Assembly: GCF_004364975.1 (NCBI RefSeq)
Contig: NZ_SOBW01000007.1
Coordinates: 1,426,001 to 1,490,000 of the forward strand
DNA: 64,000 bases
Source of the DNA: Gelidibacter sediminis
GTDB lineage: Bacteria > Bacteroidota > Bacteroidia > Flavobacteriales > Flavobacteriaceae
Direction: 5' to 3'
In this document: piece by piece, positions 1 to 64,000 of the stretch
Position numbering within the stretch: position 1 is the first letter of the stretch
Layout: every line of letters begins with the position of its first letter
Position numbers and translations under genes: made by a program
The notes under the pieces: generated by a model
What the model was told of the DNA's origin: nothing
Databases searched by the model: none
Seen by the model: the letters and a program-made list of their open reading frames with translations, nothing else

Positions 1-33
1 TAGGACGTGCGGGTTCAAGTCCCGCCTTGAGTA
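1..33 (+). tRNA. 3' end of a class II tRNA (probably tRNA-Leu), cut by window edge
   Basis: Bases 9-13 (GCGGG) pair with 21-25 (CCCGC) around the loop TTCAAGT, which is a canonical T arm. Seven acceptor-strand bases and a discriminator A follow, with no encoded CCA. The preceding bases GGACGT resemble the 3' side of a long variable arm as in tRNA-Leu. The anticodon lies outside the window, so the identity is inferred. Confidence 0.8.
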
Positions 34-35
34 CG

Positions 36-72
36 AAACCCTGATAATCATATGATTGTCAGGGTTTTTTGT
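36..72 (+). terminator. Rho-independent terminator after the tRNA
   Basis: A long stem pairs 36-50 with 53-67 (outer AAACCCTGA/TCAGGGTTT, inner AATCA/TGATT) and is followed by a T run. Confidence 0.85.
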
Positions 73-87
73 TTTTTAATTGTGGGC

Positions 88-122
88 AAAAAAAAGACCC
101 AACTCAAGTAGGGTCTTTTTAT
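88..122 (-). terminator. Terminator (bidirectional) downstream of the small lipoprotein gene
   Basis: AAAAAGACCC (91-100) pairs with GGGTCTTTTT (111-120) around a 10-base loop. The A and T flanks let it work in both directions; it lies just past the stop codon of the minus-strand gene at 143-427. Confidence 0.8.
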
Positions 123-142
123 ATGTATAATTAAGTGTTGAA

Positions 143-427
143 TTAATTGTCGTCTCCAACAACTTCTTTGGCTGCACTATCAATAGCTTTGCCTGCTTCT
201 TTAACTTCATTGGAAGCATTATCAATAGCTTTGCCAGCTTTTTCTAAGGTGCCTTCAGTTGCATCAGCAACATCATCAGCAGCGTCTTCTAACGCGTCTG
301 CAGTGTCGTCAGCAGTATTTTCAATAGCATCTCCCATGTCGTCAGCCTTGTTTTCAGTTTCTCTACAAGAGGTAAAAGATAATCCAAGGGCTACAACCAA
401 GACAGTACTTAATAATAATTTTTTCAT
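143..427 (-). CDS. Small acidic repeat lipoprotein
   Basis: 94 aa. A lysine-led hydrophobic signal ends in FTSC, a lipobox that predicts an acylated Cys at about residue 21 and a membrane-anchored periplasmic or outer-membrane location. The rest is Ala/Asp/Glu-rich with no aromatic residues. It contains a 14-residue unit around KAGKAID that occurs twice in tandem; the repeat is visible in the DNA at 178-198 and 220-240. The pattern predicts an extended amphipathic helix, comparable with LEA-like or YtxH-like stress proteins, but no specific function can be assigned. It is monocistronic with its own promoter and terminator. Confidence 0.8.
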   Translation of the reverse strand: MKKLLLSTVLVVALGLSFTSCRETENKADDMGDAIENTADDTADALEDAADDVADATEGTLEKAGKAIDNASNEVKEAGKAIDSAAKEVVGDDN

Positions 428-456
428 ATTGAATGTTTTAGTGTTAATGTGATTTA

Positions 457-486
457 CAAATTTATAAAACTTCGTGAGGTCTCCAA
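457..486 (-). promoter_or_regulatory. Bacteroidota-type promoter for the small lipoprotein
   Basis: On the minus strand, TTG (484-486) is followed after 19 bases by TAAATTTG (457-464), matching the -33/-7 consensus TTG...TAnnTTTG. It lies 30 bases upstream of the start codon. Confidence 0.65.
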
Positions 487-531
487 CTAATCATTTAACA
501 TTTTTTTAAGACCCACCAAATCTTTCGTGCC

Positions 532-1767
532 TTATTTACGAATATAATTCATAATTTGGTTGACAGCACCCTGGTGTTTTTTAATATAGTTAGCGTTTAA
601 AGAACCTAAATGTTCACGTCTCTCTTTGTTTTGAATCAATTCACTGAGTGTGAGATCCAATTCAAAACGGTTAGCTATCGATAGTACGCCACCATAGGCT
701 ATCATGTCGAAAGCTTCGGGAAACTTGTGATAATTTTGACCAATTATTATGGGTGCTCCAAAAACGGCAGGCTCCAAAATGTTATGCAAACCCGTATGGC
801 CCATTGCCCCACCCACATAAGCAATGTCAGCATAACTGTATATTTTACTTAAAATGCCTATAGAGTCTACAATAAGCACATCAAACTCAGAAAGAATCTT
901 GCCTTCCTTTTCAGAAAACAAAACGGTTTTTTTCTGAAGCTGCTTTTTAAAGCTAGTAATCTGCGCATTTTTAATGTTGTGCGGAGCTACAATAAATTTA
1001 ACATTTTGTGATCTGTCTGAATTTATAAAATCGATAAAAAGGGCTTCGTCTTCCGGCCAAGAGCTTCCAACCACGACACATAAGCTTTCATTTTTAAAGT
1101 ATTGAACAAAGGGGAGGTGGTTATCTTGTCGTAATTGGTCAGTTACACGATCATAGCGCGTGTCTCCGGCCACACTTACATTATGAAGCTGTAGTGTCTC
1201 CAACACAACTTTCGAGTTGTTGTTCTGTACAAATATATATTCAAAAGTACGCAGGGCGTCACGCATCAATCCTCCATAAAACTTAAAATAGGGTTGCTCT
1301 TGTCTAAATACAGCCGAAATTAAAATAGCTCTTAGGTTGTATTGTTTTAGGGCGTGCATATAATTGGGCCACACGTCATATTTCACGAAAATGGTCAGTT
1401 CTGGTTTTAGCATTGCTACAAAGCGCTTTGCATTGCTGTTAGTATCCATAGGAAGATAAACTACGATGTCAGCTACCGGAGTGTTTTTCCGGATTTCGTA
1501 ACCTGAAGGCGAAAAAAAGGTGAGTACAATTTTATGATGAGGGTAGTCCACTCTCAAGTGTTTGAAAATTGGCAAACCTTGCTCATATTCACCTAAAGAG
1601 GCGCAATGAAACCACAGAGTCTTATCGTTGGGAGTGAGTTGGTTTTCTAGTATTTTAAAAGTTTCTCGCCGCCCCTGAACCCCTAATTTAATTTTATCGT
1701 TAAAAAGTGCGAGAATTTTCAATAAAAATTCAGCACCATAGAGCGCTATGTTGTAGAGTAATTTCAA
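532..1767 (-). CDS. waaA: 3-deoxy-D-manno-octulosonic acid transferase (WaaA/KdtA)
   Basis: 411 aa, the usual length for WaaA. The enzyme is a GT-B glycosyltransferase at the inner membrane that transfers Kdo from CMP-Kdo to lipid IVA in lipopolysaccharide core synthesis. An N-terminal hydrophobic stretch is followed by the conserved segment WFHCASLGEYEQG, whose Glu corresponds to the catalytic base of the family. The C-terminal domain carries GGAMGHTGLHNILEPAVFG, the nucleotide-sugar site. The gene stands alone, with a 214-base gap to the divergent aminotransferase operon. Confidence 0.93.
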   Translation of the reverse strand: MKLLYNIALYGAEFLLKILALFNDKIKLGVQGRRETFKILENQLTPNDKTLWFHCASLGEYEQGLPIFKHLRVDYPHHKIVLTFFSPSGYEIRKNTPVADIVVYLPMDTNSNAKRFVAMLKPELTIFVKYDVWPNYMHALKQYNLRAILISAVFRQEQPYFKFYGGLMRDALRTFEYIFVQNNNSKVVLETLQLHNVSVAGDTRYDRVTDQLRQDNHLPFVQYFKNESLCVVVGSSWPEDEALFIDFINSDRSQNVKFIVAPHNIKNAQITSFKKQLQKKTVLFSEKEGKILSEFDVLIVDSIGILSKIYSYADIAYVGGAMGHTGLHNILEPAVFGAPIIIGQNYHKFPEAFDMIAYGGVLSIANRFELDLTLSELIQNKERREHLGSLNANYIKKHQGAVNQIMNYIRK

Positions 1768-1898
1768 GAAGAATGATTTGCGCTAAAATACATTTCTTTC
1801 TATTATTTTGATTAAAAATTGTTGCCCAATTTCGATATCTTTAGCTCGTAATGCGGATGGATGTAGAGCATGCATTAAAATTAAACCTATACGAATGA

Positions 1899-1929
1899 TT
1901 GGTATAAGCGGTGCAATTTTGTAATTTTG
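1899..1929 (+). promoter_or_regulatory. Promoter of the aminotransferase-galE-amidohydrolase operon
   Basis: TTG (1899-1901), a 20-base spacer, then TAATTTTG (1922-1929) fit the Bacteroidota -33/-7 consensus. The start codon lies 51 bases further on. Confidence 0.65.
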
Positions 1930-1980
1930 TTCGTTTATAAAGCCTTTGGGTTTCAATTATTCATTCCTACAAATACTTAG

Positions 1981-3120
1981 ATGAAAAACATACAAATGGT
2001 TGATCTTAAGGGTCAATATCAGAAAATCAAAGACGTTGTTGATGCGTCTATTTCGCAGGTGCTTGAAACAACAGCCTATATTAATGGTCCACAAGTACAT
2101 GAATTTCAGAAAAATTTAGAAACTTATCTCAATGTGAAGCATGTCATTCCATGTGCTAATGGAACTGACGCGTTACAAATTGCAATGATGGGCTTAGATT
2201 TAAAGCCAGGCGATGAGGTCATTACCGCTGATTTTACATTCGCAGCAACTGTTGAGGTGATTGCCTTATTACAGTTGACCCCAGTATTGGTTGATGTAGA
2301 CCCTAATACTTTTAATATAGATGTCGAGGCCATAAAAAAGGCAATCACGCCTAAAACAAAAGCAATTGTCCCTGTCCATTTATTTGGCCAATGTGCTAAT
2401 ATGGAAGCGATCATGGACATTGCAAAAGCACATAATTTATATGTAATAGAAGATAATGCCCAAGCTATTGGTGCCACCTATACCTATAGTGATGGTAAGA
2501 AGGCGAAAGTAGGCACCATAGGCCACGTAGCCTCTACATCATTTTTTCCTTCAAAAAATTTAGGATGTTATGGTGATGGTGGCGCAATCTTTACAAATGA
2601 TGATGCGTTAGCTCATAAACTGAGAGGCATTGTTAACCATGGCATGTATGAGCGATACCATCATGATGTTGTGGGAGTAAATTCTCGTCTGGATTCAATC
2701 CAAGCCGCTGTTCTTAATTCAAAATTAAAACATTTAGACAGCTACAATGCGGCACGTATTAATGCAGCCAATGCATATGACCAAGCTTTTAAAGGTCATG
2801 AACATATTGTAACGCCTTTTAGAGAAGGTAGCGTAGATAATCATGTGTTTCATCAATATACCTTAAAAGTGAAAGATGTCAATAGAGATGCTTTGGTAAA
2901 ACATTTAAATGAAAACGGAATTCCTTGTGGAGTATATTACCCAATTCCGCTACACCTTCAAAAGGCTTATAAAGATTCAAGATATAAGGAAGAGGATTTT
3001 ACCGTAACCAATCAATTGGTCAAAGAAGTGATTTCATTGCCCATGCATACGGAGTTGAACATGGAACAAATTGAATATATTACGTCCACAGTTATTAATT
3101 TTATAAATAAGAATTCATAA
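1981..3120 (+). CDS. DegT/DnrJ/EryC1/StrS-family sugar aminotransferase
   Basis: 379 aa, typical for the family. These PLP enzymes aminate nucleotide-linked keto sugars for surface polysaccharides. The PLP lysine is K192 in FFPSKNLG, followed by GCYGDGGA. The N-terminal CANGTDAL motif holds the cofactor phosphate, and EDNAQAIGA carries the Asp that binds the pyridine nitrogen. The stop codon overlaps the galE start by one base (TAATG), so translation is likely coupled. The exact sugar substrate cannot be read from the sequence. Confidence 0.88.
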   Translation: MKNIQMVDLKGQYQKIKDVVDASISQVLETTAYINGPQVHEFQKNLETYLNVKHVIPCANGTDALQIAMMGLDLKPGDEVITADFTFAATVEVIALLQLTPVLVDVDPNTFNIDVEAIKKAITPKTKAIVPVHLFGQCANMEAIMDIAKAHNLYVIEDNAQAIGATYTYSDGKKAKVGTIGHVASTSFFPSKNLGCYGDGGAIFTNDDALAHKLRGIVNHGMYERYHHDVVGVNSRLDSIQAAVLNSKLKHLDSYNAARINAANAYDQAFKGHEHIVTPFREGSVDNHVFHQYTLKVKDVNRDALVKHLNENGIPCGVYYPIPLHLQKAYKDSRYKEEDFTVTNQLVKEVISLPMHTELNMEQIEYITSTVINFINKNS

Positions 3121-4142
3121 TGAAAAAGGTTTTAGTTACTGGTGGTTTAGGCTTTATTGGATCACATACTGTGGTAGAACTGCAAGAAAAAGGGTATGAA
3201 GTGGTAATTTTGGATGACCTCTCCAATTCTTCTATTGACGTATTAGCGGGGATTACAGCAATTACAGGAAAAGCACCAATTTTTGAGAAATTAGATTTAA
3301 AGGAAAAAGCAAAGGTTGAATCATTTTTTGAACAACATCAGGATATTGATGGTGTCATTCACTTTGCCGCAAGTAAGGCCGTTGGAGAAAGCGTTGAAAA
3401 ACCATTATTATACTATGAAAACAATATCAATACTTTGGTATATGTGTTGAAATCCATATTACAATTACCAACCCAAAATTTTATCTTCAGTTCGTCGTGC
3501 ACCGTATATGGGCAGGCGGATGAAATGCCAATAACAGAATCTGCCCCAATTAAAGCAGCAGAATCTCCATACGGAAATACCAAGCAAATAGGCGAAGAAA
3601 TTATTAAGGATACCTGTAGAAGTAATACCACACTTAATGCTATTGCTTTGCGATATTTTAACCCAATAGGTGCACATAGCAGCACAAAGATTGGTGAGTT
3701 GCCAATTGGAGTGCCTCAAAATTTGGTGCCCTTTATCACGCAAACCGCCGCTGGCTTACGTCAAGAATTGTCAGTATTTGGTAATGATTATCCAACTTCT
3801 GATGGCACTTGCGTCAGAGATTATATTCATGTAGTCGATCTGGCCAAAGCGCATGTGGTGGCTTTAGAACGCTTAGTGAGTGGTAATAACGCTGACAATT
3901 ATGAAACTTTTAATGTTGGTACTGGTACCGGAAGCACCGTGTTGGAAGTGATACAATCATTCGAAAAAGTTTCAGGTCAGAAATTAAATTACAAATTTGC
4001 GCCAAGACGCGAAGGTGATGTCATTCAGGCTTTTGCAGATACTGCTAAGGCGAACACCGACTTAGGCTGGAAAGCAGAACGGAATTTGGATGAAGCACTC
4101 TTATCTGCTTGGAAATGGGAGAAGCACCTTAGAAATATCTAA
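3120..4142 (+). CDS. galE: UDP-glucose 4-epimerase
   Basis: 340 aa, matching GalE. The enzyme interconverts UDP-glucose and UDP-galactose (or the N-acetyl forms) with tightly bound NAD. The Rossmann motif GGLGFIGSH is at residues 8-16, the catalytic Ser/Tyr/Lys group is visible as SSSCTVYG and YGNTKQ, and ALRYFNPIGAH is a GalE signature. It overlaps the aminotransferase stop codon by one base, which suggests both work in nucleotide-sugar supply for surface glycans. Confidence 0.93.
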   Translation: MKKVLVTGGLGFIGSHTVVELQEKGYEVVILDDLSNSSIDVLAGITAITGKAPIFEKLDLKEKAKVESFFEQHQDIDGVIHFAASKAVGESVEKPLLYYENNINTLVYVLKSILQLPTQNFIFSSSCTVYGQADEMPITESAPIKAAESPYGNTKQIGEEIIKDTCRSNTTLNAIALRYFNPIGAHSSTKIGELPIGVPQNLVPFITQTAAGLRQELSVFGNDYPTSDGTCVRDYIHVVDLAKAHVVALERLVSGNNADNYETFNVGTGTGSTVLEVIQSFEKVSGQKLNYKFAPRREGDVIQAFADTAKANTDLGWKAERNLDEALLSAWKWEKHLRNI

Positions 4143-4156
4143 AACACACATCTATT

Positions 4157-5434
4157 ATGAAAACATCTATCCTTCTTTGTTGTCTGTTACTGACAGCTGT
4201 GGCCTTTGGGCAAAACACCTATTTACATTGCGGTAAACTTATTGACACCAAAGAAGGGAAGATTTTAACCAATAAGACAATTATCGTCTCTGATAACCAA
4301 ATTTTGGCCGTTGAAGATGGCTATACTGCCCCAAAATCTTCTGAAGATATTGTGGTCAACTTGAAGTCTAAAACGGTGATGCCAGGGTTGATTGATTTTC
4401 ATGTTCATATTGAAGGTGAAACAAATCCGAGGGCATATTTAGAAAAGTATACACTTAATGACGCTGATATCGCCTTTAACGCACAACATTTTGCGAAAGT
4501 AACCTTGATGTCTGGATTTACTACCGTTAGAGATTTAGGCGGTTCAGGGGTGAATGTCGCTTTAAGAAATGCGGTCAATGCTGGTAAAGTTGATGGACCG
4601 CGCATTTTTACTGCTGAAAAATCATTGGCAACTACAGGCGGACATGCTGATCCTACCAATGGTGCCAAAAAAGGTCTTCTTGAAAGTCCTGGTCCGGAAG
4701 AAGGTGTCGTTAACGGGGTTGAGGATGCTAAGAAAGCGGTACGTCAACGCTATAAAAATGGCGCCGATTGGATAAAAATAACCGCTACAGGAGGGGTTTT
4801 GAGTGTTGCAAAAAGTGGCTTGAATCCGCAGTTTACTGTAGAGGAAATTAAAGCCATTTGCGAAACCGCAAAGGATTATGGTATGGAAGTGGCTGCACAT
4901 GCACATGGCGATGAGGGCATGCAACGAGCCATTCTTGGAGGAGTCAAAACTATTGAGCACGGTACCATGATGAGTGCAGAAACCATGGCGCTTATGAAAA
5001 AGCATAACGTCTATTTGGTGCCTACAATAACGGCAGGAAAATCAGTGTCTGATAAAGCTAAAATCCCAAATTATTACCCAGAAGTTATTGTTGGTAAAGC
5101 CTTAGATATTGGCCCGAAAATTCAAGATATGTTTAGTAGAGCCTATAAGAGTGGGGTTGGTATTGCCTTTGGAACAGATGCTGCTGTTTTTGCCCATGGC
5201 GATAATGGAAAAGAGTTTGGATATATGGTGGACGCTGGAATGCCTGCTATAAAAGCTATTCAGAGTGCAACAGTAACCAATGCCATGCTGTTAAAAATGG
5301 AAGATCAATTAGGACAATTAAGAGCTGGGTATTTGGCTGATATTGTCGCCACAAATGATGATCCTACAGTAAATATCGAGACGATGACAGAAGTGGTATT
5401 TGTAATGAAAAATGGTAAAATTTACAAAAAATAG
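4157..5434 (+). CDS. Secreted amidohydrolase-superfamily protein
   Basis: 425 aa with a cleavable signal peptide ending near AFGQ (about residue 19), so it is probably periplasmic. It is a metal-dependent TIM-barrel hydrolase. Visible metal ligands are the HVH pair in GLIDFHVHIE, a candidate carboxylated Lys in DWIKITATGG, His in HAHGDEG, His in IEHGTMM and Asp in GTDAAVFAHG. The pattern is that of the Xaa-Pro dipeptidase and imidazolonepropionase-like amidohydrolases. It starts 14 bases after galE and may be cotranscribed, although a role in sugar metabolism is not evident. The substrate is unknown. Confidence 0.87.
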   Translation: MKTSILLCCLLLTAVAFGQNTYLHCGKLIDTKEGKILTNKTIIVSDNQILAVEDGYTAPKSSEDIVVNLKSKTVMPGLIDFHVHIEGETNPRAYLEKYTLNDADIAFNAQHFAKVTLMSGFTTVRDLGGSGVNVALRNAVNAGKVDGPRIFTAEKSLATTGGHADPTNGAKKGLLESPGPEEGVVNGVEDAKKAVRQRYKNGADWIKITATGGVLSVAKSGLNPQFTVEEIKAICETAKDYGMEVAAHAHGDEGMQRAILGGVKTIEHGTMMSAETMALMKKHNVYLVPTITAGKSVSDKAKIPNYYPEVIVGKALDIGPKIQDMFSRAYKSGVGIAFGTDAAVFAHGDNGKEFGYMVDAGMPAIKAIQSATVTNAMLLKMEDQLGQLRAGYLADIVATNDDPTVNIETMTEVVFVMKNGKIYKK

Positions 5435-5712
5435 AGATTTTCTCGTTTCACATCCTCTAAAAATACTCCCATTCACTTGCGTATCTGTTAACTAAACGCT
5501 TGTATAATTACGGGTCTCATAATTAAGATACTGATTAACATGGTTTTAGCGTTACAAACTTGGTTTTTCGCTGTTAAATCCGTTTCTTTGTATGTAATGA
5601 AGCCATATTGACACTGTCTAATAAGCGCCAAATAATTAAAATCTAGTTATGGATGTAACCGGATTTGAATGGCAAATTCAATACACATTAACAAAAAAAC
5701 AGAAAAGGACTT

Positions 5713-5904
5713 ATGAAACTGATTAGTATTAAAAGAGAAACGAAACCTGAAGGAAGATTTACACCAAAAATGGGATCTTTAATCACGAACGTAACATACA
5801 TTAGGAAGCAATTTCTAAGCATCCCTTACAAAACATTACATAAATATAGAGAAACGTATTACGGTGAAGTTAAAGATTGCGAAGAGTGCAACCTTGCGCA
5901 TTAA
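5713..5904 (+). CDS. Small basic protein of unknown function with a C-terminal CxxC
   Basis: 63 aa with no signal peptide or membrane segment. It is basic through the first two thirds and ends with KDCEECNLAH, giving a CxxC pair that could bind metal or undergo redox change. The start codon follows an A-rich stretch (AACAAAAAAACAGAAAAGG), the usual flavobacterial translation context, and a strong terminator closes the gene at 5921. The 278 bases upstream hold no other gene that I can see. The function is not recognised; the ordered context supports a real gene. Confidence 0.65.
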   Translation: MKLISIKRETKPEGRFTPKMGSLITNVTYIRKQFLSIPYKTLHKYRETYYGEVKDCEECNLAH

Positions 5905-5920
5905 ATACAAAATGACATAT

Positions 5921-5953
5921 AAAAAAAGCCTCATCAGAAATGAGGCTTTTTTT
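5921..5953. terminator. Bidirectional terminator between the 63-aa gene and lspA
   Basis: AAAAGCCTCAT (5924-5934) pairs with ATGAGGCTTTT (5940-5950). A and T runs on both sides serve the convergent genes. Confidence 0.85.
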
Positions 5954-6452
5954 ATGCATTAGCTTTTTCGAGTTTTTTCTGTTGAAAGCTAGCCACAATC
6001 AATAAAATCATTCCAAAGCTTACAGACATGTCTGCCAGATTAAAAATACCGGTTCTAAAAATACCACCTAAATCAATATGGAAAAAATCAGTAACTGAGC
6101 CATACATAAATCTATCAAAAACATTGGCAATTCCACCGCCTATAATACAGCAGAACGCAATCAGGCTTAAACGATCCAAAGTTTTATTGGTCATGATATA
6201 ATACAATACACCTCCCAAAACAATCACAGGTAAGATCAATAATAGAATCCACTTTAGGGTTGGACTTAAATCGCTTCCCATGCCTAAAAATGCACCTTCG
6301 TTTTCAACTTTTGTTAAGATGAAGGATTCACCGATGAGCTCTATAACTTCATATTGGGCTATTTTGGCCCTAACTATAAATTTGGAAATTTGATCTACAG
6401 CAATATTTGCAACAATCAATAGGATGATGCTAAGGGTTCTTGAGAGTTTCAT
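5952..6452 (-). CDS. lspA: Lipoprotein signal peptidase (signal peptidase II)
   Basis: 166 aa, four predicted membrane helices, typical of LspA. It cleaves prolipoprotein signal peptides before the lipid-modified Cys in the inner membrane. The two catalytic Asp are visible in NVFDRFMYGSVTDFF and FNLADMSVSFG. It lies three bases downstream of fabD, so the two genes probably share a transcript. Its substrates in this window include the lipoproteins at 143-427 and 61162-61911. Confidence 0.95.
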   Translation of the reverse strand: MKLSRTLSIILLIVANIAVDQISKFIVRAKIAQYEVIELIGESFILTKVENEGAFLGMGSDLSPTLKWILLLILPVIVLGGVLYYIMTNKTLDRLSLIAFCCIIGGGIANVFDRFMYGSVTDFFHIDLGGIFRTGIFNLADMSVSFGMILLIVASFQQKKLEKANA

Positions 6453-6455
6453 GTA

Positions 6456-7349
6456 TTAAAGGTTAGGGGTAAAAGTTGCGGCCGCTGTTTGCGCCTCTCT
6501 GTTGATTTTCTTAACCAATCCTTGAAGCACATTTCCAGGACCTACTTCAGTAAATAGGGTTGCGCCATCTGCAATCATTTGTTGCACAGATTGCGTCCAT
6601 CGTACTGGTGCCGTTAATTGTAAGATTAAATTCTGTTTGATGTCATTTTCATTCTTAACCGCATTGGCAGTTACATTTTGATAGATGGGACATTTTGGAG
6701 TGTTAAATGGTGTGTTTTCAATAGCCGCTGCTAATTCTTCACGAGCAGGTTCCATTAAGGGTGAATGGAAGGCCCCACCAACAGGTAATACTAAAGCGCG
6801 TTTGGCGCCGGCTGCCTTCATAGCTTCACAGGCACGATTAATAGCATCTACTTCTCCAGAAATTACTAATTGGCCAGGACAGTTGTAATTTGCGGCCACA
6901 ACCACACCTTCTGTAGTATTACAAACTTGCTCAACAATAGCGTCGTCCAACCCTAAAACTGCAGCCATGGTACTTGGTTGCAATTCGCATGCCTTTTGCA
7001 TTGCTATAGCACGTTTGGAAACGAGTTTTAAGCCATCTTCAAAGGATAACGCACCATTGGCTACCAATGCTGAAAATTCGCCTAAGGAATGACCGGCTAC
7101 CATATCTGGTTTAAAATTGTCGCCTAAGGTTTTAGCTAAAATGACTGAATGTAAAAAAACGGCTGGTTGCGTTACTTTGGTTTCTTTAAGATCTTCAGTA
7201 GATCCTTGAAACATGATGTCAGTAATAGAAAAACCTAAGATGTCATTAGCTTCTTCAAATAGTTTTTGGGCTATAGTTGACTTTTCGTAAAGGTCCAATC
7301 CCATGCCTGAAAATTGGGCGCCTTGACCAGGAAATATATATGCATTCAT
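6456..7349 (-). CDS. fabD: Malonyl-CoA:ACP transacylase
   Basis: 297 aa, the usual size. It loads malonate onto acyl carrier protein for fatty-acid synthesis in the cytoplasm. The N-terminus IFPGQGAQFSGMG and the nucleophile motif GHSLGEFSAL are diagnostic, and the partner His is in GGAFHSPLM. It is followed after three bases by lspA. Confidence 0.95.
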   Translation of the reverse strand: MNAYIFPGQGAQFSGMGLDLYEKSTIAQKLFEEANDILGFSITDIMFQGSTEDLKETKVTQPAVFLHSVILAKTLGDNFKPDMVAGHSLGEFSALVANGALSFEDGLKLVSKRAIAMQKACELQPSTMAAVLGLDDAIVEQVCNTTEGVVVAANYNCPGQLVISGEVDAINRACEAMKAAGAKRALVLPVGGAFHSPLMEPAREELAAAIENTPFNTPKCPIYQNVTANAVKNENDIKQNLILQLTAPVRWTQSVQQMIADGATLFTEVGPGNVLQGLVKKINREAQTAAATFTPNL

Positions 7350-7459
7350 TGTGATTCAATTTAGGTTGCAAAAATAGGAATATTTTTTTAAGCTGTCTGC
7401 GCGGTCACATTTTTATGACATAGCATTAGAAATAAGAATGTTTCGCTTACGAACTGACC

Positions 7460-9016
7460 CTACAAACCTATAATAGCAGCTTCAGCACAGCGTTCGCCAT
7501 CCATTGCGGCTGATACGATGCCGCCTGCATAGCCCCCGCCTTCACCGCAAGGGAATAAGTTTGAAATTTGTGGATGTACTAGACGTTCATTTCTAGGAAT
7601 ATTCACTGGTGATGAGGTTCGTGATTCCACGCCTATGATATTGGCCTCTTCGGTATAAAACCCTTTCATTTTTTCGCCAAAGGCTTTAAATCCGGTGCGC
7701 AGGCGCCCGCCAATCAGTTTCGGAAGTAAGGAATGTAAAGGTGCCGATTTCAATCCGGGTTGATAGGAAGTCGGGTTGAGGTCTGCTGAAAGTTTGCCTT
7801 CAACAAAGTCCGTTAAACGTTGTGCTGGCGCTACTTGACTCCTACCGCCGGCGGTAAAGGCTAAACGTTCTAAATCTTCTTGATATTTTAGGGCTTTCAA
7901 TACCCCAAAATGTTCGTATTTATATAAATCTTTGTCGGCATTAATTTCCACCACGATCCCTGAATTGGCAAATTGATTATTACGTTTGGAGGGTGACATA
8001 CCGTTGACGACCACTTCTCCATTTGCCGTTGCTGCAGGCACTATAAAACCACCGGGACACATACAGAAAGAATACACACCGCGTTCATTTACTTGTTCCA
8101 CTAAACTATAGGCGGCAGCGGGCAATAATGGGTCACGTTCAGTACTGCAACTGTATTGGATGGAATCTATAATATGCTGCGGATGTTCAACCCGCACGCC
8201 CATGGCAAAAGATTTGGCTTCAAGGGCAATCTTTTTATCGTGGAGTAAATAGTAAATATCACGTGCTGAATGCCCAGTGGCTAGAATAACCCGTTCCACA
8301 TCTAGGGTTTGACCATTTTGAAGGGCTAGCATTTTGATTTCTTGATCTTTAATGATAAAGTCTGTAACTCGGGTGTCAAAATGTATTTCTCCGCCGTTAT
8401 TTAGAATTGTTTCGCGTACATTTTGAACAACTTTTGGAAGTTTATTGGTCCCAATATGCGGATGGGCGTCTACTAAGATTTGATCTGTGGCACCGTGATA
8501 TACGAGGTTTTCAAACACACGACGTACATCACCACGTTTTAAACTTCTGGTATATAATTTTCCATCACTGTAGGTCCCCGCACCACCTTCTCCAAAGCAA
8601 TAATTGGAATCTTCATTCACAAAATGATCTTGATTAATGGCTTTCAAATCGCGGCGTCTATCCTGAACATTTTTTCCACGTTCCAAAACAATCGGTTTAA
8701 AACCCAATTCAATGCAGCGCAATGCGGCATACATTCCTGCAGGCCCAAAACCGATAATGTGAATAGGTTTGGCGTTTGAAACATCTTTGTAGTCAAAGTG
8801 ATATGCAGAGGTTTCCGGCATCGGTTCATTGATATACACCGATACTTTATAATTGAAAACAATTAATTTTTTCCGTGCATCAATGGATTTCCGTAAGACC
8901 TTAATTCCGGAGATATTATCCGTTGGTATACCGAGAAAGTCCGCAGATTTACGGGTTAAAATATCAGTCTGCTTTTCCTCATGGAGTGTTACACGAAGCT
9001 GGATGTCTTTTATCAT
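7460..9016 (-). CDS. NAD(P)/FAD-dependent oxidoreductase, COG2509 family
   Basis: 518 aa. An N-terminal domain of about 90 residues precedes an FAD-binding Rossmann motif, HIIGFGPAGMYAALR. The protein then carries FGEGGAGTYSDGKL, HPHIGTNKLPKVV, CMCPGGF and a C-terminal FPCGEGGGYAGGI, all features of the COG2509 dehydrogenase family. Family members are widespread and not biochemically assigned. The gene is monocistronic, with gaps of about 110-120 bases on either side. Confidence 0.85.
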   Translation of the reverse strand: MIKDIQLRVTLHEEKQTDILTRKSADFLGIPTDNISGIKVLRKSIDARKKLIVFNYKVSVYINEPMPETSAYHFDYKDVSNAKPIHIIGFGPAGMYAALRCIELGFKPIVLERGKNVQDRRRDLKAINQDHFVNEDSNYCFGEGGAGTYSDGKLYTRSLKRGDVRRVFENLVYHGATDQILVDAHPHIGTNKLPKVVQNVRETILNNGGEIHFDTRVTDFIIKDQEIKMLALQNGQTLDVERVILATGHSARDIYYLLHDKKIALEAKSFAMGVRVEHPQHIIDSIQYSCSTERDPLLPAAAYSLVEQVNERGVYSFCMCPGGFIVPAATANGEVVVNGMSPSKRNNQFANSGIVVEINADKDLYKYEHFGVLKALKYQEDLERLAFTAGGRSQVAPAQRLTDFVEGKLSADLNPTSYQPGLKSAPLHSLLPKLIGGRLRTGFKAFGEKMKGFYTEEANIIGVESRTSSPVNIPRNERLVHPQISNLFPCGEGGGYAGGIVSAAMDGERCAEAAIIGL

Positions 9017-9136
9017 GATGCAAAATTACTTAAAATAGGATTAGGAAGATCTATTGCTAAATATTAAGTTCCGTAAATCTAGGCGCACAATCACTTGATA
9101 TATTGACTTACTTTTATAAACTACTCCTATTAATAA

Positions 9137-10411
9137 TTAGTTTTCGCTATGCTCCATTTGTGAAGCAATAAATGGAATTCTCGGTGCTAAAAAATAGCCT
9201 GTTAAACTGGCGAATAGGATAGGGATAAAATAGGTAAACCCGGTTAATGTAGCCAATAAAATGGTGGTGCTCATAGGTGTTCTTGTTACACAAGCATTTA
9301 TAGCTGCCATACAACTGACAATTGTTAATGATAGACTGATGGAAGGTAGAAAGTGATGAAGGATTAGCCCTAAAGTAGCACCACAAAAAAATAATGGGAT
9401 GATGAATCCACCACGCCATCCGGACGTTACGGTAATGGCGATGGCAATAATCTTAAAGACTAAAATGGCAACTAAAATCTGCAATGAAAAATCGCTTACT
9501 AGCAATTGACTGATTTCATGGTGTCCGAAATAGCGCGTAATGGGAAGATAGAATACGATAATCCCAAGTATAATTCCACCAAGGGTAGTTTTAATATAAA
9601 TAGGGACTTGTAATTTTCCAAAAGCCGATTTAAAGAACTTGGTGCAAAAAATAAATAACCAGCCCACACCAGTTGCAGCAATGGCGAAGAACACCGCATA
9701 ACCAAAGTCAAATTTGTCTTGCATTTCGTAGGAAGGTAGATCCCAAATAGGTCCAATGCCCAGATGTACAATGATCGCAAAGATGATATAACTAAACGAA
9801 CTGGCTACAAAGGCAGGAATGATGGCTTTGTAATATTCTACAGCGTGTTTATGATGTAAAATTTCTAAGGAAAATAAACTTCCGCCCAGCGGCGCTCCAA
9901 AGAGTGCTGTAAATCCTGAGGCCATACCGGCTATACTCATAGACCGTAGTGCCTCGCCTTTAAGTCGGAACAGTTTGCCTAGCCATGTACCCGTAGATCC
10001 TGTGACTTGCACCAAAGGTGCTTCAGGACCAAGACTTCCTCCTGAAGCGATACATAATAGGGAGGACATCACCATGGATGGGTTGTTTTTAGGGTCGAGT
10101 TTGCCTTTATTAAACCGAATGTTATTGACAATCAGATGGATTTCACCAGGATCGCCAATAAAATGAATGATCAATCCGGCCAATAACCCACAGGTAGCCA
10201 TGGTAGGGATGACGAGCCAACCTTCAAAAAACGCCAGTTGATGGGTTAAGAATTCTAGAACAATCCAATAGACACTAGCAATAATGCCACCAAATAATCC
10301 TAATACTGCCCAAAGAATAAATTTCCTGCTAAAAACAAAGGGATTGAAACGTATGGGTTGATCTAAGATGTTAAGGTAAGTGACTAACTTTCGTCTTCTC
10401 TTAAGCTTCAC
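9137..10411 (-). CDS. CLC-family chloride channel/transporter homologue, variant selectivity motif
   Basis: 424 aa with about ten hydrophobic segments, matching the CLC membrane domain without cytosolic CBS domains. Conserved landmarks are SGGSLGPEAPLVQ (residues 123-135), GFTALFGAPLGGSLFSLE and TSGWRGGFIIPLFF. The GREGP motif of classical CLC exchangers reads GSLGP here, so Leu127 sits where the gating Glu normally is and a Glu follows two residues after Gly-Pro. The transport mode (channel or exchanger) and the ion are therefore uncertain. It begins 10 bases after the upstream folA fusion and is probably cotranscribed. Confidence 0.85.
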   Translation of the reverse strand: MKLKRRRKLVTYLNILDQPIRFNPFVFSRKFILWAVLGLFGGIIASVYWIVLEFLTHQLAFFEGWLVIPTMATCGLLAGLIIHFIGDPGEIHLIVNNIRFNKGKLDPKNNPSMVMSSLLCIASGGSLGPEAPLVQVTGSTGTWLGKLFRLKGEALRSMSIAGMASGFTALFGAPLGGSLFSLEILHHKHAVEYYKAIIPAFVASSFSYIIFAIIVHLGIGPIWDLPSYEMQDKFDFGYAVFFAIAATGVGWLFIFCTKFFKSAFGKLQVPIYIKTTLGGIILGIIVFYLPITRYFGHHEISQLLVSDFSLQILVAILVFKIIAIAITVTSGWRGGFIIPLFFCGATLGLILHHFLPSISLSLTIVSCMAAINACVTRTPMSTTILLATLTGFTYFIPILFASLTGYFLAPRIPFIASQMEHSEN

Positions 10412-10421
10412 GTGCTAAGTT

Positions 10422-11324
10422 TTATCTTCTTTGATAGGTAATGAATGAAAAAGCATATGGATGGTGTACGTCCTTTTGATGCAGTTTATTTTGTGTCTCT
10501 ACCCATTCCGAAGGATCGATTTTAGGAAAAAATGTATCCCCATCAAAAGTTTCATGAACCCTCGTCAATTCAATCTTATCAGCGTAAGGTAATGCTTGTC
10601 TGTAAATTTCACCTCCTCCAATTATAAAAGGTTGTGAATCATTTTTGGCCGCATCCAATGCATCTTCAATATTGTGCACTACAATGACTCCAGAAGGAAC
10701 CGAATAATTATGTTGACGCGTAATGACAATATGTGTTCTGTTAGGTAACGGTTTGGAAAAACTTTCAAAGGTTTTTCTACCCATAATGATGCAATGGTCT
10801 GACGTGAGCGTTTTAAAACGCTTTAAATCATCACTCAAATGCCAAATTAATTCATTGTTCTTGCCAATTGAATCATTTTCTCCTGCAGCAGCAATAAGTG
10901 TTAAGTTGTTATGGATTTTCTTTTTTTTTTCAATGGTAAGCGGAGTGGCAACTGATTGCTTTTGGTCTAACTCAGTCTTTAAGGTCTCAATCCGTGCCTT
11001 TTGTTTGGCAACTAATTTACTGAGTTGAGCTTCTTCCCAGTCTTTACCCATAAATTTATGGGTTACAAATACATTAAATAAATGGAACACAAAAAGAAAC
11101 AACCATGCTAAAATGGCGAAAACAAACCAATCGAGCCCGAAAATTTTAGTGAATTCCCCCACCCCTAAAACGGTGTTAAGAATAATTAAGAAAATGGCAC
11201 CAATAAGAAAAACGACAAAGTGAAAATATAAACGCTTTTTTTGTTTTATTCGTCTTTGGGCATTTTCTATAAGTTGTAATTGCTCCTTATCTATGGGAGT
11301 GACGGGTTTCTTTTTTCCAAACAT
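10422..11324 (-). CDS. folA: 2TM-domain / dihydrofolate reductase fusion
   Basis: 300 aa, about 140 longer than ordinary DHFR. Residues 31-53 and 65-88 form two membrane helices of the Bacteroidota '2TM' type, 95-122 look like a charged coiled coil, and 141-300 are a complete DHFR. DHFR markers are LTLIAAAGENDSIGKNNELIW, Asp166 (the position of E. coli Asp27), IMGRKTFESF and FIIGGGEIYRQALPYADKIELT. It reduces dihydrofolate with NADPH to supply thymidylate synthesis, and thyA lies next upstream on the same strand. The domain junction is an A10 run (10921-10930); no Met precedes the DHFR part, which supports a genuine single reading frame. Confidence 0.9.
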   Translation of the reverse strand: MFGKKKPVTPIDKEQLQLIENAQRRIKQKKRLYFHFVVFLIGAIFLIILNTVLGVGEFTKIFGLDWFVFAILAWLFLFVFHLFNVFVTHKFMGKDWEEAQLSKLVAKQKARIETLKTELDQKQSVATPLTIEKKKKIHNNLTLIAAAGENDSIGKNNELIWHLSDDLKRFKTLTSDHCIIMGRKTFESFSKPLPNRTHIVITRQHNYSVPSGVIVVHNIEDALDAAKNDSQPFIIGGGEIYRQALPYADKIELTRVHETFDGDTFFPKIDPSEWVETQNKLHQKDVHHPYAFSFITYQRR

Positions 11325-11617
11325 AGGGTTAAAAATTTATGTAAAGTTAGTTTTTTTTGATGACATCCTAATTGCGATCATTAGAACTTTAAAATATTGA
11401 TGTTAGCTCGTTTTCACGATCTAAATCTATTAAAAATCAGTATAGAACAATTAACGCATTTGGTAAAAACGCAAAACAACCGATCTTTCAATCTCGAGTT
11501 AAAAAAAATACGATTGTATTTTTAACAATGTCATAATAAATTGATTTAATGGCTTTTAAATATAAGACGCTATGGATTTGTTTTATACATTTGTGGCAAA
11601 ATTAATCAATTTCAATT

Positions 11618-11914
11618 ATGGCAATTACAAAACAATATCTAAAAAGTAAACCTATTTGCAAAGTCACCTTTTCAGTGCCTGCTGATAATGCTTCTAAAGT
11701 GACGGTATTAGGGACTTTTAATGAGTGGAATGCAGAGCATGCGGTGCAACTTAAGAAGTTAAAGAATGGAACATTTAAAGGTACTGTCAATTTAGAAAAA
11801 GATAACAGTTATGAATTTAGATACTTGATAGATGACACGTTTATCAATGATGAGCACGCCGATGCTTATGTTACCAATGAATTTGGTGGCGAAAATGCAG
11901 TGTTGAACCTGTAA
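11618..11914 (+). CDS. Isoamylase early-set / AMPK-type glycogen-binding domain protein
   Basis: 98 aa consisting of a single immunoglobulin-like E-set (CBM48-like) domain. The stretch VTVLGTFNEWN followed by KNGTFKGTVNLEKDNSYEFRYLIDDTFINDE is the pattern of the glycogen-binding domains found in branching enzymes and the AMPK beta subunit. No enzyme domain is attached. A TACATTTG box (11586-11593) fits a -7 element, and a strong terminator follows, so the gene is monocistronic. Carbohydrate binding is inferred. Confidence 0.8.
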   Translation: MAITKQYLKSKPICKVTFSVPADNASKVTVLGTFNEWNAEHAVQLKKLKNGTFKGTVNLEKDNSYEFRYLIDDTFINDEHADAYVTNEFGGENAVLNL

Positions 11915-11938
11915 TTATTCAAGTTAGGCTTTTCAAAA

Positions 11939-11972
11939 TAAAAAACGTTCTCCAGTAGAGAACGTTTTTTTA
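11939..11972. terminator. Bidirectional terminator between the E-set gene and thyA
   Basis: AAAAACGTTCTC (11941-11952) pairs with GAGAACGTTTTTT (11958-11970) around a 5-base loop. It serves both convergent genes. Confidence 0.88.
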
Positions 11973-11989
11973 TGCAGTGACATATATGT

Positions 11990-12814
11990 TTAAACCGCTA
12001 CGACACCTTTTATGTGAGGATGCGGATTGTAGTTTTCTAATGTAAAATCTTCAAATTTAAAATCAAAGATATCTGTGACTTCAGGATTTATTCTCATTGT
12101 TGGAAGTGGCCTCAATTCTCGTGATAATTGCAGGTTAAGTTGTTCCATATGATTGTTGTAAATATGTGCATCGCCAAAGGTGTGAATAAAATCTCCAGGT
12201 TGGTATCCACAAACTTGAGCCATCATCATAGTGAACAAAGCATAAGAGGCAATATTGAAAGGAACACCTAAGAAAATATCGGCGCTACGTTGGTATAGTT
12301 GACAAGATAATTTTCCTTCAGCCACATAAAATTGAAAAAAAGCATGACAGGGTGGAAGCGCTGCTTTGCCATTGGCTACATTATCTGAAAATGATTTGGA
12401 CGTATCTGGTAAGACTGAAGGATTCCATGCTGATACCAACATGCGTCTGCTATTGGGGTTGGTTTTAAGTGTTTGGACAATATGTTTAATCTGGTCAATC
12501 TCATCATTGTTCCAGTTGCGCCATTGGTGGCCGTAAACCGGACCTAAATCGCCGTTCTCATCTGCCCATTCATTCCATATTCTCACGCCATTTTCGGTGA
12601 GGTAGTTAATGTTCGTATCACCCTTTAAAAACCAAAGCAATTCGTAAATTATGGATTTTAAATGGACTTTTTTGGTGGTTACCATAGGGAAACCTTCGCT
12701 TAGATCAAAGCGCATTTGGTATCCAAAAACACTTTTGGTTCCAGTTCCCGTACGGTCTCCTTTTTGGGTTCCGTGTTCTAAGACGTGTTGGACGAGGTCG
12801 TGATATTGTTTCAT
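11990..12814 (-). CDS. thyA: Thymidylate synthase
   Basis: 274 aa, the usual length for the folate-dependent ThyA. It methylates dUMP with methylene-tetrahydrofolate, producing dihydrofolate that the nearby DHFR fusion recycles. The catalytic Cys is in [13 protein letters not shown], the dUMP-binding segment is [22 protein letters not shown], and the protein ends with the conserved [13 protein letters not shown] perfect hairpin lies 7 bases upstream of the start codon (12821-12838). Confidence 0.96.
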
Positions 12815-12820
12815 GGCAAT

Positions 12821-12838
12821 TTCCCACGCATGTGGGAA
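12821..12838. repeat. Perfect hairpin just upstream of the thyA start
   Basis: TTCCCAC (12821-12827) and GTGGGAA (12832-12838) flank the loop GCAT. In the thyA mRNA this stem sits 7 bases before AUG and would cover the ribosome entry region. It also resembles the short GC-rich extragenic palindromes seen elsewhere in the window. Confidence 0.6.
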
Positions 12839-13010
12839 TCTCTTTAAATTAAACTTTCAATTTACTACGGAAGCAAAATTAAAGAAAGTTAAGAACTTCT
12901 CGAAGTTAAATTCTCTTTAAAGTCTAATGGGCAGAACTGAAATGTCTTGAATTAAAACATTTTAATTGTGAATGTCGATATAAGTGTCGTATTAGTCTGT
13001 GCAGAAATTC

Positions 13011-14720
13011 TTAGCCAATAATCATTCCAGCAATAGTGGCTGACAATAACGAAGCGATAGTACCTCCAATGAGCGCTTTTAAGCCAAATTCAGATAAGGT
13101 TTTGCGTTGGCCGGGCGCTAAAGAGCCTATACCTCCAATTTGAATGCCAATTGATGCAAAATTCGCAAACCCACATAACATATACGTGGCCATAATAATT
13201 GATTTCTCAAATTTTAGATGGGTAGCGCTGGCTACGTTTTTAAGTTCAGCCAATTGAATGTAACCTACAAATTCGCTTGCGGCCAACTTAATACCCAATA
13301 GCTGCCCCATAAGTGCCATGTCTTCTTTGGCAACACCAATAAGCCACATCAAAGGCGAAAATATATATCCCAAAATAAATTCCAAGGATAAAGATAAATA
13401 TGGAGTGTTGCTGGCAATAATGGCATTCAACCCTGTAACACTCCCCAGCTTTCCAAATCCATAATTGATCATGGCAATAAATGCGATAAACACCAATAGC
13501 ATGGCGCCCACATTGGCGGCAAGTTTTAAACCTTCAGTAGTCCCATTTGCGATAGCATCTAAAATATTAGAGCCTATATTTTCTTGTGTAACGTGAATTT
13601 CAGAATTGATCTCTTTTTGTTGTGGATACAACATCTTTGAGATTACAATAGCACCAGGAGCTGCCATGACAGATGCTGTTAAAAGGTGCTTCGCATAAAA
13701 TAATTTTAAAGCTTCATCTTCGCCACCCAAGAACCCAATATACGCCGCCAACACACCGCCGGCAACGGTTGCCATGCCGCCAATCATTACCAGTAAAATT
13801 TCTGATTTGGTCATTTTTTCCAAATAAGCCTTAATCATTAAGGGCGCTTCAGTTTGACCTAAGAATATATTACCGGCAACACTTAAACTTTCGGCACCTG
13901 ATATCTTTAAAAGTTTCGTTAATACCCAAGCCATTGCAGCTACTATTTTCTGAATGACACCCAAATAAAATAATAAAGAAGTTAAGGCCGAAAAGAATAT
14001 GATGGTGGGAAGTACCTGAAAAAGAAATATAAATCCGAAACTGCTGATATCCATCATGCCTCCCAAAAGGAATTCACTACCAGCTTGTGTAAATTCTAAA
14101 ACTTTTACAAACATTTTTCCGACAATCTCAAAAGCCTTTTGGATAAACGGAATTTTCAATACGCCAATTGCTAATAACAGTTGTGCTGCGAGTCCGAAGC
14201 CAATTGTTTTCCAGTTGATGGCTTTTCTATTTTGACTTAAAATATAGGAGAGTAATAATAAGACAAACATTCCGAGGGCACCGCGAAAGAGACTATTCAT
14301 TGAAAAGCCTTGGCTTGGAATAATACCACTGATAGCTGCTTCAGTTACCGCTAAGATTTCCTTTTGCGTTGAGAATATATAATTGATGTCCTTAGTGTCT
14401 TGAAGCACCAATGTAGAATCAGTGAGGGTTTCAATGGTAAAATGTTTGATGACTTCAGAGGGTGTATCGTAATAGAGGACAAGCAACTTATTTTGTGTAA
14501 TATAATTTCCTTCTATTTGAGTACTATCTTTATCGGCCAAGAAGAAGGTAAAATCACCCTCTTTTAGAGATAACCCATCAGTATCTTTATCAATATTATA
14601 AAGATGGATACCCTGATCATTTTGAACTGCTTCAAACTGCCATTTCTTTTCTATGCTTTGCCCTACTAGTGTTGTTATTCCAAAAAAAATAGCCGTAACA
14701 GCTAAAAAGAAATGTTTCAT
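13011..14720 (-). CDS. CNT-family nucleoside transporter with N-terminal periplasmic domain
   Basis: The start chosen is the ATG at 14720, giving 569 aa that begin MKHFFLAV. The upstream ATG at 14753 would overlap the preceding gene, whereas 14720 follows its stop by 13 bases and opens a clean signal peptide ending near LVGQS. Residues about 20-135 form a beta-rich extracytoplasmic domain. The remainder is a concentrative nucleoside transporter (NupC type) with many membrane helices and the segments GNIFLGQTEAPLMIKAYL and GFANFASIGIQIGGIGSL, where the family binds nucleoside and the coupling cation. It imports nucleosides by Na+ or H+ symport. It is probably cotranscribed with the nuclease gene upstream. 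Confidence 0.88.
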   Translation of the reverse strand: MKHFFLAVTAIFFGITTLVGQSIEKKWQFEAVQNDQGIHLYNIDKDTDGLSLKEGDFTFFLADKDSTQIEGNYITQNKLLVLYYDTPSEVIKHFTIETLTDSTLVLQDTKDINYIFSTQKEILAVTEAAISGIIPSQGFSMNSLFRGALGMFVLLLLSYILSQNRKAINWKTIGFGLAAQLLLAIGVLKIPFIQKAFEIVGKMFVKVLEFTQAGSEFLLGGMMDISSFGFIFLFQVLPTIIFFSALTSLLFYLGVIQKIVAAMAWVLTKLLKISGAESLSVAGNIFLGQTEAPLMIKAYLEKMTKSEILLVMIGGMATVAGGVLAAYIGFLGGEDEALKLFYAKHLLTASVMAAPGAIVISKMLYPQQKEINSEIHVTQENIGSNILDAIANGTTEGLKLAANVGAMLLVFIAFIAMINYGFGKLGSVTGLNAIIASNTPYLSLSLEFILGYIFSPLMWLIGVAKEDMALMGQLLGIKLAASEFVGYIQLAELKNVASATHLKFEKSIIMATYMLCGFANFASIGIQIGGIGSLAPGQRKTLSEFGLKALIGGTIASLLSATIAGMIIG

Positions 14721-14733
14721 TTGAGTAATACGA

Positions 14734-15342
14734 TTAGCGTTTTGAGATTTCATCCCTTATTTTAGCGGCCACTTCATAATCTTCGTTTAAGACGGCTTGC
14801 TCTAATAAGGTGTGAAGTTCGTCAAGTGTTTTGTTCTTGTAGCTGTCTTGGATAGTGGATTCTATTTCTTCTGCAACTAAATCGTCCAAAAGAATGCTAT
14901 CCTGCTGTTCATCTTCTTTTTGTGGATTGACTTTGAGGTAGATTCCAGCCTTATCTAATATATTCTTATAAGTAAAAATGGGTGCCTGAAAACGAAGTGC
15001 CAAAGCAATGGCATCACTGGTTCTGGCGTCTATAATTTCTTCAATTTTATCGCGCTCGCAAATCAAACTGGAGTAAAACACGCCATCAACCAATTTATGA
15101 ATAATGACTTGTTTGACAATTATGTCAAAGCGGTCAGCAAAGTTTTTAAAAAGATCATGGGTTAAAGGACGTGGGGGGCGGATTTCCTTTTCGAGTGCTA
15201 TGGCAATAGATTGTGCCTCAAATGCACCAATAACAATAGGGAGTTTACGATCGCCATCTACCTCATTCAGAATCAAGGCATATGCGCCATTTTGGGTTTG
15301 GCTGTAAGAGATTCCCTTTATGTTTAATCGAACTAAACTCAT
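14734..15342 (-). CDS. Bifunctional nuclease (DUF151) family protein with UVR motif
   Basis: 202 aa. Residues 1-130 are the BFN/DUF151 domain (LPIVIGAFEAQSIAIALE, RTSDAIALALRFQAPIF). The C-terminal 35 residues (LDELHTLLEQAVLNEDYEVAAKIRDEI) form a UVR motif like those of UvrB and UvrC interaction helices. Some family members have RNase and DNase activity; the role here is inferred. It immediately precedes a nucleoside transporter, which suggests a link with nucleic-acid salvage. Confidence 0.88.
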   Translation of the reverse strand: MSLVRLNIKGISYSQTQNGAYALILNEVDGDRKLPIVIGAFEAQSIAIALEKEIRPPRPLTHDLFKNFADRFDIIVKQVIIHKLVDGVFYSSLICERDKIEEIIDARTSDAIALALRFQAPIFTYKNILDKAGIYLKVNPQKEDEQQDSILLDDLVAEEIESTIQDSYKNKTLDELHTLLEQAVLNEDYEVAAKIRDEISKR

Positions 15343-15539
15343 ATATTTTAAAAGGCAAATAACTGTTTAAATTGGGACTTTACCAACTGTGATCCAGATA
15401 ATTTTTACGAAGGTCCGTTTAAAAAAAAAGATATTGAAAATTTTTGCCACAAATACATTAATCCTATTCAGGATTTTGGTCATGTATTTATGGCAACTAT
15501 TTTTTGTACCAGTCGCATTGCTGCTACAAGTTAAGAAAT

Positions 15540-16502
15540 TTATGCATTTTGAGCTTTAAATTCCTTCAATTTTTCTATGAGTTTAGGGACCACTTCAAAA
15601 GCATCACCAACTACACCGTAGTCTGCTGCTTTAAAAAATGGTGCTTCAGGATCGGAATTGATGACCACCTTTACTTTAGAAGCATTAATACCTGCTAAAT
15701 GTTGTATGGCACCTGAAATTCCAATGGCAATGTATAAATTGGCGGCTACAGGCTTTCCAGTTTGGCCCACGTGCTCACTATGCGGCCTCCAGCCTAAATC
15801 AGATACCGGTTTAGAACATGCCGTTGCGGCACCTAAAACCTCTGCCAATTCTTCAATCATACCCCAATTTTCTGGTCCTTTTAGACCACGTCCACCAGAA
15901 ACAACAATCTCAGCATCTGCAATAGTAACAGTATTGGTGGCTTTATCAACAGATTCTACGTGTACACCATTTTCCGGAATGGACGGAGAAAAATCTTCTA
16001 CCGCTGCACTTGCTGAATTCTCCTTCAACCCAAATGCATTCTTAGAAACACCTACAATTTTCACATCGGTATCAATCGTTGAAAAATTGAATGCTTTATT
16101 GGTAAAAGCGGTGCGTTTTACGGTAAATGAAGAGGCACTAGTAGGTGCTTCTACCACGTTTGATGCATAACCTGCATCTAAGCCCACTGCCAATAACGGC
16201 GCTAAATATTTACTATCAGCACTAGAGCTGACTACAACCACCTTAGTGCCTTCTTTTTCAGCAGCCTGTTTTATAACGTTGGCATAGGTTTTGGCGTTAA
16301 ACATATCCAATTTTGAATCGTTAACTTTTAATACTTTATCAACACCATAAGTTCCTAATTCTGAAACTTCATCGGCATTAATGGTAAGTGCGGTAACCGT
16401 CGTTCCCATTTGGTCAGCAACGGCTTTTGCGTAAGAGGCCACTTCAAAAGCGACTTTCTTGAATTTTCCTTCTTCGGATTCTGTATATACTAAAACTGAC
16501 AT
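15540..16502 (-). CDS. etfA: Electron transfer flavoprotein subunit alpha
   Basis: 320 aa, the usual size. EtfA carries FAD and passes electrons from acyl-CoA dehydrogenases toward the quinone pool. The C-terminal FAD domain is clear: SGGRGLKGPENW, GATACSKPVSDLGWRPHSEHVGQ (abridged here as the region around residues 222-250), NLYIAIGISGAIQH and INSDPEAPFFKAADYGVVGD. It lies 103 bases downstream of etfB and is probably cotranscribed with it. Confidence 0.95.
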   Translation of the reverse strand: MSVLVYTESEEGKFKKVAFEVASYAKAVADQMGTTVTALTINADEVSELGTYGVDKVLKVNDSKLDMFNAKTYANVIKQAAEKEGTKVVVVSSSADSKYLAPLLAVGLDAGYASNVVEAPTSASSFTVKRTAFTNKAFNFSTIDTDVKIVGVSKNAFGLKENSASAAVEDFSPSIPENGVHVESVDKATNTVTIADAEIVVSGGRGLKGPENWGMIEELAEVLGAATACSKPVSDLGWRPHSEHVGQTGKPVAANLYIAIGISGAIQHLAGINASKVKVVINSDPEAPFFKAADYGVVGDAFEVVPKLIEKLKEFKAQNA

Positions 16503-16605
16503 AAAATTTTATTTTTAAATTTTTTCCTGAATTGGATCAGGACCTTATTGTTGATTTCTGAAAAACTTTAAAAGATCCCAAATTGGGTTTGGGAGGGTTT
16601 TGTCT

Positions 16606-17352
16606 CTAAATCACTTTTGCTTCATTGTGAAGTAAGTTGACCAACTCATCCAAATTATCAGGAGACACTAGTTTTACGGCACCTTTTGGTTCTGGTTTTT
16701 CAAATTTAACCGTTGACGTTTCTTTAGTAGCATCTACAGGTTCTACAACATTTAACGGTTTTTGGCGCGCTTGCATGATTCCTCTCATGTTAGGGATGCG
16801 CAAATCACTTTCTTCTACCAAACCTTTTTGTCCACCAATAACTAAAGGTAAAGTGGTAGAAACGGTTTCTTTTCCACCATCAATTTCTCTTACCGCTTTA
16901 GCATTTGTACCGTCTACTTCCAAGCTGATACAGTTGGTTACAAAATTAGCACCCAACAATTGGGCCAACATCCCAGGTACCATACCTCCATTGTAATCTA
17001 TAGATTCTCGGCCGGCAATAATTAAGTCGTAACCACCGTCTTTAGCCACATTGGCCAATTGCTTTGCGACGGCAAAACCATCAGTAGCAGAGGTGTTTAC
17101 ACGGATAGCCGTGTCAGCGCCAATTGCTAACGCTTTACGTAAGGTAGGCTCTGTTTCAGGACCGCCAACGTTAATGACATCTACTGATGCACTTTGTTTT
17201 TCTTTAAACCACATAGCGCGGGTCAAACCAAACTCATCATTTGGGTTAATTACAAATTGAACACCATTAGTGTCAAACTTAGTGTCACCATCCGTGAAAT
17301 TAATCTTTGAAGTCGTATCAGGTACGTGACTAATACATACAAGTATTTTCAT
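16606..17352 (-). CDS. etfB: Electron transfer flavoprotein subunit beta
   Basis: 248 aa, matching EtfB, the AMP-binding partner of EtfA. The N-terminus KILVCISHVPDT, the segment INPNDEFGLTRA and DLIIAGRESIDYNGGMVPGM are family signatures. It precedes etfA on the same strand and is divergent from pdhB across a 221-base gap. Confidence 0.95.
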   Translation of the reverse strand: MKILVCISHVPDTTSKINFTDGDTKFDTNGVQFVINPNDEFGLTRAMWFKEKQSASVDVINVGGPETEPTLRKALAIGADTAIRVNTSATDGFAVAKQLANVAKDGGYDLIIAGRESIDYNGGMVPGMLAQLLGANFVTNCISLEVDGTNAKAVREIDGGKETVSTTLPLVIGGQKGLVEESDLRIPNMRGIMQARQKPLNVVEPVDATKETSTVKFEKPEPKGAVKLVSPDNLDELVNLLHNEAKVI

Positions 17353-17517
17353 GTTTTATAATTTATTATATTATTAGTTTTTCGATCGAATTCAGCTTAT
17401 TATTTAAAATTTACTGCAAACTACCGCTGAAAACTGTCTTCTTTTGAACAGGATACGAAGTTAATTATTTTAGATGACTTTTTTACTATGCATGCATAAT
17501 AAATTTTAAATAATTCT

Positions 17518-17551
17518 TTTGGTTTTAGTTTTTGATTTATTCTTACTTTTG
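17518..17551 (+). promoter_or_regulatory. Candidate promoter of pdhB
   Basis: TTTG (17518-17521), 22 bases, then TACTTTTG (17544-17551). Transcription would begin near 17558, leaving a leader of about 16 bases if the start codon is at 17574. Confidence 0.5.
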
Positions 17552-17573
17552 CTAATTGATTTAAATGAGACAA

Positions 17574-18551
17574 ATGAAGACAATTCAATTTAGAGAAGCA
17601 ATCTGCGAAGCCATGAGCGAAGAAATGCGCCGTGATGAAACCGTCTATTTGATGGGTGAGGAAGTTGCAGAATATAATGGTGCCTACAAAGCATCTAAAG
17701 GAATGTTGGACGAGTTTGGTGCCAAGCGTGTTATCGATACCCCAATTGCAGAGCTAGGATTTGCTGGTGTAGCAATAGGGTCTACCATGACCGGATGTCG
17801 CCCAATTGTGGAGTATATGACGTTTAACTTCTCATTAGTTGGAATTGATCAAATTATAAATAACGCTGCAAAAATCAGGCAAATGTCTGGAGGCCAGTTT
17901 AGTTGCCCTATTGTGTTCAGAGGCCCAACAGCATCTGCAGGTCAGTTGGGTGCAACGCATTCTCAAGCTTTTGAGAATTGGTTTGCTAACACCCCAGGAC
18001 TCAAAGTTGTAGTGCCATCTAATCCTTATGACGCCAAAGGACTTTTAAAATCGGCTATTCGAGATAACGATCCGGTTATTTTTATGGAGAGTGAACAAAT
18101 GTATGGTGATAAAGGTGAGGTGCCAGAAGGCGAGTACACTATTCCGTTAGGTGTTGCTGAAGTGAAGCGTGAAGGCACTGACGTGACTATAGTTTCATTT
18201 GGTAAGATTATAAAAGAAGCATATAAAGCGGCTGATGAATTGGAGAAGGAAGGCATTTCTTGCGAAATTATTGATTTGAGAACGGTCCGTCCTTTAGATA
18301 AGGAGGCCATCTTAAAATCGGTTAAAAAAACCAACAGGCTTGTTGTTTTGGAAGAAGCTTGGCCATTTGGAAATGTGGCAACTGAAATAACCTATATTGT
18401 ACAAGCTGAAGCATTTGATTATCTGGATGCGCCGATTGTTAAAATAAATACGGCAGATACACCTGCACCATATTCTCCTGTCCTATTGGAAGAATGGTTA
18501 CCAAACAGTGATGAGGTGGTAAAAGCTGTCAAAAAAGTAATGTATAAATAA
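17574..18551 (+). CDS. pdhB: Pyruvate dehydrogenase E1 component, beta subunit
   Basis: 325 aa from the ATG at 17574 (MKTIQFREAI), preferred because family N-termini begin there and because the promoter leaves almost no leader for the ATG at 17565. It forms the alpha2-beta2 thiamine-diphosphate E1 that decarboxylates pyruvate. EEVAEYNGAYKASKGM carries the Glu that activates the cofactor; DTPIAELGFAGVAIG, GPTASAGQLGATHSQ and EEAWPFGNVATEI are conserved. The alpha subunit and E2 are not nearby, so they are encoded elsewhere. Confidence 0.93.
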   Translation: MKTIQFREAICEAMSEEMRRDETVYLMGEEVAEYNGAYKASKGMLDEFGAKRVIDTPIAELGFAGVAIGSTMTGCRPIVEYMTFNFSLVGIDQIINNAAKIRQMSGGQFSCPIVFRGPTASAGQLGATHSQAFENWFANTPGLKVVVPSNPYDAKGLLKSAIRDNDPVIFMESEQMYGDKGEVPEGEYTIPLGVAEVKREGTDVTIVSFGKIIKEAYKAADELEKEGISCEIIDLRTVRPLDKEAILKSVKKTNRLVVLEEAWPFGNVATEITYIVQAEAFDYLDAPIVKINTADTPAPYSPVLLEEWLPNSDEVVKAVKKVMYK

Positions 18552-18557
18552 ATTGCT

Positions 18558-18573
18558 CCCGATAACTATCGGG
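18558..18573. repeat. Short extragenic palindrome
   Basis: CCCGATA, two bases, TATCGGG: a perfect 7-bp hairpin six bases after the pdhB stop codon, not followed by a T run. Confidence 0.6.
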
Positions 18574-18585
18574 ATTGCATTATCT

Positions 18586-18622
18586 AAACTTCATTGGCAA
18601 TTGTGTTGATGAAGTTTTTTTT
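18586..18622 (+). terminator. Terminator/attenuator between pdhB and the DUF5686 gene
   Basis: AAACTTCAT (18586-18594) pairs with ATGAAGTTT (18609-18617), followed by further T to 18622. The next start codon is at 18628, leaving no space for a promoter downstream of it. Confidence 0.75.
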
Positions 18623-18627
18623 GTCTT

Positions 18628-21126
18628 ATGAAACAATCGTTACATCTCCTGTTTTTTTTCTTCGGAATGTGTTCCGTCTTTGCACAAACTAAAGTTAGTG
18701 GTATTGTGCTTGATGAGAGCAATGTTTCAGTGGCTTATGCTAATGTGCTTTTTAAGGGTTCTACAGAAGGTACTATTACGAATGAAGAAGGCCGATTTTA
18801 TCTCGAATCTGACATTACCTATGACACTCTTGTGGTTTCTTTTTTAGGTTATGAAAGCTTGGAAATTCCGCTGACCAAAAGAGTGAATTACGATCTCAAA
18901 TTTACCTTAAAGGAGGCTGCGGGGCAATTGGATGAGGTGTTTATTATAACAGGAAAACAATCTAAAAAAGAGAGTGAAAATCCTGCCATTGCCATTTTAA
19001 AGAAAATATGGGAACGTAAACGGCAAAACGGATTGCGCCAATTTAAGCAATACGAGTATGATAAATATGAGAAGGTGGAGTTTGATATCAATACCATTGA
19101 CAGCGCTTTAATTAAAAGCAAACTGTTTAGAGGAATGGAGTTTGTGTTTGATCAAGTGGATACTAGCAAAGTTACAGGAAAAACTTACCTGCCCATTTTT
19201 ATTAACGAGGCACGCAGTAAGGTTTTTGGTGACAATCTTAAATCTAAAGAAAAAGAAGAGCTAAAGGGAAATAAGAACTCCGGATTTAGCAATAACCAGA
19301 TGATTATTGACTTTGTGGATGATCTTTATTCTGATTTTGATATTTACGATAATTACCTCAAGTTTTTCGATAAAAGTTTTGTGAGTCCGCTTTCTAAGAC
19401 TGGCGTTAACACCTATAATTATGTGCTTTCTGATAGTACTTTTATAGATAATAAGTGGTGTTACAATATTATATACTATCCACGACGGAAAAATGAATTG
19501 ACCTTTAAAGGCGATTTTTGGGTGAATGATTCTACATTCGCCATTAAGGAAATTAATTTACAAGCTAGCAAAAGCGCCAATATTAATTGGGTTAAGGAAA
19601 TATACATTGAACAGGAGTTTGAGGTGCTAAACGACTCCATCTTCTTAATTAAGCGTGATTATTTTATGTCTGACTTCGCTTTCAATAAAAAAGAGAAATC
19701 GCGAGGTATCTATGGAAAGCGGACCACGCTTTATGATAATTATGCGTTTGACATTCCTAAGGCGGACAAATTCTATAGCGAAGAAGTCTACAGCTATAAT
19801 GAAGATATTTACAATAGGGATGATGAGTTTTGGGATCAAAACCGTATGGAATCCTTAAGTCAGGATGAAAGAGGCGTCTATAAAATGCTGGACACCCTTA
19901 AAACGGTTAAAAAGTTTAAACGTCTTTATAATCTAGGAAGTATCTTAGCTTCGGGCTATGTTGAATTTACCGAGATCAATTTTGATTATGGTCCTATCTT
20001 TTCCACATTTGGTTTTAATGAAGTGGAAGGCGTCCGAATTAGAACTGGTGGTAGAACTTACTTTGGACCAAACGATCTATGGCGTGTAGAAGGCTTTTTG
20101 GCTTATGGATTTAGAGATGATAAATTCAAATATGGCATTTCTGGTAAATGGTTACTTGATAAAAAGAACCGTTTTATTATCTCTGCAGGAAATAGGCGTG
20201 ACGTTGAGCAAATTGGGGCCAATTTAACCTCCTCAACGGATATTTTAGGCCGTAGTTTGGCCTCCTCGTCACTTATTGGCACAAGTACAAATGACAAGTT
20301 GACCAATGTCAACCTGACAACGGTAGCTATGGATTTGGAGCCAGTAAGAAATCTTGTGTTTCGATTGAGCGGCACCTATAGAACCTTGAGTTCGGCTTCA
20401 GAAACTTTTAGTTTAGATTATTATACGGATGCCACCCAAACCACTACGGAGTCAGAAATTGAACAGTACGAAAGCGCCTTTTCGGTGTCTTACTTTCCGG
20501 GACGAAAGATGACAGGTTTTGGCGTAGAACGACGACTAGCCAATGATGGTTTCCCGAGCCTATTTGCCCAAGTAACTCGTGGTGATAAATCAATTTTAAA
20601 TAGCGATTTTGATTATACCAAAGTTCAATTTTCTTATATACAACCTTGGCAAGTTGGAGGTTATGGCAGATTGACCACGACACTTGAAGCCGGAAAAACC
20701 TTTGGAGAAATCCCTTTGGGATTATTAAATGTGGTGCCAGGGAATCAATCTTATTTTTCAATTTACAACACGTTTTCGCAATTGGATTATTATGAATTCG
20801 TGACAGATACCTACGCTTCATTACATTTAGAACATAATTTTAATGGACGTTTCTTTTCCAGAATTCCATTTTTGAGAAAATTAAATCTTCGAGAAATAGT
20901 AGGGGTTAGAGGTGTATGGGGAGCCGTGTCACAAGACAACCGCGATTTAAATGCTTCTGGACTGGTATACTTGGCCCCAACCGATAAAATGTACTATGAA
21001 TACAGTGTTGGCGTGGGGAATATCTTTAAAGTGTTCCGCATTGACTTTAATTTTAGAGGAAATTATTTAGATAATCCTGAGGCACGTACTTTTGGTGTCA
21101 CCGGTAGTTTTGGGTTTAATTTTTAA
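18628..21126 (+). CDS. DUF5686 outer-membrane protein with carboxypeptidase-like regulatory domain
   Basis: 832 aa. A signal peptide ends at VFAQ (about residue 19). Residues 22-105 form a CarboxypepD_reg-like beta sandwich (VSGIVLDESNVSVAYANVLFKGS...TITNEEGRF) like those on TonB-dependent receptors. The DUF5686 region follows, ending in alternating aromatic and hydrophobic strands and a terminal Phe (FGVTGSFGFNF), as expected of an outer-membrane barrel. No TonB plug is evident. Function is unknown. Its start is five bases after a terminator T run. Confidence 0.87.
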   Translation: MKQSLHLLFFFFGMCSVFAQTKVSGIVLDESNVSVAYANVLFKGSTEGTITNEEGRFYLESDITYDTLVVSFLGYESLEIPLTKRVNYDLKFTLKEAAGQLDEVFIITGKQSKKESENPAIAILKKIWERKRQNGLRQFKQYEYDKYEKVEFDINTIDSALIKSKLFRGMEFVFDQVDTSKVTGKTYLPIFINEARSKVFGDNLKSKEKEELKGNKNSGFSNNQMIIDFVDDLYSDFDIYDNYLKFFDKSFVSPLSKTGVNTYNYVLSDSTFIDNKWCYNIIYYPRRKNELTFKGDFWVNDSTFAIKEINLQASKSANINWVKEIYIEQEFEVLNDSIFLIKRDYFMSDFAFNKKEKSRGIYGKRTTLYDNYAFDIPKADKFYSEEVYSYNEDIYNRDDEFWDQNRMESLSQDERGVYKMLDTLKTVKKFKRLYNLGSILASGYVEFTEINFDYGPIFSTFGFNEVEGVRIRTGGRTYFGPNDLWRVEGFLAYGFRDDKFKYGISGKWLLDKKNRFIISAGNRRDVEQIGANLTSSTDILGRSLASSSLIGTSTNDKLTNVNLTTVAMDLEPVRNLVFRLSGTYRTLSSASETFSLDYYTDATQTTTESEIEQYESAFSVSYFPGRKMTGFGVERRLANDGFPSLFAQVTRGDKSILNSDFDYTKVQFSYIQPWQVGGYGRLTTTLEAGKTFGEIPLGLLNVVPGNQSYFSIYNTFSQLDYYEFVTDTYASLHLEHNFNGRFFSRIPFLRKLNLREIVGVRGVWGAVSQDNRDLNASGLVYLAPTDKMYYEYSVGVGNIFKVFRIDFNFRGNYLDNPEARTFGVTGSFGFNF

Positions 21127-21144
21127 CTTTCACAGACGTTATTC

Positions 21145-21675
21145 TTAAGGGTTGAGACGTTTTGCCTTTACGTTTTTCAACAACCCTTTGCCAAATTCCT
21201 TTAAATTACCAGCCAATCTTAGATGTGGACTAGGAATTTTATCGAGAATCATTTCTAACTTTCCAATGGCAGAGTCTACATTTTTCTCATTCAGCTCACT
21301 CATTTTTATGCGCTCTACAATTTGAACGTGAGGATCTAAACTCGGGACTCCCTTTACGAACAATCGGTATATGTATCCAATTTCTACGACTTGACTATTT
21401 TGGAAATAGCTCCTTTTACCATCAATGTTTTTATAAGGTTCCACATGAATGATAAAATCAGATTTTTCAGCGCCAGACACATAGCCCTTTTCAAATTCTG
21501 ATTGTTTTTCCTTACGCATTTGATCAAGAATCTGGTTTTTGTGCCTTTCAAAATCTATCTCTTTAGACCTTAATGCGGTCATGCTTTTCTGTTTCAGATG
21601 ATTGATGAACATTAAAAGGATAATAATCCATATCAGTGATGTAGCGATAATAACAATTACAAGGTCTTGTGTCAT
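21145..21675 (-). CDS. Single-pass membrane protein of unknown function
   Basis: 176 aa. Residues about 5-25 form one hydrophobic helix, followed by a charged, probably coiled-coil segment (residues 28-70) and a mixed alpha/beta C-terminal domain. There is no signal-peptidase site, so it should be an N-terminally anchored inner-membrane protein facing the cytoplasm. I do not recognise the family. It converges on the DUF5686 gene with an 18-base gap and stands alone. Confidence 0.7.
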   Translation of the reverse strand: MTQDLVIVIIATSLIWIIILLMFINHLKQKSMTALRSKEIDFERHKNQILDQMRKEKQSEFEKGYVSGAEKSDFIIHVEPYKNIDGKRSYFQNSQVVEIGYIYRLFVKGVPSLDPHVQIVERIKMSELNEKNVDSAIGKLEMILDKIPSPHLRLAGNLKEFGKGLLKNVKAKRLNP

Positions 21676-21898
21676 AAGTTTTATTACTAAGGCTTTAATA
21701 TTACCAAATAAGGCTGTTTAAGCTCAGAGTTAAGGCGGTAATAATAATGGTAAATTATCCATGACTAAAATACAATGTTTTAACAAAAGAGGCAATGAAT
21801 AGCTACAGCATTAAAGTCTAATACGGACTCCGTAAGTTAAATTAATAAATATTATAACACCATATAACACGGCGATTCAAAATAACTCGGGCCTAAAA

Positions 21899-21928
21899 TT
21901 GCAGATCACAAAGAGTTGCGTATCTTTG
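21899..21928 (+). promoter_or_regulatory. Promoter of ppa
   Basis: TTG (21899-21901), a 19-base spacer, then TATCTTTG (21921-21928): an exact match to the Bacteroidota -33/-7 consensus. The 320-base gap upstream of ppa otherwise shows only A+T-rich sequence with a short direct repeat ATAACAC. Confidence 0.75.
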
Positions 21929-21996
21929 CACGCCGAAAAATTGAATCAAGAATAATATAAGCCACTAATAAAAAGGCTACTAAAATAAATGATACT

Positions 21997-22524
21997 ATGA
22001 GTCCTAAAGGAAAAAAAACGTTTGATGTATTAATCGAAATACCAAAAGGAAGCCGTAATAAATTTGAATATGATTTTGAACTAAAAAAAATCCGTTTTGA
22101 TCGTTTGTTGTTCTCATCTATGATGTACCCAGCAGACTATGGTTTTATTCCTGAAACGTTAGCATTGGACGGCGATCCATTAGATGTTTTGGTGTTGGGT
22201 ACTGAACCTACGTTCCCAATGTGTGTGGTGGAGGTAAAACCTATTGGTGTCTTCCATATGGCAGATGAAAAAGGAAACGACGAGAAAGTTATTTGTGTAC
22301 CTGTTTCTGACCCTATTTGGAACACTCTTAACGATTTGTCTGATGTAAATCGCCATCAAATAAAAGAAATCGAGCATTTCTTTCAAGTGTATAAAGATTT
22401 AGAAAAGAAAAAAGTTGACGTAGGCGGATGGGGAGATGCACAGGAAGCTTACGACATACTTAACAAATGTATAGACCGTTATGAAAATAGCGAGCACAAA
22501 ACCAATGGAAATTTTACGATATAA
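21997..22524 (+). CDS. ppa: Inorganic pyrophosphatase (soluble, family I)
   Basis: 175 aa, matching family I enzymes. It hydrolyses cytoplasmic pyrophosphate to drive biosynthetic reactions. Visible active-site segments are IPKGSRNKFEYD, PADYGFIPETLALDGDPLDVLVLG (residues about 46-69, abridged) and WNTLNDLSD. It has its own promoter and terminator and is followed directly by a membrane pyrophosphatase gene, so both pyrophosphate-hydrolysing systems sit together. Confidence 0.95.
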   Translation: MSPKGKKTFDVLIEIPKGSRNKFEYDFELKKIRFDRLLFSSMMYPADYGFIPETLALDGDPLDVLVLGTEPTFPMCVVEVKPIGVFHMADEKGNDEKVICVPVSDPIWNTLNDLSDVNRHQIKEIEHFFQVYKDLEKKKVDVGGWGDAQEAYDILNKCIDRYENSEHKTNGNFTI

Positions 22525-22548
22525 ACTAAGTCCTATTTATTAAAATTT

Positions 22549-22582
22549 AAAAACCTCTTATATTCCATAAGGGGTTTTTTTG
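22549..22582 (+). terminator. Terminator after ppa
   Basis: AAACCTCTTA (22551-22560) pairs with TAAGGGGTTT (22568-22577, one G-T pair) and is followed by T. Confidence 0.8.
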
Positions 22583-22611
22583 TATATCGGTGTTTTTTTT
22601 AATTACTTTAG
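22579..22611 (+). promoter_or_regulatory. Candidate promoter of hppA
   Basis: TTTG (22579-22582), 21 bases, then TACTTTAG (22604-22611), one mismatch from TAnnTTTG. It lies 36 bases before the start codon. Confidence 0.4.
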
Positions 22612-22646
22612 CAATCGTTTAACACTAATCAATCTAAAATATTAAT

Positions 22647-25037
22647 ATGGGATCACTGATGATTTATATGCCTATCGCAATGGCAGCTTTAGGATTAATT
22701 TATATGCTAATTAAAAAGTCTTGGGTTATGAAGCAAGACGCCGGAGATGGTAAAATGAAAGAAATTTCAGATCACATCTATGAAGGTGCCCTTGCTTTTT
22801 TAAATGCAGAGTACCGGTTGTTAGCCATTTTTGTAGTCGTGGTGAGTGTGTTGCTGGCCATTGTATCATTAGTAGTGCCAACTACGCATTGGCTTATTGT
22901 AATTGCTTTTGTTTTTGGAGCCGTTTTTTCAGCTTTCGCTGGAAATATTGGAATGAAAATAGCTACAAAAACCAACGTTAGGACTACCCAGGCAGCAAGA
23001 ACAAGTTTGCCAAACGCTTTGAAAATCTCTTTTGGAGGTGGCACCGTTATGGGACTTGGTGTAGCAGGATTGGCAGTATTGGGTCTTACCGCATTTTTTA
23101 TATTTTTCTTTTGGTTCTTTATGGGTGGTGCGTGGACAAACACCATGGACATGACCATTGTTTTAGAAACGCTAGCAGGCTTTTCGCTTGGTGCGGAATC
23201 CATAGCATTATTTGCCCGTGTGGGTGGTGGTATATATACCAAGGCAGCCGATGTAGGAGCTGATTTAGTAGGTAAAGTTGAAGCTGGTATTCCAGAAGAC
23301 GATCCTCGAAATCCTGCCACCATTGCTGACAACGTAGGAGATAATGTGGGTGACGTTGCTGGGATGGGAGCCGATTTGTTCGGGTCTTATGTGGCTACTG
23401 TTTTAGCAGCCATGGTGCTTGGTAATTATGTGATTAAAGATATGGGTGGCGCTATTTCAGATGCCTTTGGAGGCATTGGTCCAATTTTATTACCTATGGC
23501 AATTGCAGGTGCGGGTATCATCATCTCCGTAATAGGAACAATGTTGGTAAAAATAAAAAGCAATGATGCTAAAGAAGCGAAAGTAATGGGTGCTCTTAAT
23601 CTTGGTAATTGGGTGTCTATCGCCTTGGTGGCAGTATCTTGTTTCGCGCTGGTAAAATGGATGTTGCCAGAAACCATGCAAATGAATTTCTTTGGTGAAG
23701 GACTTCAAGATATTTCTTCTATGCGTGTTTTTTACGCTACTCTAGTAGGTTTAGTAGTGGGTGCAGTAATTTCATCTGTGACCGAATATTATACAGGATT
23801 GGGTAAAAAACCTATTTTGAAAATTGTTCAACAATCGAGCACTGGAGCTGGAACAAATATTATCGCAGGATTGGCTACAGGAATGATCTCTACCTTTCCT
23901 TCTGTATTGTTATTTGCAGGAGCTATTTGGGCTTCGTATGCATTTGCAGGATTTTATGGTGTGGCGTTGGCAGCTTCTGCAATGATGGCTACTACAGCTA
24001 TGCAATTGGCTATTGATGCTTTCGGACCTATTTCAGATAACGCAGGTGGTATTGCAGAAATGAGTGAGCAAGATCCTATTGTAAGAGAACGTACTGATAT
24101 CTTGGATTCTGTGGGAAATACAACTGCAGCAACTGGTAAAGGTTTTGCAATTGCTTCGGCGGCATTGACCTCTTTAGCATTATTTGCGGCATATGTGACT
24201 TTTACAGGAATTGACGGCATAAATATCTTTAAAGCGCCCGTTTTAGCGATGTTGTTTGTGGGAGGTATGGTGCCTGTCGTATTTTCAGCACTTGCCATGA
24301 ACGCTGTAGGGAAAGCAGCCATGCAAATGGTTGAAGAAGTGCGTCGTCAATTCAGGGAAATTCCGGGAATTATGGAAGGTACAGGAAAACCACAATACGA
24401 TAAATGTGTGGCTATATCAACCGAAGCGTCTTTAAGAGAGATGATTTTACCAGGTTTACTGACCATTGGTTTTCCTTTGGTAATCGCTTTTGTACCGATG
24501 ATTTTTGGAATGAACAATTTGGCAATTGCTGAAATGTTAGGAGGCTATATGGCTGGTGTTACCGTAAGTGGTGTGTTATGGGCTATTTTCCAGAACAACG
24601 CTGGTGGCGCTTGGGACAATGCCAAAAAATCATTTGAAGCTGGTGTGTTAATTAACGGAGAAATGACGTATAAAGGCTCTGATGCCCATAAGGCAGCTGT
24701 TACAGGAGATACGGTTGGAGATCCATTTAAAGATACGTCTGGTCCGTCCATGAACATTCTGATTAAGCTAACGTGTTTGATTGGATTGGTAATCGCCCCA
24801 ATATTAGGGGGCCACGCTATTGAAAGTGCTGTCGTAAAAACTGAGTTTGTAGAAGTCACGAATGGTATTACTGATGCCTTTGATGTGGAGATTGTAACGG
24901 TCGATTCAGACAATGCGAAAGCTGTGGTTACAAAAACATTTACTGAGAATGGTAAAATTATGAAAGAAGAACGGGTGTTTGAAGGGACCTTAGAAGAAGT
25001 AAAAGCAGCCATTGAAAAAATGAAAACAAAAAAATAG
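22647..25037 (+). CDS. hppA: Membrane-bound ion-pumping pyrophosphatase
   Basis: 796 aa with about 16 membrane helices. It couples pyrophosphate hydrolysis to Na+ and/or H+ export. Pyrophosphate-binding segments are visible: [23 protein letters not shown] (residues about 208-230, abridged), [18 protein letters not shown] and [29 protein letters not shown] has Ala at the position that distinguishes K+-dependent enzymes from K+-independent ones (which have Lys), and the Bacteroidota members are usually sodium pumps. A soluble C-terminal tail of about 65 residues rich in Glu and Lys follows the last helix. Confidence 0.94.
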
Positions 25038-25063
25038 ATTTATTTTTGTAATAAAATTCTTAA

Positions 25064-25102
25064 GAAAGGCTATGTCTCCATGATGTAGCCTTTTCTTTTT
25101 TT
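25064..25102 (+). terminator. Terminator after hppA
   Basis: GAAAGGCTA (25064-25072) pairs with TAGCCTTTTC (25086-25095) and is followed by a T run. Confidence 0.75.
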
Positions 25103-25118
25103 TATTAACTTAGTATTC

Positions 25119-26384
25119 ATGAATTACGACGATTTAACCACATTGGGTATCGCTTTTGGTTTAGGCCTGTTAGTAGGCCTACAGCGTCAGCGCAGTAAGA
25201 ATGAAATGGCAGGTGTCCGGACGTTTACCCTAATATCTATGTTGGGTGTTATGGCCGGATTTCTTTCCCGTGAATATGACAATCCATTTATTTTGCCCGC
25301 TTTGGGCCTGTGTGTGGCAGCCATGTTAATGATGGCAAATTTTATAAAGGTTAAAAAGTTTGATCAGGCTGATGTTGGGCAAACCACTGAAATTGCGGCG
25401 CTCTTAATGTTTGCTATTGGTGCCTATCTCGTTATGGGCAGTCAGTTGGTGGGTGTATTTGTGGGTGCTACCATGGCCCTTTTACTTTATATAAAGGAGA
25501 AACTTCACGACTTTATCGACAGTTTAAGTAACAAAGACTTATCTGCCATCATGACCTTGGCAGGAATTAGTTTAATCGTACTCCCTATCCTGCCAGATAA
25601 AACCTATGGGCCTTTGGATGTGATCAATCCCAAAAATATCTGGCTCATGGTAACACTTATTGTTGGCATCAGTGTGGTTGGTTATTTTATTTACAAACTG
25701 GTGGGCAAAAAAGTTGGCGTCATTTTTAACGGTATTTTAGGTGGATTAATCAGTAGTACGGCCACGACCGTTAGTTATGCCAGAAAAACCAAAGATCACA
25801 AGTCCATTAGTAAAATGGCGGTTTTTGTTATTACAACGGCTTCAATGGTCTCTATGATAAGGGTGCTGATTGAAATTGCGGTTATCGTTCCAGAGAAATT
25901 AGGATTATTAATTTTGCCTATCCTCGCTGAAATAATAGTAATTGCCATTTTATCTGTAGGCTTATTTTATTTGGTCAATAGAGATGAAGAGGATGAAGAA
26001 ATGCCAGAACCTGAAAATCCTGCACAATTTAAAAGTGCCATAATTTTTGGATTGCTGTATGGCTTTATTTTGCTTTTGGTGGCGTTTACCAAGAGGCAAT
26101 TTGGAGATAACGCCTTGTATATCGTTTCTATTATAAGTGGGTTGACTGATGTAGATGCTATTACTTTGTCACTTTCGCAAATGATGAAATCTGATCGTTT
26201 AGGAACTGATTTAGGTTGGCGTTTAATATTATTGGCTACAATATCCAATCTTGTATTTAAGGGCGTGATGGCAATTGTGATAGGCGCCAAAGAAATGGCC
26301 AAATGGGTCATCACGGTTTTTGGAATAGCCTTAATTTCGGGTTTATTAATTCTTTGGCTTTGGCCTGATACTTGGCATTTTTAA
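25119..26384 (+). CDS. MgtC/SapB-DUF4010 family membrane protein
   Basis: 421 aa, about 11-12 hydrophobic helices. The N-terminal 140 residues match the MgtC/SapB membrane domain (FGLGLLVGLQRQR, GVRTFTLISMLGV). The C-terminal part is DUF4010 (GLLYGFILLLVAFTKRQFG, SGLTDVDAITLSL). The biochemical function of this combination is not established. It is followed after one base by the App1-type phosphatase, indicating one transcript. Confidence 0.85.
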   Translation: MNYDDLTTLGIAFGLGLLVGLQRQRSKNEMAGVRTFTLISMLGVMAGFLSREYDNPFILPALGLCVAAMLMMANFIKVKKFDQADVGQTTEIAALLMFAIGAYLVMGSQLVGVFVGATMALLLYIKEKLHDFIDSLSNKDLSAIMTLAGISLIVLPILPDKTYGPLDVINPKNIWLMVTLIVGISVVGYFIYKLVGKKVGVIFNGILGGLISSTATTVSYARKTKDHKSISKMAVFVITTASMVSMIRVLIEIAVIVPEKLGLLILPILAEIIVIAILSVGLFYLVNRDEEDEEMPEPENPAQFKSAIIFGLLYGFILLLVAFTKRQFGDNALYIVSIISGLTDVDAITLSLSQMMKSDRLGTDLGWRLILLATISNLVFKGVMAIVIGAKEMAKWVITVFGIALISGLLILWLWPDTWHF

Positions 26385-26385
26385 G

Positions 26386-27390
26386 ATGAGTTTATTTAAA
26401 GAAGATCCTTTACAAATTATTGTGTTCCAAAGTTACGGCACGGCATCCCATTTATATGTCAGGGGTCGGGCATTGGAAGATGAGTCTATAGATCTGGCAG
26501 GAAAACATCCAATCAAACTTCTAATCAATGCGTATAAGCGATTTGAGACGGATGAAATAAAGCATACACCATTATTGTTAAAACTGCCTAATGGGCGCAT
26601 TTTTGAAACGGTTACGGATGAGGAAGGCTATTTTTTGGTTGATATAAAGGAAGAAGGTTTAGATACTTTAACCAATGATGAAGGATGGCTATCCTTTGAA
26701 CTAGCTTATAAAGATTTTACTTCTACAAGAATTATCCAATTAAATAATCGTTTTCCGGGAGAAATGCTAATTCCTGCTAAAGATATTTCTTTTGGGGTGG
26801 CTAGTGATATTGACGACACGATTTTACATACTGGTCTGGTTTCTACGCTAAAATGGCGTGTTATTTATAACACGTTCTTAAAACGTGCTTCCAAACGATC
26901 GCCCTTAGAAGGTGCTGCCGAATTCTATCATATGTTACACCGTGGAAAAACTGGGGCAGAGGCAAACCCTATTTTTTATGTGAGTCACAGCCCTTGGAAT
27001 ATGTACCGCTATTTGGAGTATTTTTTAAGCAAAAATAATTTCCCAAAAGGACCAATTTTACTTCGCGATTTTGGAAACTTTTTAAATCGGAAGAAGAACG
27101 CTGAAAAACCTCAAAAACAGCGTGAGATATTGAACATACTTAAAACTTATACTACTTTAAAATTGATACTCATAGGAGATAGTGGAGAACATGATGCCGA
27201 TATCTATCTTGAAATTGCAGAACTCTATCCAGACCGTATTTTAGCCATTTACCTCAGAAGCGTGAAACATAAAAAGAAAATGTTACGCGTTAAAAGTTTG
27301 TATGAAGATTATAAAACAACGCCAGTGCTCTTAGTAGATAGCAGTAAAGAAGCTATCGAACATGCCAGAGAGAATGGCTTTATTGCATAA
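26386..27390 (+). CDS. App1-family phosphatase (DUF2183)
   Basis: 334 aa. The HAD-like catalytic motif DIDDTILHTGL (DxDxT) is near residue 141. A second motif, LIGDSGEHDADIY, lies near residue 263, and FYVSHSPWNMY contributes the Ser. The family includes yeast App1, a Mg2+-dependent phosphatidate phosphatase, so lipid-phosphate hydrolysis is a reasonable inference. The N-terminal 110 residues look like a beta domain. Translation starts one base after the DUF4010 stop. Confidence 0.87.
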   Translation: MSLFKEDPLQIIVFQSYGTASHLYVRGRALEDESIDLAGKHPIKLLINAYKRFETDEIKHTPLLLKLPNGRIFETVTDEEGYFLVDIKEEGLDTLTNDEGWLSFELAYKDFTSTRIIQLNNRFPGEMLIPAKDISFGVASDIDDTILHTGLVSTLKWRVIYNTFLKRASKRSPLEGAAEFYHMLHRGKTGAEANPIFYVSHSPWNMYRYLEYFLSKNNFPKGPILLRDFGNFLNRKKNAEKPQKQREILNILKTYTTLKLILIGDSGEHDADIYLEIAELYPDRILAIYLRSVKHKKKMLRVKSLYEDYKTTPVLLVDSSKEAIEHARENGFIA

Positions 27391-27427
27391 AAAAGCCTCA
27401 CAAAAAAATTATTTTGCAAGGCTTTAA
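27391..27427. terminator. Bidirectional terminator between the App1 gene and ppk1
   Basis: AAAGCCT (27392-27398) pairs with AGGCTTT (27419-27425), with further CAAAA/TTTTG pairing inside. It overlaps the end of the plus-strand gene. Confidence 0.75.
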
Positions 27428-27442
27428 GTAGTGTAGTAATAA

Positions 27443-29485
27443 CTAATATTTTAAATTTTTAAAATACTCATATATCTCATATTGTGAGCGTATTTCTGGT
27501 TTTTTGCCCAATTTTACATATTCGTTTTTCTGTTCTGGGTCAATAATGCGAGCCTTCACGGTGTCAGCCAATTGAATGTCAATAACATCTCTTATAATTT
27601 TAAAGTTGTCAGGATCTATAATTGGAGTTACCACCTCAATGCGATGCGTTAAATTACGCGTCATCCAGTCGGCTGAACCAATATACATCTTTTCCTCGCC
27701 AGCATTTCCAAATATATAAACGCGGCCATGTTCTAAAAAGCGATCTAAAATACTAGTCACTTTTATATTCTTACTTTGACCTTTTATACCCGGAACCAAA
27801 CTGCACATGCCTCTCACCAAACAATGTATTTTCACGCCTTTATTACTCGCTTCATAAAGCAGTTTGATCATTTTCTTGTCTTCTAGGCTATTCATTTTTA
27901 AGATGATATAAGCTTCTTTTCCCGCTTGTGCTAAATGAATTTCCTTTTCTACCAAACTCACAAATTTATTGCGCATTGTAAAAGGCGAAATCAATAGTTT
28001 CTTCGCTTTAGGCACGATGAAAATACCTTCTAAAACTAAAAATAGTTTATTGAGGTCTTCTGTAATTTTTTTGTTTTTGGTCATCAGACCAAAATCAGTA
28101 TAAAGTGTGGAAGTGTTTTCATTAAAATTGCCGGTACCTATATAGCAGTAGGATGTCAACTCTTCACCAATCTGACGTTCTATGTATAAAATCTTGGAAT
28201 GTACTTTGATGCCAGGATAACTATAGAGTACTTGAGCGCCATTGTCTTTAAAAATCTCGCCCCATTTTAAATTGTTGTGTTCATCAAACCGGGCCTTCAC
28301 CTCGATAAAAATGATAACTTTTTTGCCGTTTTTTGCGGCTTTGGCAATGGCATTGTTTAATCGTGATTCCTCTGCCACGCGGTACAGGGTCATTTTAATG
28401 GTTGTTACGCTAGGATCTTCTGCCGCCTCTTCCAAAAGTTTAATAACAGGTTCAAAAGATTGATACGGATAATGCATCAGTTGGTCCTTTGTATCTATTG
28501 CTTCAAACATCGAGTTGTATGCTGAGGTAACCGGATGGGGTAAAGGAGGTAAGGGTTTAAAGCTGAAATCTTTGTCTGTTGGATTAGGGAAACCGAAAAA
28601 ATCCTTAAAATTATGATAGGTGCCTCCTAAAACCACATCTACATGCGATACATCCAAAGCCTTTTTTAAAACATTTTGAAAGCTTTTAGGCATGCGCTCA
28701 TCAATTAAAACTCTTGTTGCTTGCCCTGTTTCGCGCATTGGGAGCGATTCCTTGATTTTTTCCATCAAATTTCCAGAAAACTCATCTTCAATATATAGTT
28801 CTGCATCTCTCGAAATTTTTATGGCATAATACGAAATGTCAAGTTCTGGCTGCGATTTATAGAGGTTGTATTTAATGATGTCATCAATAAAAGTAATATA
28901 ATATTTCTCATCTCCAGAAGCAGGAAACACAAAGAATCGCGGCTCATCCTTAGGGATTTGTACCACTTGAAATGTATCTTCAGAAATGGAGGCTGTAATG
29001 TATGAGCATTCATTTTCAACAAATACGGCATCTTTAGTAGAAAATTTAGAATTGTCTAAATCTATCTTCCCTTTTAAAGTAGATTCAAAATAGTCTATAG
29101 CTACTTTCTTTTGGGCATCTGAAAAGTCCCTATGTTTTATCAAATGAATGCCTTCCTTTTGTAAATCAGGAATGATTTCATTTTGAAAAAGCTGTCCAAA
29201 TTCTTGTTGAAGCGCATCAACCTGAACTTTTATTTCTGCAAGCACACGATTAGGTTTTGTAACTAGTTTTTTTCTGAGGGATTTGTCTAAATCTTTTATT
29301 TGTCTGATATCTGAAACCCTAACCCTAAAAAACTCGTCCAAATTGGAAGAAAAAATGGCCATAAACTTAATACGCTCATAAAGCGGATTACGCTTATCAG
29401 CTACTTCTTGCAGAACACGGTGGTTAAAACGTAACCAGGACAGATCACGATGGTAATACTTTGAATTATATAATGGTAATGCCAT
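27443..29485 (-). CDS. ppk1: Polyphosphate kinase 1
   Basis: 680 aa, the standard PPK1 length. It polymerises ATP gamma-phosphate into polyphosphate at the membrane. N-terminal WLRFNHRVLQEVADKRNPL, the PPK middle domain, and the catalytic segment GIKVHSKILYIER with the autophosphorylated His are present. A second conserved His is in EHGRVYIFGN. It sits in a phosphate-metabolism neighbourhood (ppa, hppA, App1 phosphatase) but on the opposite strand. Confidence 0.95.
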   Translation of the reverse strand: MALPLYNSKYYHRDLSWLRFNHRVLQEVADKRNPLYERIKFMAIFSSNLDEFFRVRVSDIRQIKDLDKSLRKKLVTKPNRVLAEIKVQVDALQQEFGQLFQNEIIPDLQKEGIHLIKHRDFSDAQKKVAIDYFESTLKGKIDLDNSKFSTKDAVFVENECSYITASISEDTFQVVQIPKDEPRFFVFPASGDEKYYITFIDDIIKYNLYKSQPELDISYYAIKISRDAELYIEDEFSGNLMEKIKESLPMRETGQATRVLIDERMPKSFQNVLKKALDVSHVDVVLGGTYHNFKDFFGFPNPTDKDFSFKPLPPLPHPVTSAYNSMFEAIDTKDQLMHYPYQSFEPVIKLLEEAAEDPSVTTIKMTLYRVAEESRLNNAIAKAAKNGKKVIIFIEVKARFDEHNNLKWGEIFKDNGAQVLYSYPGIKVHSKILYIERQIGEELTSYCYIGTGNFNENTSTLYTDFGLMTKNKKITEDLNKLFLVLEGIFIVPKAKKLLISPFTMRNKFVSLVEKEIHLAQAGKEAYIILKMNSLEDKKMIKLLYEASNKGVKIHCLVRGMCSLVPGIKGQSKNIKVTSILDRFLEHGRVYIFGNAGEEKMYIGSADWMTRNLTHRIEVVTPIIDPDNFKIIRDVIDIQLADTVKARIIDPEQKNEYVKLGKKPEIRSQYEIYEYFKNLKY

Positions 29486-29600
29486 AAAATGCGTCTAGAG
29501 TCTTTCTCCATTTCTGGAGCTGTTAAATTTTTTAAAACAAATTCAAGATTGGAAAATTACAATTTTATGCGCAAAAAAATGTTAGAAAAATGATAAGGTC

Positions 29601-30215
29601 TTAAAACAAACCATTAATCTCAGCATCAATAGTATTGATAATGCTGCCCAAATCTTCTGGATTGGAGACAAAATCTAAATTGTCAACATCAATAATGAGA
29701 AGTTTTCCTTTGTTATAGCCATGTATCCAAGCTTCATAACGTTCATTCAAACGGCTTAAGTAATCTATACTGATGGAGTTTTCATAGTCACGACCACGGC
29801 TATGGATTTGCTTTACCAAATTAGGAATGGAGCTGCGCAAGTAAATAAGAAGATCCGGACCTTGAACAAAAGATTCCATCAACTCAAATAAAGACCTGTA
29901 ATTTTCAAAATCGCGGTTGGTCATTAAACCCATGGCATGAAGGTTGGGCGCAAAAATATGGGCGTCTTCATAAATGGTTCGGTCTTGAATAATATCTTTT
30001 CCGCTTTCCCTAATTGAAGAAATTTGTCTAAAACGACTGTTTAAAAAGTAGACTTGAAGATTAAAGCTCCAGCGTTCCATCTGATTATAGAAATCATCCA
30101 AATATGGATTGTCTACAACATCCTCTAATTGGGGTTCCCATCTGTAATGTTTGGCTAATAATTTTGTAAGCGTGGTTTTCCCTGCACCAATATTTCCGGC
30201 TATTGCAACATGCAT
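29601..30215 (-). CDS. Deoxynucleoside kinase
   Basis: 204 aa, matching bacterial dNK/dGK-type kinases. The P-loop is GNIGAGKTT near the N-terminus, the catalytic base region is QDRTIYEDAHIF, and RGRDYENSISIDYLSRLNERYE forms the lid. It phosphorylates deoxynucleosides for salvage. It follows the beta-propeller-like gene by two bases and is probably cotranscribed with it. Confidence 0.9.
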   Translation of the reverse strand: MHVAIAGNIGAGKTTLTKLLAKHYRWEPQLEDVVDNPYLDDFYNQMERWSFNLQVYFLNSRFRQISSIRESGKDIIQDRTIYEDAHIFAPNLHAMGLMTNRDFENYRSLFELMESFVQGPDLLIYLRSSIPNLVKQIHSRGRDYENSISIDYLSRLNERYEAWIHGYNKGKLLIIDVDNLDFVSNPEDLGSIINTIDAEINGLF

Positions 30216-30217
30216 AT

Positions 30218-30997
30218 TTATTTCATTTTTAGTTGGAATTGATGAAGTGTTTCATCGGCGTAAATATACAAGGTTTCATTGGTTACTAAAAACTGTTTTA
30301 TGAACAATTCAGGCAGTTGAATAGGTGTTAGTTGAGCCGTTTCTTTGGCTAAACAATAGAGCCCGTTTTTAGTTTGAATAATTAAATTTCCATTTGATTC
30401 TTCCAATTTTATAAAGCCTTCGTTTTTAATTTTTGAAATAGTGCTACCAAAATAGTTGTAGGTATACAAATAATCTTCAGTCAATAACCAACTGTAATTG
30501 TAGTTGCTTTTAAGATTTAAAACATCCGATTGTACCGGCATTGTTGTGGCTCTGGTCTGATTGGTTTTAAAATCAAATAACTCTAATTGTTGTGCATCCT
30601 GATTAAAGATCCAGATGGTATTATCCGATCCGGTAGAAGTATGCGTTACATTTTTATAAGGTTGGATGTTGTTGAAGTCAATTTTATAGATTTCGGAAAG
30701 CCGATTATCCAACACAACCACCGTATTAAAATTTTTATATAAAACGTGAATTTTTAACGGATTGAAAGCGTGTGCCGAGGTGATAGGGCCTAACTGCACA
30801 TTGCTATACATGTAGTCCTTTGTTGGTTCGGTTTTGTAAATGACGTTACCTATAATGCTAAAAATAGTTCCAAAATTATCGATTTGAATAATCTGATCTG
30901 CTGTTAAAGGCTTGCTGGATAAAGTCGTCGTCTCGATCTTTTCTTGTGAAAACAGAGGTACTGAAAAAAATACTAAAAGGTATGCGAGGCTTTTCAT
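30218..30997 (-). CDS. Secreted beta-rich (propeller-like) protein of unknown function
   Basis: 259 aa with a signal peptide ending near LFSQE (residue 18). The mature part consists of repeated short strands (for example KIHVLYKNFNTVVVLDN, NTIWIFNQDAQQLELFDF, NLIIQTKNGLYCLA), the look of an incomplete beta-propeller. No catalytic motif is visible. It lies two bases upstream of the deoxynucleoside kinase gene, though one product is exported and the other cytoplasmic. Confidence 0.78.
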   Translation of the reverse strand: MKSLAYLLVFFSVPLFSQEKIETTTLSSKPLTADQIIQIDNFGTIFSIIGNVIYKTEPTKDYMYSNVQLGPITSAHAFNPLKIHVLYKNFNTVVVLDNRLSEIYKIDFNNIQPYKNVTHTSTGSDNTIWIFNQDAQQLELFDFKTNQTRATTMPVQSDVLNLKSNYNYSWLLTEDYLYTYNYFGSTISKIKNEGFIKLEESNGNLIIQTKNGLYCLAKETAQLTPIQLPELFIKQFLVTNETLYIYADETLHQFQLKMK

Positions 30998-31212
30998 TAT
31001 GGATTGAAAATTACAAAATTCAATTAAAATTATCAGATTTACTTTTAATGAAACACTTAAGATTATTTATTCACACAGGCGACAGAATTTTAATAGCCTA
31101 AGTTGTTTTTTTAAGAGAGTTTTAACATTTGGGGTTTTAACTATTTCAGTTTTTAATAGTCCAATCCACACAAAGTGTTGTCTTACAGCACGGCATCTTA
31201 ATCAAATAAATT

Positions 31213-32091
31213 ATGAAATCACTTTCAATTAAATTCTTTTCGTTTTTAATTCTTTTGGCCTCGGGAACGCTGATGGCACAGGATTTTCAAGGTAGGGCAC
31301 ATTATATGTCCAAAACCACAGTAGATATGAGCAATTTTGGTGGCAACCAAATGAGCGAACAACAAAGACGAATGATTGCGGAACGTATGAAGAGTATGTT
31401 AGAAAAATCTTACATATTAAGCTTTAATAGGACTGAATCCATTTATAAAGAAGAAGAAAAACTAGAGGCTCCAGGCGGAGGTGGAGGTGGCCGAATGGGT
31501 GGTATGATGGGAAGCTTTACCGCCGGTCCTCAATATAAAAATGTAAAAGATCAAGTGTTGATTCAGGATCAGGAGTTTTTTGGGAAGCAGTTCCTTATAA
31601 AGGATTCTATCCCACAATTGGAATGGAAAATGGAGAATGAATCTAAGCAAATTGGTCAGTACCTTAGTTTTAAGGCCACGGCAATTAAAAAAGGTGATGA
31701 TTTGGATTTCGCAAATATGAGACGTCGTAATCGAGATACTGATCAGCGCAATGATAGCAACAAATCTAAAGATTCTACAAAATCAAACTCTACAACGGAT
31801 GAGTTTGAAGTGCCAAAAGAAATTGTCATTACGGCATGGTACACACCACAAATTCCGGTTAACCAAGGCCCTGGTGAATATTGGGGACTTCCTGGTTTGA
31901 TTTTAGAGGTCAATGCAGGGCGTACTACCATATTGTGTACTAAAATTGAAATCAATCCTTCTGATAAAATAGACATTAAAGCGCCTTCAAAAGGTAAAGA
32001 AGTTACCAAAAAGGAATACGAGACCATCGTAAAGGAGAAAACAGAAGAAATGCGAGAAATGTACGGCGGTAGGGGCCGTGGCCGTAACTAA
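31213..32091 (+). CDS. GLPGLI family protein
   Basis: 292 aa, signal peptide ending near LMAQD (residue 23). The defining motif is present as YWGLPGLILEVN near residue 227. The middle holds a Gly/Met-rich stretch (GGGGGGRMGGMMG) and a Ser/Lys/Asp-rich linker, and the C-terminus ends in GGRGRGRN. GLPGLI proteins are Bacteroidota-specific and of unknown function, and commonly precede TonB-type barrels, as here (41 bases upstream of the next gene). Confidence 0.9.
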   Translation: MKSLSIKFFSFLILLASGTLMAQDFQGRAHYMSKTTVDMSNFGGNQMSEQQRRMIAERMKSMLEKSYILSFNRTESIYKEEEKLEAPGGGGGGRMGGMMGSFTAGPQYKNVKDQVLIQDQEFFGKQFLIKDSIPQLEWKMENESKQIGQYLSFKATAIKKGDDLDFANMRRRNRDTDQRNDSNKSKDSTKSNSTTDEFEVPKEIVITAWYTPQIPVNQGPGEYWGLPGLILEVNAGRTTILCTKIEINPSDKIDIKAPSKGKEVTKKEYETIVKEKTEEMREMYGGRGRGRN

Positions 32092-32131
32092 ATAAACATT
32101 CCAATTTAACTAACCACATCAAAATTAAATA

Positions 32132-34888
32132 ATGAAACACTTCATTACTATAGGGCTACTTTTTGTAGTAAACACCACTATTGCTCAGATAAAAGTAGAA
32201 GGCGTAGTCAAAGACAGTATCGGCAACCCTTTAGAGCTGGCCAATGTCATCGCTATTAATCAAGAAACTAAAGGATTGGAGTCTTACGGCATTACTGATG
32301 TCCAAGGTCAATACAAACTCGCTTTGACCAAGAATAGCAGTTACACCATTCAGGTCAGTTATATTGGCATGAAAACCTTTGAAGAAGTGTTGAATGTTAA
32401 AGAAACTGAGATGACTAAGAATTTCACTTTAAGGGAAGATAACACGCTCGATGAGATTCAATTAACTTATGAGATGCCGGTTACTATTAAAGGAGATACG
32501 TTAACCTATAATGCCGATTCCTTTAATAAAGGTACCGAACGTAAACTTGAAGACGTTTTAAAGAATTTGCCAGGGGTTGAAATTAATGCCGATGGAAAAA
32601 TTGAAGTTGAAGGTAAAGTCGTTAATAAATTAATGGTAAATGGGAAGGATTTTTTTGATGGCGATTCAAAATTAGCCACTAAAAATATTCCATCAAACGC
32701 CGTCGATAAAATACAAGTGTTGCGTAATTACGCCGAAGTTGGTCAGTTAAGTGGTGTCCAAAATAACCAGGATAATGTGGCCATCAATATCAAACTGAAA
32801 GAAGGTAAAGAGAACTTTTGGTTTGGTAACGTCACCGTTGGTGGCGGTTTTGCACCAACCCCAAATGATGAGTTGTATTTAGTGCAGCCCAAATTGTTTT
32901 ATTATAGCCCAAAGTACAGCATTAACGTTATTGGCGATTTGAATAACACGGGAGAAGTTGCATTAACAGGTCGTGATATTAGAAATTTTGGTGGCGGATT
33001 TAGACGACCAAGCGGCGGCAGTGGTACAAGTATAAATTTAGGCGATAATGGTTTGGGAAGCTTGACGAATCTTGGAAATGCCCAAACAATCGAATCAAAA
33101 TTAAGCGCCTTCAATTTTAGTTATGCACCTAACAAAGCTTTGGACATCAGCGGATTCGCAATATATAATAGCAACAGGTTGAAAACGCGTCGTGAAAGTT
33201 TTGTGCGGTACACTGATTCTGATTTAGGCATTCCGGATGAAGAAAAAGTGGAGGTTGGTCAGGAAGCAACCAATCAAGGTTTGGGGAAATTGAGTTTGCG
33301 TTATAAACCTAATTCCAATAATCAGTTGGATTACGATGTTTTAGGCCGAATTTCAGACGATTCTGAAGCTAATGGCATCTTTTCATCGGTAGTAGGAAAT
33401 ACCAATCAGTTAGATGAGGCGCAACCGTTTAGCATTAATCAAAATATAAATTACTATTACACTTTAAACGAAAGACATATTTTCGCTTTTGAAGCACAGC
33501 ACTTGCTTAAGGACGAAGATCCATTTTACAATGCACTTTTGGTAAACGATCCAACAAATAATGAGGGCGCCCCAAATGAACGTGATGCTTTTGATAATAC
33601 TGCAGCGGGTTTAGGTTTTAATACAGACCAATTGTCATATAACTTAAATCAGGAACGGCGTATAAAATCTAATCAGTTGGATGCCAAATTAGACTATTAT
33701 TACATTCTTAATGCAAAGAGTAATATTAATTTTACCCTCGGAACCATTTTAAGTAATCAGCAATTCGACTCCAATATTTTCCAATTCTTGGATGATGGAA
33801 CATATGTAGATCCTGAAGCCAACTTAACGGATGCTGAAGGCAATATTTTGCGCAATGAAAACGATACTGAATACAATTTTAGCGATATTTATTTAGGAGT
33901 ACACTACAGATTAAAATCTGGAAAATTCACCTTTACGCCTGGCTTTTCAGTACATGCTTATGGTAATAATAATACTCAGTTTGGAGAAAAATATGAAGAT
34001 AATTTCTTCAAAATCTTACCGGATTTTGAGACGTTGATTCAATTTAAGAAAAGCGAAAGTTTGACCTTCCGTTATAGCATGCAAAACTCATTTACAGATG
34101 TTACAAAACTAGCGGAAGGATTAATTTTGAACAATTATAATAGCATTCAATATGGAACGCCCGATTTGCAAAATGCCTTATCGCACAACCTAAATTTGCG
34201 TTACTTTAGTTTTAACCTATTTAATTATACCAATATCTTCGCTTCACTTAATTATAATAAAAATATAGATCAAATTAGATCCGTCACGCAATTTGATAAT
34301 GTCATTAGAACCAGCACGTACTTTAATTCGAATTTTGCAGATGAAAGTGTGTCAGCTTTTGGGCGCATACAACGTACGTTTGGAAAGTTGAGAGCAAGTA
34401 TGGGCGTGAACTATAACTACAGTAAGAGCAATCAATTTGTCCAGGAAAGAAGATCGATTAACGAAAGCTTTTCTCAAAGCTACAGTCCAGAATTAAGGAC
34501 TAATTTTAAGAAAGCACCTAATGTGTCATTAAAATATCAGTACCGTGTAACTGATAATAACCAAGGGAATAACAAGTCCAAATTTACCACTAACTCGCCA
34601 TCTATAGAATTCGATGCGTATATCTGGAATGCCTTTACACTTAAAACAGACTATTCCTATACCAAGCAAAATAGTGATGTGGGCCCTTCAGATTCGTACC
34701 AAACATGGAACGCAAGTTTGGCCTATAGAAAGGATAAAGATGCCAAATGGGAATATGAATTAAGAGCGTCCAACTTACTTAACATCGATTCCAATATCAA
34801 CAACGGATCAAATAATATTTCAGTTTACAGTTCAGAAACCTTCGTTCTACCGCGATTTGTGACTTTTAGATTGATTTACACGTTATAA
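32132..34888 (+). CDS. TonB-dependent receptor-like outer-membrane beta-barrel protein
   Basis: 918 aa. Signal peptide to about residue 19 (TTIAQIKVEG), a CarboxypepD_reg-like domain (residues 20-100), a plug-like domain with LEDVLKNLPGVEINADGKI, then a long barrel with alternating aromatic strands and a C-terminal FVTFRLIYTL. Such proteins sit in the outer membrane; the ligand is unknown. It follows the GLPGLI gene with the same orientation, so the two likely work together. Confidence 0.9.
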   Translation: MKHFITIGLLFVVNTTIAQIKVEGVVKDSIGNPLELANVIAINQETKGLESYGITDVQGQYKLALTKNSSYTIQVSYIGMKTFEEVLNVKETEMTKNFTLREDNTLDEIQLTYEMPVTIKGDTLTYNADSFNKGTERKLEDVLKNLPGVEINADGKIEVEGKVVNKLMVNGKDFFDGDSKLATKNIPSNAVDKIQVLRNYAEVGQLSGVQNNQDNVAINIKLKEGKENFWFGNVTVGGGFAPTPNDELYLVQPKLFYYSPKYSINVIGDLNNTGEVALTGRDIRNFGGGFRRPSGGSGTSINLGDNGLGSLTNLGNAQTIESKLSAFNFSYAPNKALDISGFAIYNSNRLKTRRESFVRYTDSDLGIPDEEKVEVGQEATNQGLGKLSLRYKPNSNNQLDYDVLGRISDDSEANGIFSSVVGNTNQLDEAQPFSINQNINYYYTLNERHIFAFEAQHLLKDEDPFYNALLVNDPTNNEGAPNERDAFDNTAAGLGFNTDQLSYNLNQERRIKSNQLDAKLDYYYILNAKSNINFTLGTILSNQQFDSNIFQFLDDGTYVDPEANLTDAEGNILRNENDTEYNFSDIYLGVHYRLKSGKFTFTPGFSVHAYGNNNTQFGEKYEDNFFKILPDFETLIQFKKSESLTFRYSMQNSFTDVTKLAEGLILNNYNSIQYGTPDLQNALSHNLNLRYFSFNLFNYTNIFASLNYNKNIDQIRSVTQFDNVIRTSTYFNSNFADESVSAFGRIQRTFGKLRASMGVNYNYSKSNQFVQERRSINESFSQSYSPELRTNFKKAPNVSLKYQYRVTDNNQGNNKSKFTTNSPSIEFDAYIWNAFTLKTDYSYTKQNSDVGPSDSYQTWNASLAYRKDKDAKWEYELRASNLLNIDSNINNGSNNISVYSSETFVLPRFVTFRLIYTL

Positions 34889-34910
34889 TCAGATTAGAAT
34901 TTAACACTGC

Positions 34911-34943
34911 AAAAAGGCAATTTCGAAAGAGGTTGCCTTTTTA
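34911..34943 (+). terminator. Terminator after the TonB-type barrel gene
   Basis: AAAAAGGCAA (34911-34920) pairs with TTGCCTTTTT (34933-34942). Confidence 0.8.
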
Positions 34944-35136
34944 AAGTTTAATACATCAGATTGGCTTTATCATGATCCAAATGTAATGGCGTAAAAAGCC
35001 AGGAGGAATGCTAAGGATTTTTTACTTTTTTCAAAGTATAGCACTGTTTATACTGCTTTTTGGGCGGTTTTAAAGTCCATATATTAATTTTTAGTTGTAT
35101 TTTCATACGCTTAATTACTACATAAAACTACTACAA

Positions 35137-36684
35137 ATGAAAAGACTTTTTTTAGGCGCATTTCTGTTGTGTGCTACCTTAACTGTTACCGCACAAGAAA
35201 AAAATGCAGTTATTGAAAACATGATTAAAGAGGCTACTGAAAATTCCCAATTGGAACATTTAGGGCATGAATTATTGGATGTTATTGGTCCACGATTGGT
35301 GGGAACACCAGAGATGAAACAGGCACATGATTGGGCTGTGGAAACCTACAAAAAATGGGGAATTCCAGCAGAAAATCAACAGTATGGCGAATGGAAGGCG
35401 TGGCAACGTGGCATCAGCCATATTGATATGGTATCGCCACGTGTTCAAAGTTTGAACGGGATGCAATTGGCGTGGAGCCCAAGTACAGGTCCTAAAGGTG
35501 TAACTGCTGAGGTGATCACACTACCAACGGTAAAAGATTCTATGGATTTTAAAAACTGGTTGAAAAATGCCAAAGGTAAATTCGTCATGATTTCAGAATA
35601 CCAAATCACTGGACGCCCTGACTATAACTGGGAAGAATTTGCTACGCCAGAATCATTTGAAAAAATGAAAAAAGATCGCGATTCATTATCTAATGAATTT
35701 AGAGAAAATATGAGAAGAACAGGCTACAACTCTCGTTCTATCATTGAAGCTTTAGAGAATGCAGGTGCAGTAGGTATTGTGTCTTCGTATTGGTCTAAAG
35801 GATTTGGAGCGAATAAAATTTTCTCTTCAAGAACCAAAAAAATCCCAACCATCGATTTAGAATTGGAAGATTATGGCATGTTATACCGTATGGCGCAATA
35901 TGGTGATAAACCAAAAATTAAAGTGGTTGCAGAGTCTAAAGATTTAGGTGTAGCGCCAACTTTTAATACAATTGCCGAGATTAAAGGAACTGAAAAGCCA
36001 GAGGAGTATGTAATTCTTTCTGCACATTTTGATTCTTGGGATGGTGCTACAGGAGCAACTGACAACGGAACGGGAACACTTGTAATGATGGAAGCTATGC
36101 GTTTGTTGAAGAAGTTTTATCCAAACCCAAAACGTACTATTTTAGTAGGTCATTGGGGTAGTGAAGAGCAAGGTTTAAACGGTTCACGAGCTTTTGTTGA
36201 AGATCATCCAGAAATCGTAAAAAATATCCAAGCGGTATTTAACCAAGATAACGGTACAGGTCGAGTAGTGAACATGAACGGTGCAGGATTCTTACATTCT
36301 TATGAGTATTTAACACGTTGGTTAAGTGCAGCTCCTAAAGAAATCACAAAGCACATTGAAACTAATTTCCCTGGCTCTCCAAGTGGTGGTGGTTCTGATA
36401 ACGCATCGTTTGTAGCGGCTGGCGCACCTGCGTTTAACCTAAGTTCATTGAACTGGTCTTACTGGAATTACACTTGGCATACCAACAGAGATACTTATGA
36501 TAAAATTGTGTTTGATGATGTTAGGGGCAACGCTATTTTAACCGCAATCTTAGCTTATATGGCTAGTGAAGATGACACGAAAGTTTCAAGAGAAAAAATT
36601 ATTTTACCTGTAAGTGAGCGTACAGGAAAACAAATGGAATGGCCAACACAACGTTCTCCAGAGCGTAAAGGAGGTTTGGATTAA
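35137..36684 (+). CDS. Secreted M28-family zinc aminopeptidase/carboxypeptidase
   Basis: 515 aa from the ATG at 35137 (MKRLFLGAF), chosen because it opens a signal peptide ending at TVTAQE; the ATG at 35095 would add 14 residues before it. Zinc ligands of the M28 fold are visible: His and Asp in SAHFDSWDGATGATDNGTG, the Glu pair in SEEQGLNGS, Asp in FNQDNGTG and His in WHTNRDTYDKI. A protease-associated insertion lies between residues about 130 and 250. It degrades peptides in the periplasm or outside the cell. Confidence 0.92.
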   Translation: MKRLFLGAFLLCATLTVTAQEKNAVIENMIKEATENSQLEHLGHELLDVIGPRLVGTPEMKQAHDWAVETYKKWGIPAENQQYGEWKAWQRGISHIDMVSPRVQSLNGMQLAWSPSTGPKGVTAEVITLPTVKDSMDFKNWLKNAKGKFVMISEYQITGRPDYNWEEFATPESFEKMKKDRDSLSNEFRENMRRTGYNSRSIIEALENAGAVGIVSSYWSKGFGANKIFSSRTKKIPTIDLELEDYGMLYRMAQYGDKPKIKVVAESKDLGVAPTFNTIAEIKGTEKPEEYVILSAHFDSWDGATGATDNGTGTLVMMEAMRLLKKFYPNPKRTILVGHWGSEEQGLNGSRAFVEDHPEIVKNIQAVFNQDNGTGRVVNMNGAGFLHSYEYLTRWLSAAPKEITKHIETNFPGSPSGGGSDNASFVAAGAPAFNLSSLNWSYWNYTWHTNRDTYDKIVFDDVRGNAILTAILAYMASEDDTKVSREKIILPVSERTGKQMEWPTQRSPERKGGLD

Positions 36685-36703
36685 TTCCTTAAATTATCCT
36701 ATA

Positions 36704-36737
36704 AAAAAACCTTCAACAGCAATGTTGAAGGTTTTTT
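36704..36737. terminator. Terminator between the M28 peptidase gene and metK
   Basis: AAAAACCTTCAAC (36705-36717) pairs with GTTGAAGGTTTTTT (36724-36737) around a six-base loop. Confidence 0.88.
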
Positions 36738-36768
36738 GTTTTATAAAAATTCGAGTTTTATTTCTAAC

Positions 36769-36805
36769 AGCGCAGCAGTCTTAATACTATTAGCGCAGCG
36801 GTCTT
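36769..36805. repeat. Two tandem copies of AGCGCAGCRGTCTT
   Basis: Copies at 36769-36782 and 36792-36805 differ by one base and have a 23-base period. They lie just after the metK stop codon (minus strand). No coding or hairpin role is evident. Confidence 0.55.
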
Positions 36806-36810
36806 TGTAC

Positions 36811-38106
36811 TTACTCAGAAATCCCAAATGCAGCTCTCACTTCGTCAATACGATCTAATTTTTCCCATGTAAATAATTCTACATCTAGCGTTATCGATTC
36901 GCCGTTAAACTGCTCAAATGTTTTTGTAACCGTTTCATTAACGCGTCCCATATGGCCATAAGCAGCCGTTTCACTATACATCGGTTGACGTAGTTTCAAG
37001 CGTTCTTCAATTGCAGCTGGACGCATATCGAAAATCCCGAAAATTTTCTCAGCAATTTCGCCATCGGTCAAATTAAAAGGACACGTTCCATAAGTGTTCA
37101 CGTAAATTGAGGTTGGTTTTGCAACACCAATAGCATAACTTACTTGAACCAAAATTTCATCACACAAACCAGCAGCAACAAGGTTTTTAGCAATATGACG
37201 CGCCGCATATGCAGCACTACGGTCTACTTTACTAGGGTCTTTGCCACTGAAAGCACCACCACCATGAGCACCTTTTCCGCCATAAGTATCTACAATGATT
37301 TTACGGCCTGTAAGTCCGGTATCTCCATGTGGTCCGCCAATTACAAATTTACCGGTAGGGTTGATATGGTAGGTAATGTCATCATTAAATAAAACCTGAA
37401 TGTGCTCAGGAAGACCTGCAACAACTCTCGCAATTAAAATTTCGATAATGTCTTTTCTAATTTTCTCCAACATTTCAATTTCAGCAGCATCAATATCTGC
37501 TTTTGAATTTGATTTTGGTTTCACAAAATCGTCATGTTGTGTAGACACTACAATCGCATCAATACGTTGTGGTACGTTGTCATCACTATATTCAATAGTC
37601 ACTTGACTTTTAGAGTCTGGACGTAAATACGTGATCTCATTATTTTCTCTACGTAAAGCAGCCAATTCAATCATCAAACGATGTGAAAGATCCAATGCCA
37701 ATGGCATATAATTCTCAGTCTCATTGGTAGCATACCCGAACATCATCCCCTGATCTCCTGCGCCTTGCTCTTCTTTGTTTGCTTTGTCTACACCTCTATT
37801 GATGTCTTCAGATTGCTCGTGGATTGCAGAAAATACACCACAAGAATTGCCGTCAAACATATAGGCACCTTTAGTGTAACCAATTTTGTTGATGGTATCT
37901 CTAGCAATTTTTTGTACGTCTAAATAGGTATTTGATCTTACTTCGCCTGCAAGTACAACTTGGCCAGTAGTGACCATAGTTTCACACGCAACTTTTGAGT
38001 CTTTATCAAAAGCTAAAAAATTGTCGATTAATGCATCGCTAATTTGATCTGCTACTTTATCAGGATGTCCTTCAGAAACGCTCTCTGAGGTAAATAAATA
38101 CGCCAT
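36811..38106 (-). CDS. metK: S-adenosylmethionine synthetase
   Basis: 431 aa, slightly longer than E. coli MetK (384) as usual in Bacteroidota. It makes SAM from methionine and [17 protein letters not shown] (residues 10-23), [27 protein letters not shown] and [16 protein letters not shown] are the substrate and metal loops. The leader of about 150 bases carries a candidate SAM riboswitch, so the enzyme is probably repressed by its own product. It diverges from metY. Confidence 0.96.
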
Positions 38107-38133
38107 AACCTTTTGTTTATTATAGGTTTACGG

Positions 38134-38251
38134 AAGATTTGACGTTGCGCGTCGAAGGTAGTTTCCACTGCCTTTAGCATTTTTAGTCCCAAGTTCGATT
38201 TAAAATTTAAGTCTATTGGAAGAGGTTGCAATCAGTCAAATCTTTCCTCTC
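38134..38251 (-). promoter_or_regulatory. SAM-II-like (long-loop) riboswitch candidate in the metK leader
   Basis: Read on the minus strand, GAGAGG (38246-38251) pairs with CCUCUU (38220-38225). The 20-base loop contains GAUUUGAC and ends UUGCAA, and UGCUAAAGG follows at 38170-38180. These blocks match SAM-II aptamers, with longer connecting loops. Downstream, GUCAAAUCUU (38134-38143) is a perfect complement of AAGAUUUGAC (38235-38244) in the loop and could act as the expression platform. Location upstream of metK fits. The class assignment is from memory of the SAM-II consensus and was not tested by covariance search. Confidence 0.7.
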
Positions 38252-38264
38252 AATTAATATGTGG

Positions 38265-38294
38265 CAAAAGTAAAAAAATTAAACGGATGGCAAA
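38265..38294 (-). promoter_or_regulatory. Promoter of metK
   Basis: Minus strand: TTTG (38291-38294), 18 bases, then TACTTTTG (38265-38272). Transcription would start near 38258, a few bases before the riboswitch hairpin. Confidence 0.7.
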
Positions 38295-38440
38295 TCCTTT
38301 TAAAATTATTTCGTTTAAAATTAACGTTTGAAATTTTTTTTAATTTAAAATAGACTCATGTAAAGCACTGTAAACGAAAGTTTTATGACTGTTTTTTGAG
38401 GGGCTTGAAACGGTGTGTTTAAAAATTAAACCGCAATTAA

Positions 38441-38473
38441 TTTGGAATTGTAATTTTTGTGTTGCAATATTTG
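38441..38473 (+). promoter_or_regulatory. Candidate promoter of the SAM-I/metY transcript
   Basis: TTTG (38441-38444), 21 bases, then AATATTTG (38466-38473), one mismatch from TAnnTTTG. It lies about 30 bases before the riboswitch. Confidence 0.4.
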
Positions 38474-38503
38474 TGCTCACAAAGTTCAAAAACTTATTGA
38501 AGT

Positions 38504-38622
38504 GTTATCAAGAAAGGCGGAGGGATTAGACCCGATGAAGCCTTAGCAACCCTCTAGCAATAGTGAAGGTGCTAAATTCTACTTAATTGCTGATTCATTT
38601 ATCGGCTAATTGGATAGATAAC
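38504..38622 (+). promoter_or_regulatory. SAM-I (S-box) riboswitch upstream of metY
   Basis: P1 pairs GTTATC (38504-38509) with GATAAC (38617-38622). The conserved core AGAAAGGCGGAGGGATTAGA, then CCGATGAAGCCTTAGCAACC and AAGGTGCTAAATTC, matches the S-box consensus nearly throughout. After the aptamer, AATTAC/GTAATT (38630-38647) plus a T-rich tract, and a complement to the metY start codon, are possible expression platforms. Confidence 0.93.
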
Positions 38623-38744
38623 TAAACATAATTACTCATCTGTAATTATAATTTTTCTTTTTAACATTTTTCTATTTGGTACGTCAGTGATGACGCAGTT
38701 GGCTTTTGTTTTAATTCATTTATTAACTCAAAAAAATTAGAAAA

Positions 38745-40037
38745 ATGAGTACACACAAATTCGCAACCCAAGCGTTGCACGCAGGACATGATGTTCAAGC
38801 AAACGGAGGCACCAGAGCAGTGCCAATTTACCAATCTACAGCGTATGTTTTTAAAGATTCAGACCATGCCGCAAACTTATTTGCACTGGCAGAACCAGGA
38901 AACATTTACACGAGAATCAACAACCCTACCAACGACATTTTAGAGCAGCGTTTAGCAGCACTTGATGGCGGAATTGCAGCAGTTGTAACCGCTTCAGGAA
39001 CCGCAGCAATTGCAACTACGCTTTTAACACTCTTGAGAGCTGGAGACCATATTGTGGCATCAAGCAGTTTGTATGGAGGGACTTACAATTTACTAAGTGT
39101 AACCTTACCAAGACACGGCATCACTACAACATTTGTAGATCCGTCTGACCCAGAAAATTTTGATAAAGCAGCCCAAGAAAACACGCGCGTCTTCTTTATT
39201 GAATCTTTAGGAAACCCAAAATTGGATGTCTTGGATATCAAAGGGATTTCTAAACAAGCAAAAGCTCATAAAGTGCCGTTAATTGTAGACAATACCATTG
39301 CCACTTCATATTTGGTAAAACCTATTGAACACGGTGCCAATATCGTTATTCACTCCTTAACAAAATATGTTAACGGTAATGGAACCGCTCTTGGAGGTGC
39401 TATTATTGATGCCGGAACATTTGATTGGGCCAATGGAAAATTCCCAGAATTTACGGAGCCTTCAGCAGGTTACCACGGATTGGTTTATACTGATGTTTTA
39501 AAAGAAGCGTCATTTATTGCTAAAGTGCGTATTGAAGGCTTGCGCGATTATGGCTCTGCTTTGAGTCCGTTTAATGCATTTCAAATTATTCAAGGTTTGG
39601 AAACATTAGAGCTCCGTATCAAACAACACAGTAAAAATGCGTTGGAATTGGCCAAGTGGTTACAAGAACAAAAGGAAGTGACTTGGGTCAATTATCCTGG
39701 ACTTGACAACAGTCCGTATAAAGCCCTAGCTGAAGAATATTTGCCTGAAGGACAAAGCGGACTCGTGACCTTTGGCGTGATTGGTGGCTATGAATCGGCT
39801 AAAACTATTGCCGATAAAACACAATTATTTTCTTTGTTAGCTAATATTGGTGATACCAAATCGCTCATCATTCACCCAGCAAGTACCACACATCAACAAC
39901 TATCTGATGAAGCTCAAGAAACCACCGGAGTGACTAAGGACTTGATCCGTTTGTCAGTTGGATTGGAGCATATTGATGATTTAAAAGCCGATTTGAAACA
40001 AGTGTTCGCACTGATCAAAGAAAAGGTCGAAGCTTAA
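38745..40037 (+). CDS. metY: O-acetylhomoserine sulfhydrylase
   Basis: 430 aa, the MetY size. A PLP enzyme of the Cys/Met metabolism family that joins sulfide and O-acetylhomoserine to give homocysteine. N-terminal FATQALHAGHD, the PLP lysine in VIHSLTKYVNGNGTALGGA, and IHPASTTHQQL are diagnostic; the long insertion around residues 220-260 (FPEFTEPSAGYHGL) separates MetY from MetB/MetZ. It is controlled by the SAM-I riboswitch upstream. Confidence 0.94.
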   Translation: MSTHKFATQALHAGHDVQANGGTRAVPIYQSTAYVFKDSDHAANLFALAEPGNIYTRINNPTNDILEQRLAALDGGIAAVVTASGTAAIATTLLTLLRAGDHIVASSSLYGGTYNLLSVTLPRHGITTTFVDPSDPENFDKAAQENTRVFFIESLGNPKLDVLDIKGISKQAKAHKVPLIVDNTIATSYLVKPIEHGANIVIHSLTKYVNGNGTALGGAIIDAGTFDWANGKFPEFTEPSAGYHGLVYTDVLKEASFIAKVRIEGLRDYGSALSPFNAFQIIQGLETLELRIKQHSKNALELAKWLQEQKEVTWVNYPGLDNSPYKALAEEYLPEGQSGLVTFGVIGGYESAKTIADKTQLFSLLANIGDTKSLIIHPASTTHQQLSDEAQETTGVTKDLIRLSVGLEHIDDLKADLKQVFALIKEKVEA

Positions 40038-40046
40038 GAATTTTTT

Positions 40047-40086
40047 AAAAGCAAGTCAGCGTAGGTTATGCAGACTTGCTTTTTTA
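40047..40086 (+). terminator. Terminator between metY and the metX-AK-HSD fusion gene
   Basis: AAAAGCAAGTC (40047-40057) pairs with GACTTGCTTTT (40073-40083) followed by T. The start codon of the next gene is only 20 bases beyond. Confidence 0.8.
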
Positions 40087-40106
40087 TTCATCCTAATACG
40101 TGTTCT

Positions 40107-43100
40107 ATGATTCCATTGAATTTTCTAGAAATTAAAAAGTACACCACTGAAAATGGCACAGAGGTGGACATTCAACTGTCCTATGAGCTCTTTGGTCAGC
40201 CTTTGCATGAGGCGCCTATCGTATTGGTTAATCATGCGTTGACAGGAAATAGCAATGTTGCGGGAAAAGGTGGCTGGTGGTTGGATTTGATTGGTCCTGA
40301 TAAAGTAATTGACACCAACGCGTACACTATTTTATCGTTCAATATTCCTGGAAATGGGTATGACGGATTCCTGATTGATAATTACAAAGATTTTGTTGCC
40401 CGGGATATTGCTAAATTATTCTTGGAGGGCTTAAAACAATTGAAAATCACTAAAGTGTTCGCTTTAATTGGTGGTTCTTTAGGAGGCGGTATTGCTTGGG
40501 AAATGGCATTTCTATCTCCAAAATTGGCCGAATATCTTATTCCTGTAGCAACCGATTGGAAATCGACCGACTGGCTGATTGCCAATTGTCAGATTCAAGA
40601 GCAATTTTTAGTCAATTCCAACAATCCTGTTCATGATGCCCGCATGCATGCCATGTTATGCTACAGAACGCCAAAATCGTTTAAAGAGCGCTTTCAACGC
40701 AGTAAAAATGACGACTTGGAAATCTTTAATGTGGAAAGCTGGTTACTACATCACGGGAATAAATTGCAGGAGCGATTTCAATTGTCTGCATATAAATTGA
40801 TGAATCAGTTGTTAAAGACTATTGATGTTACCAAGAACAATGGTGACAATGCCGATATTTTAAACACAATCCATTCGAACATCACAATTGTTGGCGTCGA
40901 TTCAGATTTATTTTTTACGGCTGAAGAAAATCGGGAAACTCAAAAGCAACTCGCATTAACACATCCAAATGTAACTTACAGCGAAATCAATTCAGACCAC
41001 GGGCATGATGCTTTTTTAATAGAATTTGAACAATTGGAAAAAATTATAGAGCCAATTTTTAGGCCTAATACAGCACATAAGAAAATGAAAATATTAAAGT
41101 TTGGTGGAAAATCTTTAGCGAATGGTGAAGGACTACAACGTACCATCGCTATCATCAAGAATAAAGTAGAAGACCAAGAGAAAATTGCCGTCGTTGTTTC
41201 TGCTCGTGGGAGCGCTACAGACGATTTAGAACATATATTATTGAAAGCATCGCAACGCGAGGATTATCAAGTAGAATTTGACGCTTTCAAAACGTATCAA
41301 ACAGAACCTTTACCAGCAATAGATTTTACAGAGGAATTTGCCGCTTTAGAAAATATTTTTCACGGGGTCAGACTTTTAGGCGATTATAGCAATAAAATAA
41401 AAGCTGAGGTTTTGGCTTATGGCGAGCTACTTTCTGCAAAGTTGATTACAAGCTTATTAAAGAACGATAACATTAATGCGAATGCCACCAATGCAGCAGT
41501 ATTAATTAAAACAGACGATGATTTCCTAAATGCACAACCTAATCAAAAGCAATCTCGAGAGAATGTTTTGGCGCATTTCAAGAATTATAATGGCACAACA
41601 GTAAATATTGTCACCGGTTTTATAGGGTCTAATGCCAAAAATGAAACGACTTTGTTGGGTAGAAATGGCAGTAATTATTCGGCGTCATTATTGGCTAATT
41701 ATTTAGATGCCGAAGAGCTTCAAAACTATACACATGTTAACGGAATTTACACGGCAAATCCTGATTTGGTGACTGAGGCTCAAAAAATAAGGGAATTGTC
41801 GTTTTCTGAAGCCAATGAGCTGGCCAATTTTGGTACCACGGTATTGCACGCCAAAACCATCATTCCGTTGTTAGAAAAGAATATCAAACTGCGGATTTTA
41901 AACACCTTCAATTCAGATGATGAAGGCACGTTGATTTCTGCAAAAGCCAATTCAAAAGAAGTGACATCTTTATCGGTTTTGGATAACGTGGCTTTATTGA
42001 ATTTGGAAGGACGCGGCTTGCTCGGAAAAGTAGGTGTAGATGCTCGCATATTTAAGGCATTGAGCCAACATAATATTAGTGTCAGCATTGTTTCGCAAGG
42101 CTCTTCTGAGCGTGGCATTGGTTTGGTGATTGATGCCGATAAAGCCACTCATGCTGTGATTGCCTTAGAACGCGAATTCGAAAATGATTTTTATTCTCAA
42201 GATGTCAATAAAATTGAGGTTATAGATGATGTATCGGTGATTTCCATTATCGGAATTGAATTGGGGTCGTTTCATAAACCGTTTAATGCCTTGATAAAAA
42301 ATCAAATCACACCGTTATTATTTAACAACACCGTAACGGGTAGAAATGTGAGTTTGGTCGTCCGTAAAAAGCACTTGCATAAAGCAGTCAATGTCATTCA
42401 TGGTGAAATATTTGGAGTTTCCAAGAAAATCAATATTGCCATTTTCGGACATGGTGGTGTTGGTGGTGCGCTGATCAATCAAATTCTAAAATCAAAAAAT
42501 GAAATTGAAAAACGAAAAGGCATCAACTTGAATATTTTTGCAATCGCCAATTCCAAACATGTGCTTTTCAATAAAAAAGGAGCTGATGAAAATTGGAAAC
42601 AAACACTAGCGAACATTTCAGAAAGCTATACAGTTCAAGATATCATTGACTTTGCAAAAACACACCATCTCGAGAATCTTATTGCTGTAGATAATACGGC
42701 AAGTTCAGAGTTTTATAATAATTACATTCCGTTGGTAGAGGCCGGATTTGATTTGGTGTCTTCCAATAAAATCGCCAATACAATTTCTCATGACTTTTAT
42801 TCAGAACTCAGAGAAAATTTAGAGCAGAACAAAAAGAATTATTTATACGAAACTACGGTTGGTGCTGGGTTGCCATTGATTGATACTATCAAATTATTGC
42901 ATGAATCTGGGGAGAACATCACACGAATTAGAGGGGTATTTTCAGGAACATTAAGCTATTTGTTCAATAATTTTTCAGTAGAGGACAAACCGTTCAGTTC
43001 GATTGTTCAAGAAACCATTGATAAAGGCTTTACAGAACCAGATCCACGTGAAGATTTCTCAGGTAATGACGTCGCCAGAAAACTATTAATATTGGCAAGG

Positions 43101-43502
43101 GAACTCGACCTGCAAAATGAGTTTGAGGATATATCTGTAGAAAATCTGATTCCAGAAGCCTACAGAGACATTTCTACAGAACAGTTTTTAGAGCAATTGG
43201 ACGTGTTAGACGCTAAATTTCAAGCTATAAAAGAAGGGCAAAAGGAAGGTCACGTGTTGCGTTATGTAGGCGACCTATCCGGTGATCTTTCACAAGATAA
43301 AGGGAATCTTGAAGTCAAATTGGTATCCATTCCATTGGATAGCACGCTGGGACATATTAAAGGCTCCGATGCTATTTTTGAAATTTTCACAGAATCTTAC
43401 GGCGAGCAACCTATCGTTATTCAAGGCGCAGGAGCAGGAGCAGAAGTGACCGCTAGAGGTGTCTTTGGAGATATTTTGAGATTGTCAAAACACATTAATT
43501 AA
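40107..43502 (+). CDS. Trifunctional fusion: MetX-like homoserine O-acetyltransferase, aspartokinase, homoserine dehydrogenase
   Basis: 1131 aa from the ATG at 40107; the ATG at 40068 lies inside the terminator hairpin and is unlikely. Residues 1-320 are an alpha/beta hydrolase of MetX type with Ser124 in GGSLGGG, Asp267 in DSDLFF and His300 in HGHDAFL as the triad. Residues 327-about 620 form an aspartokinase (KFGGKSLANGEG, LGRNGSNYSAS), followed by ACT-like regulatory repeats. Residues about 775-1131 are homoserine dehydrogenase (IFGHGGVGG, VGAGLPLIDTI, GTLSYLFNNF). It thus covers the first and third steps from aspartate to homoserine plus its acetylation, feeding metY. The kinase has Lys335 and Asn523 where homologues usually have Thr and Asp. 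Confidence 0.92.
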   Translation: MIPLNFLEIKKYTTENGTEVDIQLSYELFGQPLHEAPIVLVNHALTGNSNVAGKGGWWLDLIGPDKVIDTNAYTILSFNIPGNGYDGFLIDNYKDFVARDIAKLFLEGLKQLKITKVFALIGGSLGGGIAWEMAFLSPKLAEYLIPVATDWKSTDWLIANCQIQEQFLVNSNNPVHDARMHAMLCYRTPKSFKERFQRSKNDDLEIFNVESWLLHHGNKLQERFQLSAYKLMNQLLKTIDVTKNNGDNADILNTIHSNITIVGVDSDLFFTAEENRETQKQLALTHPNVTYSEINSDHGHDAFLIEFEQLEKIIEPIFRPNTAHKKMKILKFGGKSLANGEGLQRTIAIIKNKVEDQEKIAVVVSARGSATDDLEHILLKASQREDYQVEFDAFKTYQTEPLPAIDFTEEFAALENIFHGVRLLGDYSNKIKAEVLAYGELLSAKLITSLLKNDNINANATNAAVLIKTDDDFLNAQPNQKQSRENVLAHFKNYNGTTVNIVTGFIGSNAKNETTLLGRNGSNYSASLLANYLDAEELQNYTHVNGIYTANPDLVTEAQKIRELSFSEANELANFGTTVLHAKTIIPLLEKNIKLRILNTFNSDDEGTLISAKANSKEVTSLSVLDNVALLNLEGRGLLGKVGVDARIFKALSQHNISVSIVSQGSSERGIGLVIDADKATHAVIALEREFENDFYSQDVNKIEVIDDVSVISIIGIELGSFHKPFNALIKNQITPLLFNNTVTGRNVSLVVRKKHLHKAVNVIHGEIFGVSKKINIAIFGHGGVGGALINQILKSKNEIEKRKGINLNIFAIANSKHVLFNKKGADENWKQTLANISESYTVQDIIDFAKTHHLENLIAVDNTASSEFYNNYIPLVEAGFDLVSSNKIANTISHDFYSELRENLEQNKKNYLYETTVGAGLPLIDTIKLLHESGENITRIRGVFSGTLSYLFNNFSVEDKPFSSIVQETIDKGFTEPDPREDFSGNDVARKLLILARELDLQNEFEDISVENLIPEAYRDISTEQFLEQLDVLDAKFQAIKEGQKEGHVLRYVGDLSGDLSQDKGNLEVKLVSIPLDSTLGHIKGSDAIFEIFTESYGEQPIVIQGAGAGAEVTARGVFGDILRLSKHIN

Positions 43503-43514
43503 CATCCTGGCCCC

Positions 43515-43560
43515 TCGAGCGCAGTCGAGAGGTGAAGCTAGAGAACTCGACTGCGCTCGA
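43515..43560. repeat. 15-bp perfect inverted repeat upstream of the second sulfhydrylase gene
   Basis: TCGAGCGCAGTCGAG (43515-43529) and CTCGACTGCGCTCGA (43546-43560) are exact reverse complements around a 16-base loop. The G+C content is well above the surroundings. The element resembles interspersed extragenic palindromes of flavobacteria; a regulatory role is unproven. Confidence 0.75.
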
Positions 43561-43579
43561 TCCGACTAATAAAAATCAT

Positions 43580-44758
43580 ATGATGAGTAGAGAACATAAA
43601 TTCGAAACCGACGCTATTAAAACTCAAATGGAACGTTCAGAATTTCTGGAACATTCCACACCGTTACATTTAACATCAAGCTTTATTTTTGAAGATGCTG
43701 AAGACATGCGGGCGTCTTTCGCTGAAGAAAAAGAGCGAAACATCTATAGCCGGTTTACCAATCCGAACACTTCTGAATTTGTAGATAAAATGTGTAAGTT
43801 GGAAGGTGCAGAAAGTGGCTATGCATTTGCTACGGGAATGGCTGCAGTCTTTTCAACCTTTGCCGCTTTGTTAAATGCAGGCGATCATATCGTTTCGGCG
43901 CGCAGTATTTTTGGATCTACCCATACCTTATTCACAAAGTTTCTACCCAAATGGAATATAGAAACCAGTTATTTTAAAGTGGATGAAGTTGACAATATTG
44001 AGAGTTTGATTCAGCCCAACACTAAGATATTATATGTGGAAAGTCCCACAAACCCAGCAGTAGACATTTTAGATTTGGAAGTGCTGGGACAGATTGCTAA
44101 AAAGCATAGTTTAATTTTTATAATCGACAATTGTTTTGCAACCCCATATTTGCAAAACCCGATCAAATTTGGCGCTGATTTAGTGATTCATTCCGCCACG
44201 AAGTTAATTGATGGCCAAGGGCGTGTGTTAGGAGGTGTGACCGTCGGACGGGCAGACTTGATTCGGGAAATCTATCTCTTTTCCAGAAATACAGGCCCTG
44301 CATTATCGCCATTTAATGCCTGGATTCTTTCTAAAAGTTTAGAGACGTTGGGCGTGAGGGTAGATAGACACTGTGAAAATGCATTAAAGGTGGCCGAATT
44401 TTTAGAAACGCACAACAAAGTGGCGTTAGTTAAATATCCATTTTTAAAATCCCATCCGCAGTACGAGTTGGCCAAAAAGCAAATGAAGCAAGGTGGAAAT
44501 GTTGTCGCGTTTGAAGTAAAAGGAGGCATAGAGGCAGGACGGCAATTTTTAAATCAATTAAAAATGCTATCACTATCGGCTAATCTAGGCGATACACGTT
44601 CTATAGCCACGCATCCGGCAAGTACCACCCATAGTAAATTAAGCGAAGCAGACCGATTGGAAGTTGGGATTTCTGACGGATTGGTTCGAATTTCAGTGGG
44701 CTTAGAACATGTGGATGATATTATTGCTGACTTGAAACAGGCATTAGAATATGTTTAA
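43580..44758 (+). CDS. Trans-sulfuration family PLP enzyme, probable O-succinyl/acetylhomoserine sulfhydrylase (MetZ/MetB type)
   Basis: 392 aa from the ATG at 43580 (or 391 from 43583). A GTG at 43532 is in frame but would place the inverted repeat inside the coding region, so it is rejected. The PLP lysine is in VIHSATKLIDGQGRVLGG; FTNPNTSEFVDKMCKLEG, YVESPTNPAVDILD and THPASTTHSKLSEADR are family signatures. The RVLGG form is typical of MetZ sulfhydrylases rather than cystathionine synthases, but the substrate cannot be fixed. It is followed after 18 bases by the Rrf2 regulator. Confidence 0.88.
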   Translation: MMSREHKFETDAIKTQMERSEFLEHSTPLHLTSSFIFEDAEDMRASFAEEKERNIYSRFTNPNTSEFVDKMCKLEGAESGYAFATGMAAVFSTFAALLNAGDHIVSARSIFGSTHTLFTKFLPKWNIETSYFKVDEVDNIESLIQPNTKILYVESPTNPAVDILDLEVLGQIAKKHSLIFIIDNCFATPYLQNPIKFGADLVIHSATKLIDGQGRVLGGVTVGRADLIREIYLFSRNTGPALSPFNAWILSKSLETLGVRVDRHCENALKVAEFLETHNKVALVKYPFLKSHPQYELAKKQMKQGGNVVAFEVKGGIEAGRQFLNQLKMLSLSANLGDTRSIATHPASTTHSKLSEADRLEVGISDGLVRISVGLEHVDDIIADLKQALEYV

Positions 44759-44776
44759 AAAAAGTATCTTTGCGGG

Positions 44777-45190
44777 ATGCTTTCAAAAAAGACGAAATAC
44801 GGAATAAAGGCACTCACCTATCTGGCCAAGCAGGAGACAGGCGTTCCAGTATCAATTGCGACCATTTCTGAAATGGAAAATATTTCGCTTAAATTTTTGG
44901 AAACTATTCTACTCACGCTGCGCAAAAGCGGACTGCTGGGGTCTAAAAAAGGAAAATCAGGAGGTTACTATCTGCTTAAGGATGCTAAGGAAATTAAAAT
45001 GTCAACGGTCATAAGAGTCTTGGAAGGTCCAATTGCAATGGTGCCCTGCGTAAGTTTAAATTACTACGAGAAATGTTCAGACTGCCCAGATGAAGCGGCA
45101 TGTGCCGTACATCATCTAATGATTCGAGTGCGGGATAGTAATTTGAAAGTCTATGGGGAAACCTCTTTAGCAGATTTAATGCACTATTAA
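44777..45190 (+). CDS. Rrf2-family transcriptional regulator
   Basis: 137 aa. A winged helix-turn-helix starts LSKKTKYGIKALTYLAKQ and includes the recognition region ISLKFLETILLTLRKSGLLGSKKGKSGGY (residues about 36-64, abridged). Residues about 92-113 hold four Cys (PCVSLNYYEKCSDCPDEAAC, one more than the Fe-S triad of IscR). The position at the head of the sulfate-assimilation genes suggests a CymR/IscR-like sensor of sulfur or Fe-S status, with a candidate operator at 45266. Confidence 0.9.
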   Translation: MLSKKTKYGIKALTYLAKQETGVPVSIATISEMENISLKFLETILLTLRKSGLLGSKKGKSGGYYLLKDAKEIKMSTVIRVLEGPIAMVPCVSLNYYEKCSDCPDEAACAVHHLMIRVRDSNLKVYGETSLADLMHY

Positions 45191-45228
45191 ATCCGCAAAA
45201 AAAACCTATTATTTTTATCGATTTCAGG

Positions 45229-45287
45229 TTGCCCTGTTTAAAAATAATATTTAGGTTTGCATATTACCCTACTAAATCTATAGGAGT
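45229..45287 (+). promoter_or_regulatory. Promoter and candidate Rrf2 operator of the sulfate-assimilation operon
   Basis: TTG (45229-45231), 20 bases, then TAGGTTTG (45252-45259) is a good Bacteroidota promoter. Immediately downstream, 45266-45287 is an imperfect palindrome with half-sites ACCCTA and TAGGAGT around CTAAATCTA. It overlaps the expected start of transcription, the place for a repressor site. Confidence 0.6.
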
Positions 45288-45315
45288 AAAATAAAATATT
45301 AAAATAGTTATCATA

Positions 45316-45585
45316 ATGGACACGATTTTTGAATCTGATATAAGACAAGAACAAAGCGAGACTACCACAAGTACGAGTGTGGAATCTAAAGAAAATATCA
45401 AACGAACCTTATTAAAAACCATTAGTTGGCGCGTTGTAGGAACATTGGCTACCGTGGTCATTTCCTATGTCATAACCGGGACGTTAGCCTTGGCATTTTC
45501 AATAGGAGCAATAGAGCTGGTTTCTAAAATGGCCTTATACTTTTTTCATGAACGTGCGTGGAATACAATAAAATGGGGGAAATAA
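45316..45585 (+). CDS. DUF2061 small membrane protein
   Basis: 89 aa. An acidic N-terminus of about 30 residues precedes the DUF2061 domain (TLLKTISWRVVGTLATVVISYV...AIELVSKMALYFFHERAWNTIKWG) with two hydrophobic helices. In Bacteroidota and proteobacteria this domain recurs in sulfate-assimilation operons; its function is unknown. The stop codon overlaps the cysH start by one base, indicating coupled translation. Confidence 0.88.
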   Translation: MDTIFESDIRQEQSETTTSTSVESKENIKRTLLKTISWRVVGTLATVVISYVITGTLALAFSIGAIELVSKMALYFFHERAWNTIKWGK

Positions 45586-46199
45586 TGAACATAAATATAG
45601 AACAGATCAATTCGGAATTACGGACTAAAACGCCGTCGGAAATCATCCAATGGGCAATTGAATTTGCCAAGAATCCAGTGGTGACAACCAATTTCAGACC
45701 TTATGAAGTTGCAATTTTACATGCTACCAACACCGTTAAACCAGACTTGAAAGTGATCTGGTGTGATACGGGTTACAATACCCCACAAACGTACAAGCAT
45801 GCTGAAATAATTATCAAACAACTGGATTTAAATATTCATTTGTACGTCCCGAAGCAGACCACTGCCCATCGTGATGTCGTATTAGGAATCCCTCATGTTG
45901 ATGAGCCAAAACATAAACTTTTTACTGAGCAGGTAAAACTTGAGCCTTTTAGAAGGGCTATGGCGGAGCACCAACCTGATTTGTGGTTTACAAATTTGCG
46001 CAAAGGCCAAACGGCGTTTAGAAATAGTATTGATATTGTCTCTCAAGGCGCTGATGGAATTATTAAGGTCAGTCCATTTTACTATTGGTCAGATGAAGAA
46101 CTTGATGCGTATTTAATTGAACATAATTTGCCTAATGAGTTAAAGTATTTTGATCCAACAAAGCAATTAGAGAACAGAGAATGTGGCCTACATGCCTAA
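45585..46199 (+). CDS. cysH: Phosphoadenylyl-sulfate (PAPS-type) reductase
   Basis: 204 aa from the ATG at 45585, which overlaps the preceding stop; the ATG at 45558 lies inside the DUF2061 gene. The PP-loop-type fold is visible (TNFRPYEVAILHATNTV, VIWCDTGYNTPQTY), and the catalytic Cys is in the C-terminal ECGLH. The CC and CxxC pairs that bind an Fe-S cluster in APS reductases are absent, so PAPS is the expected substrate. Reduction yields sulfite for the reductase encoded downstream. Confidence 0.9.
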   Translation: MNINIEQINSELRTKTPSEIIQWAIEFAKNPVVTTNFRPYEVAILHATNTVKPDLKVIWCDTGYNTPQTYKHAEIIIKQLDLNIHLYVPKQTTAHRDVVLGIPHVDEPKHKLFTEQVKLEPFRRAMAEHQPDLWFTNLRKGQTAFRNSIDIVSQGADGIIKVSPFYYWSDEELDAYLIEHNLPNELKYFDPTKQLENRECGLHA

Positions 46200-46211
46200 A
46201 AAAATAGACTT

Positions 46212-47117
46212 ATGACAAAAGATACATCAAGAGTTAACCCGTTAGAAAATGAAGCTATTTATATCATTAGGGAAGTGGCTGCGCAATTTGAAAAACCCGT
46301 CCTATTATTTTCTGGGGGGAAGGACTCCATCACCTTGGTGAGATTGGCACAAAAAGCCTTCTATCCTGCAAAAATACCGTTCCCCTTAATGCATATTGAT
46401 ACCGGTCATAACTTTCCGGAAACCATCGCATTTAGAGATCGACTTGTTAAAGAGTTGGGCCTGGAATTAATTGTGAGAAATGTACAGGATTCTATTGACG
46501 AAGGAAAAGTTAAAGAGGAATCAGGCAGATATTCCAGCAGAAACAGTCTCCAAACCACAACGCTTTTAGATGCTATTGAAGAATTTAAATTTGATGCCTG
46601 TATTGGAGGCGCTAGAAGAGATGAAGAAAAGGCGAGAGCTAAAGAACGTATTTTTTCTGTAAGGGACGATTTTGGACAATGGGACGAGAAAAATCAGCGT
46701 CCAGAATTATTTGATATGTTAAACGGTCAAATTCATTTGGGACAAAATGTACGGGTGTTTCCTATTTCTAACTGGACCGAGTTGGATGTCTGGTCTTACA
46801 TTGAAAGGGAAAATATTGAAATTCCATCCATCTATTTTGCCCACACCAGAGCAACGTTTTTAAGAGACGGATTGATTTGGTCTTCAGATGATGAGGTGGT
46901 ATACAGAGATGAAAATGAAGTGGTTGAAGAACGATTGGTACGCTTTAGAACGGTGGGCGATATGAGTTGTACCGCTGCAGTGCTCTCAGACGCAGCTGAT
47001 ATTGCTTCTGTAGTACAGGAAATCAGAGAGTCCACCATTTCAGAACGTGGTGCGCGTATTGACGATAAACGCTCAGAAGCCGCCATGGAGAAACGTAAAC
47101 AACAAGGGTACTTCTAG
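46212..47117 (+). CDS. cysD: Sulfate adenylyltransferase subunit 2
   Basis: 301 aa, matching CysD. It transfers AMP from ATP to sulfate, driven by GTP hydrolysis in CysN. The PP-loop SGGKDSITLV, PLMHIDTGHNFPETI, GGARRDEEKARAKERIFS and the C-terminal RGARIDDKRSEAAMEKRKQQGYF region are diagnostic. It begins 12 bases after cysH. Its stop codon lies in the left arm of the palindromic element at 47115-47224. Confidence 0.95.
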   Translation: MTKDTSRVNPLENEAIYIIREVAAQFEKPVLLFSGGKDSITLVRLAQKAFYPAKIPFPLMHIDTGHNFPETIAFRDRLVKELGLELIVRNVQDSIDEGKVKEESGRYSSRNSLQTTTLLDAIEEFKFDACIGGARRDEEKARAKERIFSVRDDFGQWDEKNQRPELFDMLNGQIHLGQNVRVFPISNWTELDVWSYIERENIEIPSIYFAHTRATFLRDGLIWSSDDEVVYRDENEVVEERLVRFRTVGDMSCTAAVLSDAADIASVVQEIRESTISERGARIDDKRSEAAMEKRKQQGYF

Positions 47118-47224
47118 TATTAAGAAGTTAGTACAAAGAATTGAGTACGAAATAAATTGTAAGTAAAACATATAAGTATAAAGTGCGTAAAATCTTAATT
47201 CTACCTACTTCATACTTAATACTA
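47115..47224. repeat. 110-bp element with 10-bp terminal inverted repeats between cysD and cysN
   Basis: TAGTATTAAG (47115-47124) and CTTAATACTA (47215-47224) are exact reverse complements. Further imperfect complementarity continues inward (AAGTTAGTAC against CCTACTTCATA). The element supplies the cysD stop codon and nearly all of the intergenic space. It has no ORF. Confidence 0.55.
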
Positions 47225-47230
47225 AAAAAT

Positions 47231-48478
47231 ATGGAAGTTTTAAAAATAGCAACGGCAGGAAGTGTAGATGACGGAAAAAGCACTTTAATTGGAAGAATTC
47301 TTTACGACACAAAATCCTTAACGAGTGATAAACTCGAAGCCATAGAGAAAACTAGCAAACAAAAAGGTTACGATTATCTCGATTTTTCTTTGGCTACGGA
47401 TGGGTTGGTAGCGGAAAGAGAGCAGGGCATCACCATTGATGTGGCGCACATCTATTTCTCCACACAAACCAAAAGTTATATCATAGCAGATACTCCTGGC
47501 CATGTAGAATACACAAGAAATATGGTTACAGGTGCCTCTACTTCACAAGCGGCCATCATTTTAATTGATGCTAGAAAAGGCGTTATTGAACAAACCAACC
47601 GTCATTTCTTTATCAATAATTTATTGCGGGTCAAAGAGGTGATCGTGGCGATTAATAAAATGGATTTGGTCCATTTTTCTGAAGACATCTATAATAAGAT
47701 CAAAGCTGATTTTGAAACCTTGATGCAGAAACGTGATTATCAAGATCAGAACATCACCTTCATTCCGGTAAGTGCGTTAAAAGGTGATAATGTCGTGCAT
47801 AAATCTAGAAACACGCCATGGTACAAAGGCCAAACCTTGTTGGAGCACTTTGAACTGTTAGATACTGAAGATGTTTATAATGTAGGGACTCCAAGATTTC
47901 CTGTGCAATATGTGATCAGGCCCAAAACGGAGGAATTCCATGATTTCAGGGGCTATGCGGGCAAAGTATATGGAGGTGAATTAAGTGTTGGTGACGAAGT
48001 GGTTGCTTTGCCATCACAAACCAAGTCAAAAATAAAAGAGATTTATCTGTATGACCAATCTTACCAAACGGCTTCAAGACGCTCTTCAGTGACCATCACT
48101 TTGGAAGATGATATCAATGTGAGTAGAGGGGATATGTTAGTGAAAGTTGACGACTTGCCAACTATTGATAAACAGTTTACCGCGACCATTTCTTGGATGG
48201 ATTCGCAAAATTTAGTTACGGGAAACAAATATGTGTTGCAACATGGCGTGAATAAAGTCTTGGCAAAGGTAGATGCCATCCACCATAAGATTCATCCAGA
48301 CTATTCAGGCATTGAAGAACATATAAGTGCTTTAGGGATGAATGATATCGCCTCTGTCACATTTAAGTTGAATAAGTCCATATTTTTCGACCCGTTCAAA
48401 AATCACAGGACCAATGGCTCGTTTATTTTAATCGATTCACAATCCAATAATACCGTTGGTGTGGGTTTTATTCAGTAA
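47231..48478 (+). CDS. cysN: Sulfate adenylyltransferase subunit 1 (GTPase)
   Basis: 415 aa from the ATG at 47231 (MEVLKIATAGSVDDGKSTL). The ATG-less in-frame extension to 47183 is rejected because family proteins begin at the P-loop domain. GTPase motifs are GSVDDGKST (G1), EREQGITIDVAH (G2), DTPGHVEYTRN (G3) and INKMDL (G4). Two beta-barrel domains follow. No APS-kinase (CysC) domain is fused at the C-terminus. Confidence 0.94.
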   Translation: MEVLKIATAGSVDDGKSTLIGRILYDTKSLTSDKLEAIEKTSKQKGYDYLDFSLATDGLVAEREQGITIDVAHIYFSTQTKSYIIADTPGHVEYTRNMVTGASTSQAAIILIDARKGVIEQTNRHFFINNLLRVKEVIVAINKMDLVHFSEDIYNKIKADFETLMQKRDYQDQNITFIPVSALKGDNVVHKSRNTPWYKGQTLLEHFELLDTEDVYNVGTPRFPVQYVIRPKTEEFHDFRGYAGKVYGGELSVGDEVVALPSQTKSKIKEIYLYDQSYQTASRRSSVTITLEDDINVSRGDMLVKVDDLPTIDKQFTATISWMDSQNLVTGNKYVLQHGVNKVLAKVDAIHHKIHPDYSGIEEHISALGMNDIASVTFKLNKSIFFDPFKNHRTNGSFILIDSQSNNTVGVGFIQ

Positions 48479-48616
48479 AAATTTCACTCCCACAAAATCG
48501 GAATTTGCTGGTTTCATAAAACAGATTACTAACAATATTCTCGCTTACCCGAGTTAGAATTCCTTCCTGAGCCTGCATCAACCGCAGTCAAAATGGACGG
48601 TTAATAGGGACTTTTT

Positions 48617-50710
48617 ATGCAAAGTTTTAGAACAGAATTAGAAAATCCAGTCGTCGAAAAGGACATTATCGATTTAGCCCAAAAGATTGAGCTCTTCAAA
48701 TATGGCAAGATTGATGACGATCAATTTAGAAGTGTGCGGTTGGCACGTGGTATTTATGGGCAAAGACAACCAGGGGTGCAGATGGTGCGTATCAAGTTGC
48801 CCTACGGGAAGGTGATGAGTCAACAACTAAAACGTATTGCGGATGTTTCTGACGAATATTCTCGCGGACGACTGCATATCACTACACGGCAGGATATTCA
48901 AATTCATTACGTGGATGTTGACAGGACGCCAGAACTTTGGTCTGAGCTAGAAAAAGATGCGATGACCATCCGTGAAGCCTGTGGGAATACCGTAAGAAAT
49001 GTTACGGCAAGCGAAACTGCTGGGATTGATATCAACGAACCTTTTGATGTCTCGCCTTATGCCCATGCGGTGTTTCGATTCTTTTTGCGGAATCCTATCT
49101 GTCAAGATATGGGACGGAAATTCAAGGTGTCCTTCTCGGCTTCCGATGAAGATTCGGGCTTGTCATACATGCACGATTTAGGGTTTATTGCCAAAACTGA
49201 ACATGGTATCAGAGGTTTTAAAGTGATGTTAGGTGGCGGCTTGGGCTCACAACCTCGACTTGCAGATGTGCTTTATGAATTTTTACCAACGGACAGAATT
49301 ATTCCACTAATGGAAGGCGTGTTACGAGTGTTTGATCGTCATGGCGAACGTAAAAGTCGCGCAAAGGCCCGTATGAAATTCCTCATTAATGCTATTGGAT
49401 TAGAAGAGTTCAAGCGTTTGGTTGATGAAGAACAAGAAGCAATTGCGCAAACGACCATTCCTATTGATGTTAAAGATTATCCAATTTCAGTACCAGCCGA
49501 CATTGAAACGCCTAAAGTAGTCCTCAAAAATAAAGAGGCTTTTGATCTGTGGAAATCAACCAACGTTATTCCTCAAAAGCAAAATGGCTATGTGGCTATA
49601 GGAATAAAAGTCTTGCTTGGCGATTTCTATACGGATAAAGCACGTTTGTTGGCTGATTTGGTTGAGAAGTATGCCGCAGGAGAAATCCGATTGACCTTAC
49701 GTCAAAATATTCTAATTCCGTTTGTGAAGGAAGACTTGTTACCATATTTCTATCAAGAATTAGATAAACTTGGTTTTACGGAAGTGGGCTATAATAAAGC
49801 GGTTGATATTACGGCATGTCCCGGTACAGATACCTGTAATTTAGGTATTGCCAGTAGTACAGGCATTGCGGAAGAATTGGAGCGTGTCATTAAAAGCGAG
49901 TATCCACACTATGTCAATAATAATGATTTGGTCATTAAAATTAGCGGTTGTATGAACGCTTGTGGTCAGCACAATATGGCCAATATCGGGTTTCAGGGCA
50001 TGTCTGTCAGAACTCCAGACAAACTGGTGGCGCCTGCACTTCAAGTGTTGCTGGGCGGTGGAAATTTAGGGAACGGGAAAGGCGTGTATGCAGACAAAGT
50101 AGTAAAAATCCCAAGTAAAAGAGGACCAGAGGCTTTACGCCGAATTTTGAATGATTTTGAAGCTAATGCCAATGGTCAAGCTTTCTTGGATTATTATATA
50201 GCCCAAGGCGAAAAGTATTTTTATAATCTTTTAACCGACTTGTCTGACGTGACCAATTTATCCCAAGACGATTTTATTGATTGGGGTACCAATGAAGCTT
50301 ATGTAAAGGCCATTGGAATAGGCGAATGTGCGGGTGTAATGATTGATTTGATAGCCACCTTGTTTTTGGAAAGTGAAGAAAAAATTGATAGGGCCAATGA
50401 AGCTTTAGGTCATAAAGTATATTCCAACGCCATCTATTTTGCCTACAGTGCGATGGTAAATACGGCAAAAGCGCTCCTGATTTCTGAGGATATTACTACA
50501 AATACTCAAGCCGGAATTATCAGTCAGTTTGATGAAGTGTTTATAGACTCCAAGAAAATAAGTTTGGCAACGTCTTTTTCAGAAATCATCTATCAAATTA
50601 AGGAAAATGCGCCAACAGAAGCCTTCGCTAAGGCATATATTAAAAACGCTTTCGTGTTTTTAGCCACAGCAAGAGCTTATAGAGCGCAGAAACAATTCGT
50701 TGCAATTTAA
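48617..50710 (+). CDS. Ferredoxin-type sulfite reductase with C-terminal HEPN-like domain
   Basis: 697 aa. Residues 1-555 are a siroheme/4Fe-4S nitrite/sulfite reductase. SRGRLHITTRQDIQIHYV, RNVTASETAGID and the cluster Cys at 401, 407 (CPGTDTC), 445 and 449 (CMNAC) are visible. Residues about 565-697 are an all-helical extension (IDRANEALGHKVYSNAIYFAY, TAKALLI) resembling HEPN domains. It reduces sulfite to sulfide. Genes for siroheme synthesis and a ferredoxin reductase follow, which support sulfite rather than nitrite as substrate. The role of the extension is unknown. Confidence 0.9.
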   Translation: MQSFRTELENPVVEKDIIDLAQKIELFKYGKIDDDQFRSVRLARGIYGQRQPGVQMVRIKLPYGKVMSQQLKRIADVSDEYSRGRLHITTRQDIQIHYVDVDRTPELWSELEKDAMTIREACGNTVRNVTASETAGIDINEPFDVSPYAHAVFRFFLRNPICQDMGRKFKVSFSASDEDSGLSYMHDLGFIAKTEHGIRGFKVMLGGGLGSQPRLADVLYEFLPTDRIIPLMEGVLRVFDRHGERKSRAKARMKFLINAIGLEEFKRLVDEEQEAIAQTTIPIDVKDYPISVPADIETPKVVLKNKEAFDLWKSTNVIPQKQNGYVAIGIKVLLGDFYTDKARLLADLVEKYAAGEIRLTLRQNILIPFVKEDLLPYFYQELDKLGFTEVGYNKAVDITACPGTDTCNLGIASSTGIAEELERVIKSEYPHYVNNNDLVIKISGCMNACGQHNMANIGFQGMSVRTPDKLVAPALQVLLGGGNLGNGKGVYADKVVKIPSKRGPEALRRILNDFEANANGQAFLDYYIAQGEKYFYNLLTDLSDVTNLSQDDFIDWGTNEAYVKAIGIGECAGVMIDLIATLFLESEEKIDRANEALGHKVYSNAIYFAYSAMVNTAKALLISEDITTNTQAGIISQFDEVFIDSKKISLATSFSEIIYQIKENAPTEAFAKAYIKNAFVFLATARAYRAQKQFVAI

Positions 50711-50761
50711 AATCCAATCTGTGAAGTTTTCAAAGCTTTGTAGGTTTCAAAAAACAAAAAA

Positions 50762-51529
50762 ATGAAAACTCCAAAATTAACAGTCGTTGGTGCAGGGCCA
50801 GGAGATCCGGAACTCATCACTTTAAAAGCTATCAAAGCGATTGCATCTGCTGATGTCATTTTATATGATGCCTTAATCAATGTGGCCTTATTAGACTATG
50901 CATCGCCACAGACAGAACTCATCTTTGTAGGTAAACGCAAAGGATGTTATGCCTATCAGCAAGATCAAATTAACGATTTGATTGTGGCACGGGCTAAATC
51001 GCACGGACATGTACTCCGATTAAAAGGAGGAGATCCTTTTATTTTTGGTCGTGGTGCAGAAGAAATTGATGTTGCGCGTCAACATGGAATAGAAACGTAT
51101 GTGGTGCCAGGCATTTCATCAGCTTTAGCTGTTCCTGCCTACCAAGGCATTCCATTGACAAAACGGGGTGCTTCTGAAAGTTTTTGGGTCATAACTGGTA
51201 CTACGAAATCACATCAATTGTCCAATGACGTCAAACTTGCTGCCCAATCTACAGCAACGGTCGTCATCTTAATGGGCATGGGTAAACTGTCTGAAATTGT
51301 TGCTGTATTTTCATCTGAAGGAAAAGAGCAGACCCCCGTTGCCATCATTCAAAATGGAACCACAAAAGATGAAAAATTTGGAGTTGGTACGGTCACAACT
51401 ATTTGTGATGTTGTCAAAAACCAGAATCTTGCCAACCCCGCAATTATTGTTATTGGCGAAGTGGTTAACCAACGGGTCCAACTCGATTCGGCATTATCAG
51501 ACCTAAACCATCAACTCCTAACGGCATAA
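50762..51529 (+). CDS. cobA: Uroporphyrinogen-III C-methyltransferase
   Basis: 255 aa, the single-domain SUMT size. It uses two SAM to make precorrin-2 for siroheme. VVGAGPGDPELITLKA, DALIN, RLKGGDPFIFGRGAEE and VVPGISSALAVPAYQGIPLTKRG (last one abridged to the region around residues 113-135) are family motifs. Methylation links siroheme supply to SAM made by metK in the same island. It precedes the Met8-like gene by three bases. Confidence 0.95.
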   Translation: MKTPKLTVVGAGPGDPELITLKAIKAIASADVILYDALINVALLDYASPQTELIFVGKRKGCYAYQQDQINDLIVARAKSHGHVLRLKGGDPFIFGRGAEEIDVARQHGIETYVVPGISSALAVPAYQGIPLTKRGASESFWVITGTTKSHQLSNDVKLAAQSTATVVILMGMGKLSEIVAVFSSEGKEQTPVAIIQNGTTKDEKFGVGTVTTICDVVKNQNLANPAIIVIGEVVNQRVQLDSALSDLNHQLLTA

Positions 51530-51532
51530 ACC

Positions 51533-52108
51533 ATGGAACGCAATAATTTATATCCTATTTTTTTAAAAATGCATCAGATCCAAACCCTTATCGTGGGCGG
51601 TGGCAATGTAGCCTTAGAGAAACTCACCTTTTTATTAAAATCGAGTCCCAACGCCAATGTAGAGATGGTCGCTCCTTTTTTTAGAGATGAGGTCAAAACG
51701 CTTGCGGCACAATTCAACATCAATCTGATCGTCATGGCCTATGATGATGCGTTTTTATGCGATAAAGACTTGGTGATAGCCACCACGGATAACTTGGAGG
51801 TCAACAAGCAAGTTTATAGCGATGCAAAACGACGAAATTTATTGGTAAATGTTGCGGATACGCCAGAGTATTGCGATTTCTACCTCGGTGGCATCGTTAC
51901 AAAGGGCAACGTCAAAATAGCCATTTCTACCAACGGAAAATCGCCAACAACAGCGAAACGACTACGTCAGTTTTTTGAAGATGTCATTCCAGAAGATGTG
52001 AATGCAATGGTAGAAAATTTAAATCAGTACAGAAAAACAATAAAAGGAAATTTTGAGCAAAAAGTGCATGCACTCAACAAAATAACCGAAACCTTAATTA
52101 GTAAATAA
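51533..52108 (+). CDS. Precorrin-2 dehydrogenase / sirohydrochlorin ferrochelatase (Met8-like)
   Basis: 191 aa, the size of the stand-alone N-terminal half of CysG. It oxidises precorrin-2 with NAD+ and inserts Fe2+ to finish siroheme. YPIFLKMHQIQTLIVGGGNVALEK is the NAD-binding start (residues 6-29, abridged), the catalytic Asp is expected in VNVADTPEYCDF, and ISTNGKSPTTAKRLR is conserved. It lies three bases after cobA and two bases before the next gene. Confidence 0.92.
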   Translation: MERNNLYPIFLKMHQIQTLIVGGGNVALEKLTFLLKSSPNANVEMVAPFFRDEVKTLAAQFNINLIVMAYDDAFLCDKDLVIATTDNLEVNKQVYSDAKRRNLLVNVADTPEYCDFYLGGIVTKGNVKIAISTNGKSPTTAKRLRQFFEDVIPEDVNAMVENLNQYRKTIKGNFEQKVHALNKITETLISK

Positions 52109-52109
52109 C

Positions 52110-53159
52110 ATGATTACAACAGACATTTTAATAATAGGAGCAGGACCTACAGGACTATTTACCGTTTTTGAAGCCGGATTGTTAAAACTCAAATGCCACT
52201 TGATTGACGCATTACCCCAACCAGGTGGCCAATGTTCAGAATTATATCCTAAAAAACCCATTTATGACATTCCAGGTGTTCCTGATATCTTGGCGGGCGA
52301 TTTAACAAAAAATTTATTGGAGCAAGGCAAACAATTTGAACCGGGCTTTACCTTGGGCGAACGTGCAGAAACCATAGAAAAACAAGAGGATGGTAGTTTT
52401 ATAGTCACGACAAATAAAGGCACCAAACATCATGCGCCAATTGTAGCTATTGCTGGCGGATTAGGGTCATTTGAACCTCGAAAACCTTTGATTGACAATA
52501 TTGCATATTATGAAGATTTAGGGGTCGACTATTTTATTAAAGATCCTGAAGTGTACAGAAATAAAAAGGTGGTGATTTCTGGAGGTGGGGATTCAGCTTT
52601 AGATTGGAGTATCATTTTAGCTGATATTGCTGCAGAAGTGACACTCGTACACCGACGTAATGAATTTAGGGGCGCTTTAGATTCCGTAGAAAAGGTGCAG
52701 GAATTAAAATTGTTAGGAAAAATCAATCTTATCACACCCTCTGAAGTTACTGCTTTACACGGTTACAAAAGATTGGAAGGTGTCACCATAGAACACGACG
52801 GAGAGAAAATTTTATATGAAGCGGACCATTTTATTCCACTCTTTGGATTGTCGCCAAAATTAGGACCAATTGGAGATTGGGGATTGGAGATTGAAAAAAA
52901 CGCCATAAAAGTGGATACGTTTGACTACCAAACCAATATTCCGGGAATTTTTGCCATAGGCGATGTCAATACGTATCCTGGAAAATTAAAGTTGATTCTG
53001 TGTGGCTTTCATGAAGCAACGCTCATGTGCCAATCAGCATATCAAATCATTAATCCTGGTAAAAAGTATGTGCTTAAGTACACAACGGTCAGTGGTATTA
53101 ATGGGTTTGATGGATCTCGAAAAGAAGCTCCAAAAGCAGTTGTGCAAGCGATTCAATAA
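52110..53159 (+). CDS. Ferredoxin-NADP reductase, thioredoxin-reductase-like
   Basis: 349 aa. FAD motif IIGAGPTGLFTVFEAG at the N-terminus, PQPGGQCSELYPKKPIYDIPG next, NADPH motif VVISGGGDSALDW in the middle and IPGIFAIGDVNTYPG near the end. The active-site CxxC of thioredoxin reductase is missing, which is the mark of type 2 FNR. Its place after the sulfite reductase and siroheme genes suggests it reduces the ferredoxin feeding sulfite reductase. Confidence 0.9.
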   Translation: MITTDILIIGAGPTGLFTVFEAGLLKLKCHLIDALPQPGGQCSELYPKKPIYDIPGVPDILAGDLTKNLLEQGKQFEPGFTLGERAETIEKQEDGSFIVTTNKGTKHHAPIVAIAGGLGSFEPRKPLIDNIAYYEDLGVDYFIKDPEVYRNKKVVISGGGDSALDWSIILADIAAEVTLVHRRNEFRGALDSVEKVQELKLLGKINLITPSEVTALHGYKRLEGVTIEHDGEKILYEADHFIPLFGLSPKLGPIGDWGLEIEKNAIKVDTFDYQTNIPGIFAIGDVNTYPGKLKLILCGFHEATLMCQSAYQIINPGKKYVLKYTTVSGINGFDGSRKEAPKAVVQAIQ

Positions 53160-53178
53160 ATGGCAGAAAATAAATGCT

Positions 53179-53218
53179 TAATTTTGATATTATAGTTATG
53201 AATAACACGTAATATCAA
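53179..53218 (+). promoter_or_regulatory. Inverted repeat and possible -7 box before cysE
   Basis: TTGATATTA (53184-53192) and TAATATCAA (53210-53218) are a perfect 9-bp inverted repeat ending four bases before the cysE start. TAATTTTG (53179-53186) overlaps the left arm and fits a -7 element, though no clear -33 was found. It could be an operator or an mRNA hairpin covering the start. Confidence 0.4.
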
Positions 53219-53221
53219 TAT

Positions 53222-53983
53222 ATGAGTAAAGTATCGCATCATCTCAACCAGTTTCAAACGTTTAATATCTGTTTGAAAGATCCTATAGAAACCTTCACGA
53301 ACGCTTTGTTTTATATGCTGTTTGATGAAGAATATCGGAATCATAACTGTCAGTTTGTAAAGGACACTTTTCTTAAGATTACCAAGAAACTGAAATTAGA
53401 GGATGGTGAAGACACATGGTTGCAATTTGAAAAACAATTCAGTACTATTCGAGAAAAGCTCGATTTAGACGCCATTGCTATTGAAAAAGGCGACCCGGCA
53501 GCACGAAGTTTAACGGAAGTCTATTTGGCCTATCCTGGTTTTCACGCGATTGCCATCCATAGACTTAGTCATGCCTTATACAATTTAAAATATTTCGTCA
53601 TTTCACGAATGATGAGTGAACATGTGCACGGTTTAACCGGTATTGATATTCATCCCGGCGCCACCATCGGCGATTCATTCTATATAGATCATGGTACGGG
53701 CATTGTTATCGGTGAGACGGCCATCATCAAAAATAACGTGAAAATTTATCAAGGCGTCACTTTGGGTGGTATTCAAATTAAAAAGGAGTTTTCAGACACC
53801 AAAAGACATCCAACCATTGAAGATAACGTTACCATCTATGCCAACGCTACGGTTTTGGGAGGTGATATTGTTATTGGTGCCAATAGTACCATCGGTGCTA
53901 ACGTATGGATTACGCAATCCGTTCCAGAGAATTCGTTAGTAACTTATCAAACAGAAATTAAGATTAGCACGCGCAACAAATGA
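53222..53983 (+). CDS. cysE: Serine O-acetyltransferase
   Basis: 253 aa. An N-terminal helical domain is followed by YLAYPGFHAIAIHRLSHAL and hexapeptide repeats (GIDIHPGATIGDSFYIDHGTG, abridged; GETAIIKNNVKIYQGVTLGG). The catalytic His/Asp pair is in this stretch. It makes O-acetylserine for cysteine synthesis. The stop overlaps the cysM start by four bases, so the two are translationally coupled. Confidence 0.94.
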   Translation: MSKVSHHLNQFQTFNICLKDPIETFTNALFYMLFDEEYRNHNCQFVKDTFLKITKKLKLEDGEDTWLQFEKQFSTIREKLDLDAIAIEKGDPAARSLTEVYLAYPGFHAIAIHRLSHALYNLKYFVISRMMSEHVHGLTGIDIHPGATIGDSFYIDHGTGIVIGETAIIKNNVKIYQGVTLGGIQIKKEFSDTKRHPTIEDNVTIYANATVLGGDIVIGANSTIGANVWITQSVPENSLVTYQTEIKISTRNK

Positions 53984-54870
53984 TTAAAAGTCAATCGATA
54001 ATAGATCAAATAGGGAACACACCACTTGTAGAAGTGAAACATATCATTTCTAAAAAAGGGGTGCGATTATTTTTAAAATTAGAAGGCAAGAATCCAGGAG
54101 GAAGTGTGAAAGATCGCGCGGCCTTTAATATGATTTCTGAAGCTTTAAAACGGGGTGATATTAAGAAAGGCGACACCTTAGTGGAAGCCACTAGCGGCAA
54201 TACAGGCATTGCATTGGCTTTTATAGCCCAATTGTTAGGCGTTAAAATGATCTTGATTATGCCAGAGAATTCGACTGAAGAGCGGATTAAAACGATGCGT
54301 GCTTACGGCGCCGAATTAATTTTAACCCCAGCTGATGAAGGGATCGAAGGGTCGCGAGATCTTGCAGAAAAACTAGAAAAAGACAAAGGGTATTTTATGC
54401 TGAACCAATTTGCAAATGACGACAATTGGAAAGCCCATTATAAAACTACCGGCCCTGAAATTTGGCGAGATACCAACGGCGAAGTCACACATTTCGTGTC
54501 CGCTATGGGTACCACCGGAACCATCATGGGGGTTTCAACATTTCTTAAAGAGCAAAATAAAAACATTACTATTGTTGGGGCGCAACCTAAAGACGGTGCT
54601 AAAATCCCCGGAATTCGTAAATGGCCAGAGGCGTATCTACCTAAGATCTTCAATCGCTCAAAAGTTGATGAAGTTGTTGAGGTGAGTGAAGAAGAAGCCA
54701 TAGTTACTACTAATAGATTGGCAAAAGAAGAAGGTGTTTTTGCTGGTATGAGTAGTGGTGGTTCCGTAGCTGCGGCATTAAAAGTGGCAGAAAATTTAGA
54801 CCAAGGCGTTATCGTGGCCATCATTTGTGATATTGGAGATCGGTATTTATCATCCAATTTATTTGATTAA
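53980..54870 (+). CDS. cysM: Cysteine synthase (CysM type)
   Basis: 296 aa, the CysM length. It converts O-acetylserine and sulfide to cysteine with PLP. IGNTPLVEVKHI, the PLP lysine in NPGGSVKDRAAFNMI, EATSGNTGIALAF and MSSGGSVAAAL are the binding loops. It closes the sulfate-to-cysteine run started at 45316. Confidence 0.94.
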   Translation: MIKSQSIIDQIGNTPLVEVKHIISKKGVRLFLKLEGKNPGGSVKDRAAFNMISEALKRGDIKKGDTLVEATSGNTGIALAFIAQLLGVKMILIMPENSTEERIKTMRAYGAELILTPADEGIEGSRDLAEKLEKDKGYFMLNQFANDDNWKAHYKTTGPEIWRDTNGEVTHFVSAMGTTGTIMGVSTFLKEQNKNITIVGAQPKDGAKIPGIRKWPEAYLPKIFNRSKVDEVVEVSEEEAIVTTNRLAKEEGVFAGMSSGGSVAAALKVAENLDQGVIVAIICDIGDRYLSSNLFD

Positions 54871-54929
54871 AACTTGGTCAACTATTTTTTATGGCTTAAA
54901 TTCGCCCCTAGTTCATACTATTAATAATT

Positions 54930-55044
54930 GTTATCACGAAAGGCAGAGGGATTAGACCCAATGAAGCCTTAGCAACCCTTTACTCATAAAGAAGGTGCTA
55001 AATTCTACTTTATTCTGAATTTATTCAGGATTTAGACAGATAAC
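54930..55044 (+). promoter_or_regulatory. SAM-I (S-box) riboswitch upstream of split metH
   Basis: P1 pairs GTTATC (54930-54935) with GATAAC (55039-55044). The core CGAAAGGCAGAGGGATTAGA, CCAATGAAGCCTTAGCAACC and AAGGTGCTAAATTC matches the S-box consensus and closely resembles the metY copy at 38504, with differences mainly in the peripheral stems. Confidence 0.93.
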
Positions 55045-55071
55045 CAAAGTGTATTTCTCTCACTTTCCTGA

Positions 55072-55101
55072 TGACATTTTTATTTTTTTACAAGAATGTC
55101 A
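55072..55101 (+). promoter_or_regulatory. Hairpin that would sequester the metH start codon
   Basis: TGACATT (55072-55078) pairs perfectly with AATGTCA (55095-55101), which contains the ATG. The 16-base A/T-rich loop holds the ribosome entry region. It follows the SAM-I aptamer by 27 bases and could be its expression platform. Confidence 0.5.
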
Positions 55102-56097
55102 GATATAAAAACCGCATTACAACACCGTATTTTAGTTTTAGATGGGGCCATGGGCACCATGCTACAACGCTATAATTTTTCGGAAGAAGATTTCCGAGGC
55201 GAGCGTTTTAAAGAGTATCCAAGCTCCGTTAAAGGCAATAATGATTTGTTGTCGCTCACCCAACCCCAAGCAATTGCTGACGTGCACCGTAAGTATTTTG
55301 AGGCGGGTGCTGATATTGTGGAAACGAACACCTTCTCAGGGACTACCATTGCAATGGCCGATTATGACATGGAAGATCTGGTATACGAACTGAATTATGA
55401 ATCTGCTAAGATTGCGAAACAGGTTGCCGACGAATTTACCAATACCAATCCTGACAAACCCCGATTTGTTGCCGGAAGCATTGGGCCAACCAATAAAACG
55501 GCGAGTTTATCTCCTGATGTTAACAAACCTGAATTTCGAGCCATTACGTTTGACGAATTGCGCATTGCCTATAAACAACAAGTGGAGGCATTAATTGATG
55601 GTGGCGTTGATGTCCTTTTGGTCGAGACCATTTTTGATACTTTAAATGCCAAAGCAGCCTTATTTGCAATTGAAGAAGTTAAGGAAGAACGTAATATAGA
55701 CATTCCTATAATGGTATCCGGAACCATTACCGATGCTTCAGGACGAACACTTTCAGGACAAACGGTGGAAGCGTTTTTATTATCCATTTCCCATATTCCG
55801 TTACTGAGTGTCGGATTTAATTGTGCATTGGGTGCTGATCAGTTGCAGCCTTACTTGCAACGTTTATCCAACGAAACTGACTTTTACACGTCAGCCCATC
55901 CCAATGCCGGTCTGCCCAATGCGTTTGGCGAATATGAGCAAACTGCTGATCAGATGAACGCTTTAATTGAAAACTATTTGAAAGATGGTTTGGTCAATAT
56001 TATAGGCGGATGTTGCGGAACCACCCCAGAACACATTAAGAAAATTGCAGACACCGCAAAAAATTATCAACCTCGAAAAATTGAAGTGATCATTTAA
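55096..56097 (+). CDS. metH: Methionine synthase, homocysteine-binding module (split MetH, part 1)
   Basis: 333 aa, only the N-terminal homocysteine S-methyltransferase barrel of Met[25 protein letters not shown] (residues 12-35, abridged) opens the domain. The three Zn-binding Cys are in [13 protein letters not shown] and [11 protein letters not shown]. The remaining modules are encoded by the next gene, 83 bases downstream. This is a natural split rather than a frameshift: both proteins have proper starts and an intergenic spacer. Confidence 0.93.
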
Positions 56098-56102
56098 AGG
56101 TT

Positions 56103-56125
56103 CCTTCCCTTTTTTCAAGGGAAGG
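56103..56125. repeat. Hairpin between the two metH genes
   Basis: CCTTCCCTT (56103-56111) and AAGGGAAGG (56117-56125) form a 9-bp perfect stem. It is followed by TGGTTTTATTT, a weak tract at best, so it may be a partial terminator, an mRNA-stabilising hairpin or an extragenic palindrome. Confidence 0.6.
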
Positions 56126-56180
56126 TGGTTTTATTTCCTATAAAAGAAATGAAGTCGGAAGGATAAAAAACAGAAAGAAC

Positions 56181-58856
56181 ATGAGCAAGACTAAGAAATA
56201 CCTAACACTTTCAGGACTCGAACCATTAATCGTGACTCCTGAGAGTAATTTTATAAATGTAGGTGAACGCACCAACGTTACAGGGTCACGAAAATTCCTG
56301 CGACTTATTAAAGACGAAAACTATAGTGAAGCCTTAGATGTGGCACGTGATCAGGTGGAAGGCGGTGCCCAGATTATAGACGTCAATATGGATGAAGGCA
56401 TGTTGGACGGCGTATATGCAATGACCAAATTTTTGAATTTAATTGCGTCAGAACCTGATATTGCCAAGTTGCCGATTATGATTGACAGTTCCAAGTGGGA
56501 AATCATTGAAGCTGGCTTGAAAGTGGTTCAGGGGAAATCAGTGGTCAACTCCATCAGCTTAAAGGAAGGCGAAGAGACTTTTATCAAACAAGCCAAATTG
56601 GTAAAGCGCTACGGCGCCGCAGTAATTGTGATGGCGTTTGATGAAGATGGCCAGGCCGATACATTAGACAGGCGTATTGAAATTTGCAAACGCTCCTATG
56701 ATATTTTAGTAAATAAGGTCAAATTTCCTGCTCAGGACATTATTTTCGATCCTAATATTTTTCCAGTCGCAACCGGCATGGACGAGCACCGATTAAATGC
56801 CTTAGACTTTTTTAAGGCAACCAAATGGATTCGAGAAAACTTGCCATACGCCAATGTTTCGGGTGGTGTCAGTAACGTGTCTTTCTCTTTTAGAGGAAAT
56901 ACTGTTGTTCGGGAAGCCATCAACTCGGCATTTTTATATCACGCCATTCAATATGGGATGAATATGGGAATCGTCAACCCAACCATGTTGGAAATTTATG
57001 ATGAAATTCCGAAGGATTTATTGGAGCATGTTGAAGATGTATTGTTTGATAGACGTGAGGATGCTACGGAGCGCTTATTGGATTTTGCCGAGACGGTTAA
57101 GGGCGACAAGAAAGAAGATGTTGCCAAAATTTTGGAATGGCGAAATGATGCCTTACAGGACCGGATTACGCATGCGCTGGTGCGCGGAATTGAAACCTTT
57201 ATCATTGAAGATGTAGAGGAAGCGCGTCAGCAAACGGGAAAACCTATTGAGGTTATTGAAGGCCATTTAATGATTGGGATGAGTGTTGTTGGAGACCTCT
57301 TTGGAAGCGGTAAAATGTTTCTTCCCCAAGTAGTCAAATCCGCGCGAGTCATGAAAAAGGCAGTCGCCTATTTGCAACCGTTTATTGAAGCCGAAAAAGA
57401 TGGCAAGCAGGAGTTTGCAGGCAAGGTTTTAATGGCGACCGTTAAAGGTGATGTTCACGACATTGGTAAAAATATTGTGAGTGTGGTTTTAGGTTGTAAC
57501 AATTATGAAATCATCGATTTAGGAGTAATGGTGCCACCGGAAAAAATCATTGAAACTGCTGTCAGAGAGAATGTCGATATTATCGGTTTGAGCGGATTGA
57601 TTACGCCTTCTTTAGATGAAATGGTGTATGTGTCCAAAGAAATGCAAAAAAAGAACATCAATATTCCTCTAATGATTGGCGGCGCCACAACATCTAGAGC
57701 ACATTCTGCAGTTAAAATTGCCCCAAATTACGGCCATACTGTCGTGCATGTTAATGATGCTTCGAGAGCAGTAACCGTGGTGGGTAATTTACTTCAAAAG
57801 GACAATCGCGTTTATAAAGAGCAAATTCGTGAAGAGTACGAAAAATTTCGAGAGCAGTTTTTAAAGCGTGGCAAACAGAAAAATTTCGTGACTATTGAAG
57901 AAGCCAGAAAACGCAAATTTAAAATCGATTGGAACACTACTGAAATTGTCAAACCTAACCAATTGGGCGTTCAAATTATCGAAGACTTTGAGCTTAAAAA
58001 ATTAGAGGCCTTTATTGATTGGAGTCCGTTTTTTAGAAGTTGGGATTTGCATGGCAAATATCCCGAGATTCTTACCGATGAAGTTGTGGGTGAACAGGCG
58101 ACGGAGTTGTTTGCTGATGCAAAAGCTTTATTGAAAAAAGTGTTGGATGAAAAACTGTTGAAAGCAAAGGCGATTTTCGGATTGTACGCCGCAAACACCA
58201 TTAATGATGATGATATTGAAATTTACGATGCTTCAGGAAAAACACAAGTCACTTTTTTAACCCTGCGGCAACAATTAGAAAAACGGGAAGGCCTGCCGAA
58301 TTTTGCGTTAGCCGATTTTATAGCGCCTAAAGATTCAGGAAAACAGGATTATATGGGCTGCTTTTGTGTGTCTACGGGTTTTGGAACCGCAGAATTAGCA
58401 GCGCAATATGAGAAAGATCTTGATGATTACAATTCGATTATGATTAAAGCACTAGCCGATCGACTTGCGGAAGCATTTGCAGAATATTTACATAAGGAAG
58501 TGAGAACCAATCATTGGGGCTATGATTCTGATGAGAATTTATCTAATGACGAATTGATTAAAGAAAGCTATAAAGGCATTCGTCCGGCACCCGGATATCC
58601 AGCATGTCCTGACCATCTGGAGAAAAAAACAATTTGGAAGCTGTTGCAGGTCAAGGAAAATATTGGTGTGGAAATTACAGATAGTTTAGCGATGTGGCCA
58701 GCGGCAAGTGTTTCAGGCTATTATTTTGGAAATAAAGAATCCAAGTATTTCGGACTCGGGAAAATCACCCAAGACCAATTAAAAGATTACGCCAAAAGAC
58801 GCGGTATTAGCAATGAGGAAGCGGAAAAATGGTTGAATCCTAATTTGGCGGATTAA
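56181..58856 (+). CDS. metH: Methionine synthase, folate, cobalamin and activation modules (split MetH, part 2)
   Basis: 891 aa. Residues 1-300 are the methyltetrahydrofolate (pterin) domain ([25 protein letters not shown]). Residues about 330-565 are the cap and B12 domain with [10 protein letters not shown], in which His ligates cobalt. The C-terminal 300 residues are the SAM-dependent reactivation domain ([30 protein letters not shown]). It works with the product of the gene upstream and needs methyl-folate from metF downstream. Confidence 0.95.
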
Positions 58857-58904
58857 AGTCAGTTGGGGTTTGTGAAGAAAATTTCACAGGGACTCCCAGA
58901 AGGT

Positions 58905-58972
58905 ACGCAGAGCTACACAGAGAAGTTAAAAAATAATAATACGGCCAAGAAAGCATTCGTGTATTCGTGGCA
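58905..58972. repeat. Degenerate interspersed intergenic sequence
   Basis: The metH-metF gap contains ACGCAGAGCTACACAGAGAA (58905-58924) and ATTCGTGTATTCGTGG (58955-58970, a 7-base unit repeated after one base). A decayed reverse-strand relative (TTTGCCACAAATACATTAAT) occurs near 15443-15462. No gene is seen in either segment. Confidence 0.45.
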
Positions 58973-59001
58973 AAAAAAATCCCACATTGGGGAAATTACA
59001 C

Positions 59002-59958
59002 ATGAAAGTAACAGATCACATTAAACAAGCAAACGGAAATACACAATTTTCTTTTGAAATCTTACCACCATTAAAAGGGCAGCACATCCAATCAATTTTT
59101 GATAATATTGACCCATTGATGGAATTTAAACCGCCGTTTATTGATGTGACCTACCATCGGGAGGAGTATGTATTTAAAGAACAGGAAAATGGCCTGCTCA
59201 AAAAACAAGTGGTAAAGAAGCGACCAGGAACCGTAGGTATTTGTGCGGCAATTCAAAATAAATATAAAGTAGATGCCATTCCGCATATTTTATGTGGTGG
59301 ATTCACAAAAGAAGACACTGAGAATTTTCTGATAGATCTTGACTTTTTAGGAATCGATAATGTGATGGCGTTACGCGGGGATGCCGTTAAAACGGAAACT
59401 TATTTCAGGCCAGAAAAAGATGGGCATGAATATGCTAATGGCTTGGTGCAACAAATTAGCGCTTTAAATGAAGGCGTATACTTGGATGAAGAACTTCAAA
59501 ATTCCTCAAAAACCGACTTTTGCATTGGCGTAGCGGCTTATCCTGAAAAGCATATGGAATCGCCAAGTTTGGAAAGTGACATTCATTTTTTAAAGAAGAA
59601 GATTAAAAATGGCGCCGAGTATGTCGTGACCCAAATGTTTTTTGACAATCAGAAATACTTCGATTTTGTAAACAAATGTAGAACTGAAGGCATCACGATA
59701 CCAATCATTCCTGGATTAAAACCAATTGCTACAAAAAAGCAACTGAACTTGTTGCCACATCGCTTTCATGTGGACTTACCTGAAGATTTAATTTTAGAAA
59801 TTGTTAAATGCAAGGACAATGTGGCAGTGAAACAAGTGGGCATTGAGTGGTGTATCCAACAATCTAAAGAACTGCAACAAGCAGGCATTCCGGTGTTGCA
59901 TTATTATTCAATGGGGAAAAGCGATAATATTCAAACCATAGCATCGCAAATTTTCTAA
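59002..59958 (+). CDS. metF: Methylenetetrahydrofolate reductase
   Basis: 318 aa from the ATG at 59002 (MKVTDHIKQ); the in-frame TTG at 58987 is a weaker start. It reduces methylene-THF to methyl-THF, the methyl donor for MetH. FSFEILPPLKG carries the catalytic Glu, and VTYHREEY, VMALRGDAVK, VAAYPEKHMES and TQMFFDNQKYFDF are conserved FAD and folate sites. Same orientation as metH, 145 bases downstream. Confidence 0.95.
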   Translation: MKVTDHIKQANGNTQFSFEILPPLKGQHIQSIFDNIDPLMEFKPPFIDVTYHREEYVFKEQENGLLKKQVVKKRPGTVGICAAIQNKYKVDAIPHILCGGFTKEDTENFLIDLDFLGIDNVMALRGDAVKTETYFRPEKDGHEYANGLVQQISALNEGVYLDEELQNSSKTDFCIGVAAYPEKHMESPSLESDIHFLKKKIKNGAEYVVTQMFFDNQKYFDFVNKCRTEGITIPIIPGLKPIATKKQLNLLPHRFHVDLPEDLILEIVKCKDNVAVKQVGIEWCIQQSKELQQAGIPVLHYYSMGKSDNIQTIASQIF

Positions 59959-60057
59959 GCACTACAAGAGTCTTTTACATGGTAAATATGAAAGATAGGT
60001 TCCTACAAGCAGCACAATTTTAATTATTGCATTAAATTTGCCGCTTAATTTAAATTA

Positions 60058-61152
60058 ATGAGGCGTCTAATAGTAGGTGTATTGTGTGTAACGAATGCGA
60101 TCGTATTTTCCCAGGAAGATCCGGATGTGTTCACTCTTGATGCCAACTATTTCTACGGGACCATCTTGCAACATAATGCGGGAATTTCACATCTAATTAC
60201 AGATCATCCCTCAGGTGTCATTTTAAGTTTTAATAAAAAAACCTACGGATTCAAGCCTTGGGAGAGTCGCTACAATTATCCAGATTGGGGATTTTCATTT
60301 GTTTATCAGGATATGAAAGATTCTTATTTGGGTGAAAATTACGGGGTGTCAGCACATTATAATTTCTATTTTTTAAAACGAAACTTAAATCTTCGAATCG
60401 GACAAGGTCTTGCCTACACTACAAATCCTTATGATAGGGAGACTAATTATTCGAACATTGCGTATGGCTCAAAATTGATGAGTTCCACCTATCTCATGTT
60501 TAATTATAAAAAGGAGAATCTGTTTGAGGGCTTAGGTTTTCAGGCAGGACTTTCGCTCATCCATTATTCCAATGCCAATGTTAAAGCGCCAAATAGTTCT
60601 ACTAATACCTTCGCTTTTAATGTAGGAGCCAATTATATGATAGGTTATAAGGAGGAACCCGAGTTTCAACCGTCTACAGTAAGTAAGGAATTCACTGAAA
60701 ACATTAAATATAATTTCGCTTTTAGTACTGGGGTTAATGAAAGTGATATTGTCGGCACCGGACAATTTCCATTTTATAATTTAGCTTTTTATGCAGATAA
60801 ACGGATTAACAGGAAAAGTGCATTGCATGTAGGAGCAGAAGCATTTTTTGCCCAGTTTTTAAAGGAATTAATCTATTATTATTCGGTGGCATATCAAGAA
60901 CGAAACATTGATCCTAATACAGATTATAAAAGATTTGGTGTTTTTGTTGGCCATGAATTGTTCATTAATAAAATGTCTTTTCTAACACAAGTGGGCTATT
61001 ACGTTTATTATCCTTACGATTTTGAAGGGCGTGTGTATAACCGAATTGGCTTGAAACGCTATTTTGGAGATCAGTTTTTTGGAGCGATTACATTAAAGGC
61101 GCATGCGGCAAAAGCAGAAGCGGTAGAATTTGGAATTGGTGTGCGCTTATAA
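60058..61152 (+). CDS. Acyloxyacyl hydrolase / PagL-like lipid A deacylase
   Basis: 364 aa with a signal peptide ending near IVFSQ (residue 19). Mature sequence is rich in aromatic beta strands expected of a small outer-membrane barrel. LSLIHYSNANV near residue 168 gives the HxSNA motif of PagL-type 3-O-deacylases. The Glu of the PagL triad is not obvious after it (Asn is near the expected position), so activity is uncertain. It is longer than Pseudomonas PagL. Ten bases separate it from the GIN-domain gene. Confidence 0.78.
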   Translation: MRRLIVGVLCVTNAIVFSQEDPDVFTLDANYFYGTILQHNAGISHLITDHPSGVILSFNKKTYGFKPWESRYNYPDWGFSFVYQDMKDSYLGENYGVSAHYNFYFLKRNLNLRIGQGLAYTTNPYDRETNYSNIAYGSKLMSSTYLMFNYKKENLFEGLGFQAGLSLIHYSNANVKAPNSSTNTFAFNVGANYMIGYKEEPEFQPSTVSKEFTENIKYNFAFSTGVNESDIVGTGQFPFYNLAFYADKRINRKSALHVGAEAFFAQFLKELIYYYSVAYQERNIDPNTDYKRFGVFVGHELFINKMSFLTQVGYYVYYPYDFEGRVYNRIGLKRYFGDQFFGAITLKAHAAKAEAVEFGIGVRL

Positions 61153-61161
61153 AATTAAAAA

Positions 61162-61911
61162 ATGAAGAAATTACTATACATCTGTATTACAACCTTATTG
61201 CTTTCATGCAGCGGAAATAATATTCCTGATTGTTTTTTGGCATCGGGAGCAATCATCCAAAAGGAGGTTGTTGTTTCAGAATTTACTGAAATTGTTGTGT
61301 ATGATCGGGTGCAGCTCATTGTTAAAGAGGCGCCTGAACAAAAAGTGACACTGGAAACAGGTGAAAATCTGTTGGATGGTATTGCAATAAAAGTAGTAGG
61401 TAATCAGCTAATTCTAAAGAATAATAACAGTTGTAATATTGCCAGGAATTATGGTCTTACTAAAGTTTATGTGAGTTCGCCAAATATAACCTTTATCAGG
61501 TCTAGCACCGGATTACCTGTAGTGAGCGATGGTGTATTGAGTTACCCAGAGTTTAAAATATTTTCTGATGATACAGATGAAAAAGGTAAATACAACACGG
61601 CGGGAGATTTCAGAATGGAACTTAAGTGTAAGAATTTATGGGTTCGGAACAATAATATTTCAAATATGTATTTAAGCGGAACCGCAGAAAATATGCTGTT
61701 AGAATCGCGTTCTGGCGACTCTCGTTTTGAAGGTAGATTCCTTATTGTTCAAGATATTGAGGTTTTTCATCGCAGTAGCAATGACATGATCTTGAATCCA
61801 CAAAAGTCCATAACTGGTGAAATCAGGAGTACAGGAAACATTATTCTGGTCAACGAGCCTCCTGTGGTTGATGTAAAAGCTGTGTATAAAGGACAGTTAA
61901 AAATAGAGTAA
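61162..61911 (+). CDS. Head-GIN domain (DUF2807) lipoprotein
   Basis: 249 aa. The signal ends in LLSC, a lipobox with acyl-Cys at about residue 16. The rest is a right-handed beta-helix-like DUF2807 region (FTEIVVYDRVQLIVKEAPEQKVTLETGENLL, abridged; QLILKNNNSCNI). The function is unknown; such proteins are common in Bacteroidota envelopes. It probably shares a transcript with the deacylase-like gene upstream. Confidence 0.82.
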   Translation: MKKLLYICITTLLLSCSGNNIPDCFLASGAIIQKEVVVSEFTEIVVYDRVQLIVKEAPEQKVTLETGENLLDGIAIKVVGNQLILKNNNSCNIARNYGLTKVYVSSPNITFIRSSTGLPVVSDGVLSYPEFKIFSDDTDEKGKYNTAGDFRMELKCKNLWVRNNNISNMYLSGTAENMLLESRSGDSRFEGRFLIVQDIEVFHRSSNDMILNPQKSITGEIRSTGNIILVNEPPVVDVKAVYKGQLKIE

Positions 61912-61916
61912 GCTTT

Positions 61917-62810
61917 TTAAACCGTTAATTCTCTAAACAAACTTTCTAGATTCTTGTTTTTCTGATTCAGTTGTAAGATTTTTAATCCGTTGTCATGCGC
62001 AAAATCAAAAACGCTCGGACGCATATCTTCTTTAGTTGAAAAGGTCATTTCATAAATGAAATCGTGCGTATTCTTTACATTTTGAATGTGTTTTAAACGA
62101 TTTAGCAATACGTCTTCCACACGGTAATCAAACTCTACTTCTATTATTTGTGCTTGATCAGCTTTTAAATCGGTGAGTTTTTTATCGGCAACAATTTCAC
62201 CTTTGTTGATGATGATAACGCGATCGCAAATAGCTTCTACTTCTTGCATAATGTGCGTAGATAGAAATACTGTTTTTTCTTTCCCTAAAGATTTGATTAA
62301 TTCACGAATATCAACCAACTGATTTGGATCTAAACCCGTGGTAGGTTCATCTAAAATCAACACCTCAGGATTGTGTAACAGAGCATTTGCCAATCCCACA
62401 CGCTGACGATAGCCTTTAGAAAGCTGACCTATTTTTTTGTGAGCTTCAGGAGTTAGTCCTGTAAGTTGAATCACTTCTTTAATGCGTTCTTTGGAAACAT
62501 TATACACATTGGCATTAAACGCTAAATATTCTTTAACATACATATCCAAATACAACGGATTGTGTTCAGGTAAATATCCAACACATTTTTGCACCTCACG
62601 AGCGTTTTGTTGAACATCAAAGTCGTTCACTCTGGCACCACCTTCAGTAGCTTCTATATAAGTGGTCAAAATTTTCATCATCGTAGATTTTCCAGCACCG
62701 TTTGGCCCTAAGAACCCAACAATTTCGCCTTTATTAATCTTAAAAGAAATATTGTTAAGCGCTTTTTGATCAGCGTATAATTTAGTTAGATGAGTGACTT
62801 CAATGGACAT
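61917..62810 (-). CDS. gldA: Gliding motility ABC transporter ATP-binding protein GldA
   Basis: 297 aa. Walker A GPNGAGKST, ABC signature LSKGYRQRVGLANAL, Walker B VLILDEPTTGLDPNQL and the switch His in LSTHIMQEVEAICDRV are intact. Overall it matches the GldA subunit of the gliding-motility ABC transporter (with GldF and GldG, which are not in this window). Its stop codon faces the GIN-domain gene with a 5-base gap. Confidence 0.88.
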   Translation of the reverse strand: MSIEVTHLTKLYADQKALNNISFKINKGEIVGFLGPNGAGKSTMMKILTTYIEATEGGARVNDFDVQQNAREVQKCVGYLPEHNPLYLDMYVKEYLAFNANVYNVSKERIKEVIQLTGLTPEAHKKIGQLSKGYRQRVGLANALLHNPEVLILDEPTTGLDPNQLVDIRELIKSLGKEKTVFLSTHIMQEVEAICDRVIIINKGEIVADKKLTDLKADQAQIIEVEFDYRVEDVLLNRLKHIQNVKNTHDFIYEMTFSTKEDMRPSVFDFAHDNGLKILQLNQKNKNLESLFRELTV

Positions 62811-62898
62811 GCTTCAAGATATTTGGTCAAAAATAAGCATTTTTGATATGTAATGAATTAACGAAATCGTTGTAATATAAAAAGAACAAAAAAAACAT

Positions 62899-62928
62899 TT
62901 TGTTTATTCGATTTATTAGTTACATTAG
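62899..62928 (+). promoter_or_regulatory. Candidate promoter of the pheA leader
   Basis: TTTG (62899-62902), 18 bases, then TACATTAG (62921-62928), one mismatch from TAnnTTTG. The leader-peptide ATG is 12 bases downstream. Confidence 0.45.
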
Positions 62929-62940
62929 CGATATCAAATA

Positions 62941-63018
62941 ATGAGAACAGCAGTTTACACATATCAAACTTGGAATTATTTCTTTTTTAGCAAAAGGAAC
63001 GAGACTTCGTATGTGTAA
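62941..63018 (+). CDS. Aromatic-amino-acid leader peptide of the pheA operon
   Basis: 25 codons plus TAA. The peptide contains four Tyr, one Trp and three consecutive Phe (NYFFFSK, Phe codons 62980-62988): eight aromatic residues out of 25. It is followed by mutually exclusive RNA hairpins and then by pheA, the layout of a ribosome-mediated attenuator. It is too short for normal ORF calling. Confidence 0.85.
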   Translation: MRTAVYTYQTWNYFFFSKRNETSYV

Positions 63019-63073
63019 TTTATAACTTATAAATTTTATGTAAAAGTCTCGATGAAAATCGGGACTTTTTTTG
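63000..63073 (+). terminator. Attenuator of the pheA operon
   Basis: The terminator pairs 63042-63053 with 63058-63070 (core AGTCTCGAT/ATCGGGACT, loop GAAA) and ends in a T run. The competing antiterminator pairs CGAGACTT (63000-63007, inside the leader ORF) with AAGTCTCG (63044-63051), eight bases perfect. A third hairpin, AATTTATAA/TTATAAATT (63017-63035), lies between. A ribosome stalled at the Phe codons would leave 63000-63007 free; one reaching the stop codon would cover it. Confidence 0.82.
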
Positions 63074-63090
63074 TTAGTGAAACGTTCATT

Positions 63091-63121
63091 TTATGAGTTC
63101 GAAGGACGAAATAAAATGAAC
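63091..63121 (+). repeat. 31-bp direct repeat, copy 1, with mini-ORF
   Basis: Matches 63214-63244 at 29 of 31 positions. It contains ATG (63093), seven codons and TGA, encoding MSSKDEIK. Confidence 0.75.
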
Positions 63122-63132
63122 TAGTTGAACTA

Positions 63133-63152
63133 ATCCCGCCGAAAGGCGGGAT
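63133..63152. repeat. GC-rich hairpin between attenuator and pheA
   Basis: ATCCCGCC, loop GAAA, GGCGGGAT: an 8-bp perfect stem closed by a GNRA tetraloop, with no T run after it. Confidence 0.7.
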
Positions 63153-63213
63153 GCTGTTGAAAGTTTAAAGCTGTTAAGTTAATTATTTGTAATGGATCAT
63201 TTTACAAGATTGG

Positions 63214-63244
63214 TTATGAGTTCGAAGAACGAAATAAAATAAAC
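63214..63244 (+). repeat. 31-bp direct repeat, copy 2, with mini-ORF
   Basis: Second copy, encoding MSSKNEIK from ATG at 63216 to TAA at 63242, ending five bases before the pheA start codon. Confidence 0.75.
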
Positions 63245-63246
63245 AC

Positions 63247-64000
63247 ATGATAAAATCTGTTGCCATACAAGGAATTAAAGGGTCATTTCATCACATCGTT
63301 GCCATGCAATATTTTGATGTTCCAGTAAAGGTGGACGAATGTCTAACATTTGACGGCGCTGTACAAAGTGTGTTAACCCACAAAACAGATGCTGTTATTA
63401 TGGCCATTGAGAATTCAATTGCCGGTTCCATTATCCCTAATTATGCTTTAATTGACAATAACCATCTGCAAATTATTGGAGAACATTATCTAGACATTCA
63501 GCATCATTTAATGGGATTGGCCGGGCAATCTATCGAGGAGATACAAGAGGTGTATTCCCATCCCATGGCATTATTACAGTGTAAGGAGTTTTTTAAAAAA
63601 TATCCGCATATCAAATTGGTAGAGGATAAAGATACTGCTGAGGTAGCCCAACGCATTCAACAAAAACAATTAAAAAATGTGGGTGCTATTGCAAGTCGCT
63701 TGGCTTCAGAATTGTTTGATTTGGAAATTATTTCAGAAAGTATCCAAACTATTAAACACAATGAAACGAGGTTTGTAATCGCCAAAACATCTAGTTCTGA
63801 AGTAGACGAAGTAAGAGTGAATAAAGCATCTTTAAAATTCGAATTAGATCATAAACGCGGCAGTTTAGCGTCTATTTTAAATGTGATGAGCGATTGCAAT
63901 TTAAACCTTACCAAAATACAATCCTTACCGAAAATCGAGACACCTTGGAAATATTCATTTTTTGTGGATGTCACTTTCGAAGCATATCAAGATTATCAAA
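63247..64000 (+). CDS. pheA: Prephenate dehydratase (partial at window edge)
   Basis: The frame stays open from ATG 63247 to the window end (251 codons), so the C-terminus is missing. It decarboxylates and dehydrates prephenate to phenylpyruvate. The catalytic-domain start VAIQGIKGSFHHIVAMQYF, AIENSIAGSI, SHPMALLQC and KHNETRFVIA are recognisable. An ACT domain begins at about residue 196 (LKFELDHKRGSLASIL). The usual ESRP feedback motif reads QSLP here. Upstream lies a Phe/Tyr/Trp leader peptide and attenuator, consistent with this assignment. Confidence 0.92.
   Translation, partial: MIKSVAIQGIKGSFHHIVAMQYFDVPVKVDECLTFDGAVQSVLTHKTDAVIMAIENSIAGSIIPNYALIDNNHLQIIGEHYLDIQHHLMGLAGQSIEEIQEVYSHPMALLQCKEFFKKYPHIKLVEDKDTAEVAQRIQQKQLKNVGAIASRLASELFDLEIISESIQTIKHNETRFVIAKTSSSEVDEVRVNKASLKFELDHKRGSLASILNVMSDCNLNLTKIQSLPKIETPWKYSFFVDVTFEAYQDYQ

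Follow-up and report, generated by a model that had tools for sequence, protein, structure and literature searches.

SAM is recognised by several RNA folds that are unrelated to one another, which poses the question of why a single organism should keep two of them. In Gelidibacter sediminis this question is raised by a locus where metK and metY are divergent neighbours and where the preliminary description placed SAM riboswitches of two classes on the two arms of one intergenic region. The window, i.e. the whole stretch of DNA that was analysed, comprises 64,000 nucleotides, and all coordinates refer to it. The following features were identified at this locus and in front of metH:

36811–38106, minus strand: metK, methionine adenosyltransferase (TIGR01034, 499.3 bits, cut-off 309.4)
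38163–38255, minus strand: SAM-II (long loop) aptamer of the metK leader (RF01726, 46.2 bits, cut-off 44, E = 1.2e-5, cmscan with gathering thresholds)
38265–38272, minus strand: TACTTTTG, candidate promoter element 5' of the SAM-II aptamer, by sequence resemblance to TAnnTTTG
38502–38624, plus strand: SAM-I aptamer of the metY leader (RF00162, 72.7 bits, cut-off 44.4, E = 4.4e-15, cmscan)
38745–40037, plus strand: metY, O-acetylhomoserine sulfhydrylase (TIGR01326, 634 bits, cut-off 495.1)
54928–55046, plus strand: second SAM-I aptamer of the window, 5' of metH (RF00162, 74.7 bits, cut-off 44.4)
55096–56097, plus strand: N-terminal part of a split methionine synthase MetH (NF007024 positions 11–338)

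When the Rfam models for SAM-I and SAM-II, including the long-loop model, were run with Infernal, RF00162 was found on the plus strand and RF01726 on the minus strand, both above the gathering score, which bears out the two classes on the divergent metK and metY arms, an arrangement that recurs in relatives. The metY leader does carry the standard SAM-I aptamer ascribed to it, the match to RF00162 being full-length as it also is in the copy 5' of metH, and 246 bases separate the two aptamers of the intergenic region, within the 260 given earlier. Whole-genome searches revealed one SAM-II and two SAM-I copies, all of them located in the window. Rfam matches in the surroundings that stay under their gathering scores, among them DUF2800 and a group II intron, were judged to be chance. 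SAM binding by the metY and metH leaders is predicted from their sequences. The element TACTTTTG resembles TAnnTTTG, which we take to be the -7 promoter consensus of Bacteroidota.

Two further gene arrangements were also observed in the window. MetH is encoded in two genes (55096–56097 and 56181–58856, plus strand) with the break at profile position 338/339, and metF is located 3' of them at 58987–59958. Downstream of metY, at 40068–43502 on the plus strand, a single 1144-aa frame fuses a MetX-like portion (approximately residues 20–334) with an aspartate kinase/homoserine dehydrogenase (340–1141), and a match to this protein lies 3' of SAM-I in 11 of 68 copies among relatives.

The SAM-II match scores just 2 bits above its cut-off, yet homologues with scores up to 73.1 bits are situated 46–112 nt 5' of metK in 52 of 59 genomes, the own genome included, and a chance match, considered as an alternative, was rejected both for this reason and because the gathering score is reached. 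In the RF01726 alignment, inspected by eye, the P1 stem is present in the metK leader and the ACUG/CAGU and GCA/UGC blocks are complementary. The blocks GAUUUGAC, UUGCAA and UGCUAAAGG, proposed earlier as the SAM-II core, are all inside the aptamer, while of the several long connecting loops described with them only one is long, L3 with its 44 nt. SAM binding by the metK-leader RNA is predicted from its membership of the SAM-II class. Loop L3 exceeds 18 nt in 28 of the 72 SAM-II aptamers compared but not in the other 44, and 25 of these 28 long loops fold better than mononucleotide shuffles (p<0.05). Fold prediction places a hairpin in the L3 of the metK leader itself (38187–38221, minus strand), where the own sequence gives p = 0.186 and is not significant. 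Among relatives the hairpins inserted in L3 vary in sequence, and in three leaders from another family of the class (L141, L144 and L146) the insert is found in a different loop, between the GATTTG and ATTGC blocks.

To see how the two classes are distributed, 59 genomes (relatives and the own genome) were compared. SAM-II was found in 53 of them (54 matches) and SAM-I in 45 (68 matches above the cut-off, three of 71 being under it and left out), with both classes present in 44. The SAM-II aptamer lies 5' of metK in 52 of the 54 copies and in all 18 further copies, one of which is below the gathering score, giving 70 of 72 examined. For SAM-I the downstream gene was taken as the best match to any of eight window proteins within ~1.5 kb, and for the 68 copies this was MetH in 32 cases, MetY in 22, MetX/ThrA in 11, a MetZ-like protein in three and MetK in none. 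Nor was a MetK match found 3' of any of the 117 SAM-I copies examined, which comprise these 68, the best-scoring 30 of a phylum-wide list and 19 picked in SAM-II-free genomes of the class, two of these 19 matching none of the eight window proteins. The division, SAM-II for metK and SAM-I for the methionine genes, is thus near-strict in the relatives. Sampling of 148 genomes across the phylum revealed SAM-II in 21 (20 above the cut-off), all in the class of the window, and SAM-I in 127 (126 above the cut-off).

The exception is one genome, G011, which has no SAM-I match. One of its two SAM-II copies (L006 and L037) is situated 5' of a metY whose product is 73% identical to the window MetY, and the other 5' of an unidentified gene with metH ~600 nt further on. 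In G011 SAM-I has apparently been replaced by SAM-II, and the two classes look exchangeable there. It was also observed that this genome, of 1.9 Mb, has no SAM-II 5' of metK.

Of the 44 genomes that have both classes, 16 show them as a close divergent pair, with 66 to 309 bases between the aptamers. Eight of these pairs belong to the own genus, three to other genera of the family and five to three other families, and ten pairs have metY as the partner gene of metK, five have metH and one has a MetZ-like gene. An additional divergent pair, with a gap of 170, was found in G086, and in G002 the contig ends 215 bases past SAM-I, its SAM-II possibly being cut off.

When analysing the leaders downstream of the aptamers, strands complementary to the aptamers' 5' arms appeared, along with hairpins that might act as attenuators:

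38132–38148, minus strand: anti-aptamer of the metK leader, RNA GCAACGUCAAAUCUUCC, 25 nt 5' of the start codon (duplex -17.9 kcal/mol, p = 0.003 against shuffles; present in the MFE structure)
38228–38247, minus strand: 5' arm of the SAM-II aptamer, GGAAAGAUUUGACUGAUUGC, partner of the anti-aptamer GCAACGUCAAAUCUUCC (from the duplex and the MFE structure)
38628–38649, plus strand: AU-rich hairpin followed by a U-rich stretch, 3' of the SAM-I aptamer (from leader sequences)
38652–38668, plus strand: candidate anti-aptamer 1 of the metY leader, UUUUUCUUUUUAACAUU, part of a helix with the SAM-I 5' arm in the leader MFE structure
38681–38697 (element 38681–38705), plus strand: candidate anti-aptamer 2 of the metY leader, ACGUCAGUGAUGACGCA (best 5'-arm duplex -14.7 kcal/mol, p = 0.025, locus L103)
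55062–55077, plus strand: anti-aptamer of the metH leader, ACUUUCCUGAUGACAU, 18 nt 5' of the start codon (duplex -15.1 kcal/mol, p = 0.010, locus L125; present in the MFE structure)

In the metK leader the helix between arm and anti-aptamer is part of the MFE structure at -29.8 kcal/mol, which becomes -19.4 kcal/mol when 38132–38148 is held unpaired, both values excluding pseudoknot and ligand energies. The start at 38134 in the preliminary description cuts into the second GATTTGAC stretch (plus strand), which is part of this anti-aptamer. Among the SAM-II leaders, where 52 of 54 were used and the two of G011 (no metK) were left out, the duplex between arm and tail is better than dinucleotide shuffles (p<0.05) in 30, including all eight from the own genus and 22 of the other 44, and fails to be so in 22; in a second SAM-II set it exceeds shuffles in 11 of 18. 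The 3' end of the duplex is at a median of 25.5 nt 5' of the metK start codon (52 leaders). Exchange of single arm bases was performed with the 40 of 52 arms that are 22 bases long, 12 of other length being left out. The usual base at position 13 is A; of 10 leaders with another base there, 9 form their best duplex with the base they carry (3.3 expected by chance), with an advantage over A of ~4.7–6.7 kcal/mol in seven of them. At position 6 the own base is best in 11.0 of 15 deviating leaders (chance 5.0). No compensation was found at position 5 (3.2 of 14, chance 3.5), at position 7 (0.5 of 7, chance 3.5) or at positions 15–17 (0, 0 and 0.5 of 2, chance 1 each). Own tails give a duplex of -15.4 kcal/mol against -12.8 kcal/mol for swapped tails, a moderate gain only. 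The anti-aptamer, which the preliminary description did not include, is the likelier switching part of the metK leader.

A similar picture was obtained for SAM-I, where the arm tested comprised aptamer bases 1–18, running from the P1 5' strand through the junction into the beginning of P2. A downstream complement beyond shuffles (p<0.05) is present in 44 of 68 leaders. The own genus contributes all 9 of its metH leaders and 5 of its 9 metY leaders, the other four missing the threshold, and 30 come from the 50 remaining leaders; two further sets gave 7 of 29 (phylum-wide list) and 9 of 19. Position 2 of the arm is compensated in 9 of 9 deviating leaders (chance 4.5), position 0 partially in 15.5 of 42 (chance 10.5) and position 1 likewise in 11.8 of 24 (chance 6.0), while in the same exchange positions 9, 15 and 17 are at chance and position 16 little above it. 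The gain of own over swapped tails is again moderate (-13.3 against -11.3 kcal/mol), and the 3' end of the duplex is at a median of 18 nt 5' of the metH start codon (32 leaders). A downstream strand complementary to the aptamer and compensated in relatives is thus found with exceptions, and more weakly for the metY leader. All anti-aptamer and compensation counts ignore kinship, relatives being non-independent samples. Loci L156 (further leader sets) and L210 (control set) were left out as incomplete, and L126–L128 and L197 were also left out of the comparisons.

As controls, leaders with other aptamers were put through the same test, and shuffles were exceeded by four of the 30 cobalamin leaders and by nine of the 29 TPP leaders; judging by these, the test is not simply permissive. 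The TPP leaders may in part share the design. In four of them (L212, L218, L224 and L228) a strand complementary to the first aptamer bases was observed 15–21 nt 5' of the start codon.

A terminator scan was performed on the leaders of both classes. Of the 68 SAM-I leaders 15 passed, as did 7 of 204 mononucleotide-shuffled sequences. In the metY leader (L103) the scan reported that 38681–38705 can alternatively form a hairpin of -5.8 kcal/mol with the U-rich tail UUGUUUUAAU, and left the AU-rich hairpin at 38628–38649 unreported. In the latter, a comparison of six sequences picked by hand shows U-A/C-G and A-U/U-A exchanges. From these folds the metY attenuator could be either the AU-rich hairpin with its U-rich stretch (38628–38668) or the hairpin at 38681–38705. 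For SAM-II the scan found no intrinsic terminator in the own metK leader and a terminator-like hairpin in one of 52 leaders, and such a terminator is unlikely for metK. Two terminator-like sites in the scan of 38000–38800 were discarded, as neither fits the metK leader: that at 38154–38175 (plus strand) is antisense to metK and overlaps the SAM-II aptamer at its 3' end, and that at 38762–38779 (minus strand) lies within metY. A hairpin around the metK start codon was likewise discarded, as it is weak and, by eye, not kept in the genus.

Taken together, we consider it probable that the metK and metY leaders each hold a SAM switch of their own, of known class, and that both exchange the aptamer for a helix between its 5' arm and an anti-aptamer. 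Each intergenic arm would then be under its own SAM feedback, with the long-loop SAM-II acting on metK and SAM-I on metY. In the metK leader the SAM-II pseudoknot and the long-range helix (38132–38148 with 38228–38247) would be mutually exclusive; at low SAM the anti-aptamer would capture the 5' arm of the aptamer and the long helix form, whereas at high SAM the aptamer would be stabilised, the anti-aptamer strand freed and expression lowered. The metY and metH SAM-I leaders would use the same kind of 5'-arm anti-aptamer. We infer ligand binding by both leaders, and judging from pathway logic and other SAM riboswitches both are most likely OFF switches with SAM.

The complementarity might instead be a by-product of pyrimidine-rich leaders that pair with purine-rich arms, leaving ordinary aptamers with some other, conventional switch. 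The 22 SAM-II leaders that do not beat shuffles, the several arm positions without compensation and the nine TPP controls agree with this, but dinucleotide shuffles preserve composition and are still exceeded by 30 of 52 SAM-II and 44 of 68 SAM-I leaders, and at the most telling positions 9 of 10 and 9 of 9 deviating aptamers have matching anti-aptamers, so that we regard a by-product as improbable. How the freed strand acts in metK is a separate matter, for which Rho, RNA decay and translation are left as candidates since no terminator was found and start-codon blocking is slight in metK leaders and not seen in those of metH. Shine-Dalgarno sequences are rarely used in this phylum, which speaks against a translational switch where the freed strand, with SAM bound, folds on the start region and blocks the ribosome. 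Such a switch also lacks a conserved blocking hairpin in the SAM-II leaders (by eye) and a start-region effect among 32 metH leaders, and we think it rather unlikely for metK, even though the anti-aptamer is close to the metK start codon at the median given above, the openness of the start region falls slightly in the bound-like fold (from 0.58 to 0.53), and a weak effect is seen over 70 metK leaders (mean z -0.59, p = 0.016; z below -1 in 22 and above 1 in 8). A somewhat doubtful but conceivable route is Rho-dependent termination or RNA decay, in which bound SAM would expose a G-poor, pyrimidine-rich leader; the leader tails contain 21.4% C and 11.0% G, their single-strandedness rises from 0.34 to 0.55 in the bound-like fold (partly by construction), and 51 of 52 leaders are without a terminator-like hairpin, but the tail composition is itself partly due to the complementarity with the purine-rich arm.

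Returning to the two separate switches with anti-aptamer exchange, the different set points for SAM and homocysteine synthesis that had been suggested for this locus are plausible, on the basis of the near-strict class split and of affinities published for other members, ~4 nM for the SAM-I of yitJ and ~10 µM for the SAM-II of metA (values given in the available part of PMC1273637). Were these affinities to apply to the two leaders, rising SAM would reduce methionine synthesis before metK, which would respond only to high SAM. Against distinct set points are the SAM-II before metY in G011 and the caveat, in that same part of PMC1273637, that weaker binding does not necessarily make for worse regulation in vivo. 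It is nearly an even matter, to our minds, whether the split is instead a historical inheritance with no bearing on set points. The confinement of all 21 SAM-II genomes among the 148 to one class means that a single early acquisition could explain it, and G011 argues in the same direction in that the classes can replace each other; on the other side, MetK is absent 3' of all 117 SAM-I copies although SAM-I can regulate metK elsewhere, the metK of Bacillus subtilis having a SAM riboswitch according to the accessible text of PMC12121620.

More tentatively still, two unrelated SAM folds may, within this bacterial class, have converged on one platform, a start-proximal strand that captures the 5' arm with neither Shine-Dalgarno masking nor a terminator; the pathway would be divided between the folds, SAM-II serving SAM synthesis and SAM-I methionine synthesis, and a single intergenic region would yield two SAM thresholds. 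Both classes are present in one genome and, in a fair share of relatives, in one intergenic region, and each is tied to a different pathway step, so the paired leaders allow the thresholds of the classes to be compared in the same cell. The shared anti-aptamer is in addition a concrete riboswitch proposal for a phylum where Shine-Dalgarno masking is hardly available.

Compared with the long-loop SAM-II model, RF01726, the metK leader covers model positions 1–60 end to end, its connecting loop is 33 bases longer, and it carries a downstream anti-aptamer, which the model does not cover. The usual SAM-I antiterminator uses the 3' strand of P1, unlike the candidate switching strand here, which is complementary to the P1 5' strand and the bases that follow it. 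Both SAM classes are already known, as are long-loop SAM-II RNAs in Bacteroidetes; the part of PMC2864571 available lists the latter for Bacteroidetes and marine samples, with additional files that treat SAM-II and may hold gene associations, and the alignment in the first SAM-II report included a member from Bacteroides thetaiotaomicron (PMC1273637, in the part available). No report of the class split, of divergent SAM-I/SAM-II pairs or of the anti-aptamer was found among titles and the opening lines of abstracts outside subscription journals, and neither long-loop SAM-II nor divergent pairs appear in the accessible portions of PMC3766115, PMC12452182 and PMC7366714. The SAM-II of Alphaproteobacteria, in metA and metZ leaders, binds SAM and belongs to the same pseudoknot class as the metK-leader aptamer, but often has putative intrinsic terminators (both from the available part of PMC1273637) where the metK leader has none, and masking of the Shine-Dalgarno sequence has also been reported for it, in the available text of PMC9373788. 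It precedes methionine genes, while here SAM-II precedes metK. A parallel in arrangement is the tandem SAM-II/SAM-V of Pelagibacter, which likewise brings two SAM classes next to each other but, as far as the accessible text of PMC11508383 describes it, in a single RNA, whereas here they are situated in two leaders on opposite strands.
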